The notes under the pieces were generated by a model. That model was not told the origin of the DNA. It searched no databases and saw only the letters and a list, made by a program, of their open reading frames with translations. Made by a program: the position numbers and the translations under genes. From NCBI GenBank assembly GCA_903848935.1, contig CAINHO010000050.1:1-64000 (forward strand): DNA of 64,000 nt. The letters run 5' to 3'. Below are positions 1 to 64,000 of the stretch, piece by piece. Position 1 is the stretch's first letter; every line of letters starts with the position of its first letter. The stretch is from an uncultured Pseudomonadota bacterium. GTDB taxonomy: Bacteria > Pseudomonadota > Gammaproteobacteria > Methylococcales > Methylomonadaceae.

Positions 1-541
1 CTTCTTTATCGACGTGCTGGATTACGACATCAATGAAGTCAAGGCAGAGCAGAACATCCAAGGTCGGCGTGCTGATTATGTTTTGTCAGCCAATGACAGC
101 GATGTAATTGTTGTAGAAGCGAAAAAAGCGGGTATGGCTTTGCGTGATAAGCAAATCTTTCAAGCCACGTCCTACGGGGCTTATTCTGGCATTCGCTGGG
201 CATTACTTACCAATTTGGTTGAATGGCAGCTCTATCGCGTTTCGGCACAAGAAAAAGTCGAGGCAGACTTAATTTTCGCAATCAAACTGAGTGCAGAAAT
301 TTCGCCGCAGGACGTAGAAAAGCTAGCGTTGATTTCTCGCACCTTCATGAATCATAAGAATAACGAACTGGAAAAATTGTGGCGTGAAAGCAATGTGCTA
401 AGTAGTGAAGTAATTGGCGGGTTGTTGTTAACTGACGATGTGATTTCAAAGGTTCGCAACCTTACCAAGCGCGACAGCAATTGCGATGTGACTAATGACC
501 AAATTCGGGTGGTGGTTGAGCAGATGTTGAATTTGAACTGA
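1..541 (+). CDS. Type I restriction enzyme R N-terminal (HSDR_N-like) domain protein, 5' truncated by window start
   Basis: Frame is open upstream of the listed GTG (FFIDVLDYDINEVKAEQNIQGRRADYVL...VVEAKKAG); nuclease-like core D-x(n)-VEAK. Confidence 0.6.
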   Translation, partial: FFIDVLDYDINEVKAEQNIQGRRADYVLSANDSDVIVVEAKKAGMALRDKQIFQATSYGAYSGIRWALLTNLVEWQLYRVSAQEKVEADLIFAIKLSAEISPQDVEKLALISRTFMNHKNNELEKLWRESNVLSSEVIGGLLLTDDVISKVRNLTKRDSNCDVTNDQIRVVVEQMLNLN

Positions 542-688
542 ACGCCGAAAAAATCGACAAAATTATAATTTTCATACGTTATTCTACGAAATTATACGGA
601 ATGAGGTTAAATCATTTCATAATAGTGGGGTTAGATGGTTAATTCTTTTCAATAGCAATCACACCCTATTCTGTTTTTATAAAAAACT

Positions 689-3004
689 ATGAAAATTGTA
701 CTTTTGATTACCATTCTGCTTATTTCACACGTTAATTTCGCGTTGGCTGAACACGCATTGAAACCACTACATTTTGGTGTATTATCGTATCGTCCAAAAG
801 AAATCACAGCGGTACAATGGTTGCCACTTGCAAAAGAACTTGAGAGAAATTTGTCTGGGTATAGCGTTGAGTTGATGCCGCTGAATTATCCAGAACTGGA
901 CACCGCTGCCAAAGAAAACAAACTCGATTTCATTTTAACGAATCCAGAGCGTTACATTTTGCTCAAAAATAAAATCGGTGCGAATGCGGTGGCGACAATG
1001 ATTACCTTAGAAAAAGGTCATCTGCTAACGCATTTTGCAGGCGTGATTTTTACTCGTGTAGACAGAACAGATATTCAAACGCTTGCTGATTTAAACGACA
1101 AACAAATTGCTTCGCCAGCCGAAGAATCATTGGGCGGCTATTTAATGCAGCGTTGGGAATTGGAAAAAAATAACATAACAGCAAAAAGCTATATTTTTAC
1201 AGGAATGTCGCACGACAAAGTGGTTGACGAAGTGCTTGAAGGTAAAGCAGACGCTGGATTTGTACGGAGTGGGGTATTAGAAAAACTAGAACAAACAGGA
1301 AAAATTAGGCTTGGTGAAAATGCGACGATTCGCGTTTTAGCTCCTCATCCAATCACAGATGAAATCCCTGTTTTGCATTCAACTGATCATTATCCCGAAT
1401 GGGTATTTAGCGTCACAAAAAATATCGATGCAGATATTGCACGGCGAGTTTCGCTCACGTTGTTAAATATGAAACCCGATAGCGAGGTTGCAAAAATAGC
1501 TGGAATTGCTGGTTTTACTGCGCCTGCCGATTACACGCCCGTTGAAATTTTAATGTTACGACTACGCACTCATCCAGACGAGTTGAAGTATTTTAATTTT
1601 TCTGACGTGCTGTGGCGTTACAGAAATAATGCAGTTATCGCAACGGTTATTGCGTGTTTAATTCTTGTGCTATTTGTGTCTTTAATTTGGTCAAATCGAA
1701 AATTTAAAAAAGCAAAAATTCGATTATATGAATCTTATGCCGAAATTTCGCTATTATTAAATTCAATAGCGGAAGGTGCGTATGGCGTTGACAATAAAGG
1801 TTTTTGTCTATTTGCGAATGATTCATTTTTGAAAATACTAGGTTATGAAAGTGCAGATGAAGTTGTGGGACAGCACATTCATGAACTTATTCACCATTCT
1901 CATGCCAATGGAGAATTTTATCCTTCAGAAGAATGCCAAATGTATAACGCTTATCGGCAACACAAGAATATCCATGTTTCAAATGAAGTGTTTTGGCGAA
2001 AAGATGGCGTAGCTGTTCCTGTGGAATACTGGTCACAGCCTCTTATAGCCAATGGTGTTTTAACAGGTGCCATTGCAACGTTTGTTGATATTACTAAACG
2101 TAAAAAATACGAAAATGAATTACAGGAAAGTAAAAATCGCCTGCAAACCATCATCGAAACAAATCCGGAATGTATTCAAATCGTGGATGCACAAGGGCAA
2201 TTGATACAAATGAATTCAGCTGGATTAGCGATGATTGAGGCCGATTCACTCAATCAAGTCGTTAGAAAATCAGTGTTAAATCTTGTCGCACCTGAATACC
2301 GTGTAAATGTTGAACAACTACATCGGCGCGTCATTGCGGGTGAAGTAATGCAAATGGAATTTGAGATAATTGGGCTTAAGGGGACTCGGCGATGGATGGA
2401 AACGCACGCTGTGCCGATGTTGGATAATGGAAATATCGTTCGTTTGGCAGTTACACGAGATATTACCAAGCGGAAGATGCTAGAAGAAGAGATTCGGCAA
2501 TTGGCATTTTATGATCCATTAACGAATTTACCGAATCGTCGAAATTTACTAGATAGATTGAACTATTCAATTGCGTTAAGTCGCCGAGAAAAAAAGCAGT
2601 TTGCTATTTTTATGATAGATTTGGACAAATTTAAAGCAGTAAATGACACATTAGGACACGCGGCGGGTGATGAATTACTCAAACAAGTTGCGACTAGAAT
2701 TACGAAGCGGTTACGCGATAGCGACATGGTTGCGCGTTTGGGTGGAGATGAATTTGTGATTGTTTTAGATAATCTTATCGTGCCTGAAGATGCCGCAAAA
2801 GTCGCATTGGACGTAATTGCAGATTTAACTGTTCCGTTTGAATTATCGGATGGAAATGTGGTTCAAATTGGTGCGAGCATTGGTATTAGCGTTTATCCAT
2901 TGCATGGTACATCACCAGACAAACTCACGGATAACGCGGACACTGCACTTTATCAAGCGAAAGACAGTGGACGTGGGTGTTTTGTATATTACAAAAATGT
3001 TTAG
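689..3004 (+). CDS. Diguanylate cyclase with periplasmic PhnD-like substrate-binding sensor domain, TM helix, two PAS domains and GGDEF
   Basis: Signal peptide; PhnD-like region (HFGVLSYRPKE...GKADAGFVRSGVLE); TM near NNAVIATVIACLILVLFVSLIW; PAS regions; RLGGDEFVIV. Confidence 0.88.
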   Translation: MKIVLLITILLISHVNFALAEHALKPLHFGVLSYRPKEITAVQWLPLAKELERNLSGYSVELMPLNYPELDTAAKENKLDFILTNPERYILLKNKIGANAVATMITLEKGHLLTHFAGVIFTRVDRTDIQTLADLNDKQIASPAEESLGGYLMQRWELEKNNITAKSYIFTGMSHDKVVDEVLEGKADAGFVRSGVLEKLEQTGKIRLGENATIRVLAPHPITDEIPVLHSTDHYPEWVFSVTKNIDADIARRVSLTLLNMKPDSEVAKIAGIAGFTAPADYTPVEILMLRLRTHPDELKYFNFSDVLWRYRNNAVIATVIACLILVLFVSLIWSNRKFKKAKIRLYESYAEISLLLNSIAEGAYGVDNKGFCLFANDSFLKILGYESADEVVGQHIHELIHHSHANGEFYPSEECQMYNAYRQHKNIHVSNEVFWRKDGVAVPVEYWSQPLIANGVLTGAIATFVDITKRKKYENELQESKNRLQTIIETNPECIQIVDAQGQLIQMNSAGLAMIEADSLNQVVRKSVLNLVAPEYRVNVEQLHRRVIAGEVMQMEFEIIGLKGTRRWMETHAVPMLDNGNIVRLAVTRDITKRKMLEEEIRQLAFYDPLTNLPNRRNLLDRLNYSIALSRREKKQFAIFMIDLDKFKAVNDTLGHAAGDELLKQVATRITKRLRDSDMVARLGGDEFVIVLDNLIVPEDAAKVALDVIADLTVPFELSDGNVVQIGASIGISVYPLHGTSPDKLTDNADTALYQAKDSGRGCFVYYKNV

Positions 3005-3049
3005 CGGAGTTATCGTGGTTCAAAAACCTGAACCACGACATAAATTAGA

Positions 3050-3445
3050 CTATGGATTGCCTGAATTATCTGGACTGCTCACTAAAATTCTAAAATCTGT
3101 TACTTGTGGCGACGGTGCAAGCGCGTTAATCGTTTGTTGTTGTCCCGCATAAACCAATAACGGTTGCCATGCTTCATCATCTCCAATCACCATGCCGCCT
3201 CTGTCCAGCCATTTGAAGCGATAAAGCAGCTGCTGATTATTCGAATCTGTGTTTAAAATTTCGGCTTGAATTGCCATCAAATGATTACGTTTTGTCGTTA
3301 CGATATTGCTCACGACCAAATAATCCATCATGCCGTACTGCTCAACTTTCGTCAGAATACTATTTGGCAACGGCGGGGGTGGCGTAGCACACGCGGTTAA
3401 AGTTAATGTCGCTACAATACTCAAACTCAGAACCAACTTTTTCAT
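3050..3445 (-). CDS. YcfL-like (DUF1425) lipoprotein
   Basis: Lipobox LTACA; overall YcfL-like pattern, adjacent to COG3014-like gene. Confidence 0.6.
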   Translation of the reverse strand: MKKLVLSLSIVATLTLTACATPPPPLPNSILTKVEQYGMMDYLVVSNIVTTKRNHLMAIQAEILNTDSNNQQLLYRFKWLDRGGMVIGDDEAWQPLLVYAGQQQTINALAPSPQVTDFRILVSSPDNSGNP

Positions 3446-4920
3446 TTTTTACTCCGTTTTTTCGTGGAGGATTTACGCACTTTTTTACTGACTGATTTTG
3501 GAATAATTTCAGGTTCGATTTGTGGTGCAGGTGGCGCGATGATATTCGCTGGCATTTTCGCACCATAAATAGGTTGTGACCAATACACCTGATTGTTAAT
3601 TACTCTCGCAACGATGAGTGCGTGCGCTCCGTTAATATCGAGCGTTTTTTTATTTAAACCAAGCGTAAATTCATGTTTGCCCGTCGGGATTGAAAAACGC
3701 GCCACGCTTATCGTCGAAGGCAACGTGCGCCACGTCCGTTCATCAGCCGACTCAGTAATTACATTTGCTACATTCAATGCAACTCCCGCCAACATTGCAT
3801 AACCATTATTGCTGTGCATCAAAGCTTGTTGCGATGCACCTTTGATTGCCGCTCGCAAAATGCCACGCAAAATAATCCCTGGCATATCGTCTTTTAACGC
3901 TCGTTTCGACATCGCGTCTAAACTTGTCACCATTGATAACGGTTGCGTGTTTGCGTTATCAATGGCAACAGTAAGCGGTGTATTTGTGCGAGTTGGGTCA
4001 GAATGTAAAACAGGAAACGAAATCGGAATCACGCCCAAACCTTTGTAAATCACAGGAATTGGAATCATGACCGAACTTAACGACGGTGCTACGCCACTTT
4101 CCACAACCATCAAAACGTCCGTTTCATTGGGTTTATGTTGGTGTGGACGCGAATCCAAACCCGCTAAACCATCTTCTAACATTTTGATATTTGGGCGCAA
4201 TTCAATCGCTTGGCGATAACCTGCTGCCGCTAAACTCGGTTCATCCAACGCTTCATACACAAAACCCGCTAAATAATGACTAAACGCACTTTGATAGCCA
4301 TTTTTCAGTGACGTAATTTCAGGCGAATTCAAGGTTTCTACGGGATAACCGTTTAAATTTTTGAAAGTTGTGCCAATGCCTTTTTCACGGCTTTCTTTTT
4401 CAATGGCATCGGTTTCTTTCGCACGAACGTCAGCAATAATCGCTTCCCGTTCATGCGTTTTTTTGATTTCCGTGCGAGCATAATCCCAATCGCCATTCAA
4501 CAAATGATCTAACGCTAACTGTGTTGAAAGCATCACTTTTTCATAATCATGTCCGTCGTAACGGCGGGTTTTATCGTTCAACGTCACTGCACCAATGTTT
4601 TCTAAAATCGCACCCGCCCGAATTTTTGCCTCGTTCTCCCATTCGTTCACCAAATGGTCAGCAGATAACCACGTTATCACGCTGTCTTTGTATTTATTAT
4701 CAAAGCGTTGCAACGTACCTTTTTCAAAGTAATACAACAAATCTTTGTCGTTACCCGTGTTGTTAGAATCAAGTTGTTGCAAGGCTTGCGAGACTTCGCC
4801 TTGCGAGACTAAATCAACAGTTTGTTTCAGTTCATCGTCGTAACTTCGCATGACCGAACAGCCCGAAAATGCAAGCGTAATCGCTAAGGCTAAAGTGAGT
4901 TTTCTGGTGTGAATGGACAT
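3442..4920 (-). CDS. COG3014-like lipoprotein with TPR-like region
   Basis: Lipobox AFSGCS; SHYLAGFVYEALDEPSLAAAGYRQAIEL; overlaps the YcfL-like gene by 4 bp. Confidence 0.6.
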   Translation of the reverse strand: MSIHTRKLTLALAITLAFSGCSVMRSYDDELKQTVDLVSQGEVSQALQQLDSNNTGNDKDLLYYFEKGTLQRFDNKYKDSVITWLSADHLVNEWENEAKIRAGAILENIGAVTLNDKTRRYDGHDYEKVMLSTQLALDHLLNGDWDYARTEIKKTHEREAIIADVRAKETDAIEKESREKGIGTTFKNLNGYPVETLNSPEITSLKNGYQSAFSHYLAGFVYEALDEPSLAAAGYRQAIELRPNIKMLEDGLAGLDSRPHQHKPNETDVLMVVESGVAPSLSSVMIPIPVIYKGLGVIPISFPVLHSDPTRTNTPLTVAIDNANTQPLSMVTSLDAMSKRALKDDMPGIILRGILRAAIKGASQQALMHSNNGYAMLAGVALNVANVITESADERTWRTLPSTISVARFSIPTGKHEFTLGLNKKTLDINGAHALIVARVINNQVYWSQPIYGAKMPANIIAPPAPQIEPEIIPKSVSKKVRKSSTKKRSKK

Positions 4921-4945
4921 AAAAATCCTTGGGTTCAGATAATAA

Positions 4946-4973
4946 AAAAGGCGATTAAAAAATCGCCTTTCTG
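4946..4973 (-). terminator. Stem-loop (AAAGGCGATT/AATCGCCTTT) downstream of aminotransferase
   Basis: aaaaaaggcgattaaaaaatcgccttt. Confidence 0.6.
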
Positions 4974-4977
4974 TGTT

Positions 4978-6159
4978 TTAAATCGCTTGTTTAATACGTT
5001 CGAGAGCGGTTTTTAAATTGTCCATGCTGGTTGCAATCGAAAGTCGAATATGTCCCTCCGTTCCAAACGCCGAACCTGGCACGAGTGCCACACCTGCTTT
5101 TTCAATCAAATAATCTGAAAACGCCAAATCATCATCAATGCCATCTAAACGTTTGAGTAATTTTTCAATATTCGGGAAAACGTAGAATGTGCCATCAGTT
5201 GGTAAACATTCCACGCCGTCAATCCTGTTCAATTCTGCGACGACGAAATCATGACGTTTTTTGAATTCCACACACATATCACGAATGAAACTTTGATCGC
5301 CGGTTAACGCAGCGAGTGCTGCATATTGTGAAATTGACGTTGGATTTGAAGTGCTTTGTGATTGAATCGTACACATAGCCTCAATCAGTTTTTCATTTCC
5401 AGCCGCGTAACCAATACGCCAACCCGTCATTGAATAAGCTTTTGACACGCCATTCATTACCACTGTGCGGTCGTAAAATTCAGGATGTGCGTTCAAAATG
5501 TTCACAAACGTACCTTGTTCCCAAAGAATATGCTCATACATATCATCAGTAGCAATCACGATATTTGAAAAATCAGCTAACACGTCGCCAATAGCTTTCA
5601 ATTCGTCCAACGAATACGCTGAACCTGAAGGATTTGACGGGCTATTGATGAAAATCAAGCGGGTTTTTTCGGTAATCGCGGCGCGTAATTGTTCAGGTGA
5701 AATTTTGAAGTTGTGCGCTTGCGTGGTTTCAATAATTACAGGTACACCATCCGCCAACAAAACCATATCGGGATATGAGACCCAGTAAGGCGCAGGAATA
5801 ATCACTTCGTCGCCCGAATTCAAAAGGGCTTGCGTCAAATTAAACGAACTTTGCTTGCCACCGCCCGAAACTAAAATTTGTTTCGCGTTGTATTCCAGCC
5901 CGTTGTCGTTCTTGAATTTGTCGATAATCGCTTTTTTCAACGGCGCAATGCCATCGACAGCAGTGTATTTCGTGAAACCTTTGTGAATCGCGTCAATCGC
6001 GGCTTGTTTAATAAAATCAGGCGTATCGAAATCAGGTTCGCCCGCGCCTAAACCAATAATGTCGTGACCTTCGGCTCGCATTTTCGCGGCACGGGCGGTG
6101 ATTGCCAAAGTCGGGGAAGGTTTTACAGCATTTACGCGATTAGAAAGTTTGATGCTCAT
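4978..6159 (-). CDS. aspC: Pyridoxal-phosphate aspartate aminotransferase (class I)
   Basis: MSIKLSNRVNAVKPSPTLAITARAAKMRAEGHDIIGLGAGEPDFDTP; NGVSKAYSMTGWRIGYAAG. Confidence 0.88.
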   Translation of the reverse strand: MSIKLSNRVNAVKPSPTLAITARAAKMRAEGHDIIGLGAGEPDFDTPDFIKQAAIDAIHKGFTKYTAVDGIAPLKKAIIDKFKNDNGLEYNAKQILVSGGGKQSSFNLTQALLNSGDEVIIPAPYWVSYPDMVLLADGVPVIIETTQAHNFKISPEQLRAAITEKTRLIFINSPSNPSGSAYSLDELKAIGDVLADFSNIVIATDDMYEHILWEQGTFVNILNAHPEFYDRTVVMNGVSKAYSMTGWRIGYAAGNEKLIEAMCTIQSQSTSNPTSISQYAALAALTGDQSFIRDMCVEFKKRHDFVVAELNRIDGVECLPTDGTFYVFPNIEKLLKRLDGIDDDLAFSDYLIEKAGVALVPGSAFGTEGHIRLSIATSMDNLKTALERIKQAI

Positions 6160-6195
6160 TTGTTTTGTAGAGTTTTAAGTTAGACAAAATTAAAG

Positions 6196-6222
6196 GTGCA
6201 AAGCCGAAAACTTTGCACCTGT
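6196..6222 (-). terminator. Perfect 10-bp stem-loop after htpX
   Basis: AGGTGCAAAG-ccgaaaa-CTTTGCACCT. Confidence 0.6.
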
Positions 6223-6232
6223 TTTAAAAAAA

Positions 6233-7111
6233 TTAACGTAAGTTTTGTAATGCAGCAATGCGTTCTTCAAGAGGTGGATGGGACATGAATAATTTCATTG
6301 AACCACTGCCACTAATGCCAAATGCCGCTAATTGCCCTGGCAAATCAGCAGGTTCGTGAGCGCGTTGCAAGGCTTGTAACGCAGCAATCATTTTTTCGCG
6401 TCCCGCTAAATTTGCGCCACCGGCATCGGCTCTGAATTCGCGGTAACGTGAGAACCACATCGTCAACATTGAAGCCAAAATACCGAGGGCAATTTGTGCG
6501 ACTATTTGAGTAACATAATACGCCCAGCCGTAGCCTTCTCCTTCGTTTTTCAGAATCACTTTATCTACGAAATGCCCAATAATTGTCGCGAAGAAATACA
6601 CAAAGGTATTCACCACGCCTTGCATCAACGCCATCGTAATCATATCGCCGTTGGCAACGTGACTGATTTCGTGACCGACAACCGCTTCTACTTCATCTGC
6701 ACTCATGGCTTGCAACAAACCGGTGCTGACTGCCACCAACGCACTGTTACGACTTGCGCCTGTTGCAAACGCATTCGGTTCGGCAGCTTCGAAAATACCG
6801 ACTTCTGGCATTTCGATTCCCGCTTGTTGTGCTTGACGCGCCACAATATCCAACAGCCATCGTTCAGTTTGATTTTGTGGCGATTCGATAATGACTACGC
6901 CCATCATTCTTTTTGCAGACCATTTCGACATAAATAGCGAAATGATTGAACCCGCTGAACCAATAATAGCTGACATTAACAGCAATTTTTTCAAGTCCAA
7001 ATCCACGCCGTTAGCGGCTAATGAACTGTGTAAACCTAACAGGTTAAAAATAGTGCCAATCACAACCATGACGGCAAGGTTCGTGACTAAAAATAGAAAG
7101 ATGCGTTTCAT
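6233..7111 (-). CDS. htpX: Protease HtpX
   Basis: MKRIFLFLVTNLAVMVV; HEISH zinc-protease motif; C-terminal MSHPPLEERIAAL. Confidence 0.95.
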   Translation of the reverse strand: MKRIFLFLVTNLAVMVVIGTIFNLLGLHSSLAANGVDLDLKKLLLMSAIIGSAGSIISLFMSKWSAKRMMGVVIIESPQNQTERWLLDIVARQAQQAGIEMPEVGIFEAAEPNAFATGASRNSALVAVSTGLLQAMSADEVEAVVGHEISHVANGDMITMALMQGVVNTFVYFFATIIGHFVDKVILKNEGEGYGWAYYVTQIVAQIALGILASMLTMWFSRYREFRADAGGANLAGREKMIAALQALQRAHEPADLPGQLAAFGISGSGSMKLFMSHPPLEERIAALQNLR

Positions 7112-7184
7112 AAAAAAGTTTCCTCGATTAAATGACTAAAACAATAACTTAACGGTTCTACGATAAAAAGCAAGCGTTGCAACA

Positions 7185-7607
7185 CTATTCTAATTCGTCT
7201 TTGATTAACGCATTAAATTCGTGCGTTTTTTCGAGCATGACATTATATTTCGCTTCCACTTTGTCCATAACTTCACTCAAAAAGCGCGTTAAATCTTCAT
7301 CATCTAATTTTTTCGCAAACGACAAAATGTAATCCTCCAAATCGCTCATCGTGTCAGCATCAACAACCTCTTCCAAAAATAAAACCGATTTTGAGGATTC
7401 GAGCGCGGCAAATAAATCTGTGCCTGCGAGTGGTTTTTTTAATTCTTTTTGAAGATTATCGACAGTCTTAATGATTTGAACGGCGACATGATGCACCATT
7501 TTCAATAATGTTAATTTTTCAGTAAAACGATAAAGTTCGGCGGCGGCTTGACGAATCTCGGTCAATGCGATTTTTAAATCTGTGGGGGTAACGACGGTGT
7601 TTTGCAT
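7185..7607 (-). CDS. Hypothetical protein
   Basis: 140-aa ORF, charged/helical, consistent intergenic spacing. Confidence 0.6.
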   Translation of the reverse strand: MQNTVVTPTDLKIALTEIRQAAAELYRFTEKLTLLKMVHHVAVQIIKTVDNLQKELKKPLAGTDLFAALESSKSVLFLEEVVDADTMSDLEDYILSFAKKLDDEDLTRFLSEVMDKVEAKYNVMLEKTHEFNALIKDELE

Positions 7608-7638
7608 AAAAAGTCACTCATAATCAATTTAGAATGCG

Positions 7639-9285
7639 CTAATTATAGGGTACAACGAATTGTTCGACTAATCCTGTTACCCGTGTGATGCTGGCTTGAA
7701 CGGTGGCAGTGAAAATTGCTTCGGTGGTGACTAATTTAATGCGTTCTTTGGCGCGAGTGATGGCGGTATAGAGTAATTCTTTCGTCAAAATCGTTTGTTG
7801 ATATTCGGGTAAGCAGACGCAAACTTCCTCGAATTCCGAGCCTTGACTTTTGTGAATGGTCATAGCAAAAACAGTTTCACAATGTGGCAAACGGGCGGGC
7901 GAATAACCTTGTGAATTGCCGTCTGGACGCGGAAAAAAAACTTTTTTTTCGCCATTTTCGTCGGACAAACATAAGCCAATATCTCCGTTGTATAACTGTA
8001 ACGCGGCATTGTTTTGCGTAATCATTACAGGTCGTCCAACATACCATGTTGTGGATAAATTGATCTGTTTTCGGTCGCGCAAAATTTTTTCTAAACGATA
8101 ATTTAAATCTGAAACGCTGTTTTTGCCTTCGCGATGAGCGCATAAAATTTGGAATTTATTGAACGTGGCGTAAATCTCTTTGAAATCTGCTCGCGTTTTA
8201 ATCAGTTCAAAATAGGTCGTATGTTGATTCGCCAAATAATCCAAAAAATCATCTCCTAAATGTTCAATCACGGCATTTTTATTCTGCGTAAGTTCCCATG
8301 CTTGAAAGGCATTTTTTTGATTGATCGCTTGTGCGAAGGCTTTGATTTCGTTTTTGAAACGATAGGTTTTTTGTAATTCGATGGTGTTATTTGGTAAGGC
8401 TTCGGTTAAATCCGCTAAAACCGTTCCTGATTCGACGGATGCAAGTTGTTCTTTGTCACCTAATAAAATCAAGCGTGCTGACGGTTTGATTGCTGCAACG
8501 AGTTTACTCATCATCGCTAAATCAATCATCGAGGCTTCATCGATAACGATTAAATCGTAAGGCAATAGATTTTTTTCGTTGTAGCGAAAATAGGGCGATG
8601 GTGGTTTTGCACCGAGCAAACGATGAATAGTGGTAACGGTTTCAGGCAAAACATCTTTTATAGATTGTTCACAATTTAATTTCGCTTTGCTGTTAGTAAT
8701 GGATTCTTGCAAACGCATAGCGGCTTTACCCGTTGGAGCGGCAAGTGCAATATGTAACGGTTTGTCTGCGTTAATTTGTTGTAAAAGCGCGATAATTTTA
8801 ACGACTGTGGTGGTTTTGCCAGTTCCAGGACCGCCTGTAATGATGGTGAAGTTTTGGCTGACGGCACATTTTGCCGCTTCCCGTTGATAATTGGTTTCAG
8901 AATCGAAAGTTTTTTCAAAAAACGCATCGAGCAACTTGTTTAAGTTTGAAAATGAAGAATTATTTTGCTGCATGGCGCGAAGTTTTGCGATTAGGCATTG
9001 TTCGTAATCCCAATACCGACGCAAATAAAGGTAATTGTGTTGATCGATGTGTAGCGGAAGAACGGTTGAGTGATTTTCTGACGTTGTGACTAATTTTGAA
9101 TTGAGCAGAATTTTTTGTTGTTGAGCCGTTAATTTTAGACAAGTGTTGCCATGATAATAGGTGTAGGAAAGTTGGGCGAGTAGGTTTTTTAAGGATGCTT
9201 TTTCGAGTTCAGAAATGAGAGTTGAAGCACTGAAAAATTGTGAAAAAGCAGAGTCAAGACGAGAAAATTGTGATAATTCAATCAT
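7639..9285 (-). CDS. recD: RecD-like exodeoxyribonuclease V alpha subunit / superfamily 1 helicase
   Basis: GGPGTGKTTTVVKI Walker A, VIDEASMIDLAMM, LLGDKEQLASVESG, TIHKSQGSEFEEV, LLYTAITRAKERI. Confidence 0.88.
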   Translation of the reverse strand: MIELSQFSRLDSAFSQFFSASTLISELEKASLKNLLAQLSYTYYHGNTCLKLTAQQQKILLNSKLVTTSENHSTVLPLHIDQHNYLYLRRYWDYEQCLIAKLRAMQQNNSSFSNLNKLLDAFFEKTFDSETNYQREAAKCAVSQNFTIITGGPGTGKTTTVVKIIALLQQINADKPLHIALAAPTGKAAMRLQESITNSKAKLNCEQSIKDVLPETVTTIHRLLGAKPPSPYFRYNEKNLLPYDLIVIDEASMIDLAMMSKLVAAIKPSARLILLGDKEQLASVESGTVLADLTEALPNNTIELQKTYRFKNEIKAFAQAINQKNAFQAWELTQNKNAVIEHLGDDFLDYLANQHTTYFELIKTRADFKEIYATFNKFQILCAHREGKNSVSDLNYRLEKILRDRKQINLSTTWYVGRPVMITQNNAALQLYNGDIGLCLSDENGEKKVFFPRPDGNSQGYSPARLPHCETVFAMTIHKSQGSEFEEVCVCLPEYQQTILTKELLYTAITRAKERIKLVTTEAIFTATVQASITRVTGLVEQFVVPYN

Positions 9286-9316
9286 ATAAGAAATTGACTT
9301 AAAAAAGTGATAGGCA

Positions 9317-9355
9317 TAAAAAAAGTCTTAATAGAATCTCTATTAAGACTTTTTA
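9317..9355 (-). terminator. Rho-independent terminator-like stem-loop 3' of tRNA-Leu
   Basis: aaaaagtcttaatag-aatct-ctattaagacttttt. Confidence 0.7.
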
Positions 9356-9358
9356 CTT

Positions 9359-9445
9359 TGGTACCGAGGGCCGGAATCGAACCGGCACGGAGTCACCCCC
9401 ACCGGATTTTGAATCCGGCGCGTCTACCAGTTCCGCCACCCCGGC
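9359..9445 (-). tRNA. tRNA-Leu (CAA)
   Basis: Reverse complement gccggggtggcggaactggtagacgcgccggattCAAaatccggtgggggtgactccgtgccggttcgattccggccctcggtacca; long variable arm, encoded CCA. Confidence 0.93.
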
Positions 9446-9586
9446 AAAGTCTGGAAAGTATAGCAACATTTTTCAAAATTACCAGTTTTTTATCTATTTA
9501 TTTTCGTTTTTGTGCAAGTTTTGGAGCATAAATGTCAAAAATCCAGAAAAAGTACGACACCGCCAATTTTGCATAGAACTATTTTC

Positions 9587-11488
9587 TCAATACCGACTCA
9601 ATCGATGCGTCCAAATATAATCCGCCGATTGATAATAGCTCATCACGTCATTGACTAAATCTGGCTGTGTTTCGGGTTTCAAAATGTGATGCTCACCGAG
9701 CGGATCATCAACCATATCGACTTTTTGCTGAGGTGATAAATACACCAATTTGTTATCTTTGAACAAACCCAATTTTTGATAATTACTCACCAACGCTCGC
9801 CCTTTTTCGGGTGACATTTTGAAAATATCCTGCCCGTAAAATTGGCTTTCATAATTCAAATTCAGCAAACCTAAAACCGTCGGTGCAACGTCGATTTGAC
9901 TTGAAAGCGTTGAATTTTCAACCACTGGAACGTGTTTTGGAGCGTAAATAAATAGCGGAATGTGATATTTATCAACAGGTAATTCCGTTTTTCGTGCACT
10001 GCCAGCACAATGATCTGCCACCATCACGAAAATCGTATTTTCAAACCACGGTTTTGTTTTTGCGGTTTTGATAAATTCTTGAATCGCGTAATCGGTATAT
10101 TTCACCGCCCCTTCACGGCTTTGACCTGACGGAATATCAATTTTTCCTTCGGGATACGAATACGGACGGTGGTTAGTCGTGGTCATAATTTGAAAGAAAA
10201 ACGGTTTATTTTCGGCAAAATCTTTGTCCGCCTCTTTCATTGTGCGATTAAAAATCACGTCATCCGACACGCCCCACGCATTTTTAAATGTCATTTCTTC
10301 GTTGGTAAATTCAGTTTGATCAACAATTCTAAAATCGTTGCCCGAATAAAAGGCATTCATATTGTCGAAATAGCCGCGCCCACCGTATAAAAACGCCGTA
10401 TCGTAGCCGCGCTCTTTTAAAACGTGACCCAAATTAAACAGTCTTTCATTGTCAGGACGTTTCACAATCGATTGTCCGGCCGTGGGTGGAATCGATAACG
10501 TCAACGCTTCCAAACCTCGAATGGTGCGCGTTCCCGTCGCATAGAAATTCGTGAACAACGCACCTTCTTTAAACCATTCATCCATAAACGGCGTAATTTT
10601 TTGCGTATTGCCAAATTTGGTCAAGTAATCCGCACTCAAACTTTCGACCGTAATCAAAATAACATTTAAGCGTTTTTCTGCGCCTTGCCCTTTGATTTCA
10701 CGCTTGATGTTGTACAAACCTTCGCCATTTGCACCGAGTTCGGTTTTAATTTTTGCCGATAATTGCGCGTCATCACCCAAACGATAAAACTGGCGATAAT
10801 CCAACTCGTTCGTGCGAAACGCGGAGAAAAATTGATACGCGCCATTTGCCGCGACTTCGTTTAGATAAGTATTTTGTGAGAATTGATACGTCGTGCGACC
10901 AATGGCTAAATAACTAATTACAGGCAATAAAAATAAAACACCTGCAATTTTTGCACGTCGTTTGAAACTTTCAACCGCATAAAATGTCACGGCTAACGTA
11001 CTTTTCACCAGCCAAAAACTCGCAATTGAGATTATTAAAATTCCCGTTAACAACTTGCCGAGCGAATACGATTCGATGATATTTTGAACGACTTCATGTG
11101 TGTAAATTAGATAATCGACTGCAATAAAATTAAAGCGCACACCAAATTCATCCCAGAATGTCCATTCGGAAAGAATCAGAAAAAATAGTCCGTACAAATT
11201 TAGCAGAAAGCTCGAAAACACGAACCATTTGTGCCATTTTTGTTGATACCAACGATTCGGAATAACCAATAAATAGAGCGTAAATGGAATCAATAAATAG
11301 CTGTAAAACGCCAAATCATGAATCGCACCTAGCACAAATGCGAACGCTATTTGATAAAACGGCGTGTCGATGTCTGTCCATTGTTTCACCAATAACGCCA
11401 CACGCAATACGGCAAAAGCTGCCAGGTTAATCAGTAAAAACAACCCTAAAATGCAAAACCGTGATCGTGAGAATAATGCTAGACGCAT
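9587..11488 (-). CDS. LTA synthase / phosphoglycerol transferase family (alkaline phosphatase/sulfatase superfamily) membrane protein
   Basis: N-terminal TM helices; VILITVESLSADYL, TGTRTIRGLEALTLSIPP, FVMVADHCAGSA. Confidence 0.85.
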   Translation of the reverse strand: MRLALFSRSRFCILGLFLLINLAAFAVLRVALLVKQWTDIDTPFYQIAFAFVLGAIHDLAFYSYLLIPFTLYLLVIPNRWYQQKWHKWFVFSSFLLNLYGLFFLILSEWTFWDEFGVRFNFIAVDYLIYTHEVVQNIIESYSLGKLLTGILIISIASFWLVKSTLAVTFYAVESFKRRAKIAGVLFLLPVISYLAIGRTTYQFSQNTYLNEVAANGAYQFFSAFRTNELDYRQFYRLGDDAQLSAKIKTELGANGEGLYNIKREIKGQGAEKRLNVILITVESLSADYLTKFGNTQKITPFMDEWFKEGALFTNFYATGTRTIRGLEALTLSIPPTAGQSIVKRPDNERLFNLGHVLKERGYDTAFLYGGRGYFDNMNAFYSGNDFRIVDQTEFTNEEMTFKNAWGVSDDVIFNRTMKEADKDFAENKPFFFQIMTTTNHRPYSYPEGKIDIPSGQSREGAVKYTDYAIQEFIKTAKTKPWFENTIFVMVADHCAGSARKTELPVDKYHIPLFIYAPKHVPVVENSTLSSQIDVAPTVLGLLNLNYESQFYGQDIFKMSPEKGRALVSNYQKLGLFKDNKLVYLSPQQKVDMVDDPLGEHHILKPETQPDLVNDVMSYYQSADYIWTHRLSRY

Positions 11489-11491
11489 GAT

Positions 11492-12004
11492 TTAAATATC
11501 CATGAACAGCATCGGAATGCCATAAGTCAAAATGAAATAACTGAATGCCAAGGTCAAACTTTTTCCAACGTTGTATGCAAAAAAGCGGCGCAAAATGTAA
11601 GCAACAATCGCCAAATACCAGCTCACTAAAAATACCGCTAAACTAATTCCAACCAGTTCATGATATTCATAATGCAGCGTGATGAGCCAGAAATCTAACA
11701 CTTCGCACAAAATTGCCAGCACCATTATGAAGTTTTCACAGACAAAAATGGCAGTAAAAACGCGCTGAAATAACAAAATATTTTTATGGAAAAATAAAAA
11801 CGTCGCTACCGCTGAAAACGCCATCACCGCCCGCAATGAAACTTCCAATGAACCGTCGGCGAAATCCGCAATTAAGCCTTCGACGATAATGCCCGAAATG
11901 AAATAAAAAATAACCGTATTATAAGAAAAGCTACGGCTCGGCATTAAATCCGTTGGATCGCTTTTGAACAAACAGAGTTTGAGATAAGAGGTGAGTAATG
12001 GCAT
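11492..12004 (-). CDS. Hypothetical multi-pass membrane protein
   Basis: 170-aa hydrophobic ORF, likely cotranscribed with neighbour. Confidence 0.6.
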   Translation of the reverse strand: MPLLTSYLKLCLFKSDPTDLMPSRSFSYNTVIFYFISGIIVEGLIADFADGSLEVSLRAVMAFSAVATFLFFHKNILLFQRVFTAIFVCENFIMVLAILCEVLDFWLITLHYEYHELVGISLAVFLVSWYLAIVAYILRRFFAYNVGKSLTLAFSYFILTYGIPMLFMDI

Positions 12005-12012
12005 GGTGAAAA

Positions 12013-12804
12013 TTATTTGTCGGATTGTAAAAGAGTGATTAAACGGGTGGCGATCACTTCGCTCATTTGCGTTAAAAACAAATGTCCCATGCTGGCGTGA
12101 AAACGGGTTTCATCGCGGCTTCCGATAGCGAGCAAACCTTCTAATTCCGTGAACAACATCGGTACAATCGCACACGATTTCACGTCGTTGGCTTGAAAAC
12201 CAAACAACATCCGCGCTTGTGTCAAGGTTGGTTTGCCACAACTCGGTTTGCCCGTTCTCAATTCATCAGCAAACGGTTTTAATTCTTTGCTGTCTGATGA
12301 AACGAAAAGTCCATTTAAGTCGGATTCTGGTGCGTCTTGAATTAAACGAATTGCCACAAAATCGGTCAAAAAATACTCCGATAACACGATGTTTAAATTC
12401 GCCACTACCTCTTCTAACGTCGTCGCATCAAGCAGAGCCAAATTTAGTTTGTGCATTCGAGTCACAGCGGTGTCGTTGCCTCGCGCAATTTCAATCAATT
12501 CAATCAATTGATTTTCCATTTCTTGCGAACGTGAACGGAATAATTCTAGCTGTTTTGAAATTAACGACACCGCGACACCGCTAGGATGTGGAATGCTTAA
12601 ATGTTCGAGCAAATGAACGTGTTCGATAAAAAAATCAGGATGTGATTTCAAATAATCGGCAACTTGTGTTACGTTTATTTCAATTGTTTTTTCGGGTTTA
12701 ATTTTAACGACTTTAGGCGTAACAATTTTTTCAACGGCTTCTTTAGGTTTTACAACACGCGGTTTGCGTGGTTTTTTCGCCGATTTTTCTAATTCTTTAC
12801 TCAT
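12013..12804 (-). CDS. DUF484 family protein
   Basis: [45 protein letters not shown]; adjacent to dapF as is usual. Confidence 0.85.
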
Positions 12805-13625
12805 AGCGCAATAAATCCTTCAAACACAGAAACTGCTGCACCCGTCATAAAAACAGGTTCACCGCGTCCCGCCCAACTAATGTTTAATTCACCGCCAGAC
12901 AATTCGACCCGCACGGTGTTATTTAACAAATTTTGTTCGATACCAATGACCACCGCTGCACACGCACCACTTCCACAGGCTTGAGTTTCACCAGCTCCAC
13001 GTTCAAACACGCGCAATTTAATCGCATTTTTATCTACCACTTGCATAAAGCCAATGTTGGCGCGTTCGGGAAAAATTTTGTGGCTTTCGAGAACCGCGCC
13101 AATCGTTTCAACAGGGGCAGTTTTAATGTCATTCACTTGTAAAACGGCGTGTGGATTCCCCATTGAAACTGCGCCAAATGCTTTTTCTGTATCATTGACT
13201 TTTACGGTATAAAAGCGGGCTTCGTGTTCTTCGGTAAGTGGAATTTCAGTAGGTAAATGTTTTGGAATTCCCATGTTGACGGTAATTAAATCGTTGTCCG
13301 TAAAAGTCAAAACCAGTTGCCCAGATTTTGTTTCGACCACGATTTCGTCTTTATCGGTCAATTTTTTATCGCGCACAAATCGCGCAAAACACCGTGCGCC
13401 ATTGCCACATTGTCCGACTTCGCTGCCGTCAGCGTTGAAAATTCGGTATTTAAAATCGGCATTCGATTGATTGGTTTTTTCGACCACTAAAAGCTGGTCA
13501 AAACCAATTCCCGTGTGGCGATTCGCCATAAAACGGATTTTTTTGGGAGTCAGCGTAATGCGTTGATTGATAGCATCAACCACGACAAAATCATTGCCGA
13601 GACCGTGCATTTTGGTAAATTTCAT
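12801..13625 (-). CDS. dapF: Diaminopimelate epimerase
   Basis: Start refined to [42 protein letters not shown]. Confidence 0.95.
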
Positions 13626-13639
13626 GAGTTTTTCTATCG

Positions 13640-15082
13640 TTAAATCTGTGTTCCGCCGACGGTTAGCCCGTCGATTTTCAAAGTAGGTTGACCGACTCCG
13701 ACTGGCACGCTTTGACCATCTTTGCCACACGTTCCCACACCGCTATCGAGTTCCAAATCGTTGCCAACCATCGACACTTTTGTCAAAACGTCTGGACCAT
13801 TGCCGATTAACGTTGCACCTTTGACAGGGCGCGTGATTTTGCCATTTTCAATTAAATAGGCTTCGCTGGCAGAAAACACGAATTTTCCCGAGGTAATATC
13901 AACTTGCCCGCCCGCAAAATTTTTCGCGTACAGCCCATTTTTGACCGATGCAATAATTTCATCAGGATGACTTTGTCCAGCAAGCATATAAGTATTCGTC
14001 ATGCGTGGCATCGGCAAATGGGCATAAGATTCGCGTCGTCCATTTCCTGTTGGTGAAACGCCCATCAATCGGGCATTCAAACGGTCTTGCATATAGCCTT
14101 TTAAAATTCCGTTTTCGATTAACACGGTATTTTCGGTTTGTGTGCCTTCGTCGTCGATGCTAAGCGATCCGCGTCGTCCGTACAATGTGCCATCGTCAAC
14201 AACGGTGCATAATTCAGACGCAACTCGTTCACCGACTCGTCCACTAAATGCCGACGTGCCTTTGCGATTAAAGTCGCCTTCTAAACCGTGACCAATCGCT
14301 TCGTGCAATAAAATCCCTGGCCAGCCTGAACCTAAAACCACCGTCATATTTCCAGCAGGAGCTTCTTCGGCTTCTAAATTTACAAGAGCTTGGCGCACGG
14401 ATTCTTTGGCGTAATTTAATGCAGTATCTTGTTCAAAAAACATCGCGTAATCACACCGTCCACCACCGCCCATGCTACCTTGTTCGCGTTTGCCATTTTC
14501 AACCACGATAACCGTGACATTCAAACGCACGAGTGGGCGAACATCGGCGAGTAAATGTCCGTCTTGATTCGCCACCAAAATATGTTCGTGAACGCCAGAT
14601 AAACTAATAATCACCTCTTCAATGCGAGAATCTAAAGCGCGTGTTTGTGTGTCGAGTTGTTTGAGGAAATCGATTTTTTGTTGATCTTCAAGTGATTTCA
14701 ACGGATTCAATGCAGGATATAAAACTCGTGCATTAGTGTTGATGGCTTTCAAATTAACTTGCGCGTTCTGCGCTTGGCGCGTGATGACTTTAACATTATT
14801 GATTGCCTCGAACAACACGGGCATTTCTAAACGATCGCTATAGGCAAAACCTGTTTTTTCACCTGAAACCGCTCGCACGCCTGCACCTTGTTCGATGCTG
14901 TGATGACCTTCTTTCACAATGCCACTTTCAAGTACCCACGATTCGGAATGACTCGATTGAAAATAAATATCGGCAGCATCAACTTCTGCATTGAGCAGAT
15001 GATTCATCAATTTTTCGATGTCAGAATCTTGAATGTTGGCAGGAGCGAGAATAGCTTGTCGTGCGAGTTGAAGTAAGTACAT
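13640..15082 (-). CDS. tldD: Metalloprotease TldD
   Basis: [35 protein letters not shown] (HExxxH). Confidence 0.95.
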
Positions 15083-15124
15083 AAAACCTGTGTTTGAATG
15101 TGGCAGAATGAATCGAGAGAATTT

Positions 15125-15652
15125 CTAATGAATATGAACTTCGCGGCTTTGAACCGTGTCGCTGCGACGCAAAATATAACTGTTAGCTTTCTCACCCGTG
15201 AACTGTTGTCCATCGTCGTTAAGCTGAATCAGTGTTCCTTCGTCTTTGATCAGATATTGTTTTGTACTCGTGGTATTTTCACGCGGCGTTAAAACAACGC
15301 TCTTAGCTTCATCATCCCAAATGTACTTTCCTTTTTCGTAAAATTCTCTTGAGGATTCTTTTGCCGGCTGTGTGACGAGCAGATAATTATTGTTATCTTT
15401 TAAAGACAACGTGGCTTTAATTCCATTGCAATTATTACAAGGCAGAAAACCATAAAAAACACCGCGAAATTTCTTACTTTCTTCCACCGGATTCAAATGG
15501 TTTGCGTGTTCGCCTTCTTTCTGGTGACTAGACACTTTCGCCTCAAGAAATTTTTGTTGTGCAGAAAGGTCGGTAACTGCCATTGCTGAATGAGCAAAAA
15601 ATAACACCCCGAAAAAAATCAAAGTTTGTTTTACTGTTTTCATAAAAATCAC
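15125..15652 (-). CDS. NlpE N-terminal-like (copper resistance/envelope stress) protein
   Basis: FRGVFYGFLPCNNCNGIKATLSLKDNNNYLL with CxxC; Sec signal peptide without clear lipobox. Confidence 0.75.
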   Translation of the reverse strand: MIFMKTVKQTLIFFGVLFFAHSAMAVTDLSAQQKFLEAKVSSHQKEGEHANHLNPVEESKKFRGVFYGFLPCNNCNGIKATLSLKDNNNYLLVTQPAKESSREFYEKGKYIWDDEAKSVVLTPRENTTSTKQYLIKDEGTLIQLNDDGQQFTGEKANSYILRRSDTVQSREVHIH

Positions 15653-15691
15653 CCAAAAGTTGTTTAACGTTTTTTTCTGAAAATGGGAACG

Positions 15692-16825
15692 TTATTTTTG
15701 TTCCAACAAATCCACTAACATTTGCTCATAAATTTTGCTTAAAACATCTAAATCGGCAACACCAATGTGTTCATTGACTTTGTGAATGCTGGCATTTAAT
15801 GCACCGAGTTCAATTACTTGTGCGCCTGTTGGAGCAATAAATCGCCCGTCCGATGTGCCGCCACCCGTATCATCAAGCGTCTCAAAACCCGTTACCGTTT
15901 TAATCGCAGAATGTGCAGCATCAATTAACGCGCCATTTGACGTTAAAAACGGTTCGCCTGATAAACGCCACACGATTTCATAATTTAACTTATGACGATT
16001 TAAAATTTCTGCCGTGCGTTGTTTAATAATTTCAGCGGTCAATTCTGTACTAAAGCGCAAATTAAATTGCACATTCACATTGGCTGGAATGACATTTTCT
16101 GCCCCCGCGCCACTGTGAATGTTTGAAATTTGCAAACTTGTGGCAGGAAAATATTCGTTACCATTGTCCCAAACTTCACTCACTAAATCTTGCAACGCGG
16201 GCGAAATGCTATGAATTGGATTGTTGGCTAATTCTGGGTACGCGACATGACCTTGAATACCGTGAACCGTTAAATTTGCACACAGCGAACCGCGTCGCCC
16301 CACACGAATGACATCACCAATTTTTTTGTCACTTGATGGTTCACCGACTAAACACCAGTCGATTTTGTCACCCCGTTTTTCTAAAGTTTCGACGACTTTC
16401 ACCACACCATTTGTGGCTACGCCTTCTTCATCGCTCGTCAACATAATAGCGATTGAACCCGCGTGATTTGGGTGGTTCGTAATGAAACGTTCCACCGCAG
16501 TAATGAAACAGGCAATGCCGCCTTTCATATCTGCCGCGCCACGTCCGTATAAATTCCCATCACGAATTGTCGGCTCAAACGGGGGCGATTCCCACAAATT
16601 CAACGCACCCACTGGCACAACGTCGGTATGTCCTAAAAATACAAAAAGTGGTTTTACGTTACCACGCCGAAGCCACATATTTTCGGTGTCATTAAAATTT
16701 AAACGTTCATCGACAAACCCCAAAGGCGTTAAACGACTGGCAATTAAATCTAAACAACCCGCATCATTAGGTGTCACCGATTCACGGCAAATTAAATCTT
16801 TTAAAAGTGCTAACGTGTCTGTCAT
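15692..16825 (-). CDS. dapE: Succinyl-diaminopimelate desuccinylase
   Basis: GHTDVVPVGALNLWESPPFEPTIRDGNLYGRGAADMKGG. Confidence 0.93.
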   Translation of the reverse strand: MTDTLALLKDLICRESVTPNDAGCLDLIASRLTPLGFVDERLNFNDTENMWLRRGNVKPLFVFLGHTDVVPVGALNLWESPPFEPTIRDGNLYGRGAADMKGGIACFITAVERFITNHPNHAGSIAIMLTSDEEGVATNGVVKVVETLEKRGDKIDWCLVGEPSSDKKIGDVIRVGRRGSLCANLTVHGIQGHVAYPELANNPIHSISPALQDLVSEVWDNGNEYFPATSLQISNIHSGAGAENVIPANVNVQFNLRFSTELTAEIIKQRTAEILNRHKLNYEIVWRLSGEPFLTSNGALIDAAHSAIKTVTGFETLDDTGGGTSDGRFIAPTGAQVIELGALNASIHKVNEHIGVADLDVLSKIYEQMLVDLLEQK

Positions 16826-17169
16826 AAAAAATGTTTTTCATACATTCTGGTATCAAAACCGACCAACAAAATCGCCCCATTATCAATCACGGGGCGTTTC
16901 ATTAGCGTACGATTTTGAGCAATCAACGGTAACGCCGTTTCAATGTTCGCGCAAAGCTGTTGTTGCTCTGGCGATAATTTGCGCCACGTCATACCTTTAC
17001 GGTTCAACAAAATCTTCCAATCTTCAAGCCGTGCCGCAAATTGTTTTAACAATTCCAAGGTTAAACCTTCGCTACGAATATCGTGGAATTTGTACTCAAT
17101 TTGATGTTCGTCAAACCAAAGCCGTGCTTTTTTGACCGTGTCGCAATTTGTTAAACCGTAAATAATCAT
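16822..17169 (-). CDS. ArsC/Spx-family reductase (YffB-like)
   Basis: MIIYGLTNCDTVKKARLWFDEHQIEYKFHDIRSEGL; overlaps dapE start. Confidence 0.85.
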   Translation of the reverse strand: MIIYGLTNCDTVKKARLWFDEHQIEYKFHDIRSEGLTLELLKQFAARLEDWKILLNRKGMTWRKLSPEQQQLCANIETALPLIAQNRTLMKRPVIDNGAILLVGFDTRMYEKHFL

Positions 17170-17173
17170 TGTA

Positions 17174-17425
17174 TTAGCCTTCTTCGTTATCGCCGCCAAG
17201 CAAATCTTCGATTGCTGGCAAGTCAGGTTCGGTGCGAAGACGAACTTTATAAACGTCGATGAGTTCCATTAAGGCTTGTTCCAAATCACCCAAAATTTCT
17301 TCTTCGTTTTCGAGTTCTTCATCAGGGATTTCGCCCGATTCCAAGTAATCTTGTTGGGTGTTGACCGAATCTTCAACTGATAAAATTGCGTACATCAAAG
17401 TGGTACTGGAAATATCTTTACTCAT
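17174..17425 (-). CDS. Hypothetical acidic protein
   Basis: 83-aa ORF immediately upstream of ArsC-like gene. Confidence 0.5.
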   Translation of the reverse strand: MSKDISSTTLMYAILSVEDSVNTQQDYLESGEIPDEELENEEEILGDLEQALMELIDVYKVRLRTEPDLPAIEDLLGGDNEEG

Positions 17426-17564
17426 GGTTTTGCCTCTTGGTTAAGTTAAAAAAAGATAGTAGCACAAATTTTCATGCCTTGTTTTGAGACTAAGTCATCT
17501 AAAATCACACGCTCGTTTTAGCAAATTTTCTAATGTGTCAGTCAATTATTTTACAAAGGTTCAA

Positions 17565-17963
17565 ATGAAAACAAAGGTGCTGATTTTACTTATTTTGTTA
17601 GTTTCAACGAATTCAATTGCTCATAGTGGCCGAACAAATGTGAACGGTTGTCATGTTGATCGAAGTACCAACATAGAACATTGTCACGGCAGCGATAATG
17701 AAACAATGACAAAAATCACTGAACCGACCATTGAGCAAAACAAAATGGAATCTGAAAACAAATTAACGAGCGAAACAGCTCCATTACCTTCCAATTCAAA
17801 ACCCTCAAAAGTGTTACTGGCAACATACATTTTTTTATGTATCGTTATGATTTTTGTAGTTGTTATAATTTTTGCGTTTAATGACTTACTGAAAAATATG
17901 ATGAAACTGTTTAACGCATTGATTGCATCGGTTTTTTCACTACTAAAATTTATATTCGATTAA
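17565..17963 (+). CDS. YHYH-like short exported protein with C-terminal TM
   Basis: Signal peptide then HSGRTNVNGCHVDRSTNIEHCHG (His/Cys motif). Confidence 0.6.
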   Translation: MKTKVLILLILLVSTNSIAHSGRTNVNGCHVDRSTNIEHCHGSDNETMTKITEPTIEQNKMESENKLTSETAPLPSNSKPSKVLLATYIFLCIVMIFVVVIIFAFNDLLKNMMKLFNALIASVFSLLKFIFD

Positions 17964-17984
17964 CAAGTTGAATCGATGTGTAAT

Positions 17985-18665
17985 TTAGCACTGTGATGAA
18001 TACCGTGTTGAATCTTCGATACCCGCCACTAAAAACCCCGTTTTTCGTAATCGGCACGCATCACACGTTCCGCAGGCTTCGCCGTTTTCGCTAGCAGAAT
18101 AACACGAAACGGTTTGTCGATAATCCACGCCCAATTTTGTCCCTGCTTCGATAATTTCCGCTTTGCTCAAATGAATTAACGGCGTGTGAATTTTAAACGG
18201 TTCACCTTCAACACTGGCTTTTGTCGCCAAATTCGCCATTGTTTCAAATGCCGCAATAAACTCAGGACGGCAATCAGGATAACCCGAATAATCGACCGCA
18301 TTCACACCAATAAAAATATCTTGCGCGTGCAAAACTTCTGCCCAACCTAAAGCCAACGATAAAAAAACCGTATTTCGCGCGGGAACATAAGTAACCGGAA
18401 TGCCAGTTTCCAACGTTTGCGGTACGGGAATATCCGCATCCGTTAACGCGCTACCGCCAATTGAACCTAAGCCCAAATTTACGACTTTACGCATCACACC
18501 ATAATCAGCGGCAATTTTTGCACCTGCTTGTAATTCCGCTTTATTACGTTGTCCGTAATCAAAACTCAGCGCAAAACACTTATAACCTTGCGCTTGTGCC
18601 ATTGCCAAAACGGTTACAGAATCCAAACCGCCTGAAAGTAAAACGACTGCTCTTTTGTGGTGCAT
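17985..18665 (-). CDS. queC: 7-cyano-7-deazaguanine synthase QueC
   Basis: [18 protein letters not shown]-terminal C-x8[10 protein letters not shown]. Confidence 0.95.
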
Positions 18666-18668
18666 TGA

Positions 18669-19304
18669 TTATTTTCCTTGTGCGTCTTGCCACAAGAGTT
18701 TGTGAAGTTGAATTTGAAAGCGCACCGGTAGTCTGTCCGCTAATATTTTTTCGGCTAATTCGGTTGGATTTTGCGGCGGCACAACGGGTGAAAATAAAAC
18801 GTGACAACGTTGCGCTAAATCGTAATCTGCCATTATTTTTTTTGACCAGTTGTAATCATCGTCGCTAGCAATCACAAATTTCACCTGGTCTTTTGTAGTT
18901 AAAAATTCGATATTTTCATAACGATTTTTTTCAACTTCGCCCGAACTCGGTGTTTTTAAATCCATGACTTTGACAATTCGGCTATCGACTTTCGAAACGT
19001 CTAACGCGCCGCTGGTTTCAAGCGAAACGTTAAAATAATTGTCAGATAATTGCGTTAATAATGCTAAACATGCGGGTTGTGCTAACGGTTCGCCACCTGT
19101 GACACAAACGGTTTTGCAATCGTATGTTTTAATTTCGGCAAGAATATCGATAAGAGACATTTTCACCCCGCCTGAAAACGCATAACTGGTATCACAATAA
19201 TTACAACGTAATGGACAGCCTGTTAAACGCACAAATACTGTCGGTAAACCAACTGTGTTTGATTCGCCTTGAAGGGAATAAAAAATCTCGCTAATTCGTA
19301 ACAT
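18669..19304 (-). CDS. queE: 7-carboxy-7-deazaguanine synthase QueE
   Basis: SEIFYSLQGESNTVGLPTVFVRLTGCPLRCNYCDTSYAF radical SAM motif. Confidence 0.95.
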   Translation of the reverse strand: MLRISEIFYSLQGESNTVGLPTVFVRLTGCPLRCNYCDTSYAFSGGVKMSLIDILAEIKTYDCKTVCVTGGEPLAQPACLALLTQLSDNYFNVSLETSGALDVSKVDSRIVKVMDLKTPSSGEVEKNRYENIEFLTTKDQVKFVIASDDDYNWSKKIMADYDLAQRCHVLFSPVVPPQNPTELAEKILADRLPVRFQIQLHKLLWQDAQGK

Positions 19305-20138
19305 TTAGTTTGGTGCGCTGTTGAGTTGTTGCAATTTTTTAGCGGCAACTTCAGCCGATTTTGAGGTGGGGAAATCCGTAATCACGCGCGTTAAATACTC
19401 TTTCGCTTTCGCTGAATTTTTTGCATCCATTTCAATTGTGCCGAGTTTTAAAAGCGCGTCTGGTACTTTTTGACTATTCGGATATTTTTCTAACACCAAA
19501 CTAAATGCTTTTTTCGCTGATGGCACGTCTTTATTAACCCGATACGCTTCGCCCAACCAAAATTGCGCGTTATTCGCATATAAATTCGCTGGATCTTTGC
19601 TTAACAAGGTATTGAATTGGGTAATCGCTTCAGTCACCTGACCGTTACGAAACGCCTCAAAGGCTTGCAGATATTGCTGTTTTTTTTCGTCAGTAGGTGT
19701 AGCCGCTGGTGGAACAACAGAAGGTGCAAATTTTGGTGGTGGCGCGGATTCAACAGGTTCAGGTTCTTTCACCGTAGGCGCGGACGTTTCAGCCGCAGCC
19801 GCTGGTTTCGCGCCACTCAATTTCGTTTCAATTTGCTGCAAACGGTCATCAAAATCCGCATACATTGCCGATTGCTTCTTTTTCATTTCAGTAATCAAAT
19901 TCGCTTGCTCTTCAAGTTTGCCATTCAATTGTTGAATTTCAACCTGCGCTTCGTCCAAACGGGTCATCAATTCAAACGTACTATTCATCGGCGCACTGAC
20001 AGAAATCGGCGTTGCCGCTGGCGCACCGTTTGGATAAGCCGAATTATCAATCACAGGCGCGAGCGAATCTGCCAAAGCAAACGAACTTGCAAAAAGTAAA
20101 AACGCAGGAATTTTTTTCATTTTAGTAAGCAATTTCAA
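19305..20138 (-). CDS. cpoB: Cell division coordinator CpoB / YbgF
   Basis: Coiled coil plus C-terminal TPRs; downstream of pal. Confidence 0.9.
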   Translation of the reverse strand: MKLLTKMKKIPAFLLFASSFALADSLAPVIDNSAYPNGAPAATPISVSAPMNSTFELMTRLDEAQVEIQQLNGKLEEQANLITEMKKKQSAMYADFDDRLQQIETKLSGAKPAAAAETSAPTVKEPEPVESAPPPKFAPSVVPPAATPTDEKKQQYLQAFEAFRNGQVTEAITQFNTLLSKDPANLYANNAQFWLGEAYRVNKDVPSAKKAFSLVLEKYPNSQKVPDALLKLGTIEMDAKNSAKAKEYLTRVITDFPTSKSAEVAAKKLQQLNSAPN

Positions 20139-20700
20139 CGCGACGATTTAATTCCCAAGATGATTCGTCATGCCCCATGGCGACAGGTTTTTCTTCGCCG
20201 TAACTGACGATACCGAGTTGACTTTCTGAAACGCCTTGCGCTTTCAACATTCCTGCAACAGTTTTTGAACGTTGTTCACCAAGCGCAATGTTGTATTCGC
20301 GCGAACCACGTTCGTCGCCATTACCTTCTAAGACAACGTGTTGACTAGGATTTGCCAATAAATAACGTGCGTGTGCTGCAATGACCGAAACGAAATCTTG
20401 TTGAACTTGACTGCTGTCGAGCATGAAATAAATCGTGCGTTTTGAAAGTGGGTTGTTTGGATCACTAAATTCTGGCGGCAAACCGTTTGCACCGCGTGCG
20501 CCGTATTTGCTGCCATTTGCACCAAAACGTCCGCCGTTCATGCCTGAACCATCGCCCAAACCGTTAACTGACGCATCGTTCATGCCGCCGTTTAAACTGC
20601 CATCGGTCAAACTGGCATCTTTTTCTTCGTCAGAGCTACAACCTGTTAAAGCCAATGTGCTGACGATAGCAATTGCCGCCAAAGTTTTTGTAAATTTCAT
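20122..20700 (-). CDS. pal: Peptidoglycan-associated lipoprotein Pal
   Basis: Lipobox LTGCS; OmpA-like VVLEGNGDERGSREYNIALGEQRS. Confidence 0.95.
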   Translation of the reverse strand: MKFTKTLAAIAIVSTLALTGCSSDEEKDASLTDGSLNGGMNDASVNGLGDGSGMNGGRFGANGSKYGARGANGLPPEFSDPNNPLSKRTIYFMLDSSQVQQDFVSVIAAHARYLLANPSQHVVLEGNGDERGSREYNIALGEQRSKTVAGMLKAQGVSESQLGIVSYGEEKPVAMGHDESSWELNRRVEIAY

Positions 20701-20737
20701 GTTTATTTTTCCAAAATGTTAAGGGTTAAAAGTTTGT

Positions 20738-22018
20738 TTATTTCGGCGACCAAGCAGGTTCGCGTACTTCAGAGCTATCAAAAACAAGTCGTTGCTGCAT
20801 TCTACCATTGATAGAAACGGCGGATAAATAACCTGTATTTCCCTTGCGTGACGCATATAAAACCATGTCGCTATTCGGGGCAAAACTCGGTGATTCATCG
20901 AGCGGCCCAGGAGTTAAGACGCTAATAGATTTTGAATTCACATCCATCACGCCAATCCGATAATCGCCGCCGTTGCCGTGAACCATCGTAATAAATTTAC
21001 CGTCGGGTGAAAAACTCGCCCGTGCATTATAACTGCCGCTAAAGGTAATCCGTTTTTCTTCGCCGCCTTGCACGGGAATCGAATACAACTGCGGTTTGCC
21101 ACCACGGTCAGACGTGAACACGATTTTACTACCGTCGGGCGACCAGGTGGGTTCAGTATCAATTGCCCGATTTTTGGTTAATTTTGTGACATTGCGCGAA
21201 CCTAAATCCAAAATATAAATATCGGGATTGCCGTCTTTCGATAACGTGACCGCGAGTTTCGAACCGTCGGGTGACCACGCAGGTGCGCCGTTAATGCCTG
21301 GAAATTCAGCCACACGCTCACGTTGTCCCGTTGCTAGGGTTTGCGTAATGACGGAAGCCGTTTTATGTTCAAACGAAACATAGGCAATTCGCTTTGCATC
21401 GGGCGACCATGCGGGTGACATTAACGGTTCAATCGATGTGGCAATGGCTTGAGCATTCGCACCATCGGCATCGGCAACCATCAATTTGTGATTGCTCTGT
21501 GTGCCTTGGCGCGTGGTGGTAATGTAGGCAATTCGCCCGCTAAATACGCCTTTTTTGCCGAGTAATTTTTCATAAATCATATCGCTAATGTGATGCGCGG
21601 TTTTACGCAAATCATTTGCCGATGACGACATTCGATAACCCAATAATTGCGAACCATTTGCCACGTCGAACAATTGAAATTCGACATTATATGAACCACC
21701 ATTTGGTTGCACACGCCCAATTACAACGTAATTTTGCCGAACCGCTTGCCAATCTGGAAAGTTAATTGCATCAGCAGAACTTGGTTTAGCAGGCATATTT
21801 TGTGGCGGCAACGTTTTGAAATAACCGCTACGGGTCAAATCTGAATCTACGACGCTGCTAATATCCAGCGGCGCACCTTGTGATGCAAACGGCACAATCG
21901 CAATTGGCATCGCGCTTTCAATGCCCTCGGTAATCTCAATAGACATTTCAGCGTTCACGGTTGATGCGAAACACATTCCGATTGCCGACGCTAAAATCAG
22001 TTTTTTAAATAAATTCAC
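20738..22018 (-). CDS. tolB: Tol-Pal protein TolB
   Basis: Repeated [34 protein letters not shown] propeller motifs. Confidence 0.95.
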
Positions 22019-22040
22019 GGAATACCTTCTCTAACTATTT

Positions 22041-23381
22041 TTATTTAGGGTCGAACACAAACGTAAAGGATTTGAACTCTTTTGCAAACAATTCTTTATC
22101 GGACGGAACAGGCAAATGACTTCCAACAGCATTTTCGGCAGATTGATCAAAAATTTCATCGCCGCTACTGCGCTCAATCGTAACATCTAACACGGTACCA
22201 TCAGCGGCTAAACGTACTCGAATAGTACATTTTAAATTCGCGCTTTCAGGTGGACGAATCCAACGACTGTTCACGGTTCGCTTAATTTCAGCCATTGCCT
22301 TGGCTTTTGCCTCGGCTTGAGCATTGGCGGCAGCGGCATTATTTGCCGCTGCTTTTGCATTTGCCGCAGCAGCTTCTTGTTTTGCCGCTTCTATTCTGGC
22401 TTTATCAGCCGCTTCACGTTCAGCTGCTTGTTTTGCTAATGCGTCAGCACGCGCTTTTTCATTTGCAGCGCGTTCGGCATCTGCTTTAGCAGAAGCCTCT
22501 TTTGCAGCTTTGTCGGCTGCTTGTTTCGCGGATGCTTCGGCTTTTTCAGCCGCTTGTTTTGAAGCTTTATCGGCGGCTAATTTTTCAGCTTTGTCAGCGT
22601 CTGCTTTTGCGGCTTTATCAGCGACTTTCTTGGCATCTGCATCTGCTTTTTTAGTTTCGGCTTTTTCAGCAGCAAGTTTATCAGCCTTTTCTTTTTCAGC
22701 GACTTCTTTAGCGTTCGCTTTATCAGCGGCTTTTTTGACTTCCGCTTTTTCTTTTTCAAGGATTTCTCTAGCTGCTGCTTTTTTAGCATCTACTTCCGCT
22801 TTTTCGTTCGCTAATTTTTCAGCCGCAGCTTCTTTTTCATGTTCAGATTTTTTAGCGTCTTCAGCTTCTTTTGATTTCACGCGCTCAATCGCTTTTTTCC
22901 CCTCTTCCACTTTTTGTGCTTCCGCTTTTTCAGCAGCAATTTTTTCCGCTTTCATAACCGCTTTTTTAACCAAATCTTCTTTTGGCGGTTCAACGGGTTT
23001 TGGCGGCTCTACTTTTTTGGGTGGCTCAATAGGTTTCGGTGGCTCAATAGGTTTCGGTTCGATTTTTTTAGGTAGCTCGACAGGTTTTAAAGGTTCCACT
23101 TTTTTAGGTGGCTCAATCGGCTTTGGTGGCTCGATTGGCTTTGGTTCTTCAACAGGCGGAAGCGGTGGCGGCTCTGGAATGGGCGCAGGTTTTTCAACAG
23201 GCACTTCGGGTTTCATAGCTGGTGGATTCAATTCCACCATCGTTGCGTGAATAATTTCAGGTTCTGGCGGCGGAGGTGGCGGTGCAGGTTTATAAAACGC
23301 ACTCAACGCAAATAACCCCAACAGCGTTAAATGAAACGCTAATGCCAATAAAAATGGTTTTGAAAATTTTTGATTAGCCAT
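22041..23381 (-). CDS. tolA: Cell envelope integrity protein TolA
   Basis: N-terminal TM, PPKPIEPPK repeats, Ala/Lys-rich helix, C-terminal TonB/TolA domain. Confidence 0.93.
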   Translation of the reverse strand: MANQKFSKPFLLALAFHLTLLGLFALSAFYKPAPPPPPPEPEIIHATMVELNPPAMKPEVPVEKPAPIPEPPPLPPVEEPKPIEPPKPIEPPKKVEPLKPVELPKKIEPKPIEPPKPIEPPKKVEPPKPVEPPKEDLVKKAVMKAEKIAAEKAEAQKVEEGKKAIERVKSKEAEDAKKSEHEKEAAAEKLANEKAEVDAKKAAAREILEKEKAEVKKAADKANAKEVAEKEKADKLAAEKAETKKADADAKKVADKAAKADADKAEKLAADKASKQAAEKAEASAKQAADKAAKEASAKADAERAANEKARADALAKQAAEREAADKARIEAAKQEAAAANAKAAANNAAAANAQAEAKAKAMAEIKRTVNSRWIRPPESANLKCTIRVRLAADGTVLDVTIERSSGDEIFDQSAENAVGSHLPVPSDKELFAKEFKSFTFVFDPK

Positions 23382-23389
23382 TGAAGCCG

Positions 23390-23833
23390 TTAATCATCTG
23401 ATTTAGTCATTAAGCCAACCGTCGGCACACCTGCTTTTTTCAAGGCTGCCATTGTCACGACAACCGTACCGTAATCGATATTTTTGTCGGCGTTAATCAA
23501 AATTTGCGTGGTGGGTTTATTTTTCAAAATGGCATCGATACGCGGATAAATTTCTTCAAGCGTAACAGGTTCATCTTCGCCATTTCCAACGTTAATAAAA
23601 TACTTGCCAGCACCGTCTGCGTTTTGAATCGAAATAATAAACGGCGGCGTGTCGTCTTTTTGATCAATCATCGCGGCTTGCGCTCTTGGTAAATCAACCT
23701 CCACGCCTGATTGCAACATTGGCGTAGTAATCATGAAAATAATCAGCAACACCAACGTTACGTCGATGTACGGTACGACGTTAATTTCAGCCATCGGACG
23801 GCGGCGACCTGCTTTTTTGTTATTGACGTTCAT
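23390..23833 (-). CDS. tolR: TolR
   Basis: MAEINVVPYIDVTLVLLIIFMITTPML. Confidence 0.95.
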   Translation of the reverse strand: MNVNNKKAGRRRPMAEINVVPYIDVTLVLLIIFMITTPMLQSGVEVDLPRAQAAMIDQKDDTPPFIISIQNADGAGKYFINVGNGEDEPVTLEEIYPRIDAILKNKPTTQILINADKNIDYGTVVVTMAALKKAGVPTVGLMTKSDD

Positions 23834-24507
23834 TTGCTGTGTGCCTGTCTTTGCAACAACACAATGAATTCTTCAACGAATAATTCATAACGTCCCGTTA
23901 ATCTATCCAAACGGGTTGAAAAACGGTTGTAGGCGACAACGGCTGGAATCGCAGCAAACAAACCAATCGCAGTAGCGATTAACGCCTCGGCAATCCCAGG
24001 TGCGACAGTCGCAAGTGTCGCTTGTTTGACGTTACCTAAACCCATAAATGAATTCATAATCCCCCAAACTGTGCCGAATAAACCGATGTAAGGACTGGTT
24101 GAACCGACGGTCGCTAAAAACGCTAAATGTTCATCCAAGCGGTCAAGTTCGCGCAATAATTCAATTCGCATTACACGCTGTGCGCTTTCGACTTGCACTG
24201 CTGGTTCAACGTTGCCGCTTAATCGCATTCTGGAAAATTCTTTATAACCTGCTAAAAAAATCTTTTCGATGCCTTCGGGTTCAAAATCTTTTGCGGCGAG
24301 TTTACGATAAAGTTCCGACAACGAAACGCCTGACCAAAATTGTTCTTCAAATTCGTCGGTAATTTCGATAGAACGATTGAGTTCTTTGCGTTTAGAAAAA
24401 ATAAATGTCCACGACACCAGCGATGCCGTGAATAAAATTAACATCACAAACTGCACGACAAAGCTGGCTTCGGTGACTAAATGGAAAATCGATAAATCAG
24501 TGTTCAT
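23830..24507 (-). CDS. tolQ: TolQ
   Basis: LAFLATVGSTSPYIGLFGTVWGIMNSFMGL. Confidence 0.95.
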   Translation of the reverse strand: MNTDLSIFHLVTEASFVVQFVMLILFTASLVSWTFIFSKRKELNRSIEITDEFEEQFWSGVSLSELYRKLAAKDFEPEGIEKIFLAGYKEFSRMRLSGNVEPAVQVESAQRVMRIELLRELDRLDEHLAFLATVGSTSPYIGLFGTVWGIMNSFMGLGNVKQATLATVAPGIAEALIATAIGLFAAIPAVVAYNRFSTRLDRLTGRYELFVEEFIVLLQRQAHSK

Positions 24508-24913
24508 TGTTTTTAGTTAAAAATGCGTCAAATAAAAAATCAGGAATGGCGATCGGTTTTAAATTGTCTGAGTTGAGGCAAGCAATCCGACAGCTACAAG
24601 TGCAAAGCGTAATCTCGCCACACTTTATGGTTTGTTCAAAGGTTAAACTGGCTTTTTTCAGTTGCGAAATTGCCGCGCTAACGTGTACTAAATTGTTGAA
24701 TTTCGCGGGTCGTAAATAGTCAATTTGCATAGTTTTTACAGCAAAAATAACGCCACTTTGCTCACGCAATTCGTTTTGTTCAAAACCTAAGTCGCGTAAC
24801 ATTTCGGTTCGAGCGCGTTCAAAAAATCTTAAATAGTTCGCATAATACACCACGCCGCCTGCATCGGTGTCTTCGTAATAAATTCTAACGGGTAAAATAA
24901 AGGGGATTTTCAT
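24497..24913 (-). CDS. ybgC: Tol-Pal associated acyl-CoA thioesterase YbgC
   Basis: [30 protein letters not shown]. Confidence 0.95.
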
Positions 24914-25947
24914 GATTCAAATAAATCGACGTTTGCTGTTTCAACTTTTGGGGCTTTCAAACCGAAATGCAAATAAGCCGCCGATGTGGCAACTCGTCCG
25001 CGAGGTGTTCGCATAATAAAACCTTGTTGCAACAAATACGGTTCTAAAACATCTTCAATCGTGCCACGTTCTTCGCTAATTGCCGCCGCCATCGTGTCTA
25101 AACCGACTGGTCCGCCAGAGAAATTTTCAATCAGCGTTAATAAAAATTTTCTGTCCAAACTATCAAAGCCGTTGCCGTCCACTTTTAACATGGTTAAGGC
25201 TTCCGCCGCAACGTGTTCGGTGATAATGGCGTTGCTTTTCACTTGAGCAAAATCACGCACGCGCCGCAATAATCGATTTGCAATGCGAGGCGTGCCGCGT
25301 GAACGTTTAGCGATTTCGACTGCGCCTTTTGGTTCGATACCCATTTTTAAAACTTGTGCGGAACGGGTGACGATGTGTGTTAATTCTTCAACCGTGTAAA
25401 AAACCAAGCGTTGCACAATCCCGAATCTATCACGCAACGGCGAAGTCAACAAACCAGCGCGAGTCGTTGCGCCGATTAACGTGAACGGTGGCAAATCAAT
25501 TTTAATCGACCGCGCCGATGCCCCTTCGCCAATCATCAAATCGAGCTGATAATCTTCCATTGCAGGATATAAAATTTCTTCGACGGCGGGACTTAAACGG
25601 TGAATTTCGTCGATAAATAGCACATCGTGCTTTTCTAAATTCGTTAGCAACGCCGCTAAATCACCTGCTTTTTCCAAAACTGGCGCAGCGGTTTGTCGTA
25701 AATTCACACCCATTTCGTTGGCGATAATCAACGCTAACGTCGTTTTTCCTAAACCTGGTGGGCCAAAAATTAACGTGTGATCGAGAGCTTCTTGTCGTGC
25801 CATTGCCGCTTGAATGAAAATTTCCATTTGTATGCGACATTCTTCTTGCCCGACATAATCCGCCAATTTTTTTGGACGCATCGCACGATCATGACCTTCT
25901 TCACCTTGACCCGCATTCGCGGTAATTAAACGGTCTTCTTCAATCAT
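24910..25947 (-). CDS. ruvB: Holliday junction helicase RuvB
   Basis: [33 protein letters not shown]. Confidence 0.97.
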
Positions 25948-26531
25948 TTCGCGGCACTTTGCAAGGCGAGACGAATAATCGTTTCACAACTTTTTCCTTC
26001 GGGTTGAATCGCCGAAACCATACAGCTGGCATCGAGTGGTTTATAACCCAACGAACACAACGCACTAATCGCTTCGGCTCGTGCATTGCCAAGATTTCCA
26101 ACGCTTAAAATTTGCGGCGTGTTGTCCGATTTGGGCAATTTATCGCGTAATTCCATTACCAAACGTTCAGCCGTTTTTTTGCCCACGCCGGGTAATTTCA
26201 CCAACGCCGCCGTGTCATTATTTTGAATGCACGTTTGAAACTGCTCCGCGCTTTGTCCCGATAAAATCACCAACGCTAATTTTGCACCTACGCCGCTAAT
26301 TTTAATCAACGTTTTAAACATGATTTTATCGGTTTCGGTCGCGAAACCAAACAAACTATGTGCGTCTTCACGAACCACAAAATGTGTTTGCAGCGTAATT
26401 TCCACGCCAACTTCGGGCAAATTGTAAAATACCGTCATCGGAGCTTCGATTTCATACCCCACGCCATTCACGTCTAAAACGATAAGTGGTGGAGCCTTCA
26501 ACGCAATTTTGCCACGCAAAAAACCAATCAT
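25944..26531 (-). CDS. ruvA: Holliday junction helicase RuvA
   Basis: [47 protein letters not shown]. Confidence 0.97.
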
Positions 26532-27025
26532 GTTTTCATTCCCGTTTGTAACCGTTGTTGCGTTTCATAAAAATTTGCATGACAAATCGCAATCCCCAGC
26601 GCATCACTTGCATCGATTTGTAAGTCGCCTTGAATGTTTAACAAGAGTTTCACCATTTGCTGAACTTGTAATTTATCCGCGCTGCCTTTACCGACAATGG
26701 CTTGTTTGACTTCGCGAGCGGCGTATTCAAAAACAGAAATATCGTGCATTTGCACCGCACAAATCGCCGCACCGCGAGCTTGTCCAAGTTTCAACGCTGA
26801 ATCGGCATTTTTGCCCATGAATACTTGTTCGATTGCCATTTGTTCAGGCTGATGTTTTTCAACCAATTGCAAAATACCGTCGAAAATTTGTTTGAGTTTG
26901 CGTGGAAAATCGTCGGCTTGAATTTTTAAAACGCCGCTCGAAATGTAACGATAACCATTCGGTACGGTTTCAATAATGCCAAAACCCGTCAATCTTGAAC
27001 CTGGGTCAATGCCGAGAATTCTCAA
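26528..27025 (-). CDS. ruvC: Holliday junction resolvase RuvC
   Basis: [29 protein letters not shown]. Confidence 0.97.
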
Positions 27026-27768
27026 CCCATCGTCGCCATAATTTCGTCGCTAATATCGCCATTCGAATAGACATTTTGCACGTCATCCAAATCTTCTAAA
27101 CGCTCAATCAATAACATCATTTTTTCGGCATTTTCAGCATCTAATTCGGCTTTGGTGCTGGCTTGCATGGTGATTTCAGAACTTTCTGGTACAAAACCCG
27201 CTGCGACTAACGCTTCTTTCACATTCAAATAATTTTCAAGCGTCGTGATGACATCTTTTGAATTGTCATCATTCGTTACCACGTCATCTGCGCCCGCTTC
27301 AATCGCGGCTTCCATTAACGCATCTTCGTCAGTTTCTACACCATAACTAATGATACCAACGGTGCTAAACATATAGGCAACTGAACCATCTGTGCCTAAA
27401 TTGCCACCCGATTTACTGAACGCATGACGCACTTCGCCAACGGTGCGTTGTTTATTGTCAGTCAAACAATCGACAATAACCGCCACGCCGCCTGCGCCGT
27501 AGCCTTCATAACGAATGGCTTCATAATGCACGCCTTCCAATGTTCCGGACGCTTTTTTGATTGCGGTATCAATCGTGTCGCGGCGCATATTTGCACCCAA
27601 CGCTTTATCAATTGCCGAGCGTAAACCAGGATTACTCGCGGGATCAACGCCGCTTATTTTTACAGCTACGCTTATTTCGCGCAAAATTTTGGTGAAAATC
27701 TTTCCTCGTAAAGCGTCCTGTCCCGCTTTGCGATGTTTAATGTTTGCCCATTTACTATGACCAGCCAT
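27022..27768 (-). CDS. yebC: YebC/PmpR family regulator
   Basis: [28 protein letters not shown]. Confidence 0.96.
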
Positions 27769-27803
27769 ATTGCTTACTCTCTAAAATTGTTAGTTAAAAA
27801 AGT

Positions 27804-28559
27804 TTATAAAATGTACGGTAAAACCGCTGTTAAATTTTTATCTGCGACGAAAAAATCTGCATTTTCACACACTAATTTTCGATTCACCACACCACCAAAA
27901 CCAATCACTTTTGCGCCTGCTTGTTTGGCTTCTAAATCTGTTTTTCCGTCGCCAATCATGACTAAACTTGTCGCTTGTAATGATTTTATTACTTTTGCTT
28001 TGCCACCATTTTTTGCTAATGGCGATTCAGTTTCATAATTCAAATAATTGCCATTCTCCGCAAAATACACATCGACCGCGTGTACATTCGATTCAGAAAC
28101 GCCGAGCAATTTTGCCAACGGTAAAATCGCGGGCAACAATCCCCCACTAATAATGTGAACAGTTTTATTATATTTTTGAAGTTCGGCAAAAACCTCTACA
28201 ACACCATCCACTAATTCAGCAATGTACAAATCAGCTAACCAATCAATTGCATCACGATTTGGTTTAATCAAATCCAATCGTTTACCGTAAATATCTTCCA
28301 AAGCCACGTCACCATTCATTGCCGCGTCGGTGAGTTTAGCAAGTTCTTCGCCTAAACCCACACGTCGCGCCAATTCATCGATGCCTTCGATTTTACTTAA
28401 CGTGCTATCACAATCGAAACAGACAATTTCAGCATTAACAGCTTTGCTTAAACCCACTTCAAAATGAATTTCGATGTCGTCTTGCGCTTTTAAATAATTC
28501 ACGCCGTCGTTGGCAAGTTTGTCTGAAATAAAAATTTTTTTCATAAGATTACGATTCAA
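27804..28559 (-). CDS. SerB-like HAD phosphatase carrying a SerA-like N-terminal segment
   Basis: IVCFDCDSTLSKIEGIDELARRVG, IISGGLLPAI, MIGDGKTDLEA; N-terminus MKKIFISDKLANDGVNYLKAQ...VGLSK resembles phosphoglycerate dehydrogenase. Confidence 0.8.
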   Translation of the reverse strand: MNRNLMKKIFISDKLANDGVNYLKAQDDIEIHFEVGLSKAVNAEIVCFDCDSTLSKIEGIDELARRVGLGEELAKLTDAAMNGDVALEDIYGKRLDLIKPNRDAIDWLADLYIAELVDGVVEVFAELQKYNKTVHIISGGLLPAILPLAKLLGVSESNVHAVDVYFAENGNYLNYETESPLAKNGGKAKVIKSLQATSLVMIGDGKTDLEAKQAGAKVIGFGGVVNRKLVCENADFFVADKNLTAVLPYIL

Positions 28560-28573
28560 GGCGAAAGGAAAAA

Positions 28574-29740
28574 TTAAATATGATGATAACTAGTCGATAC
28601 TGGTTTCGGAACAGGTTTTACTGCGTTAATGACTTTAACTTTTGCAGAAAGCACTGGTTTTTTTGAAACAACCGCTTTCGATTTCGGCGAAAGTTTTGGA
28701 ATAATCGTCGCCGCTTTTTTCACAACTGGTGCAATTGCTTTCACAGGTGGTGCGATGTCTGGAATTTTAGATTCTGGTGCAATGATTGTGTCATTCATGG
28801 CAATTTCTTCGTCAGAACGTTGATAAATTGCCGTCGGATTACCGTTTTGTTTTTCTAAAGCCTCTTTCAAAGCGGATTGATTATATTCAGGCAATTCATT
28901 GTTATTCGCTTTTTGAATTAACGCTAACGTTATTGTTAAACGCTGCTCTGCAGTAGTTTCTTCACCTTCCAAATCAGGGTGCGATTCGACATATAAAACA
29001 TTATCCAGCCAACCTACTTTAATCGGTTGTTTGACAATATAAACAGGCGTTCCTTCGCTTACCAAATGAAAAAGCTGGTCAATATCTTCGGGATACATTC
29101 GGACACAACCGTGCGTAATTTGCATTCCAATCCCAAAAATTTTATCGATGTCCGTGCCATGAATTCGATAATCACCTGGTAAATTCAAATACAGCGCGTA
29201 AGCTCCGAGCGGATTATGAATCCCCGCTGGCACAACTTCTGGCAACGGATCACCGTTTGCAGCGTGTTCACGACGAATCGATTCAGGTGGTCGCCAAACA
29301 GGATCTTTCACTTTCTTTTGAATAGTTGTTCTTCCGAGTGGCGTGTTCCAATCTTGCCGCCCTACACCATGCGCGAACGAATAAATTTTTCCATTGGTCG
29401 AATAATAAAACATTCGATATTCGGCAATGTTTAACGTAATACCGACGTGTGGAGAATCGGGCAAAATGCGTTTATTTGGTAGCGTAATAATTTGGTCTTT
29501 TTTGATGAGCCAACGATCTAAATCTTGGTTCAAACGGATGATTTCCATTTGCCCCAAAGAAAAACGTCGCGCCACGTCGAGCAAAGTTTCATTCTTTTCC
29601 GCGCGAGTGACCGCAATTTCATTTGGATATTCCGCAACCACGTTATCTCGCGCTTTTATAGGCGGATTATAGACAGTTGCAAAACTCGGTAGGGACAGCA
29701 AAGTTAAAACAGAAAGGGCAAACGGAACGCGGATTTTCAT
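28574..29740 (-). CDS. L,D-transpeptidase (YkuD) with LysM-like region
   Basis: IHGTDIDKIFGIGMQITHGCVRMYPEDIDQLF active-site motif. Confidence 0.9.
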   Translation of the reverse strand: MKIRVPFALSVLTLLSLPSFATVYNPPIKARDNVVAEYPNEIAVTRAEKNETLLDVARRFSLGQMEIIRLNQDLDRWLIKKDQIITLPNKRILPDSPHVGITLNIAEYRMFYYSTNGKIYSFAHGVGRQDWNTPLGRTTIQKKVKDPVWRPPESIRREHAANGDPLPEVVPAGIHNPLGAYALYLNLPGDYRIHGTDIDKIFGIGMQITHGCVRMYPEDIDQLFHLVSEGTPVYIVKQPIKVGWLDNVLYVESHPDLEGEETTAEQRLTITLALIQKANNNELPEYNQSALKEALEKQNGNPTAIYQRSDEEIAMNDTIIAPESKIPDIAPPVKAIAPVVKKAATIIPKLSPKSKAVVSKKPVLSAKVKVINAVKPVPKPVSTSYHHI

Positions 29741-29843
29741 GAAAATAACAGCTCAATAAACAAGGGGATAATTAAAAAAGTTAAACCATTTTAACAATAA
29801 AAGCAGAGCGCGTCTTAACTTTAAACGACGTGATTTTGTAAAA

Positions 29844-30518
29844 TTAAAACAGCAAAAATCCAAAACTGTGCGTGTTAACCGTCAATAAAGTCGATGGTGA
29901 CGGTGTTGCCCAATACAAAAAAATCGTCAGCAACGACATCAACGCGGATGACGGCAGATTTTTATAATTGAATAATTTTAACGCTGTGCCGAATGATTTT
30001 TTCATGCGCCGATTTGACAAATCCACGCTGTACATTTCGTCCAATAATAAATGCACCAAAAAACCGAAACCTAGAAAAAAACCATTCAACCACGCAGAAA
30101 CCGCGTTTTGTTTAAACGCATAATCACTGACACACACCATCAATAATGCAAAGAATAGTAACGCTAACACCGAATGAAAAATACCACGATGCACCGTAAA
30201 TCGCGCCAATGACGCTAAAACCAAATAGCGCGTCAGCCAATAAATTCCTGCCGCCAATGCTAATAATTGATAAGACCCAACGTAAGTCTTCAATGCTGAT
30301 AACACAGCTGTCGCAGACAATAACGCCAATACATTAAATAACAAGCGCACCGGTTTAGAATTCACCGCATCAATATCAGGCAACATTCCACCGACGATAC
30401 CGAGAAAAATAAGCCACGGCGCGTGTGAAAAATCCATCACGTTTAGATTCACGCCTAAAACGGCGGCGATACTGCTACTGCTTGCCGCCACTGAAAAATG
30501 GACGTTGAAATTAGCCAT
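29844..30518 (-). CDS. YdjM/DUF457-type membrane-bound metal-dependent hydrolase
   Basis: GGMLPDIDAVNSKPVR; TVHRGIFHSVLAL; HLLLDEMYSVDLSNRRMKKSFGTALKLF. Confidence 0.75.
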   Translation of the reverse strand: MANFNVHFSVAASSSSIAAVLGVNLNVMDFSHAPWLIFLGIVGGMLPDIDAVNSKPVRLLFNVLALLSATAVLSALKTYVGSYQLLALAAGIYWLTRYLVLASLARFTVHRGIFHSVLALLFFALLMVCVSDYAFKQNAVSAWLNGFFLGFGFLVHLLLDEMYSVDLSNRRMKKSFGTALKLFNYKNLPSSALMSLLTIFLYWATPSPSTLLTVNTHSFGFLLF

Positions 30519-31482
30519 TTTTTTGCGTGCTATAACGCAACGCCATCCACATAAAAAACTGCGTGCCTAAAATCAAATTCGCCATCAGCAAATGAATCGG
30601 TTGCGCGACAGGCGGCATTCCCAAACGATCTAAACTCACGCCCGCTAAAATCGCCGTCACAATTAAACTGAACAACAAAAATCCTGCGCGAACTATCGGA
30701 TGATTTTTCGCCACATTTTGCCAAAGTCGCCAAACCAACCACGCATTCGTGAATAAAATTAGCGATGAAAACGACCGATGTACATAAAAAATTATCGGAA
30801 AATCTTCGCGCCAAAATTGTCGGTCAATGTAAGCGTGTTCGTGCGAAATGAAATCCACCGCTTCGCGTACCTGCGTTCCCATAGCGATTTGTAACGCCGA
30901 CATTACCATTACAACTAATAAAATAATTTTAAATTTTGCGGGCAAACTCGCTACATCAATCGGCGCAAACGTGTCCCGTTGCGAGCGCGTTATCGTGTAA
31001 ATCAACAACGCGACAATAATCAACGCAACGACCATGTGAATCGTAATTTTAAGCGGATTTAAATTACTGGCTACAACGGTTGAACCGAGCCAGCCTTGAA
31101 ATCCGACCATGAAAAATGCAGTCACCGCTAAATAAAAAACCGGCTTATCGGTTTTCAAATAAATCCGCGACGACCACGCCGTTAAGAAAACCAAAAAGCC
31201 AATCGTCACACCCACCAAACGATTCGTGTATTCCGTCCACGTTTTAATCGGATTAAATTCAGTGTTTTCATAGCCACGTTGGGAGTAAATTTCGTGATAA
31301 TTCGCGGGCAATTGCGCTTCCGAAGTAGGTGGAATCCATTGTCCAAAACAAGTAGGCCAGTCGGGACAACCCATTCCTGCGCCCGAAGCACGAACAATTC
31401 CACCGACCAAAATTACAAAATACACCGCGCAAATGGTCAGCATTCCCAATCGCCGAAAATGTAACGCTGCTACTTCGTTCAT
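30511..31482 (-). CDS. ctaA: Heme A synthase (COX15/CtaA)
   Basis: GGIVRASGAGMGCPDWPTCFGQWIPP; HMVVALIIVALL. Confidence 0.92.
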   Translation of the reverse strand: MNEVAALHFRRLGMLTICAVYFVILVGGIVRASGAGMGCPDWPTCFGQWIPPTSEAQLPANYHEIYSQRGYENTEFNPIKTWTEYTNRLVGVTIGFLVFLTAWSSRIYLKTDKPVFYLAVTAFFMVGFQGWLGSTVVASNLNPLKITIHMVVALIIVALLIYTITRSQRDTFAPIDVASLPAKFKIILLVVMVMSALQIAMGTQVREAVDFISHEHAYIDRQFWREDFPIIFYVHRSFSSLILFTNAWLVWRLWQNVAKNHPIVRAGFLLFSLIVTAILAGVSLDRLGMPPVAQPIHLLMANLILGTQFFMWMALRYSTQKNG

Positions 31483-32231
31483 GATTTTCGTCCATCTACA
31501 ATTTTTAAAATTTCTCGCATAGCATTATCTAACCGTAATGTGGTGTTTGTTACTTCGGTATTTAATACACATAAAATTACCATCTTACTCACTGAAATAG
31601 TCTCAACTTCATCAGTGATTGAGTCCTTGACCTTGCGTGGAATTCTCCGTACTTGCGCTAACAAAACACTCCCTACTTTTTCACCATTTTCATCAACAAT
31701 TGAACAGTCTGGTTCGACGCTTGCGCTCGGTTCACAAAGTGCCAGATTTAATTGGCGTTTTACTTCACCAAGGTAGTGTGTTCGTACTACAATTTCCTGC
31801 CCCGTGTAACACCCCTTAGTAAAACTAATCGCTCCAACCTCGTCTAATTTTAACGCTTGTGGAATAAATTGCTCACTCGTTTCAGGCAAAATCCATGGTG
31901 TTCTAACCGTAGTGGGTTGTAAAAATTTGGTAATCGGCACATTTTCAATTTCAGAAATTTCAACTTTAGCGCGTAATTTATAACGTTCGAGTAATTCCTG
32001 AATGGTCACTAAAAGCGATTTTGGCAAAATTAACAAAAAACCACCGTTTACTTTCGTAATCAAAAAAATAGAAATTACCTTACCTTTTGGATTGCAAAAT
32101 GCTCCCATATTGCTTTTGTGTTCAATAACTTCATTTACGTCACAGGTTGTTTGTCCCTGTAAAAATGAGGTGGCATCCACGCCTATTACTGATAAACACC
32201 CTAAATCCGTTAATTTGATTAAAGATTGCAT
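31479..32231 (-). CDS. ygfZ: YgfZ/GcvT-domain folate-binding protein
   Basis: SFLQGQTTCDVNEV; FTKGCYTGQEIVVRTHYLGEVKRQL. Confidence 0.92.
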   Translation of the reverse strand: MQSLIKLTDLGCLSVIGVDATSFLQGQTTCDVNEVIEHKSNMGAFCNPKGKVISIFLITKVNGGFLLILPKSLLVTIQELLERYKLRAKVEISEIENVPITKFLQPTTVRTPWILPETSEQFIPQALKLDEVGAISFTKGCYTGQEIVVRTHYLGEVKRQLNLALCEPSASVEPDCSIVDENGEKVGSVLLAQVRRIPRKVKDSITDEVETISVSKMVILCVLNTEVTNTTLRLDNAMREILKIVDGRKS

Positions 32232-32716
32232 TTTTTCTCCAATGTTAAAAAGCGGTAAGTAAAATTAACTTTAATATCATCAATAATTCGTTCGCAAGCG
32301 ATTTCGTTCCAGTCGTTAAAATCGAATTCTGGAAAAAATGTGTCACCTTCAAATTCAGCTTCGATGTCCGTTAAATAAAGACGATTCGCTAATGGCAAAG
32401 CCCTTTCATAAAGTGTCGCGCCACCAATAATAAATAATTCTTCGCCATAATTTTGTGCTGCATTCAACGCGGTTTTGAGCGAATCAAAAACCAAGCAACC
32501 TTCTGGCTGATAATTGGGATTTTTGCTCAAAATTAGATTAGTGCGACCATCGAGCGGTTTACCGATAGACTCAAACGTTTTACGTCCCATTAAAATGGGC
32601 GCGTTCATGGTGAGAGTGCGAAAGCGTTTCAAATCGGCGGACAAATGCCACGGCATTTTATTGTCGCGACCAATAACGCGGTTTGCCGACATGGCGACGA
32701 TGAGTGATATTTTCAT
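32219..32716 (-). CDS. folA: Dihydrofolate reductase
   Basis: SLIVAMSANRVIGRDNKMPWHLSADLKRFRTLTMNAPILMGRKTFESIGKPL. Confidence 0.95.
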   Translation of the reverse strand: MKISLIVAMSANRVIGRDNKMPWHLSADLKRFRTLTMNAPILMGRKTFESIGKPLDGRTNLILSKNPNYQPEGCLVFDSLKTALNAAQNYGEELFIIGGATLYERALPLANRLYLTDIEAEFEGDTFFPEFDFNDWNEIACERIIDDIKVNFTYRFLTLEKKCNL

Positions 32717-32768
32717 TTAGTGTAGGATTCGTGCTTTGAAAAACGTTAATTTTACGGGATAAGAGCTT

Positions 32769-33731
32769 ATGAAAAAAATTTTAGTAGTATTTACAGGTGG
32801 CACGATTGGTTCGAGCGTTAATGATGGTGCGATTGATACGGACTCAAACACATCTTTTTTACTGTTAGCACAATTTAAACAGCGTTTTCCACAGGCTAAC
32901 GTGACCTTTACCACGCTGCAACCCTATCAAATGTTGAGTGAAAACTTGTCACCAAAAATTTGGACAACGCTAATTTTAGCGATTGAAAATGCAAATCCAC
33001 AAAACTACGACGGCATTGTTATCACGCACGGCACGGACACCTTGGCTTATACGGCGGCAGCGTTAGGATTTTATTTTCATGCACTCAACCTGCCGATTTT
33101 TTTGGTTTCAAGCCACTATCCGTTAAGTAATAAAAACGCGAATGGGCTGGATAATTTTAGTTTTGCTATTGAGAAAATTATAACTGAAAATTTAAGCGGT
33201 GTTTTTGTACCGTATCGCAATCCGGCCGCAAAATGGGTGGTCTTACATAAAGCCACACGCTTAATGTGTTCGCCGCAATTGAGCAGTGATTTTTTTAGTA
33301 TTGCCGACGCTAATACTGTTCCCAAAACGATTTTTAACGCGCCACTCAAAGCACAATTTTCAGAACGTATTTTGCTGATAAAACCTTATCCATCGCTGAA
33401 TTATGATTATTTTGATTTGACGAATGTGGAGGCTGTTTTGCATGATTTGTATCATTCAGGGACGGCTTGTACAACTGGACAAGGGAAGTCATTGCTGGCG
33501 TTTATAAAACGTTGCCAATCGCAAAATATCGCTGTTTATCTTGCCCCCGCGTTGAAGTCAACAAACGCTTATCAATCGACTCTTGAATTAGTAAATACAA
33601 GAGCGACGATGCTTTTTAATATGACAATTGAAGCGACTTTTGTGAAATTATCACTAGCTTATGGTAACTTTACCGGCGAAACGACGGTCGTTTCATTCAT
33701 GCAGCAAAATTTAGCTGGTGAATATATTTAA
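32769..33731 (+). CDS. L-asparaginase family protein
   Basis: KKILVVFTGGTIGSSV; IVITHGTDTLAYTAAAL. Confidence 0.85.
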   Translation: MKKILVVFTGGTIGSSVNDGAIDTDSNTSFLLLAQFKQRFPQANVTFTTLQPYQMLSENLSPKIWTTLILAIENANPQNYDGIVITHGTDTLAYTAAALGFYFHALNLPIFLVSSHYPLSNKNANGLDNFSFAIEKIITENLSGVFVPYRNPAAKWVVLHKATRLMCSPQLSSDFFSIADANTVPKTIFNAPLKAQFSERILLIKPYPSLNYDYFDLTNVEAVLHDLYHSGTACTTGQGKSLLAFIKRCQSQNIAVYLAPALKSTNAYQSTLELVNTRATMLFNMTIEATFVKLSLAYGNFTGETTVVSFMQQNLAGEYI

Positions 33732-33755
33732 CTTACTTTAAATCTGGAAATTAAG

Positions 33756-33941
33756 ATGTCTGCAATACTGGAAAAAATTTGCGAACCGAACGGCACAATT
33801 GTTTATCGCGTAACGGTGAAGTCCGCGAATGGCAGTGCGAAAATTGAAAATTTTGCACGGCTATTTGATGCTCAAAAACGCATCAGACAAATCGAAGAAG
33901 AAGGTTCGAAAAAAAATGTTACCGGCAATCACTATTCCTAA
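33756..33941 (+). CDS. Hypothetical small protein
   Basis: 61-aa ORF closely following asparaginase gene. Confidence 0.45.
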   Translation: MSAILEKICEPNGTIVYRVTVKSANGSAKIENFARLFDAQKRIRQIEEEGSKKNVTGNHYS

Positions 33942-33958
33942 AAATTGCTGATGCAATT

Positions 33959-33995
33959 ACGCCGCTTAATTCTTCAATTGAAGCGGCGTAATGTT
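33959..33995. terminator. Strong ~11-12-bp stem-loop between convergent genes
   Basis: ttacgccgctt-aattcttcaattg-aagcggcgtaa. Confidence 0.65.
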
Positions 33996-34018
33996 TTAAA
34001 GATTTTTTCGAGCGAAGC

Positions 34019-34414
34019 TTATTTGTGAGCTGCGTCGTAGATTTCTCTCATTTCTTTTACATAAGCTGCTGCTGCTTTAATTGCAACATTAGCTTCTGAC
34101 ATGTTGTCTTGGGTCGCCGCTTCACGCGCCGCCGCTAACTTGTCGTTCAATTTTTGACGTAAGCGTTCTGTTTGTTCATAACGAAATTCTTTTTGTAATT
34201 GACGTGCTTCAGAAACTGCTACAAGGAATGCCGCTTTGTCGCCTTTTTCAGCAATAGAAACTGCTTCTTCAATTTTTGCAGCCGTATTAGTTGCCGCTGT
34301 TTTTACTTCAGCATTTTTATCTTTGTGTTCTTCAGCTGCAAAAGATGGTGCAGAAACGGTTGCGAATGCAGCTACGATAGCAGTTGATAAAACAATTTTT
34401 TTAAACGTGTTCAT
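34019..34414 (-). CDS. Small exported all-helical protein (SmbP-like in composition)
   Basis: Sec signal peptide; helical Lys/Glu/Ala repeats. Confidence 0.55.
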   Translation of the reverse strand: MNTFKKIVLSTAIVAAFATVSAPSFAAEEHKDKNAEVKTAATNTAAKIEEAVSIAEKGDKAAFLVAVSEARQLQKEFRYEQTERLRQKLNDKLAAAREAATQDNMSEANVAIKAAAAYVKEMREIYDAAHK

Positions 34415-34590
34415 TGTATTCCTTGAATGAGAAAATGAAATTGAGGGTTATCTTTAAACCTACTAGAAAAGTCGGTTAAGAACGGGGCGCATTATAGGTT
34501 ATTTTTTTTGCTTTAGCGATTAGCAAACATTGGCTAAAAAACTAAATCTGCGTAGAATTCGCTACACCTTCCACTCAAACTGATTTTCTT

Positions 34591-35532
34591 ATGTCATTTA
34601 ACCCGCCATTTTTAAAACGCATTGTATTACCCGCGACGATTTTGTTGCTGGTAGTTATGTGTGTTTTTGGGCGTTTAACTGACACAGTAGTGATCGATTT
34701 AAGTAGTGGTTTTTCGCACCCGTTAGAAGGCTGGGATCATCTTGTCACGATGTTAGCAGTTGGAATTTGGGCGGCACAACTTCGCGGCAAGGCGATTTGG
34801 TTGTTACCGATGACATTTGTGAGCGTCATGAGTTTAGGTGGTATTTCAGGGGCGGTAAAATATCTGGCTGTGCCTAGCGCAGAAATTTTAATCGTTTTAT
34901 CGTGTTTAGTTTTTAGCATTTTAATTATTCGCAAAGTACGTTTTGATACCAAAATCAATGTTCTAATCGTGGCATTTTTTGCCTTTTTTCACGGTTACGC
35001 CCACGGAGCAGAAATTTCTGCATCGGCAAGTTTAATTTCTTACACGCTCGGTTTCATGGTGGCAACGTTACTTTTGCACGGCGCAGGAATTTTGGTCGCA
35101 AAAGTAATTTTACTTTTCATTACGTTTTTTATTACACAAACGTTAAATGTTGTTGTTCCAACCGAATCAGCCAGAACCGTCACTGCAAGTTATTTACAAA
35201 TTGCAGAAAAAACATTCGAGCAACGTGAAACTCAATCTGTTGAAAAACCGCCAGCAATAATGTCGCCGCCGATTTATGCTATTTTACCAATTTTTGAACC
35301 GCACAAAACATATTTCGTTTTATGTGTACTGTTACTTTTGTTTTATATTTCGCAATTCTTTTGCTACGTTTTTTATCCAAAACAACATTGTGATTTTGTT
35401 TTGTTCCTCGCTCGTTGTTTCAAAAATTCGCTTCATTCCTTCGTTTTGCCTAAAACGCTTTCGCGTTTAAATCAATTTTTCTTTTCTCAATTCAAATTCC
35501 AAGGAGATTTTTATGTGTATTCGTTTGTCTAA
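34591..35532 (+). CDS. HupE/UreJ-like membrane protein with unusual C-terminal extension
   Basis: SGFSHPLEGWDHLVTMLAVGIWAAQLRGKAIWLLPMTFV; AFFAFFHGYAHGAEI; LLHGAGI. Confidence 0.75.
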   Translation: MSFNPPFLKRIVLPATILLLVVMCVFGRLTDTVVIDLSSGFSHPLEGWDHLVTMLAVGIWAAQLRGKAIWLLPMTFVSVMSLGGISGAVKYLAVPSAEILIVLSCLVFSILIIRKVRFDTKINVLIVAFFAFFHGYAHGAEISASASLISYTLGFMVATLLLHGAGILVAKVILLFITFFITQTLNVVVPTESARTVTASYLQIAEKTFEQRETQSVEKPPAIMSPPIYAILPIFEPHKTYFVLCVLLLLFYISQFFCYVFYPKQHCDFVLFLARCFKNSLHSFVLPKTLSRLNQFFFSQFKFQGDFYVYSFV

Positions 35533-35680
35533 AATTTTAGCGTTGTTTTTACTTTCACCTTCGTTTGCTCATGCACATTCGATGGCATTTACCGCGATTG
35601 ATTGGAATAGTGTCATTGCTATACGTCGCAGGAATTCTATTTACACAAGTTGTTTATTTGGCAAATTGTCTTCGATTTAA
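35513..35680 (+). CDS. Short exported ORF (55 aa), ambiguous; overlaps an alternative-frame TM ORF
   Basis: AAGGAG 6-7 nt upstream of ATG; MCIRLSKILALFLLSPSFAHAHSMAF signal peptide. Confidence 0.35.
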   Translation: MCIRLSKILALFLLSPSFAHAHSMAFTAIDWNSVIAIRRRNSIYTSCLFGKLSSI

Positions 35681-35693
35681 GTAAATAAAAATT

Positions 35694-36482
35694 ATGGACG
35701 CAACAAAAACGACTTTTACTGGTTATCCGATTTTTCAACCGTCAAAACAAGAGCTGAAAAATGCACGTTTTCGTGGGGGTTTGATACTGGCTACGATGGT
35801 GATTTTACACGGTGTAATCGCGTTTGAATTGGCAAATACGCCAAAAGATGAACCCAAAAACCCACTGATAATTATGGAAGTGGCAATGGTTGTTTTGCCA
35901 AAACCTGTAATTAAAGAGCCATCACCTGCACCACCCGTTGTGAAACCTGTGGTAAAAAAAGAAATCGTGAAACCCAAACCAATTGTTAAACCAGTGCCTG
36001 TGAAACAAATCACACCACCAAAACCCGTTTTACAACCGAAAATTTTAACAACAGCTTCTGAAAATGCCGAGGTAAACATTCCAAAATTTGAAGCCGCACC
36101 CGTTTATACGCCGCCTGTACCTGTTCAAACGGTGGCAAAACCTGTCGCGCAACCTGCCGCAACGACTTCGGAAAATACGGAAAGTTCTGCGAATTCAGGC
36201 GGCACTTGTGAAAACTGTGCCAGCATCGAAAAACGTCTGCAACGTCGTTATGCGCGACGCAATTTTACAGGTTCGGTGTCTTTTACATTCACAATCGGCG
36301 AAGACGGCAAAGTTCAAAATGCAACGTTTAAAAATGCTGAACCTGCGGATATGTTCGACGATGAAGTCATTTCTGAAATCAAAGAAAGTTTGATGGAAAT
36401 GGAATTTGACCCAAAAATCGTAGGCGGCAAAGCAATGAGTTTCAAAGGCAATAAAACTATTAAATTTCAACCTTCTAAATAA
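35694..36482 (+). CDS. tonB: TonB-like energy transducer
   Basis: N-terminal TM, Pro/Lys spacer, C-terminal FTGSVSFTFTIGEDGKVQNATF. Confidence 0.82.
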   Translation: MDATKTTFTGYPIFQPSKQELKNARFRGGLILATMVILHGVIAFELANTPKDEPKNPLIIMEVAMVVLPKPVIKEPSPAPPVVKPVVKKEIVKPKPIVKPVPVKQITPPKPVLQPKILTTASENAEVNIPKFEAAPVYTPPVPVQTVAKPVAQPAATTSENTESSANSGGTCENCASIEKRLQRRYARRNFTGSVSFTFTIGEDGKVQNATFKNAEPADMFDDEVISEIKESLMEMEFDPKIVGGKAMSFKGNKTIKFQPSK

Positions 36483-36494
36483 TTAGGAACAAAA

Positions 36495-37145
36495 ATGACC
36501 GATTCAATTACCCATTTCGTTATCGATGCGACATTTGACATTTTGATACTTTTCTCTGTGCTGACGTGGACTATGATTTTTTACAAAATTTGGCAATTTA
36601 TGGCGAATAATCGTAATAACAACGTATTTAGCGAAGCGTTTTGGAATGCTCAAAATATGGAACAAGCGAAACGTTTGCCCGATGATATTTTCAAAGGTAC
36701 GCAATCGCATTTGGCGTATGAAGGACTGTTTTGGCTCGATGAATATCAACGTTTGCGCGGCAAAAATTTCAAATATGCAGGCAATCCAAACGAATTACTG
36801 GAACACGCTTTGCGTGGACAATTGCAAAAAGAACAACATACGCTTGAAAGCGGTTTAACCTTGCTAGCGAGTATTGGCAGCACCGCGCCGTTTGTGGGTT
36901 TATTCGGAACGGTGATGGGAATTATGCACGCGATGCACGATATTACGGCAAGCGGTTCAACTAGTTTGGACGTTGTCGCTGGGCCAATTGGTGACGCGCT
37001 CGTTGCAACGGCAATCGGTATCGCCGTCGCAGTCCCCGCTGTGTTAGCGTACAACTTCTTTTTGCGTCGGGTGAAATTGCAACGTCAACAATTAGAAAGT
37101 TTTGTCGCGCATTTCTTGCTCGTCGCTGATTTGCCAACAGATTAG
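36495..37145 (+). CDS. exbB: ExbB (MotA/TolQ/ExbB proton channel)
   Basis: LLASIGSTAPFVGLFGTVMGIMHAM; GPIGDALVATAIGIAVAVPAVLAYNFF. Confidence 0.93.
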   Translation: MTDSITHFVIDATFDILILFSVLTWTMIFYKIWQFMANNRNNNVFSEAFWNAQNMEQAKRLPDDIFKGTQSHLAYEGLFWLDEYQRLRGKNFKYAGNPNELLEHALRGQLQKEQHTLESGLTLLASIGSTAPFVGLFGTVMGIMHAMHDITASGSTSLDVVAGPIGDALVATAIGIAVAVPAVLAYNFFLRRVKLQRQQLESFVAHFLLVADLPTD

Positions 37146-37154
37146 GAGATTAAA

Positions 37155-37565
37155 ATGGCTTTTAAACCACAATCCGAAGACGAAAGCGCGATGAGTGAAA
37201 TCAACGTCACACCGCTGGTGGATGTGATGTTAGTGTTAGTGATTATTTTGCTCGTGACCGCGCCATTGTTAACGCAATCCGTGCAAGTGAAATTACCCAA
37301 AACAACTGAAACTATTGCCGATACGAAACAACAACCGTTACAACTTGGCATCGATTCGCAAGGCTCAATTACGCTGAACAAAAATCCGATTTCAAATTTA
37401 GGTGCGTTGGAAACGGCGTTGAAATCTGAATTTGCGAAGGATGCCGAAATCGGTGTGCATTTGTATGCTGACCAAGCGGTGGTTTATGCAAAGGTCGCTG
37501 AAGTGATGGCAACGGTGCAACACGCGGGAATTTCTAAAATCGCGTTTGTGAGTATTGAGCAATGA
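37155..37565 (+). CDS. exbD: ExbD
   Basis: MSEINVTPLVDVMLVLVIILLVTAPLL. Confidence 0.93.
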   Translation: MAFKPQSEDESAMSEINVTPLVDVMLVLVIILLVTAPLLTQSVQVKLPKTTETIADTKQQPLQLGIDSQGSITLNKNPISNLGALETALKSEFAKDAEIGVHLYADQAVVYAKVAEVMATVQHAGISKIAFVSIEQ

Positions 37566-38617
37566 AGTTAATCAGCTTTTTATTTTTATTTACTTTCGCT
37601 CAAATTAGTTTCGCACACGACCCAGGTTTAAGTTCTGCTGAAGTTGTTTTGAACGAAAAAGGCGTTGATGTTTCAATTACTTTCGCCTTGCAAGACACCG
37701 AAGCGTTTGCGCCGATGGATAACGATGGCGATGCAGAAGTTAGCAATGAAGAACGTGAAGCATCAAAACCTGAAGTTGCTGCGTTAATTGCAAAAGAATT
37801 AGAAGTTACGCTCAATAATCAAAACGTCAAACCTGTAAAAGCAGGTGACGTAACGTTTGACGCACAAAACAACGCCCACATTTCGTTTCATTACGAACCT
37901 GCTGCGACCAGTTTGAAAATGCAGTTATTGTTTTTGAATAAATTGCCCGACGGTCATAAACAAGTTGTCACGATTAAAGATGCCGCTGGAAAAAATCTCA
38001 GCGAAAAAATGCTCACCCAACAAGATAACGTCATCGAATTAAATTTAGCCGCTGGCGAAAGTTCGTCGATGTTCAAAGATTTTTTTGTGCTTGGCGTTGA
38101 ACACATTTTGACAGGTTATGACCATTTACTATTTTTATTTGCCTTGCTGATTGTGACGCACCGTTTTTGGTCAGCATTCGGAATTATCACGTTTTTTACC
38201 ATCGCGCATTCCATCACGCTTGCAATCGCAGGAATGAATTTAGTCACCATTCCCAGCACAATTATTGAACCGTTAATTGCCGCGTCGATTGTTTATGTTG
38301 GTTTAGAAAATCTCATCGTTAAAGAACCTAAAGGCAGAAAATATCTGACGTTCGCATTCGGTTTGATTCACGGTTTTGGCTTTGCGGCGGTGTTACAAGA
38401 AATGAACATCTCCAGCATCGAAACGGGGATTTTAGTGCCATTATTTTCATTCAATTTGGGTGTTGAAACGGGGCAGTTAATTGTGACGACTATTTCGTTA
38501 CCCATCATTTGGTGGTTGCACACAAAACCACTCATCGAAAAATACTTCGTGCCAATTTCATCGGTATTTGTGTGTTTAGCAGGTGGATTCTGGTTAATTG
38601 AACGCACGATTTTATAA
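37562..38617 (+). CDS. HupE/UreJ_2-type membrane protein with periplasmic EF-hand-like loop
   Basis: MDNDGDAEVSNEERE; LGVEHILTGYDHLLFLFALLIV; AHSITLAIA; GLIHGFGFA. Confidence 0.85.
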   Translation: MKLISFLFLFTFAQISFAHDPGLSSAEVVLNEKGVDVSITFALQDTEAFAPMDNDGDAEVSNEEREASKPEVAALIAKELEVTLNNQNVKPVKAGDVTFDAQNNAHISFHYEPAATSLKMQLLFLNKLPDGHKQVVTIKDAAGKNLSEKMLTQQDNVIELNLAAGESSSMFKDFFVLGVEHILTGYDHLLFLFALLIVTHRFWSAFGIITFFTIAHSITLAIAGMNLVTIPSTIIEPLIAASIVYVGLENLIVKEPKGRKYLTFAFGLIHGFGFAAVLQEMNISSIETGILVPLFSFNLGVETGQLIVTTISLPIIWWLHTKPLIEKYFVPISSVFVCLAGGFWLIERTIL

Positions 38618-38637
38618 AAATAATAAATGAGGAAATT

Positions 38638-40830
38638 ATGAAAAAAAATCATCCTTTTAAATTGACTCTGTTATCACTGGCGATTTTGGCAAGTTGCTCG
38701 GCTTACGCACACGCCGAATATACCGAAGCAGAAAAAGAAATTACGGCAACTGACAATGATTCAACCAAAAAATCTAAAAAAGTAAAAAAATCAAAATCCG
38801 CAAAAAAAGACAATGAACCTGTTGAATTTGACGATATGGTCATTACCCAACGTGCCGATTCATTGGTTGGAATTGCTGCCAGTGCGTCACAAGGTAACGT
38901 CGGACAAGAACAATTAAAATATCGTCCTGTCACGCGCCCAAGTGAAGTGCTAGAAACCGTCCCTGGTTTGATTTCAAGCCAACACAGCGGCGAAGGTAAA
39001 GCCAGCCAGTATTATTTGCGTGGTTTTAATTTAGATCATGGCACAGATTTTTTAACGCAAGTTGACGGCGTGCCTGTGAATTTACCATCGCATTCGCATG
39101 GTCAAGGTTGGATGGATACCAACTTTTTAATTCCTGAAATGATTAAAACCATCGGCTATCAAAAAGGAAATTATTATGCAGATACTGGCGATTTTTCGAG
39201 TGCAGGCTCGGCAAACATTCAGTATTTTAGTGATTTACCTGAACACACAGTGAAATTTACAGGCGGTAGCTTTGATTATTATCGTGGTGTTGTGATGGGA
39301 TCGCAAAAAGTCGGTGACGGTAATTTAGCGTATGCGGGTGAAACCGTTCACAACGGTGGCCCTTGGACGGTTAGCAACGATTACATGAAATTCAACGGCG
39401 TTTTAAAATACAGCGAAGAACACGGGAATCATGGTTGGAGTGTAACAGGCATGGCGATGGAAGCGGATTGGAATTCAACCGACCAAATTCCTATGCGGGC
39501 TGTCACTGACGGTACAATTAGCCGTTTTGGCAATATCGACCCAACGGATGGCGGCGCGAGTCAACGGTATAGTTTAACATCTGAATGGCATCGTCAAGAT
39601 AAAGACAGCAAGACACAAATCATGACTTATGGTTTGTACACAAAACTCAATTTATTCTCAAATTTTACTTATTTCATGAATGATCCTGTTAATGGCGATC
39701 AATTTGGACAACCCGATGAGCGGTTTGTCACTGGTTCAAAAGCGACTCACACGATTTTTCATAAATTAGGGCGATTTGATTCTGAAAGTACCTTTGGTTT
39801 GCAGTTTCGTAACGACAATATCAATAACGCTTTGTTGAAAACGAAAGCACAACAAGTTTTAGGAATCACTCGAAAAGATACCATTTGGCAAAGCAGTTTA
39901 AGCCCGTATTTTGACAACAAAACAACGTGGACAAATTGGCTCAAGACAGATTTAGGATTACGTTTCGATGGTTATCGTTTTAATGTGTCAAAAAGTAATC
40001 AAGCGGCAAATGATGGTACTGTCTACGATGGATTAGTCAGTCCAAAACTGGGCATGGTGTTTGGTCCTTGGGCTGAAACGGAGTTTTATTTAAACGGTGG
40101 TTTAGGTTTTCACAGTAACGATGCACGCGGTGTAAATACGACCGTTGACCCTTTAACTGGTAAGGCAACGGATAGTGATGGAAATCCAATTCAAAAAGCT
40201 GTTCCTTTAGCGAGGACTTACGGTGCAGAAGTAGGTATGCGTAGTAACTGGATTAAAGGCTTAAACAGTACCTTAGCAATTTGGTGGCTTGATATTGATT
40301 CAGAACTTATTTTTGCAGGCGATGCGGGAACGACGGAAGCCAGTCATCCTAGCCGTCGTTACGGGATTGAATCGGCGAACTATTATTCGCCAACCGAATG
40401 GCTTACGTTTGATGCTGATTTGAGTTTCTCAAAAGCACGTTTTCAAGGTCATCCAGTGGAAGGCAATTATATTCCTGGCTCAGTTGAAACTGTTATTGCG
40501 TCTGGAGCAACATTCCATGATGTATTTGGTGGATTTTATGGTGGTCCTCGATTACGTTATTTTGGTCCGCGTGCTTTGATTGAAGACAATAGCGTGCGTT
40601 CAAAAGAAACAATGATGCTTTCTGCGATGGTCGGCTATGAGTTCAATAAACATTGGAAACTGCAAGGTGAGCTTTTCAATTTGCTAAACAGAAAGGACAG
40701 CGGCATTGACTACTACTACGGCTCATGTTTAAAAACTGATGCAAGTTGTCCAGCAGGCGGTAATCAAGATATTCATTTTCACCCCGTCGAACCATTAAGT
40801 TTTAGAATGACGTTATCGACCAGCTTTTAA
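38638..40830 (+). CDS. TonB-dependent outer-membrane receptor
   Basis: Signal peptide, plug domain (RPSEVLETVPGLISSQHSGEGKASQYYLRGFNLDHGTDFLTQVDGVPVN), C-terminal beta-barrel ending in F. Confidence 0.93.
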   Translation: MKKNHPFKLTLLSLAILASCSAYAHAEYTEAEKEITATDNDSTKKSKKVKKSKSAKKDNEPVEFDDMVITQRADSLVGIAASASQGNVGQEQLKYRPVTRPSEVLETVPGLISSQHSGEGKASQYYLRGFNLDHGTDFLTQVDGVPVNLPSHSHGQGWMDTNFLIPEMIKTIGYQKGNYYADTGDFSSAGSANIQYFSDLPEHTVKFTGGSFDYYRGVVMGSQKVGDGNLAYAGETVHNGGPWTVSNDYMKFNGVLKYSEEHGNHGWSVTGMAMEADWNSTDQIPMRAVTDGTISRFGNIDPTDGGASQRYSLTSEWHRQDKDSKTQIMTYGLYTKLNLFSNFTYFMNDPVNGDQFGQPDERFVTGSKATHTIFHKLGRFDSESTFGLQFRNDNINNALLKTKAQQVLGITRKDTIWQSSLSPYFDNKTTWTNWLKTDLGLRFDGYRFNVSKSNQAANDGTVYDGLVSPKLGMVFGPWAETEFYLNGGLGFHSNDARGVNTTVDPLTGKATDSDGNPIQKAVPLARTYGAEVGMRSNWIKGLNSTLAIWWLDIDSELIFAGDAGTTEASHPSRRYGIESANYYSPTEWLTFDADLSFSKARFQGHPVEGNYIPGSVETVIASGATFHDVFGGFYGGPRLRYFGPRALIEDNSVRSKETMMLSAMVGYEFNKHWKLQGELFNLLNRKDSGIDYYYGSCLKTDASCPAGGNQDIHFHPVEPLSFRMTLSTSF

Positions 40831-40834
40831 GTAA

Positions 40835-40867
40835 TAAAAAAGGCGTGATAATTTCACGCCTTTTTTA
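40835..40867. terminator. Bidirectional terminator
   Basis: aaaaaaggcgtga-taatt-tcacgcctttttt. Confidence 0.8.
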
Positions 40868-40890
40868 CTCGTAAATCTCAATTTAATTTT

Positions 40891-41145
40891 TTATTTGAAA
40901 CTGATTTCCAGTGCTTCTAACGCATGGACACAATCGGGCGTAGCTTGTAATTCAGTGTTACCCGACTCGCCGCGACATTCCGTATTTTTTGTTTGTGCAG
41001 CTTTTATGTTTGCTGTGTACCAGCCGACACTTTTTGCCTCGTCAGATTTTGAGCCTGCAATGCCCACTTGTTGAAATGCAATAATAGTCGTCAATGCAGA
41101 AACAGCTGCAGCAATAATAATTTGGTTTTTGCTTAATTTTTTCAT
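40891..41145 (-). CDS. Small exported protein with EexN-like motif
   Basis: VGWYTANIKAAQTKNTECRGESGNTELQATPDCVHALEA. Confidence 0.55.
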   Translation of the reverse strand: MKKLSKNQIIIAAAVSALTTIIAFQQVGIAGSKSDEAKSVGWYTANIKAAQTKNTECRGESGNTELQATPDCVHALEALEISFK

Positions 41146-41304
41146 TTTTTATCTCACAGTTAGAATATTGAAATTGATTCGCTCAACTCTTGTGAGCGAC
41201 AACTCACAAGTTGTATTTAGTTTAATCACAACTTCACCGTTTGAAAATGTGGCAAATTGTCGCGCGACACTTTGTCACGCGGCAATTTGTCGCAGTTTGA
41301 GCGA

Positions 41305-42090
41305 TTATTTAATGTCACGCACCAAACGAAAGCCAATATCGCCGGAGCGTGTCATGGGCAAACCGCTATAACGTGTCGCTGAACGCAAATTGCTATATTT
41401 CGCCACCCAACTTCCGCCACGATAAATTTTATATTGCCCCGTTTCGGAACCTTTTGGATTGGTCACGAGACTATTTTTGTAACCATTTGGATCATACCAA
41501 TCTTGCACCCACTCCCAAACATTGCCGTGCATATCGACTAAACCCCACGGATTAGCTGTTTTTTGACCGACCTCGTGGGTGTCGCCGCCATAACCTTCGT
41601 TACCAAACCACGCATATTGCCGAATGTTTTTTGGATCATCACCAAATGACCAAATGGTTTGTGTGCCAGCTCTGGCGGCATACTCCCATTCCGCTTCGGT
41701 CGGCAAACGGTAAAAATCTCCTTTTTCACGGTCATTTAATTTTTCAATAAATGTTTGCGTATCATTCCAACTGACTTTTTCAACGGGTCGATACATACCT
41801 TTAAACTTACTCGGATTGCTACCCATTACATCTTCCCATTGCTTCTGGGTGACTTCCGACTCGCCCAAGTAAAACGGCTTGTCGATGCAAACTTTGTGTT
41901 GTGGCAATTCGTTTGCAGTTGTTTGCTTGTCTTTGTCACTGAGTTCGGTTTGTTTGTCCTGTCCCATTTGAAAACAACCAGCTTCAATTTTCACAAACCG
42001 AATCCCCTCAAAACTTTTCATTTCGGCGGCTAATACATTTTGCGCCATTAAAAACATAGAAATTAACGCAATTTTATTTTTATTATTCAT
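41305..42090 (-). CDS. Exported formylglycine-generating-enzyme/SUMF1-like protein
   Basis: FVKIEAGCFQMGQD; YLGESEVTQKQWEDVMGSNPS; RLPTEAEWEYAARAGTQT; GNVWEWVQDWYD; YRGGSWVAKYSNLRSATR. Confidence 0.9.
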   Translation of the reverse strand: MNNKNKIALISMFLMAQNVLAAEMKSFEGIRFVKIEAGCFQMGQDKQTELSDKDKQTTANELPQHKVCIDKPFYLGESEVTQKQWEDVMGSNPSKFKGMYRPVEKVSWNDTQTFIEKLNDREKGDFYRLPTEAEWEYAARAGTQTIWSFGDDPKNIRQYAWFGNEGYGGDTHEVGQKTANPWGLVDMHGNVWEWVQDWYDPNGYKNSLVTNPKGSETGQYKIYRGGSWVAKYSNLRSATRYSGLPMTRSGDIGFRLVRDIK

Positions 42091-42174
42091 GACTTGACCT
42101 CTAAATGTGCACTGTGAATTGACCCGCAGCTATTATAATGACGCTAACAGAATTCACTATTTGTTTATCGCCTT

Positions 42175-43338
42175 ATGATTAAAACGATGCTTTACACCAG
42201 TTTATTTCTGGTCAGTTGTGCGACTATGCCACAAAATTTATTCACCACATTTTATCCAAAAACCTCGGTTGGACTTTTAGAAATCAGCAGTTTCGATGTT
42301 TATAAAGATGGCGAAACCTTACACGCATTGGTTTCTGGTTTGAAGACGGAAAAAGATAAAACTCAAACCGTGCGTTATTTACAATCTATCAATAATGGCA
42401 AACATTGGTCGTCACCTGTCGATATTCAAAATATTTTCCCGCCCGCCATCGCCACTCGTGGTAACGATGTTCAGCTTGCTGCTAATGGACAAAATTTGGT
42501 CGCAATTTGGCAAATACAAGGCGACATTCCAAATAGTGGCCCGTTAATTAGCACTTATTCACACGATGCAGGTAAAACCTGGCAAGCAGGCAAAAATCCC
42601 GCTGTTGATAATATTGGTGACCAATCGCACGCGGATTTAATTGCCGATAAAAAAGGAATTTTTCATAGCGTTTGGCTCGCTGACCCCGAAGAAAATGGCT
42701 ATCAAAGTTTGCGTTATGCGCGTTCGATTGATAGTGGCGAAAACTGGCAACCACCTTCGAAGCTCGATGATTCAAGCTGTTCCTGTTGTTGGAACACGCT
42801 GGCTGTATCACCTAATAACGAACTTCATGTGTTGTATCGTGATATGAATCCGCGTGATATGACATTACTCAGTTCCAGTGATAATGGCAAAAATTGGCAA
42901 AGTAAAAAAAACGTCGGAAAATTTGATTGGTATTTTGACGGTTGTCCACACGTTGGCGGTGGTATTGCATTCGATGAAAATAATGATTTTTACGCTAGTG
43001 TTTGGACAGGCGAAGCATCGAAATCGAGTTTATACACGGTGAATTCAATTACGAATTCACCTATCAAAATTAGCAAAAATGGCACGCACAGCGATATTAC
43101 TATTTTAGACAATCGCGTTGTTATCGTTTGGGACGAAATGAATAAAGATGGAACTGGAATTTTTATCGCACAATCTTTTGATAAAGGTGCAACGTGGTCA
43201 ATACCACATCGTTTGTCGGCAAATGGCACAAATGCTACCCACCCACGCATCGTGGCTACCGAAAATAACGCTTTGATTTTGTGGACAGAAAAACAATCGA
43301 AACAAACCAGTCAATGGGCAATGACGTGGCTGGAATAA
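42175..43338 (+). CDS. BNR/sialidase-type beta-propeller lipoprotein with Cys-rich motif
   Basis: Lipobox LVSCA; Asp-box repeats (SINNGKHWSS, SHDAGKTWQA, SIDSGENWQP, SSDNGKNWQS, SFDKGATWSI); SSCSCCWNT. Confidence 0.8.
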   Translation: MIKTMLYTSLFLVSCATMPQNLFTTFYPKTSVGLLEISSFDVYKDGETLHALVSGLKTEKDKTQTVRYLQSINNGKHWSSPVDIQNIFPPAIATRGNDVQLAANGQNLVAIWQIQGDIPNSGPLISTYSHDAGKTWQAGKNPAVDNIGDQSHADLIADKKGIFHSVWLADPEENGYQSLRYARSIDSGENWQPPSKLDDSSCSCCWNTLAVSPNNELHVLYRDMNPRDMTLLSSSDNGKNWQSKKNVGKFDWYFDGCPHVGGGIAFDENNDFYASVWTGEASKSSLYTVNSITNSPIKISKNGTHSDITILDNRVVIVWDEMNKDGTGIFIAQSFDKGATWSIPHRLSANGTNATHPRIVATENNALILWTEKQSKQTSQWAMTWLE

Positions 43339-43339
43339 T

Positions 43340-43816
43340 CTATTTCGCAATCACCGCAATTAAGTCTTCTTTTTTCACTGTTCCGGCGTGGCGATAAATA
43401 ATCTGCCCCGCTGAATTCGCCACCACAGTATAAGGCACAGTATTCGCGCTGTTACCAAGTTGTTGTGCTAAATTAAAACCATCCCATTCGCTACTAATCA
43501 ACACAGGGTAATTTATACTTACTGTATTTTTGTAGCGCGTCACCGCTAGTAATTCGTCAATCGCAATTCCAATAAACTGCACATTCTGTTTACCAAATTG
43601 CATTTGTAATTGCATAAATTCGGGAATTTCTTTTAAACACGGTTGGCACCAAGTCGCCCAAAAATTGATAACCAAGGTTTTGCCCTGCCATTCTGAAATA
43701 CTGTGCATTTTTTCGTCAGTATCAGGAAAATTAAATACGGGCAAAATATCGTCTGCGTGGACGTGAAAACAGCTACATAAAAGAAAAAACAGCGCGGTTA
43801 TTTTTAGGTTTTTCAT
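43340..43816 (-). CDS. TlpA-like thioredoxin-fold protein
   Basis: LVINFWATWCQPCLKEIPEFMQLQ; signal peptide. Confidence 0.9.
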   Translation of the reverse strand: MKNLKITALFFLLCSCFHVHADDILPVFNFPDTDEKMHSISEWQGKTLVINFWATWCQPCLKEIPEFMQLQMQFGKQNVQFIGIAIDELLAVTRYKNTVSINYPVLISSEWDGFNLAQQLGNSANTVPYTVVANSAGQIIYRHAGTVKKEDLIAVIAK

Positions 43817-43891
43817 TGCGTTAAGGTTACGAAGTTTAAGGTTTAACCAGGTTATAATAAGTCTCCTTTCTAATTCAAGTATTAACTTTTT

Positions 43892-44269
43892 ATGACAGCT
43901 GATTACACAAAAAACTTTTTAAAATCATTACTTTTTACGGTCGCCTTCGCCTCACCATTTTCGGTTTTTGCCCACGCCATTATGGTTAAATCGCAACCCG
44001 AACAAAACGCGACCCTTACCGTTTCACCTAAGCAAATCGACGTATGGTTTAACGACAAAGTCGGTAGCGAATACAAAGCCATCGCCGTCATCGATAGTAA
44101 AGGCAATCGCGTCGATAACAAAGACGTGCAACAAGAAATGCTTGATGGCTCGCATTTGTATTGCACCATTCCCGCATTACCCGCCGACTCTTATACCGTC
44201 CGTTATCGAGTGGTTTCAATCGACACACACATCGTCACTGGCAAATTTCAATTCACTGTCAAACCATAA
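43892..44269 (+). CDS. copC: CopC-domain copper-binding periplasmic protein
   Basis: AHAIMVKSQPEQNATLTVSPKQIDVWFNDKV; DGSHLYCTIPALPADSYTVRYRVVSIDTHIVTGKFQFTV. Confidence 0.9.
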   Translation: MTADYTKNFLKSLLFTVAFASPFSVFAHAIMVKSQPEQNATLTVSPKQIDVWFNDKVGSEYKAIAVIDSKGNRVDNKDVQQEMLDGSHLYCTIPALPADSYTVRYRVVSIDTHIVTGKFQFTVKP

Positions 44270-44272
44270 TTT

Positions 44273-44845
44273 ATGAAAAACAATTTTATTTTAGGTGTGT
44301 TATTCACGGGCGCATTATTAGCAGGTTGCGATATGTCGGAAAAACTAGGCACACCACCCCAAATCGCCGATGTAAATAGTGTTGGTTGTTTAGTCGCCAA
44401 CGATTTTTACGCTGTACATTTCAGCGCATATTTAAAACCCAAACAAGGCAACGAGCGCGAAGCTTTACTAACGCCATACTGTCAAGAATTACCGAATGTA
44501 GGCAAAGTATTTTTTGCAGCAGATTTAATCGACCGTGATATTCGCAAAACACCGATTGGCATTCGGGTTGTCGAAATTGAGAAAATCGGCGACAAACCAA
44601 ACGACTTCAAAGAAATTCGAGAATTAAACCGCGTTGAACCCAAAATATATTCCAAAGGTGTCGTTGAAGCACAAGCCGATTTAGATAAAAAAGGGGATTA
44701 CGCGCTGATTTTGTTGATTGGTGGTGAAGAGGCAATTTCGGATGAAGACCAATTGAAAATTACGCTTCATGTCGGTGTAAATCCATTCGCATGGTTTAAA
44801 GAAAAACAAATATGGATTGTTAATAAAGCTGCAAAACTTTTTTGA
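44273..44845 (+). CDS. Hypothetical lipoprotein, apparently cotranscribed with copC
   Basis: Lipobox LLAGCD; begins 3 nt after copC stop. Confidence 0.6.
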   Translation: MKNNFILGVLFTGALLAGCDMSEKLGTPPQIADVNSVGCLVANDFYAVHFSAYLKPKQGNEREALLTPYCQELPNVGKVFFAADLIDRDIRKTPIGIRVVEIEKIGDKPNDFKEIRELNRVEPKIYSKGVVEAQADLDKKGDYALILLIGGEEAISDEDQLKITLHVGVNPFAWFKEKQIWIVNKAAKLF

Positions 44846-44871
44846 TAAAAAATTATCTTGTCTCAAATAAA

Positions 44872-44903
44872 AACCCCCGCTGTTTATACAACGAGGGTTT
44901 TTC
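44872..44903. terminator. Terminator between convergent lipoprotein gene and pmoB
   Basis: aaaacccccgctgtttatacaacgagggttttt. Confidence 0.65.
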
Positions 44904-44928
44904 TTTTCAGATAGCTTAAGCTAAACGA

Positions 44929-46173
44929 TTAGATGAACACAGGAATTAATGGAGCATCCACTGTAATCATTTGACGTTTGCCAGCTTCGTCGAAGAAGAA
45001 CAACAAACCAGCGAAACGACTGTCTGGATCGTAAATCAAATCGGCTAAACGATAAACTTCCCAAGCCGCGTCAGACGCAGTAACTTGAACAGTTCTTGTT
45101 TGACCAGGTGCTAATGGGCTGTTATCACTAACAGTTAAACCATCTTCAGCCAATAAATCATCCGGATAACCAGTTGTATCTTCCAACACTGCTGAGTCTA
45201 AGAAACGAACAGAAGCCGTGTTGAATTCACCTAAACGAACAGCTGAATCGCCGTTGTTGGTGATTTTCAAGGTCATTTGCATAGCACGACCTGGTACACG
45301 GTAAGTAGCATCTTCAACTTTAACAGTAACAGTTTTCGCAGGCATTTCGACTGTTTTCATACCGCGTAACAAACCAGCTTGTAATGGCGTTGTAATTGGA
45401 TATTTTTCATTCGTTGATGTCATAGCGGTTGCAACAAGTGCAATAGTACCCGCTACAAACGCCATACCAACTTTTCTGTCAGTGGCTGTAATTAAAGTAT
45501 TCGCTTTACCAGATTCCATCGCAATTGAACGTGGAATGAACATCGGTTTACGAATCCAGTAAGCCAACCAAGCCAAACCTAAGGCATACCACAAAGCGTG
45601 CCAGAAGTAAGTGTTATCTAAATTGTAAGTTTCAAGATCGATAGTTTCACCTGTCAAAGTTGTAACAGGGTTAACGAAATCTTTCATAGAACCAGTAATG
45701 GTTGTCCATTTACCAGGCCCGATGATTGGACCGCCACCTTGAACGTTCATCATAGAATGAACGTGCCAATCGCCTGGGCGACGTGCTTTCAATAATACTT
45801 TGAATTCATAAGTTTCGCCCAATTCCAAAGATACTGAACGTGGTACTAATTGACCACCAATCCAAGAACCTTGACGAATGAACACAGGACCAGGAATACC
45901 AACGTTTAAAAATGATACTTCTGGTTTATCAACGGTTTCTGGCCATCCTAAGAAAACGTAGAATTTACCAGTAACTGTCATAGTATCGTTTACTTTCACT
46001 TCTTCTTTTGACCAATTTAAGTCAAACCAGTGAATAGTACGCATACGCATGAACGCTGCTTGTGATTTTTCACCATGAGCCGCAGCTGTTGGTGTATAAA
46101 GCATCGCAGCCGAAGAAGCAGCTAGCAATGCGACAAAGGACAATTTAGCAACTTTGTCTTTTAATAATTTCAT
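44929..46173 (-). CDS. pmoB: Particulate methane monooxygenase subunit B
   Basis: Start refined to MKLLKDKVAKLSFVALLAASSAAMLYTPTAAAHGEKSQAAFMRMRTIHWFDLNWS; 414 aa; HVHSMMNVQGGGPIIGPGKW. Confidence 0.97.
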   Translation of the reverse strand: MKLLKDKVAKLSFVALLAASSAAMLYTPTAAAHGEKSQAAFMRMRTIHWFDLNWSKEEVKVNDTMTVTGKFYVFLGWPETVDKPEVSFLNVGIPGPVFIRQGSWIGGQLVPRSVSLELGETYEFKVLLKARRPGDWHVHSMMNVQGGGPIIGPGKWTTITGSMKDFVNPVTTLTGETIDLETYNLDNTYFWHALWYALGLAWLAYWIRKPMFIPRSIAMESGKANTLITATDRKVGMAFVAGTIALVATAMTSTNEKYPITTPLQAGLLRGMKTVEMPAKTVTVKVEDATYRVPGRAMQMTLKITNNGDSAVRLGEFNTASVRFLDSAVLEDTTGYPDDLLAEDGLTVSDNSPLAPGQTRTVQVTASDAAWEVYRLADLIYDPDSRFAGLLFFFDEAGKRQMITVDAPLIPVFI

Positions 46174-46204
46174 ATATCCCCCTAGTGGTAATGTAATTCT
46201 TAGA

Positions 46205-46954
46205 TTAAAGGTTTTCGCTGCTGATAAAATCAGTAGAAGCGAACCAACGACCAAAGAAATGCCACAAGAAGTAAATGATGATACTTACGAAACCAGAGAA
46301 GAATGCAGATACTGGAGCAACGTCTTTACCGAAAGTTCTTAAGGTACCTTTTTCTACCATACGGATGTATTCAGGTGTACCAGTTCTTACATAATTGTAA
46401 CCTTGTAAGTCAGCTAAAGTCATCATCATACCGTTGTATTCAACGGGTACATGCAATGGAGCAATAACTGGCCAGTTACCTGGATAGAACAATAAGCCCC
46501 ATGCCAAACCACCAACAACAGCGGTTAATGTCATGCTGCCACCCAACAACATGATGCCGTCTAATACGATAGCTCCAGGCATTAAGTTTGAAGGGAAACA
46601 GAAGTTTACTGGGAAATATGTCCAACCCCAGAAGTTTAAGTAACGGTTAACCCATTCACCTAATAACAAACCTAATACACAAACTACTGCACCAAAAGGC
46701 AAACGGTAGCGGTACCACAAACATGCTTGAACAGCTGCTGGGAAGGTGATTGACACGATCGGTGCAACAGTTACCCACAAACGTCTATCTTTCCAGTCAG
46801 TCCAGAAATCCCAGTCACCACCAGTCAACATATAGTGAATGTGATAACCACCTAATACTACGAAGAACAACGTAAACAAAATCATCCAGTCAAATGTGCG
46901 TGAAACTTTTACTGCTTCAGCACGCGACCGTACAGCTGATTGAGATGCGCTCAT
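46205..46954 (-). CDS. pmoA: Particulate methane monooxygenase subunit A
   Basis: GGDWDFWTDWKDRRLWVTVAPIVSITFPAAVQA...NFWGWTYFPVNF...VEKGTLRTFGKDVAPVSAFFSGF. Confidence 0.98.
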   Translation of the reverse strand: MSASQSAVRSRAEAVKVSRTFDWMILFTLFFVVLGGYHIHYMLTGGDWDFWTDWKDRRLWVTVAPIVSITFPAAVQACLWYRYRLPFGAVVCVLGLLLGEWVNRYLNFWGWTYFPVNFCFPSNLMPGAIVLDGIMLLGGSMTLTAVVGGLAWGLLFYPGNWPVIAPLHVPVEYNGMMMTLADLQGYNYVRTGTPEYIRMVEKGTLRTFGKDVAPVSAFFSGFVSIIIYFLWHFFGRWFASTDFISSENL

Positions 46955-47008
46955 TAGCTTACCTCCTAAAGGATTTAAATTATTTTTATATACTACCTAC
47001 CTCTTTTA

Positions 47009-47035
47009 CTGCTCTACCTTAAAATTATAGAGCAG
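47009..47035 (-). other. Stem-loop in the pmoC-pmoA intergenic region
   Basis: CTGCTCTA-ccttaaaatta-TAGAGCAG, with partial outer pairing tacta/tagta. Confidence 0.7.
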
Positions 47036-47066
47036 CGGGAGATAGTAATTACAACCGTGACTTAAA

Positions 47067-47819
47067 TTATGCTAAGTCTTTTTTCAAAAGTTTTGACAAC
47101 GATTGAACTTCGATGTTCACAACGCCCATTACACCCAAAGCAGCCCATCCGAAGAATACGAAACCGTAGTGTAAAGGTGCAACGAACAATTCTTCCATAA
47201 ACCAGAAAGTGTGACCCCATTCGTTTAAGCCAACATTTGGCAAAATCATGAAAGGTCCAATTACAGCTACCAAATACATTAAAGGAAGACCTTGTTGGTA
47301 AGCTGGCAATCTTGTTTTCGCATACAATAAAGCACTTACACCAGTAATGATGTAAATTGGGTATGCTAAGTAGAATTCGATGATGTGACTTGGTGTAAAG
47401 TCGGTATCACGAACGATTGTTTGATGCCATGTACCATCTTGTTCTGTGAAATAAGATGCGCCATAGTAAATAGCGATACCGTACATACACAACCAGATCC
47501 AATGTGTAAAGTGTCTTCTCAACTCTTCACGTGGTGTGATAGACATTACTTTACGATCGCGAGATTTCCAAATGTAACCCCACAATACCGATGCAGTCAC
47601 GATTTCAGCAACCATTTCAATGTAAAGGAAGTTCATCCAGTACGTTTCGAACTCAGGTGCAAATGAATCTAAGCCAGCTGACCAGCCGTAAATTCCTTCA
47701 TACCAACGAACCCATGCGTAAAACACTATATAAAGTGCTGCGCCTGCGAACATATTTTTTTTGTTTAAAAGCGGTGCTTCTGCAGCATCAGCTTTCACTG
47801 ATTCAGTTGTAGCTGCCAT
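47067..47819 (-). CDS. pmoC: Particulate methane monooxygenase subunit C
   Basis: YIVFYAWVRWYEGIYGWSAGLDSFAPEFETYWMNFLYIEMV; RRHFTHWIWLCMYGIAIYYGASYFTEQDGTWHQTIVRDTDFTPSHIIEFYLAYPIYI. Confidence 0.98.
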   Translation of the reverse strand: MAATTESVKADAAEAPLLNKKNMFAGAALYIVFYAWVRWYEGIYGWSAGLDSFAPEFETYWMNFLYIEMVAEIVTASVLWGYIWKSRDRKVMSITPREELRRHFTHWIWLCMYGIAIYYGASYFTEQDGTWHQTIVRDTDFTPSHIIEFYLAYPIYIITGVSALLYAKTRLPAYQQGLPLMYLVAVIGPFMILPNVGLNEWGHTFWFMEELFVAPLHYGFVFFGWAALGVMGVVNIEVQSLSKLLKKDLA

Positions 47820-47938
47820 TTCTACCTCCTAGAATTACTAAATCCCCGATTTTTCGGGAGTCATGTTTTCACATCCTTTTCCCGCATTTTGAACGCTATA
47901 ACTGCGTCAAAATGTCGCAACTCCATTTAGCGAATGCA

Positions 47939-47966
47939 AGTCTACCAGTTCATTCTTTGTTGTCAA
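47939..47966 (-). promoter_or_regulatory. Candidate sigma70-type promoter of pmoCAB
   Basis: On minus strand TTGACA-N16-TAGACT, about 120 bp upstream of pmoC start. Confidence 0.4.
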
Positions 47967-48027
47967 TAATAATGCTCTAAATAATTTTCTAAATGACACA
48001 CAATCTTTTTTCGCACTAAAAATTCAA

Positions 48028-48672
48028 TCATTTTTGTCGGTTAAAATAACGAGACAACATCCATCGACCGCTACCAATAATCAATACAATCATCAACAAA
48101 CTAACGATTCCGCCTAGCTTTAACACTGACCAATCAAGTAAATAGGCATCTGATTTTATTGGCGTACTAATCGCGGGAATACTCGGTAAATCACCATCGC
48201 CACCACCTACTTTCAATTGCGCTTTCATACCCTTTTCCGCGTGTTGTGCCAATTCGCAATGCACCAAATATGTCTTTTTTTGACTCGGCATAATCAAACT
48301 CGCGTGTAATTCTCCTTCGCCATAAAGTTCCAAATGCAACATTCCATCGGGATACAAATAACCAGGCAAACCGTGAATCATAAATTGGTGGCGAATTTGG
48401 TCATCATTGATAAAGGTAATATTGATTTTTGCACAAGGTTTCACCTCCCATTGTTGCTGGTCAAAGGCAAACATTTTTCCATTAAATTTCGCCGCGTATT
48501 TTTGTCCAGCGTGAACAGTCAAATTTACTGTTTCAGAAATTTGTGGGCAATCTTTTGGCAAATTATCTGAATTCGCATTCATTACCATGCCTTTTTCGTC
48601 CATTTGCATACTCGCAAAACTCACTTGCGAAATTATGAGCAACAATGCGATTAAAAATTTATTATTTTTCAT
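48028..48672 (-). CDS. Membrane-anchored cupredoxin-domain protein
   Basis: Signal peptide; HQFMIHGLPGYL...YLVHCELAQHAEKGMKAQLKV; C-terminal TM. Confidence 0.75.
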   Translation of the reverse strand: MKNNKFLIALLLIISQVSFASMQMDEKGMVMNANSDNLPKDCPQISETVNLTVHAGQKYAAKFNGKMFAFDQQQWEVKPCAKINITFINDDQIRHQFMIHGLPGYLYPDGMLHLELYGEGELHASLIMPSQKKTYLVHCELAQHAEKGMKAQLKVGGGDGDLPSIPAISTPIKSDAYLLDWSVLKLGGIVSLLMIVLIIGSGRWMLSRYFNRQK

Positions 48673-50329
48673 AAAGTTTGTTTCGTAAGTAAATATGCAA
48701 CGCCAAAATGAATGTGCCAACTAACAATCCAATCACCATACAAAATGCAATCAACTCTCCATGACTTGGAATAACTTTTCCAGCATCGCCAAATAAATTC
48801 GCCCAATCCCCGTTCGCCCAAGGCGGACGCTGTTTAGCGTAGTATTCTTTGTTGAACACATCATTAAATAATTCGTCGTGCATTTTAGGCATCCCTTGTA
48901 CGTCGAGTAGTGATTTATATGCCAAAATCGCCATATTCCCTCCAGGCTCCATGCCATCTGTCGTTGTTCCAGTTGGCACATGATCATGAAACATCCACAA
49001 TCCCGCGCCGTAACTATTCAAGCCGTCATTTTTTGTTTTTAACGATAAATCCAATCGTTGTGCCGTGGCAATATCGAAAACATCTCGAGTTAATTGCAAA
49101 CCTTGCGGCGCATCGACACCGTCATAAGCCATAATCGTTGCCTTATGTCCGTGAAAATGCACCGCAATCGCGGAACGTTGTAAATTCGCAATGTGTAATT
49201 TAATACGTTCATCTTCGCCCGCAATAATCATTGCATCACGCAAGGTATAAGGAAACGAATGCCCGTTAAGTAAAAAATAATTCTCAGTCGAAGTCGTCAT
49301 GTTGTAATCACGACTCATTTTCTGGCTGATTAAACGCGGATCATTGGCTTCTTGAGGAATTTTAGAGAGTTGCTTATCTATAGATTGATAATGTAAATCA
49401 TATTCTTGATCATAGTTTTTCTTAACTGCTACTGCCAAATGACGCACCTGTCCTGCCCCGATATTAAAAGTTTGCACCCAATTATTCGGTGCATTTTCTT
49501 CCACGATAATCATACCGTTTAAGCCCATCATGAAATGTTGAGCCGTTTGAACATGGCAGTGATAAAGCATTGTTCCTGCGTGGCGCGGTTGAATTTCGTA
49601 AGTATGTTGTTTTCCTGGAAAAATAGCGTGTTCTTCCATACCGTCATTATCATGACCATCGGCAGTTAAAAATGGATGATCCACACCATGCAAATGAATT
49701 GTGTGCGGCAAATAATGCGTGTTTTCTAAAGTGATAAAAACCTTGTCACCTTGTTCAACACGAATCACAGGCGAAGGCGCACGCAATAACGGATGAGCAA
49801 CGCGAGAATTAAAATTCTTCACCGCCATTCCCTGCATTTTCGGCGCGAATACCCACAACGACGGCTGCAAACCTGGGGCAGTATTATAAGTATTCATTAA
49901 ATAATCGCCATCAGGACTAAAACCATTTAGCTCAACCACTTCCAATTTGATATGAATCACGTCGGGGTCGCCATCACCATCCAAATCTTCGCCCATCGTG
50001 ACTGCGTCTTGTGCCAAATTACTTTGCATTAACGTCATCATCGAAACATTGTTTGTACCTTTAACCGCTGTCGCAATCGTGTAAGGATTATCGGGTTCAC
50101 ACGCTGGTGAAGCCGCGATTTTTACGCCTTCAATTTCTTGTGCGTCGCGCCACTCAACATGATCATCGGTACACGGCTTTTCAACATTCGCATTATTCGC
50201 CTCACTAAAGATAGTCCTCGGCGGATTTTCACGCGCGTGTTTTTCAATGATGGGAAACCACTGCGTAATCACGATTACTAAAGCCGTCGTAATCGCTAAC
50301 AAGCTAAAAACTAAATACTTTTTTTGCAT
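48662..50329 (-). CDS. Multicopper oxidase with N- and C-terminal TM anchors
   Basis: HTIHLHGVDHPF, GTMLYHCHVQTAQHFMMGLNG, HFHGHKATIM, GLWMFHDHVP; TMs at both termini. Confidence 0.88.
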   Translation of the reverse strand: MQKKYLVFSLLAITTALVIVITQWFPIIEKHARENPPRTIFSEANNANVEKPCTDDHVEWRDAQEIEGVKIAASPACEPDNPYTIATAVKGTNNVSMMTLMQSNLAQDAVTMGEDLDGDGDPDVIHIKLEVVELNGFSPDGDYLMNTYNTAPGLQPSLWVFAPKMQGMAVKNFNSRVAHPLLRAPSPVIRVEQGDKVFITLENTHYLPHTIHLHGVDHPFLTADGHDNDGMEEHAIFPGKQHTYEIQPRHAGTMLYHCHVQTAQHFMMGLNGMIIVEENAPNNWVQTFNIGAGQVRHLAVAVKKNYDQEYDLHYQSIDKQLSKIPQEANDPRLISQKMSRDYNMTTSTENYFLLNGHSFPYTLRDAMIIAGEDERIKLHIANLQRSAIAVHFHGHKATIMAYDGVDAPQGLQLTRDVFDIATAQRLDLSLKTKNDGLNSYGAGLWMFHDHVPTGTTTDGMEPGGNMAILAYKSLLDVQGMPKMHDELFNDVFNKEYYAKQRPPWANGDWANLFGDAGKVIPSHGELIAFCMVIGLLVGTFILALHIYLRNKLYEK

Positions 50330-50425
50330 AAATTTCTAAATTTAATTTTTCATAATGACGTGATTGTACACAAAAATGCGCGTGAGTTTTTTTTAGGCGC
50401 AACTTTAAAAAACAATCTATTTCAA

Positions 50426-50457
50426 ATGACACAACCTGTCGTCACGGTATGTTATTG
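50426..50457. repeat. Copy 1 of ~32-bp repeat upstream of WYL remnant (putative operator)
   Basis: atgacacaacctgtcgtcacggtatgttattg. Confidence 0.7.
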
Positions 50458-50489
50458 TTTTTATCATTCTTTCAAAACTAGAATCACTC

Positions 50490-51031
50490 ATGACTAAAAC
50501 CACTGAACACGATAAAACCGCCGTTCGCTTAACTGAAATTCTGACCATCTTGCAACATCACATCGTTCAATTTGAATACAAAAACAAAACTTACCGCGCT
50601 GAATCTTACAAACTCGTGAACCACAAAGCGATTTGGTATCTCGCCGCAAAAGTTGAAAACATAAAGCGTTTTGTTTTACCCAAATGAAAGGCATTGTGAT
50701 TGAAAGTGAAATGTTTTCTCCCGATGCGACAACGCATCAAATTATCGAGCAAGAAGACAGCATTTGGTTTGCCGAAAATAAACGTGAAGTGGTTTTGAAA
50801 GTCGATAGTTCGGTCGCACAGTATTTCAAACGCCGCGATTTATTACCGAATCAACAAATTGATAAAACTCTTGAAGATGGCAGTTTGATTGTGTCATCGC
50901 GGATTGCTCACGACCACCAAATTTTGCCGCTGATTCGATATTGGTTGCCAAATGTGCAAGTAATTAGTCCGAATGAATTGCGTCACACGTTGTTTCAAGG
51001 TTTACGGGATTATTTAAATGATGACGAATAA
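50490..51031 (+). pseudogene. WYL-domain transcriptional regulator, split in two overlapping ORFs (50490-50687, 50684-51031) and lacking most of its N-terminal wHTH
   Basis: TEHDKTAVRLTEILTIL then directly QHHIVQFEYKNKTYRAESYKLVNHKAIWYLAAKVENIKRFVLPK*; ATGA overlap to MKGIVIESEMFSPDA...LPLIRYWLPNVQVISPNELRHTL. Confidence 0.6.
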
Positions 51032-51054
51032 TTATTTTCACCGCCATTTTTAGG

Positions 51055-51086
51055 ATGACACAACCTGTCGTCGGTGTGTGTTATTG
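51055..51086. repeat. Copy 2 of ~32-bp repeat, upstream of ZorA-like remnant
   Basis: atgacacaacctgtcgtcggtgtgtgttattg; 28/32 positions match copy 1 without gaps. Confidence 0.7.
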
Positions 51087-51132
51087 TCACTGTTAAAAAT
51101 TAACGCTCTAAAATTCAAAAAAGGAGAATTAC

Positions 51133-51658
51133 ATGGAATATGAACAAATTATTGAACAAATTTTTGCCAGCACTACCAATCAAATTGCCGCAACAGTTAT
51201 TGCATTTCTAACGTTACTTGCATTGCTTGGCATATTTACACCTACAAATGTAAAAATTAAAAATTTTGCTAAACAGTCACCTGCAATTTTGGCAACTGTT
51301 GGTATCTTTTTTAGTTTTTGGGGGATTTCTATTGGGTTGATTGCCTTAGATTTAACGGATATACAAGGCAGTATTCCAAAATTATTAGACGGTTTGAAAA
51401 TCAAATTTATCGCCAGTTTAAATGGAGTTATCTCAAAATCGAACACGAGCCACATTAGAACATTGTTTAATGTTACCAAATGTTTCCTCAGAACGGTTTT
51501 GGATTCGTCAGATTCTAACCGCAAATGGTTTATCTTCAAGCAAGCCAATACTGGTAAATGGGGTTGAAGATACAAAACTTTCGCGCCGTGTTGAATTCAG
51601 GATTAAAACAAATTCGGAAAATCAAATTATGAAAATTTTGAAACGGGAAACCACATGA
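51133..51658 (+). pseudogene. Deletion remnant: N-terminus of a ZorA-like MotA/ExbB protein joined out-of-frame to the C-terminus of a ZorB-like OmpA-domain protein
   Basis: Frame 1: KQSPAILATVGIFFSFWGISIGLIALDLTDIQGSIPKLLDGLKIKFIASLNG; frame +1 from 51422: MELSQNRTRATLEHCLMLP...LTANGLSSSKPILVNGVEDTKLSRRVEFRIKTNSE. Confidence 0.62.
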
Positions 51659-51855
51659 AATTCACACTTTTCACCAGCTTAATTATTTTCGCGTTATCGG
51701 CTCAAGCGGCCGAAAAACGCATTTATTCAACTGATGCAATTGGTAATCGCCAGTACGATAAACCGTCTTACATGATTTCGGATAATGGACGAATTTACGA
51801 AACGGATTCAATTGGCAATCGCCAATATGACAAACGGTCATTTGAAATGAAGTGA
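51655..51855 (+). CDS. Small exported repeat protein
   Basis: Signal peptide; two copies of RIY(S/E)TD(A/S)IGNRQYDK; start overlaps stop of preceding ORF. Confidence 0.6.
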   Translation: MKFTLFTSLIIFALSAQAAEKRIYSTDAIGNRQYDKPSYMISDNGRIYETDSIGNRQYDKRSFEMK

Positions 51856-51861
51856 TTTTTG

Positions 51862-51898
51862 ACAAAAAAGAGACGCAATTCGCGCCTCTTTTCAAAAA
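51862..51898. terminator. Terminator-like hairpin
   Basis: aaaaaagagacgcaattcgcgcctcttttc. Confidence 0.5.
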
Positions 51899-51935
51899 AG
51901 CAGGGCGTTCTATTCAATCAAAATGAACTTAAAAA

Positions 51936-52517
51936 CTAAGCGGCAAAATTTTTCGCTGCAAAATTCCAATTCACTAATGCCCAGAAGGCTTCCAAATACG
52001 CAGGACGCGCATTGCGGTAATCAACGTAGTAAGCGTGTTCCCAAACGTCACAAGTTAAAATCGGCGTTTGACCTGCAGTTAATGGGCAACCGGCATTACT
52101 TGTACTAACGAGAGCCAAACTGCCGTCTGCATTTTTAACAAGCCACGCCCAACCCGAACCAAATGTTGTCACAGCACATTTGGCGAATTCTTCTTTGAAT
52201 TTCGCAAACGAACCAAATGTTGCGTTAATCGCATCGCCTAATTCGCCAGTCGGTTCACCACCAGCGTTTGGAGCTAAACAATTCCAATAAAACGTGTGAT
52301 TCCAAACTTGCGCGGCATTGTTAAAAATTCCACCCGTTGATTTAACAACGATTTCTTCGAGTGACAAACCTTCAAATTCAGTTCCAGGAACTAAATTGTT
52401 TAAGTTGGTGACGTAAGTTTGGTGGTGTTTGCCGTGGTGAAATTCTAAGGTTTCAGTTGAAATATAAGGCGCGAGTGCGTCTCTTTCAAACGGTAAAGCG
52501 GGAAGTTCAAACGCCAT
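51936..52517 (-). CDS. sodB: Fe superoxide dismutase
   Basis: [63 protein letters not shown]. Confidence 0.96.
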
Positions 52518-52633
52518 AAAAATCTCCTAAAATAAATAATAACCAAGTAATTTAATGCGGAATAACTTTAGCATTGATTGGGAATTAAATAAACCAGCGT
52601 TCGTATGCGAAACTCAGGTACTTGTTAAAAATT

Positions 52634-53560
52634 CTAACGATAAGAGTGGCGCGTAAAAATTCGGTCGAAAAAATTATGAATCACCAATGCTAGTAAAATG
52701 AGTGCAGTACCGATGATAATTTTTAATGTCATCGGTTCATTATTCACAGAATGTCCTAGCCACAGCGACAATACCGGTGAGGCTAGTGTCACGAGTGAAA
52801 CTTGCGTCGCAGAACGTTTCGACAACAGATAGTAGTACAACAAAAAACCCGCTGGCGTAGCAATCACACCCAAATACAGCACAGATAAAAAAGTCGTCAG
52901 CGAAAATTGCATCGAAATGTGTCCGTCAAACACGCTCCAAGTGGCGAAATATAGCGGTATTGAAAATAATAAACCGCCAGTAACTTGCGAAAGAGGCGGT
53001 AATTTTTGGGGAATCCGTTTAATGGCAATCGCGCTAATCGCTTGTAACGAAATTGAACCCAAAACGCCGAAAATTCCTAACATCGCGTGGGAATCTAATT
53101 CGCCCGCCGAGCCAAACATCGTGCCTAAACCGACTATGCCGAGCAAATAAGACAGAATTTTTCCCGTCGTTAAGCTACGTTCATACAACCAAATCGCCGC
53201 AAAAATCGCGGTCATCAATGGCGTTAAACCACTAATCACTGAAATCCAACCAGACGGAATAAATTGTGCTGCCCAATAAACAACGGACATTGCGCCGTAA
53301 ATTTGCACCGCGACGGCGAGATAAGTTAAACAGGCGGGGCGTGTGAAGGGCAGGCGTTTTTTGAAAAATAACAATAGTGCAACCATACACACCATGCCAA
53401 TACTCATGCGCGAAGTCACGCTCCATAAAACACCAAATCCATCCACGCTCCATTTAATCGCTAACGGCGTGGTCGCCCACAATAAAACGATTCCAAAATA
53501 CGCGAAAAAAATTTGCATCGTTTTTAAAGTGGATGACTGAAAATTAGCGTACTGCGCCAA
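52634..53560 (-). CDS. EamA/DMT-superfamily transporter
   Basis: Ten hydrophobic segments; [20 protein letters not shown]. Confidence 0.85.
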
Positions 53561-54122
53561 TGCGCGTCGCTTCGGGAACTTCTACTAAACCACCAGTTTT
53601 AACGTCATAAATGTAACCATAAACCGGAATGTCGCTAGGCACGAGCGGATGATTTTTAATGCGAATCACGTCTTCAACAACGCTTTGCACTAAATCACTG
53701 ATGGTTAGCCACGAAATGTGTTTGGCTTCATGCGAACCACCACCTTCACAGCAATCATGCCAGCCATTTTCATCCACCGTTGCCGCTTTTAAACTACTCG
53801 CCAACAAATCACGCATAATTTCATCGGTAAATGTTTGCATACCGCAATCTGTGTGATGAATTACAAACCATTCTTTGGTGCCGAGTAATTTGTACGAAAT
53901 CACCAACGAACGAATTGCATCATCGCTCGCCCGTCCACCAGCATTACGAATAACGTGAGCATCGCCTTCGCTTAAACCAGCATATTTCGCGGGATCTAAA
54001 CGCGCATCCATGCAGGTTAAAATGGCAAATTGTCGCGCGGGCGGCATGGCTAAATCGCCTTTTTCAAAATTAGCGTAATATTCACGATTTGCGAGCAAAA
54101 CTTCATTTAAAACTTTTGACAT
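53544..54122 (-). CDS. Beta-carbonic anhydrase
   Basis: [43 protein letters not shown]. Confidence 0.9.
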
Positions 54123-54391
54123 AAAACACCTCATTATTGTGAATTGAAAAAAGCTTCCGCGTCCTTCTGTGTAACGCTAAAAAGCGGGCATAGTGTAACA
54201 GGTGTGTCCGCTGTTTTTAACAGATGCCAAATTATCAATGAACGAATGAATGTAAGTTATACTACGCACAAGCTGCATGACTAGTATGTGGCACTTTTTA
54301 AATCGAGTCCCCCGCACTGTTAACTCCCATTCAATTCGTTAAACAGATGCGGATTCCATTTTTAATAATTCTTTTGAGCGGAAGTAAAACC

Positions 54392-55588
54392 ATGGCAAAT
54401 TTTATTATTGGGCGGCAGCAAATTCTTGACAGAAAACTGAATGTTTATGCTTATGAGCTTTTGTTTCGGGGTCAAGGTTTTGACCTGACTGATAGAGATG
54501 AGGCAACACAAGCAACTAATCAAATTATTACTGATGCAATTTTAGAAGTAGGCATTAACAATATCGTTGACGAACACCGCGCGTTCATTAACTTTACGAC
54601 GCAAAACATTTTAGAAAAAACGCCGTTATCGTTACCGAAAGATCGTATCGTTATCGAAGTTTTAGAAAATGTGAAAATCGACTTACGGGTGATTAACAAT
54701 CTGCGTGAAATGTCGCAACAAGGCTATTTGATTGCGTTAGATGACTTTGTCTTTACCGAGGAATGGAAGCCATTAGTTGAATTCGCGAACATTATTAAAC
54801 TTGATGTTTTAGAAATGGGCGAAATGAAGACTCGCGACGCGATTGCTCAACTTGCACCGTATAACCTAAAAATTCTGGCTGAAAAAGTTGAAACACACAG
54901 CGAATATCAGTATTTACGCGAATTGGGTTGTGATTACTTTCAAGGTTTCTTTTTTAGTAAACCGAATTTAGTTGAAGGTAAACGCATGGGTATCAACCAA
55001 TTAGCCGCCGTGCGCTTGTTGACAACTATCAATAATCCCAATGTTGAGTTTGATGAATTAACAAAAGTCATTTCAGAAGATGTAGGATTGAGCTACAAAT
55101 TATTGCATTATATTAACTCAGCATTTTTCTCGATTCCCAGTAAGATTGAATCTATAAATCAAGCCATTACCTACCTCGGTATGAACGAATTGAAACGTTG
55201 GATTAACATTTTGATGCTGTCTTCGTTATCAGATAAACCTGCCGTGGTCATGCAAAATGCGTTGATTCGCGGCAAAATGTGCGAGTTATTGGCGAAAATT
55301 GTGGGGCAAAAAACGGCAAACTTCTTTTTAATTGGAATGTTATCGTCGTTGGACAGTATTTTAGATATTTCGTTGGAAGAAGCGATGGAACAATTACCTT
55401 TGGGCGACGATATTATCGAGGCAATTTTGCATCACAAAGGCTTAGGTGGTGAGGCGTTAAATTGTGTTCTCAGTTATGAACATTGGGATACAGGTGCGAT
55501 TACATTTAGCAATGTAGATCAAGCTGTTATTGGTAACGCTTACATTGAAAGCATCAATTGGGCGACAAAAGTCATGAGTAACGTTTAA
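54392..55588 (+). CDS. EAL-HDOD domain signalling protein (YuxH-like)
   Basis: IIGRQQILDRKLNVYAYELLFRG; LIALDDFVF; LAEKVET; C-terminal HDOD region. Confidence 0.88.
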   Translation: MANFIIGRQQILDRKLNVYAYELLFRGQGFDLTDRDEATQATNQIITDAILEVGINNIVDEHRAFINFTTQNILEKTPLSLPKDRIVIEVLENVKIDLRVINNLREMSQQGYLIALDDFVFTEEWKPLVEFANIIKLDVLEMGEMKTRDAIAQLAPYNLKILAEKVETHSEYQYLRELGCDYFQGFFFSKPNLVEGKRMGINQLAAVRLLTTINNPNVEFDELTKVISEDVGLSYKLLHYINSAFFSIPSKIESINQAITYLGMNELKRWINILMLSSLSDKPAVVMQNALIRGKMCELLAKIVGQKTANFFLIGMLSSLDSILDISLEEAMEQLPLGDDIIEAILHHKGLGGEALNCVLSYEHWDTGAITFSNVDQAVIGNAYIESINWATKVMSNV

Positions 55589-55608
55589 CGTCTAGGCTAC
55601 AAAAATTG

Positions 55609-55644
55609 ATAGGCAAAAAAGCGAAGTTTTTACCTCGTTTTTTT
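55609..55644. terminator. Terminator between convergent genes
   Basis: aaaaaagcgaagtttttacctcgttttttt. Confidence 0.6.
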
Positions 55645-55668
55645 GTTTGTAGGATTATTTGCTAATTT

Positions 55669-56631
55669 TCAAGACGCAAACGCATCGGCATAAATTTCTT
55701 TTAACGACGCGCCTTGTAAATAGGCTGCGCGTTTTGAATGCAACACCATTTCGGGTTGACCGCACAAATACACGCGCCAACCGTTTAATTTCGGAAATTT
55801 TTCAAGTGCTATTTGATTGGCGCGACCTAATGTGTATTTTCCAGAAACGTCCGCACCTGACAAGCACGGTATGTAATGAAAATTGGGATGTTTTTGAGTT
55901 AATGCAGTTAATTTTTCTTCTAAATACAAACCAGATTCGTCACGACTACCGTGAAATAAATGAATTTCCCCCTGATGTTTATGTGAAAGTGCATCTCGAA
56001 TAATACCGTATAACGGCGCAAGTCCCGTTCCCGTTCCGATAAGTAATAGCAGTTGTTCAGCCTGACCCTCGACGTAATGACAATTGCCTTGTGCGTGCGA
56101 AAAACTCAATGACATTCCAACCTCTAATTCGTCAGCCACCCAACGGCTAAATTGCCCATTTGGCAAAATACGAATATGAAACTCTAATTCGTGTTCACCA
56201 TTTGGAGTATTGGCAATTGAATAACTGCGAATCACACCGTCATTGCGACGCAAATTCACAAATTGCCCCGCAAAAAAGGCTAACGGTTCTTTCGATTTTA
56301 ATTTGAGAAAAACAACGTTAGACGATAATTCTATTTTTTCGATAACTTCGGCTTCAAGCCACACGCTTTCGGCGTTTGGCAACACAACCGTCATATCGTT
56401 TTCTGGCTGACAAATACACGATAGAAAATAATTCTGTTTTTGTTGGGTGTCTTTTAAACCTACTTGTGATGCAGAGGGCGGTGCATTATCAAGACTACGC
56501 ATTAAACATGATTGACAAACACCTGCTTTACAACCGTAAGGAACTTGAACATTGTTGCGTAGCAACGTGTGTAAAATAGTTTCGTTGTTTTCAGTTTCGA
56601 AAGTTTGTTCATTGAATTTAATGCGTGTCAT
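55669..56631 (-). CDS. 2Fe-2S ferredoxin/FNR-type oxidoreductase
   Basis: GCKAGVCQSCLMR plus Cys; VRSYSIANTP-type RSYSIAN; GTGTGLAPLYGIIRD; YLCGQPEMV. Confidence 0.9.
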   Translation of the reverse strand: MTRIKFNEQTFETENNETILHTLLRNNVQVPYGCKAGVCQSCLMRSLDNAPPSASQVGLKDTQQKQNYFLSCICQPENDMTVVLPNAESVWLEAEVIEKIELSSNVVFLKLKSKEPLAFFAGQFVNLRRNDGVIRSYSIANTPNGEHELEFHIRILPNGQFSRWVADELEVGMSLSFSHAQGNCHYVEGQAEQLLLLIGTGTGLAPLYGIIRDALSHKHQGEIHLFHGSRDESGLYLEEKLTALTQKHPNFHYIPCLSGADVSGKYTLGRANQIALEKFPKLNGWRVYLCGQPEMVLHSKRAAYLQGASLKEIYADAFAS

Positions 56632-56645
56632 GATTTTTAACCTTT

Positions 56646-57029
56646 TTATTTACCTAAAACATCGGTACGAGTGGTTTCGGCAATCGCCGCAACTTGCCCA
56701 ATCAATTCTTGCGAAACGCCTAATTCAGTCAGGGTTGCTGCTAAATTTTCAACAACCGCGTCGAAATGGCTATTGTCTAAACCCATTTTGACAAATTTGG
56801 CGTGACCATCACGCATATCTTTACCGCTGTAATTAGCGGGACCGCCGAATGCCATTGTCAAAAAAGCTTTTTGTTTAGCGGCTTGTGTGTCCATATCAAC
56901 GCCGTCAAAAAAACGATTGATGCGATAATCTGCTAAAACTTTACGGTAAAAAATATCAACAGCTGCATTAACAGCCGCTTCGCCGCCGAGTTGTTCAAAT
57001 AAAGTCGCATTCGCTGTACTTTCAGTCAT
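56646..57029 (-). CDS. Group I truncated haemoglobin
   Basis: LFEQLGGEAAVNAAVDIFYRKVLADYRINRFFDGVDMDTQAAKQKAFLTMAFGGPANYSGKDMRDGHAKFVK. Confidence 0.92.
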   Translation of the reverse strand: MTESTANATLFEQLGGEAAVNAAVDIFYRKVLADYRINRFFDGVDMDTQAAKQKAFLTMAFGGPANYSGKDMRDGHAKFVKMGLDNSHFDAVVENLAATLTELGVSQELIGQVAAIAETTRTDVLGK

Positions 57030-57101
57030 GATTTTAAACTCCAAAAGTTATTATTATTGTTCGAGCTAAATCGCCCGAAAATAGTTTATAGTAACTAAAA
57101 T

Positions 57102-57129
57102 ACTTATACAATATAACCATTATATAAGT
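57102..57129. promoter_or_regulatory. Imperfect palindrome in divergent promoter region (candidate operator)
   Basis: ACTTATACAAT-ATAACC-ATTATATAAGT, 10/11 pairing arms. Confidence 0.5.
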
Positions 57130-57160
57130 TAATAATTTTAAAACTTTTTAGTCCTCTTTT

Positions 57161-57787
57161 ATGAACAAAATAAGTCAACGACAACACGAAATACTTGAAC
57201 ATTTTTTATCGCGAAAGCAAGGCTTGAGCATTGAAGAATTAGCCGCCGCTTTAGGAATTTCACGGACGGCAGTGCAGCAACATTTTATTACTTTAGAAAA
57301 CGAAAGCTATATTGAAAAAAATGCGACAACTAAAACAACAGGGCGCCCGGTTATACGTTACGCAATCACAGATAAAGGCATCAATCATTTCCCCAAACAC
57401 TATGCGTGGCTTGCGGATTTGATGTTAGAAAATTTGCTCGAAACGTTTTCTATTGAAGATAGCGAAATTTATATGACGAAATTGGGCAATAAACTCGCAG
57501 GACAATTGCATCAATTTGAAGGCAAACCGTTAACCGAACGTGTGATGCAATTGATGGTGGTGATGAATGAATTGGGTTTTGTCGTTCAAGAAACCCAAAA
57601 TGAACAAGGTAAAAAATGCTTGCAAGCCAGCAACTGCATTTACCACGATTTAGTGAAAAAATATCCCCAAATTTGCCAATTCGATTTAGCGTTAATTAAA
57701 AACACACTCAATGAATCTGTTGAACTGACACGTAGCATGGTGAAGGGCGATGTGTTGTGTGAGTTTTTAATTTCAAATTATGAGTAA
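57161..57787 (+). CDS. HTH transcriptional regulator with C-terminal Cys cluster (SufR-like)
   Basis: SQRQHEILEHFLSRKQGLSIEELAAALGISRTAVQQHFITLE; GKKCLQASNCIYHDLVKKYPQICQFD. Confidence 0.75.
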   Translation: MNKISQRQHEILEHFLSRKQGLSIEELAAALGISRTAVQQHFITLENESYIEKNATTKTTGRPVIRYAITDKGINHFPKHYAWLADLMLENLLETFSIEDSEIYMTKLGNKLAGQLHQFEGKPLTERVMQLMVVMNELGFVVQETQNEQGKKCLQASNCIYHDLVKKYPQICQFDLALIKNTLNESVELTRSMVKGDVLCEFLISNYE

Positions 57788-57796
57788 TTTGAAAAC

Positions 57797-57836
57797 ACAA
57801 AAAAGCCTTACTCTTTTGGAGTAAGGCTTTTTAATT
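57797..57836. terminator. Terminator 3' of regulator and of tRNA-Leu
   Basis: aaaaaagccttactc-ttttg-gagtaaggctttttt-like stem. Confidence 0.8.
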
Positions 57837-57838
57837 TA

Positions 57839-57925
57839 TGGTGCCTTGGGCCGGAGTCGAACCGGCACGTCCTTTCGAACGAGGGATTTTAAGTCCCTTG
57901 CGTCTACCAATTTCGCCACCAAGGC
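57839..57925 (-). tRNA. tRNA-Leu (TAA)
   Basis: Reverse complement gccttggtggcgaaattggtagacgcaagggactTAAaatccctcgttcgaaaggacgtgccggttcgactccggcccaaggcacca. Confidence 0.93.
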
Positions 57926-58005
57926 AAATAACTTGATAAGTTGCGTATTATATAGAAAAATTTAAATTCTGCTACATTTTTTTACATTTTTAACGATTTT
58001 TACGT

Positions 58006-59586
58006 TCATTTCAATGCTTTTACTGACATAAAGCGTTGTTTTATCGCCATCATGAACAAACCCACAAAACTCAGCCACAGTAAAATTGGCTGCAAATAAA
58101 ACCACTGTTGATAAAACGTAGGCGATGGATTTTTCAAATACGGCACACGATAAACATCTGACCACATTTCATGAATCGGTGAACGTTGCAAAATCTCCCC
58201 CGAAGCCAAAACTACCGACGAGATTCCCGTATTTGTCACCCGCAAAACTGGACGACGGAATTCTACACCACGCGCCAAGGTCATATAAAAATGCTGATAC
58301 GGTTGTTGCCACGTCCCGTACCACGAATCATTGGTCGCATTCACAATAATTTGTGCACCCAAATTTGCCAAATCGCGTGAGAAATACGCAAATAAACCTT
58401 CGTAACAAATTTGTGGCGCGATTTTCAAACCATGTAAATCAAACAAAGTCGTTGCCCCCTGCCCTCTTGCAAAATGCCCAATCGGCGGCAACCAATTTCG
58501 AATTTGCGGAAAAAATTCTTCAAACGGAATGTATTCACCAAACGCCAACAAAATCGTTTTGCTGTAGTGCGGCGGAATAATTTCACCGTTTTCATTCAAC
58601 AAAAACAACGAATTTGTCAGTAATTTTTCAGGAAATTTAACGCTGTACGCACCCGTGATTAACGGCACATTATGCTCGCTTAAAAATTCGCTGAGTTGTG
58701 CGGGATAATCATTTTGCGGCGTTAATTTTTCGCCTAAAAATGTCGGAAACGCCGTTTCTGCCCACAACACAAAATCTATTTTTTCATTTTCATGTGCGTT
58801 CAAGGCTTCGTGCGTGAGCGAAAGGTAACGGTTCAAAATCGCTTGCCCGTAACCGTCACCAATTTCAGCTGCCATTTTTTCAGAATTGCCGATATTCCCT
58901 TGCACCATCAACACATTAAATTCAGCATCGGGTTCGGGCAACCGCGCTTTTAACGCCAAACCACCCACATTTAACAATACAAACACGCCAATTACTGCGC
59001 CAAAAACCACTTTACCACGTCGTTCATTTCGCCATTGCCACGTCAAATACAGCGGCAAATTACACGCTAACGTGATCGCGCTCAAGCCGCTAAAACCCAC
59101 GATTTCAGCGAGCTGATAAAACGGAATTCCCGCGCCAAACCACGAATAACCAAAATTCCAATCAAACAACGTCAGCGAATAGGCTTCATTTAAAATCGTG
59201 ATTATTGCAAGTAAAGAGATAGATAACATCGGCGAACAATTCAAACGACGATGGATGTAAAACCACATTGTGCCTGCAATCGGCACATACAAATGAGCAA
59301 TTAGCGCGTAAATAATCATACCAATGACCGCCACTGCCCAAGGCAAATGTGCGAATTCATGTAGTAAATACGTCATCCAATTAAAACCAATCAGCGTAAA
59401 TACAAACGCTGTAACCATTCCACCTAAAATAACGGGTTTTAATTCAGTCTGTCGTTGCCAAAAAATCCAAAGCGGCACAAATCCAAACAACGCCGCCCAC
59501 GGTGGAAACGGAATGTAACTCGTGCCGATAAAAATACCCGATAGAATCGGTAACCAATACTGCTTAATAACGATGAATTTCAGCAT
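58006..59586 (-). CDS. lnt: Apolipoprotein N-acyltransferase
   Basis: VLWAETAFPTF; LLAFGEYIPFEEFFP; APQICYEGLF; NATNDSWYG. Confidence 0.93.
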   Translation of the reverse strand: MLKFIVIKQYWLPILSGIFIGTSYIPFPPWAALFGFVPLWIFWQRQTELKPVILGGMVTAFVFTLIGFNWMTYLLHEFAHLPWAVAVIGMIIYALIAHLYVPIAGTMWFYIHRRLNCSPMLSISLLAIITILNEAYSLTLFDWNFGYSWFGAGIPFYQLAEIVGFSGLSAITLACNLPLYLTWQWRNERRGKVVFGAVIGVFVLLNVGGLALKARLPEPDAEFNVLMVQGNIGNSEKMAAEIGDGYGQAILNRYLSLTHEALNAHENEKIDFVLWAETAFPTFLGEKLTPQNDYPAQLSEFLSEHNVPLITGAYSVKFPEKLLTNSLFLLNENGEIIPPHYSKTILLAFGEYIPFEEFFPQIRNWLPPIGHFARGQGATTLFDLHGLKIAPQICYEGLFAYFSRDLANLGAQIIVNATNDSWYGTWQQPYQHFYMTLARGVEFRRPVLRVTNTGISSVVLASGEILQRSPIHEMWSDVYRVPYLKNPSPTFYQQWFYLQPILLWLSFVGLFMMAIKQRFMSVKALK

Positions 59587-60346
59587 GAAGCGCACGGAAT
59601 TCGTCGGTTAATTTATGCGTCGGAACGTAGTGAATAAGCGGCTTTGATTCAGAATGTGATTCACGGACTTTCACCGACGTGGAAATCATCGACGCTAAAA
59701 CCGGCAAACCTTCAGCAATCAATTCGTTCACTAATTGGCGTGGTAAATTGGCTTGTTTTTGGAATTGATTAACTACAATACCTTCAATTTCTAAAGCGGG
59801 ATTGTGATCTGCTTTGACTTCGGTGAGCGTATTCATCAACAAATACAACGCCTCGCGAGCAAAGGTATCGCAATCAAACGGAATCAAACATTTGTGTGCA
59901 GCGATTAACGCAGATTGACTGTAAAAATTCAAAATTGGCGGCGTATCCATATAAATCTCGTCGAAATCTTCTAGTTTTTCGAGAGCTTCTTTGAGTTTGA
60001 AAATTTTGTAACGTGATTCTAAACGCCCTTGTAACGGTTCGAGTTCTGGATGTGATGGCAACACAAATAAATTGGGAAATGGCGTGGCGTGGATTGCACC
60101 TTCCAAACCCGAACCACTTTTATTTCCGCCAAATAATGAAACACTCAACGTTTCTTTGAAAAAATGCACAACGGTTTTATCGCTATCCGTGACTTTTTGA
60201 CCGAGTAAATACTGCGTGGAATTACCTTGTACGTCTAAATCGATAACCAGTGTGCGCTTGCCTTCCATCGCGCTGATTGCCGCTAAATTACAGGTGATGG
60301 TGGATTTTCCCACGCCGCCTTTTTGATTGAAAATAACTCTACGCAT
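59564..60346 (-). CDS. ParA family ATPase
   Basis: Start refined to MRRVIFNQKGGVGKSTITCNLAAISAMEGKRTLVIDLDVQGNSTQYLLG. Confidence 0.9.
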   Translation of the reverse strand: MRRVIFNQKGGVGKSTITCNLAAISAMEGKRTLVIDLDVQGNSTQYLLGQKVTDSDKTVVHFFKETLSVSLFGGNKSGSGLEGAIHATPFPNLFVLPSHPELEPLQGRLESRYKIFKLKEALEKLEDFDEIYMDTPPILNFYSQSALIAAHKCLIPFDCDTFAREALYLLMNTLTEVKADHNPALEIEGIVVNQFQKQANLPRQLVNELIAEGLPVLASMISTSVKVRESHSESKPLIHYVPTHKLTDEFRALHAEIHRY

Positions 60347-60501
60347 GAATAACTGTCCTACAAAATAAAGTGTGAAAAACATCGACACGATTTTACACAC
60401 ATTGAACAAGACTGTTGCTGGTTTTTATTGTCGAAACGGTGACACGCAGGCATTTTGTGCGGGAGGGATTCAGAATTCTGAACTCCCGATTCCTACTATT
60501 T

Positions 60502-63006
60502 TTAAGCGTAAATGCTCAATAAACCATTCGTGCCATTGGTGTCGATAACTTGACCGTTAGCAAACTCATCCACCGTTCCATCGGCATTATTACTGGCATT
60601 CACTGGATTACCTTGTGCGTCAACTTCTTGATTCGTTTGGCGATTTCCCTGCCCGTTCGCCGACGCATCTGCCATCATTTGAGCTGTTTGTTGTTGTGAA
60701 CGACCTGAATCATTTGAAGTCGATTGTTGTGACACATTCACTTCAGCTAACGTCACTTGTTGTGAACTCAACATTTCGCGCAATTTAGGAATCGAAGCTT
60801 CTAACGCCGTGCGCACTTCGCTATTTTGAGCAGTAAATGCAATCGTTGCTTGATCTTGATTCATATCAATTCGCACGGTAATCGGTCCCATATTTTGCGG
60901 ATTCATTTTGATTTCTGCGCTCGAAATACCACGGCTATTCATCCACACAATTCGATCACCTAAATCTTGATTCCATTCTGGATGAGAAATGGGTTTCGTC
61001 ATCGCAGGAACTTCGACTTTAGTATCTTGCACTAATTTATTCACGGCAGCAGTAATAGTCTGCGGGGCGGATTTATCGCTCGTCGGTGCTATTGCTGATG
61101 CACTGATGGCATCCGATTTCTCAGCCGTTAATAACGAAGAAAATGGTTTTAAATCTGCAGCACCTTGTTTGTTATCAACGGTTTGATTTAATAACGCATC
61201 GTCTGGTAACACGGGATTTGACGGTGTATTTCCGTTATTACTGCTGCCATTATTCGCCGTATCACCACCAGTATTATTACGATTTGTAACGGCTTCTTTT
61301 AACAAATCATTCGCAGAAGTTAGTGTTAATTTATCTTGTACAGTTGTATCGCCTGATGTTTTCACCGATGCAACTTCGGATTGAACTGAAGTAACTGGTG
61401 TTGCGACTTGCGGCATAATAATCACAGACGGGGTAGCTTGAACAATTGCCGCATCTGGATTGTCTGCTGATTTCGAATCTTGTTCGGAAGTAATTGGAAC
61501 AGTGGTATTTGAATTTTCTTCAACGTTAACATTCTGAGCTTGGATAAGTGGTGTTGTACCATTATCCAATAGTGTCGTTTGCTCAACTACCGTGGCTTCA
61601 GATGTAGTTTTTTTAGAAATATTATTTTGTTGCCACAGCACAGCTTCATTTTGCAAAAGTGGAACAGCAATGGATTGAGTCAAAACAGAATCGCCGGAAC
61701 CTGTTTGTATTTCGGGTGTTTGTTCTGCTAACGCAGCTTTAAGTTGAACTAACGCCTTTTGTATAGGTGCTGGCAAAACGGTAGGTTCTTGTTGTTTCGC
61801 TAATGCTGTTTGAAGTTGAGCTAACGCCATTTGTACGGGTGCTGGCAGGACAGCGTTTTGTTGTTTATCTAATACCGATTGTACTGATACCGGCTGGACG
61901 GGTGTTTTTTGAGTTACAGATACCGGCAGTTGTGTCAACGTCATTTGAAGTTGAGCTAACGCTGTTTGTACAGGGGCTGGCAGAGCAACTGTTTCGTGCG
62001 TCAAGGCCGTCTGAAGTTGAGCTAACGCCGTTTGAACAGGAACTGGCAGAGCAACTTTTTCTTGCGTCAACGCCGTCTGAAGTTGAACTAACGCCGTTTG
62101 CACCGGGACTGGCAGAACAACTTTTTCTTGCGTCAACGCCGTCTGAAGTTGAACTAACGCCGTTTGCACCGGGACTGGCAGAGCAACTTTTTCTTGCGTC
62201 AACGCCGTCTGAAGTTGAGCTAACGCCGTTTGCACCGGGACTGGCAAAGCAACGGTTTTTTGCGTCAACGCCGTCTGAAGTTGAGCCAACGCCGTTTGCA
62301 CTGGGACTGGCAGAGCAACTGTTTTTTGCGTCAACGCCGTCTGAAGTTGAACTAACGCCGTTTGCACCGGGACTGGTAGAGCAACTGTTTTTTGCGTCAA
62401 CGCCGTCTGAAGTTGAGCCAACGCCGTTTGCACGGGTGCTGACAAAATCGAAGCTTGTTGTTGAACTAAAATACTTGCCGGTGTATTCACGGATGTATTG
62501 GTTACAGCTTGCTTAACCGCCGATTGCATACTTTGTTGTGTTAACAGTGTTGTCGAATTCGCGGCAGGTAATTGCACCGATTGCCCCGCTGGCAACGTAT
62601 CGCCCAATGTTGCCCCCGACGTAATGAATTTAAGCAGGTCAGTTACCGTCGATAAAATTGCTGTATCTTCCGCACTCATCGTCGTAATAGTCGTATTACC
62701 TATGGTTGTCGGGTTAATTGATGACGCATTAGTGGTCAATATTGACGGAATCGTTACATCGGGTGCAAGTTCTGTTATAGCAGCAGTTGTCGGCACGGTA
62801 GCAATTGCAGCAAGCATCGCAGAGGTTGGCGTGGTCAACATCGCTACATTAGTCGTCGGCTGAACCAATAAACCCATTTGTGTATTTAACGCCGTTGAAA
62901 AACCTTCAGGTAAAACTGTACCATCCACCGCTGGTGACGTAGCTGCTACCGCCCCATCAACAACAGGCGTGAACGTATTTATGGGTGAAGCTGTTACGGT
63001 AATCAT
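60502..63006 (-). CDS. fliK: Flagellar hook-length control protein FliK-like, with internal tandem repeats
   Basis: C-terminal LGDRIVWMNSRGISSAEIKMNPQNMGPITVRIDMNQDQATIAFTAQNSEVRTALEASIPKLREML. Confidence 0.88.
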   Translation of the reverse strand: MITVTASPINTFTPVVDGAVAATSPAVDGTVLPEGFSTALNTQMGLLVQPTTNVAMLTTPTSAMLAAIATVPTTAAITELAPDVTIPSILTTNASSINPTTIGNTTITTMSAEDTAILSTVTDLLKFITSGATLGDTLPAGQSVQLPAANSTTLLTQQSMQSAVKQAVTNTSVNTPASILVQQQASILSAPVQTALAQLQTALTQKTVALPVPVQTALVQLQTALTQKTVALPVPVQTALAQLQTALTQKTVALPVPVQTALAQLQTALTQEKVALPVPVQTALVQLQTALTQEKVVLPVPVQTALVQLQTALTQEKVALPVPVQTALAQLQTALTHETVALPAPVQTALAQLQMTLTQLPVSVTQKTPVQPVSVQSVLDKQQNAVLPAPVQMALAQLQTALAKQQEPTVLPAPIQKALVQLKAALAEQTPEIQTGSGDSVLTQSIAVPLLQNEAVLWQQNNISKKTTSEATVVEQTTLLDNGTTPLIQAQNVNVEENSNTTVPITSEQDSKSADNPDAAIVQATPSVIIMPQVATPVTSVQSEVASVKTSGDTTVQDKLTLTSANDLLKEAVTNRNNTGGDTANNGSSNNGNTPSNPVLPDDALLNQTVDNKQGAADLKPFSSLLTAEKSDAISASAIAPTSDKSAPQTITAAVNKLVQDTKVEVPAMTKPISHPEWNQDLGDRIVWMNSRGISSAEIKMNPQNMGPITVRIDMNQDQATIAFTAQNSEVRTALEASIPKLREMLSSQQVTLAEVNVSQQSTSNDSGRSQQQTAQMMADASANGQGNRQTNQEVDAQGNPVNASNNADGTVDEFANGQVIDTNGTNGLLSIYA
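61940..62440 (-). repeat. ~66-bp tandem repeats within fliK
   Basis: gccgtctgaagttga recurs every 66 bp (about 62006, 62072, 62138, 62204, 62270, 62336, 62402); encodes PVPVQTALxQLQTALTQxxVAL. Confidence 0.9.
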
Positions 63007-63038
63007 CGTGTGACCTTTTAAAATTTATTTGTCGCGTG

Positions 63039-63494
63039 TTAGTAGGCGTAGCCCATCAATTTTTTACGCCCTAAGCGTGAAGCGTGTTCGTCCATTTCGG
63101 ATTGCTCACGTTTATCTTCGTGTTTTTGTTCGACTTTTAAGGCCGATTCCTGGACTTTTTGAATCGCTTGCGTGCTTTGGTGCATGGTTTCCCACAATCT
63201 ACGTTTGGCTTGTACATCTTGTTCGATGCTTTTCAGTACGCGCTCTTGCCCCACAATTGCCACGTCAAGTTTGTCGATAAACGAGCGAAATTCAATCAAC
63301 CGCGCCACTTTTACTCCTTCGCTGGCAAAGGCATTACATTTATCGACGTAATCTTTGCGGTAAACTGTTAACCCTTCAACCTGCCCTTTCATTTGGGTAT
63401 GTTGCCGTTGCGATTGCCCTAGAATTTCCAACGCTTTTTGCTCTTGATTGGCTTTAATATCGACAATCACTTGTAACCGTTTTGACCTTTTCAT
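63039..63494 (-). CDS. fliJ: Flagellar protein FliJ
   Basis: MKRSKRLQVIVDIKANQEQKALEILGQSQRQ coiled coil, between fliI and fliK. Confidence 0.85.
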   Translation of the reverse strand: MKRSKRLQVIVDIKANQEQKALEILGQSQRQHTQMKGQVEGLTVYRKDYVDKCNAFASEGVKVARLIEFRSFIDKLDVAIVGQERVLKSIEQDVQAKRRLWETMHQSTQAIQKVQESALKVEQKHEDKREQSEMDEHASRLGRKKLMGYAY

Positions 63495-63506
63495 AAGAAT
63501 CTCGCT

Positions 63507-64000
63507 TTACCGTAAGTTCAATAACAATTCGAGTTCATGCAAACTTTGTGCGATGCCGACGGATTCTTCCATGTCTTGCTGCAAAAACTCGACAATTGCC
63601 GGATGTTTTTCAATCGCTTTATCAATGCGAGGATCCGAACCAGGTTGATATGCGCCGACACTGATTAAATCTTTGTTTTGCTGATAAAGTGAATATAAGC
63701 GTCGCAAGTCTCGCGCCAATTTCAAGTGGTTAGCATCTGCAATGTCGGGCATTACACGACTAACTGACGCTTCAATATCAATCGCGGGGAAATGCCCTGA
63801 CTCCGCCAAAGCCCGCGACAACACAATATGTCCGTCTAAAACACCCCGTGCCGCATCGGCGATAGGATCATTGTTATCGTCACCTTCCGCCAAAACTGTA
63901 TAAAAAGCCGTAATCGAACCCCCGCCTTCGTCTGCGTTACCGGCACGTTCAACCAAATGTGGCAATTTCGCAAACACTGACGGCGGATAACCTTTCGTTG
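63507..64000 (-). CDS. fliI: Flagellum-specific ATPase FliI, C-terminal part (truncated by window end)
   Basis: Open frame to window edge ...[62 protein letters not shown]. Confidence 0.95.

What the first reader, a model, noticed from the sequence alone, without database searches (positions are those of the whole stretch)
51133..51658. Internal-deletion fossil of a ZorA/ZorB-like (MotA/ExbB + OmpA) operon
Seen directly: one frame encodes a proton-channel N-terminus (SPAILATVGIFFSFWGISIGLIALDL..SIPKLLDGLKIKFIASLNG), and within about 10 nt another frame (+1) begins an OmpA-like C-terminus (ELSQNRTRATLEHCLML...GVEDTKLSRRVEFRIKTN). The C-terminal half of the channel and the N-terminal half of the OmpA partner are absent. 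Zorya-type anti-phage systems pair a MotA-like ZorA with an OmpA-domain ZorB; that this specific pair was a defence system is inference.
Basis: partly seen in the sequence, partly recalled or inferred. Interest (0 to 1): 0.68.

Follow-up and report, generated by a model that had tools for sequence, protein, structure and literature searches.

The report
Broken Zorya phage-defence operon with regulator
A methanotroph has lost most of a known anti-phage system (Zorya type II) and the DNA-binding half of its neighbouring regulator, leaving gene stubs behind two intact copies of an operator-like DNA site that, in related bacteria, fronts many other defence genes.

Summary
The two fragments are the first ~96 residues of a type II ZorA and the last ~77 of a ZorB2, fused at 51420/51422 by loss of 1.9-2.8 kb (judged from zorA-zorB-zorE loci in the same genus and family). 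zorE is gone too, apparently through an ATGAAA shared by the zorE start and the next gene's start. No other copy was found in the 90.8%-complete genome. It is a fossil of a known system.

The gene just upstream (50490-51031) is a second fossil: a WYL/WCX regulator of BrxR/CapW type whose wHTH region is deleted and which has a 4-nt frameshift. An identical 18-bp site stands before both fossils. The same palindrome precedes 26 of 27 WYL genes of this type, whose downstream neighbours include CRISPR I-F and PDC-M09 genes. It also occurs unlinked to any WYL gene, including before a type II restriction-modification pair in this genome. Across 201 family genomes, site and regulator co-occur (Fisher p = 7e-10).

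Best reading: a recently decayed Zorya II operon that was one cargo of a WYL-linked defence promoter. Known kind of system, decayed; the dispersed operator set is the more interesting part and is experimentally untested.

The parts
50426..50443 (+). Operator-like site 1, ATGACACAACCTGTCGTC, ahead of the WYL gene, followed by a -10-like TGTTAT
   Evidence: exact match; conserved ahead of WYL genes
50490..51031 (+). WYL/WCX transcriptional regulator pseudogene: ~345-bp in-frame deletion removing the wHTH region (junction at about 50543/50544) and a 4-nt loss causing a frameshift at ~50662/50663
   Evidence: comparison with the full genes of G137, G152, G109, G153
51055..51072 (+). Operator-like site 2, identical 18 bp, in the promoter region of the zorA remnant, with -10-like TGTTAT at about 51079-51084
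51122..51127 (+). Ribosome-binding-site-like AGGAGA ahead of the zorA remnant
   Evidence: sequence read directly
51133..51420 (+). zorA remnant, residues 1-96 (MEYEQ...KFIASL); the frame then runs out of register to a stop ending at 51567
51420..51422 (.). Deletion junction: 1.9-2.8 kb lost (rest of zorA plus the first two thirds of zorB); imperfect short direct repeat TTTAA..TGG / TTTAAATATGG
51422..51658 (+). zorB remnant, C-terminal ~77 residues (MELSQNRTRATLE...), the end of the peptidoglycan-binding domain; no transmembrane helix
51655..51660 (+). Inferred zorE deletion point: ATGAAA shared by zorE starts in relatives and by the start of the next gene
51655..51855 (+). Small secreted-type 'tail' gene (66 aa; ~89 aa in relatives, one repeat unit shorter here) found at the end of other operons led by the same site

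Best explanation
The locus is a recently inactivated type II Zorya anti-phage operon that used to be: WYL regulator - operator/promoter - zorA - zorB - zorE - small tail gene. In the working form (known for Zorya II, not tested here) a ZorA5B2 ion-driven membrane motor with a long cytoplasmic ZorA tail recruits or activates the ZorE nickase on infection. A BrxR/CapW-type WYL dimer presumably controlled it from the palindrome AYGACA-N5-TGTCRT placed at its own promoter and at the cargo promoter. Small internal deletions then removed the regulator's DNA-binding region, the middle of zorAB, and zorE, leaving out-of-frame stubs. Shown by sequence: the zorAB and regulator deletions, homology, operator conservation and its association with the regulator. 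Inferred: that the regulator binds the site, the direction of control, the loss of zorE from this operon, and the order of losses.
For: ZorA2/ZorB2 profile matches and PDB 8VVI matches; intact zorABE in G063, G081, G048 and G132 with ZorE confirmed in G063; breakpoint alignment; no second copy in the genome. Fragments still show strong past constraint (pN 0.05-0.22 against pS 0.55-0.83) and no internal stop, so the loss is recent. WYL gene lesions. Operator: identical 18-mer before both genes; AYGACAYNACCTGTCRTY within 300 bp upstream of 26 of 27 WYL genes, about 0 expected from shuffles; site and WYL gene co-occur in 201 family genomes (13 both, 5 site only, 13 WYL only, 170 neither; p = 7e-10). 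Genes behind WYL genes in relatives include Cas1f/Cas3f/Cas8f and PDC-M09A/B; TerD is cargo in L068.
Against: No intact Zorya locus in relatives carries the WYL gene, the site or the tail gene (none in L054-L062), so the ancestral arrangement WYL-zorABE-tail is reconstructed from this one locus. zorE could have been absent before this arrangement formed. The pattern used was derived partly from the same promoters. The genome is one assembly at 90.8% completeness, and no reads were available.
Confidence: 0.88

Rival explanations
1. Assembly artefact: the organism has an intact zorABE and the assembler collapsed or skipped it.
For: Draft genome in 51 contigs, no reads available to check; intact relatives exist.
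Against: Junction unique in the genome, inside a 95.9-kb contig, with only a few bases of similarity between the two ends, far below an assembler's word length; the neighbouring WYL gene carries two further lesions; no zorE or missing ZorB part elsewhere.
Confidence: 0.04
2. The stubs are a shortened but functional system: the 144-residue ZorA-derived protein and/or the 78-residue ZorB-derived protein still act, for example as an inhibitor or a membrane peptide.
For: Both operator-like sites, the RBS and start codon are intact; the stub frames have no internal stop.
Against: ZorA lacks the tail and the later membrane helices, ZorB lacks its membrane helix, and ZorE is absent; the ZorA tail, ion flow, ZorB peptidoglycan binding and ZorE are important in tested Zorya II (PMC11890865). 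The ZorA-derived frame ends in 48 out-of-frame residues.
Confidence: 0.04
3. What is being kept is the promoter plus the small tail gene; the zorA/zorB stubs are only its leader.
For: The tail gene is in frame with a signal-peptide-like start and ends at least ten other site-led operons; zorE seems to have been removed exactly up to its start codon.
Against: The tail gene has itself lost a repeat unit, its function is unknown, and many genomes of the family lack it (20 of 161 have it). This is compatible with the best explanation rather than exclusive of it.
Confidence: 0.25
4. Zorya was dropped by chance next to an unrelated WYL locus; the WYL gene never controlled it.
For: Intact Zorya loci in relatives have neither WYL gene nor site.
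Against: The site stands about 60 bp before the zorA start, as it does before the other cargo genes, with the same downstream TTAT element, and the WYL gene is directly upstream on the same strand.
Confidence: 0.1

Closest known systems
Zorya type II (ZorA-ZorB-ZorE)
   Same: Both remnants are ZorA2/ZorB2 by profile and match chains of PDB 8VVI; intact relatives in the genus carry ZorE directly after ZorB.
   Different: Here only 96 residues of ZorA and ~77 of ZorB remain, in different frames, and ZorE is missing; it cannot form the motor or the nuclease.
BrxR / CapW family of WYL regulators (PMC9122601, PMC9122588)
   Same: HTH-WYL-WCX layout in the intact relatives, inverted-repeat site ahead of the regulator gene and often a second ahead of the next operon, 5-bp spacer as in the R-BOX, defence genes downstream.
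   Different: Half-sites are about 6 bp here against 11 bp in the E. fergusonii R-BOX; the same site also occurs at unlinked operons; no sequence match to any solved structure at E 0.01; in the window the wHTH region is deleted.
MotAB / ExbBD / TolQR ion-driven motors
   Same: ZorA and ZorB share the general fold.
   Different: The four PF01618 proteins of this genome lie elsewhere; the remnant scores with ZorA2, not with PF01618.

Membership tests
Zorya type II | ZorA2 and ZorB2 sequence homology | tested here: met
   E 6.6e-20 and 3.3e-23
Zorya type II | Complete ZorA with membrane core and long cytoplasmic tail | tested here: not met
   only residues 1-96 remain
Zorya type II | Complete ZorB with N-terminal membrane helix and peptidoglycan-binding domain | tested here: not met
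   only profile positions 160-237 of 238
Zorya type II | ZorE HNH nuclease in the operon | tested here: not met
   absent from window and genome; present in G063, G081, G119, G048, G132 loci
Zorya type II | Anti-phage activity | not testable with these tools
   needs phage challenge; not expected for the remnant
BrxR/CapW WYL regulators | wHTH + WYL + WCX domains in one protein (intact relatives) | tested here: met
   relative L065: WCX 1.5e-11, WYL 1.6e-7, HTH_11 2.4e-4, the last below Pfam's cut-off
BrxR/CapW WYL regulators | Same domains in the window copy | tested here: not met
   wHTH region deleted and frame shifted
BrxR/CapW WYL regulators | Palindromic site in the promoter of the regulator and of the neighbouring operon | tested here: met
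BrxR/CapW WYL regulators | Binding and repression, relieved on infection | not testable with these tools
   needs EMSA and reporter assays

The most novel reading that the evidence does not exclude
In this family of methanotrophs a single BrxR-like WYL regulator controls a dispersed set of defence operons in trans through one shared operator, and the window organism is a natural regulator-null: its only WYL copy found lacks the DNA-binding region while four near-identical operators remain (two here, one before a type II restriction-modification pair on another contig, one before a ~510-residue protein of unknown family).
Probability: 0.5. Interest if true: 0.6.

Novelty: new member of a known kind. 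Interest (0 to 1): 0.4.

Why it matters
It documents how a costly defence operon dies: a few small internal deletions, with regulator and effector lost and promoters left intact. More usefully, it points to a shared operator that marks defence operons across a family of methanotrophs, known and unknown ones alike. Scanning for that 18-bp site is a simple way to nominate new defence genes, and genomes with a broken regulator offer a natural test of whether it represses or activates them.

Tried and rejected
Pfam alone: neither fragment passes, so Pfam is uninformative for fragments this short. Homology-driven deletion at zorAB: only an imperfect short repeat (TTTAA..TGG / TTTAAATATGG) is shared, and the observed junction is not exactly predicted by either part of it. 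Junction 30-mer in viral contigs: none. A solved structure for the WYL regulator by sequence: none at E 0.01. Families for the tail gene and for several cargo proteins: none. The G128:C77 site lies inside a coding gene without the -10 element and was treated as a chance match.

Full report
What was claimed and what is there. Both are real. The first ORF matches PADLOC ZorA2 profiles from their N-terminus (best E 6.6e-20) and the second matches ZorB2 over its last 78 positions (E 3.3e-23). Each also matches one chain of PDB entry 8VVI (E 1.5e-9 and 7.3e-10); the depositors call these chains MotA/TolQ/ExbB-domain and MotB-like proteins. Type II scores are better than type I for both. Pfam finds neither. 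The genome's four MotA/ExbB proteins over the Pfam cut-off are elsewhere.

Where the break is. Relatives of the ZorA fragment were found in 10 of 151 family genomes, counting the window's own. Same-genus G063 and G081 and same-family G048 and G132 have intact zorA-zorB followed directly by a third gene; the G063 one is ZorE2 (E 2.6e-64). In G119 zorA itself is split by a frameshift. Aligning the window with these puts the junction at 51420/51422: zorA up to KFIASL, then zorB from (M)ELSQNRTR. In relatives the two points are 1901, 1901, 2108, 2459 and 2830 bp apart. The ends share only a short imperfect repeat. zorB ends normally except for a 1-nt change of register near its stop, and its ATG-overlapping end leads into ATGAAATTC of the next gene, where relatives have ATGAAACTC or similar of zorE; so zorE was most likely removed between these two start codons (inference). 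No ZorE and no missing part of ZorB was found elsewhere in the genome, no second copy of the remnant DNA, and none of the genome's four PF01618 matches lies at this place. The genome is 90.8% complete.

Age. Between the remnants and the relatives' genes, nonsynonymous differences are few (pN 0.05-0.22) and synonymous ones many (pS 0.55-0.83), as among the relatives themselves. The frames carry no internal stop. Most of the divergence therefore predates the loss; the loss is recent. Whether the stubs are under selection now cannot be told from one genome.

A second fossil upstream. The two short ORFs at 50490-50687 and 50684-51031 are one broken gene. Full-length relatives (about 296-300 aa in G137, G152, G109, G153) have HTH, WYL and WCX domains (for the G137 copy). 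The window copy keeps residues 1-18, lacks about 115 residues including the HTH region, and has a 4-nt deletion that shifts the frame at about 50662. The gene is also damaged in G128 (internal deletion, about residues 188-248) and G119 (only the first ~65 residues), and looks frameshifted in G081. So four of the eight genus genomes that have it carry a copy that is or looks damaged.

The shared site. ATGACACAACCTGTCGTC occurs exactly at 50426 and 51055, ahead of each fossil. Aligned promoters show ATGACAyAACCTGTCgTC followed at fixed distance by gtgt.TTAT. It reads as a palindrome, AYGACA-N5-TGTCRT. Of 27 WYL genes of this type from several genera (48-100% identical), 26 have AYGACAYNACCTGTCRTY with at most two mismatches within 300 bp upstream, against about 0 expected from dinucleotide shuffles; the pattern was derived partly from these sequences, so the count is descriptive. 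In L142 both copies carry the same variant, GCGACA...GTCGTT. Across 201 family genomes 13 have both site (one mismatch allowed) and WYL gene, 5 site only, 13 WYL only, 170 neither (Fisher p = 7e-10; outside the genus p = 1e-4); the test treats genomes as independent although they are related. This is what an operator of that regulator would look like. It matches the published layout of BrxR, which binds inverted repeats with a 5-bp spacer near its own promoter, has a second putative site upstream of brxA, and represses (PMC9122601), and of CapW, which binds palindromes at defence promoters and represses (PMC9122588).

What the site leads in relatives. Behind WYL genes: Cas1f-Cas3f-Cas8f (L128), PDC-M09A/B (L129), Leo-like GTPase proteins (L131), a partial BnzA match (L137). 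In L128 a site precedes the WYL gene but none with up to three mismatches was seen between it and cas1. Without an adjacent WYL gene: a type II restriction enzyme and methyltransferase in the window's own genome (L073), and proteins with no family match, including a ~510-residue protein in the window's genome on a third contig (L094) whose relatives recur in L085, L143-L146 and L150. TerD is cargo in L068. This strengthens the view that the Zorya here was a defence cargo of this promoter type. But none of the Zorya loci L054-L062 has the site, the WYL gene or the tail gene, so this combination is seen only here.

The tail gene. The small gene 51655-51855 has relatives in 20 of 161 family genomes, counting its own. 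In 11 of 19 loci examined, the window included, a site lies upstream on the same strand within 4 kb, and L157 has the gene behind a WYL gene. It has no family match above the cut-offs. Its role is unknown.

How it would have worked. In tested Zorya II systems a ZorA5B2 motor, its ZorA tail, peptidoglycan binding by ZorB and the ZorE nickase matter for defence (PMC11890865). The remnant lacks the tail, most of ZorB and ZorE and cannot work that way. The likely former system is WYL regulator - operator - zorABE - tail gene. Control by the WYL protein, and its sign, are inferred.

Verdict. The object itself is ordinary decay of a known system. The added value is the regulator fossil and the shared operator, which suggest a dispersed WYL-linked defence regulon in these methanotrophs; that remains to be tested at the bench.

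Noticed in passing
window 51655-51855; L063, L065, L066, L068, L069, L070, L071, L073, L093, L103, L157: A small secreted-type repeat protein (RIYSTDSIGNRQYDKPSYTI...) recurs at the end of operons that start with the same 18-bp site or the WYL gene; no family match.
   Followed up: partly
L094:5094-6623 (own genome, contig C3); L085, L143-L146, L150: A ~510-residue protein (VVIDNETGFILDE...) with no Pfam, NCBIfam or PADLOC match is a frequent gene behind the site or the WYL regulator: a candidate unknown defence gene.
   Followed up: partly
L055 (G119), L073 (own genome), L088 (G063): The position next to petA-petB-petC holds TerD-like genes plus Zorya in G119, a site-led type II restriction-modification pair in the window's genome, and a site followed by short remnants in G063: a likely insertion hotspot.
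   Followed up: partly
L068:511-1225, L084:1675-1860, L067:4716-5571: The WYL regulator looks independently damaged in G128, G119 and G081, as well as in the window.
   Followed up: partly
L055:9700-12394: The zorA of G119 is split by a frameshift, so a second Zorya in this genus may also be inactive.
   Followed up: no
L065:10990-12357, L103:1443-2695, L130:9847-11104, L131:9225-10319: A recurring pair of small glycine-rich, probably membrane-associated proteins behind the site; one has a weak PADLOC LeoBC match (1.2e-7).
   Followed up: no
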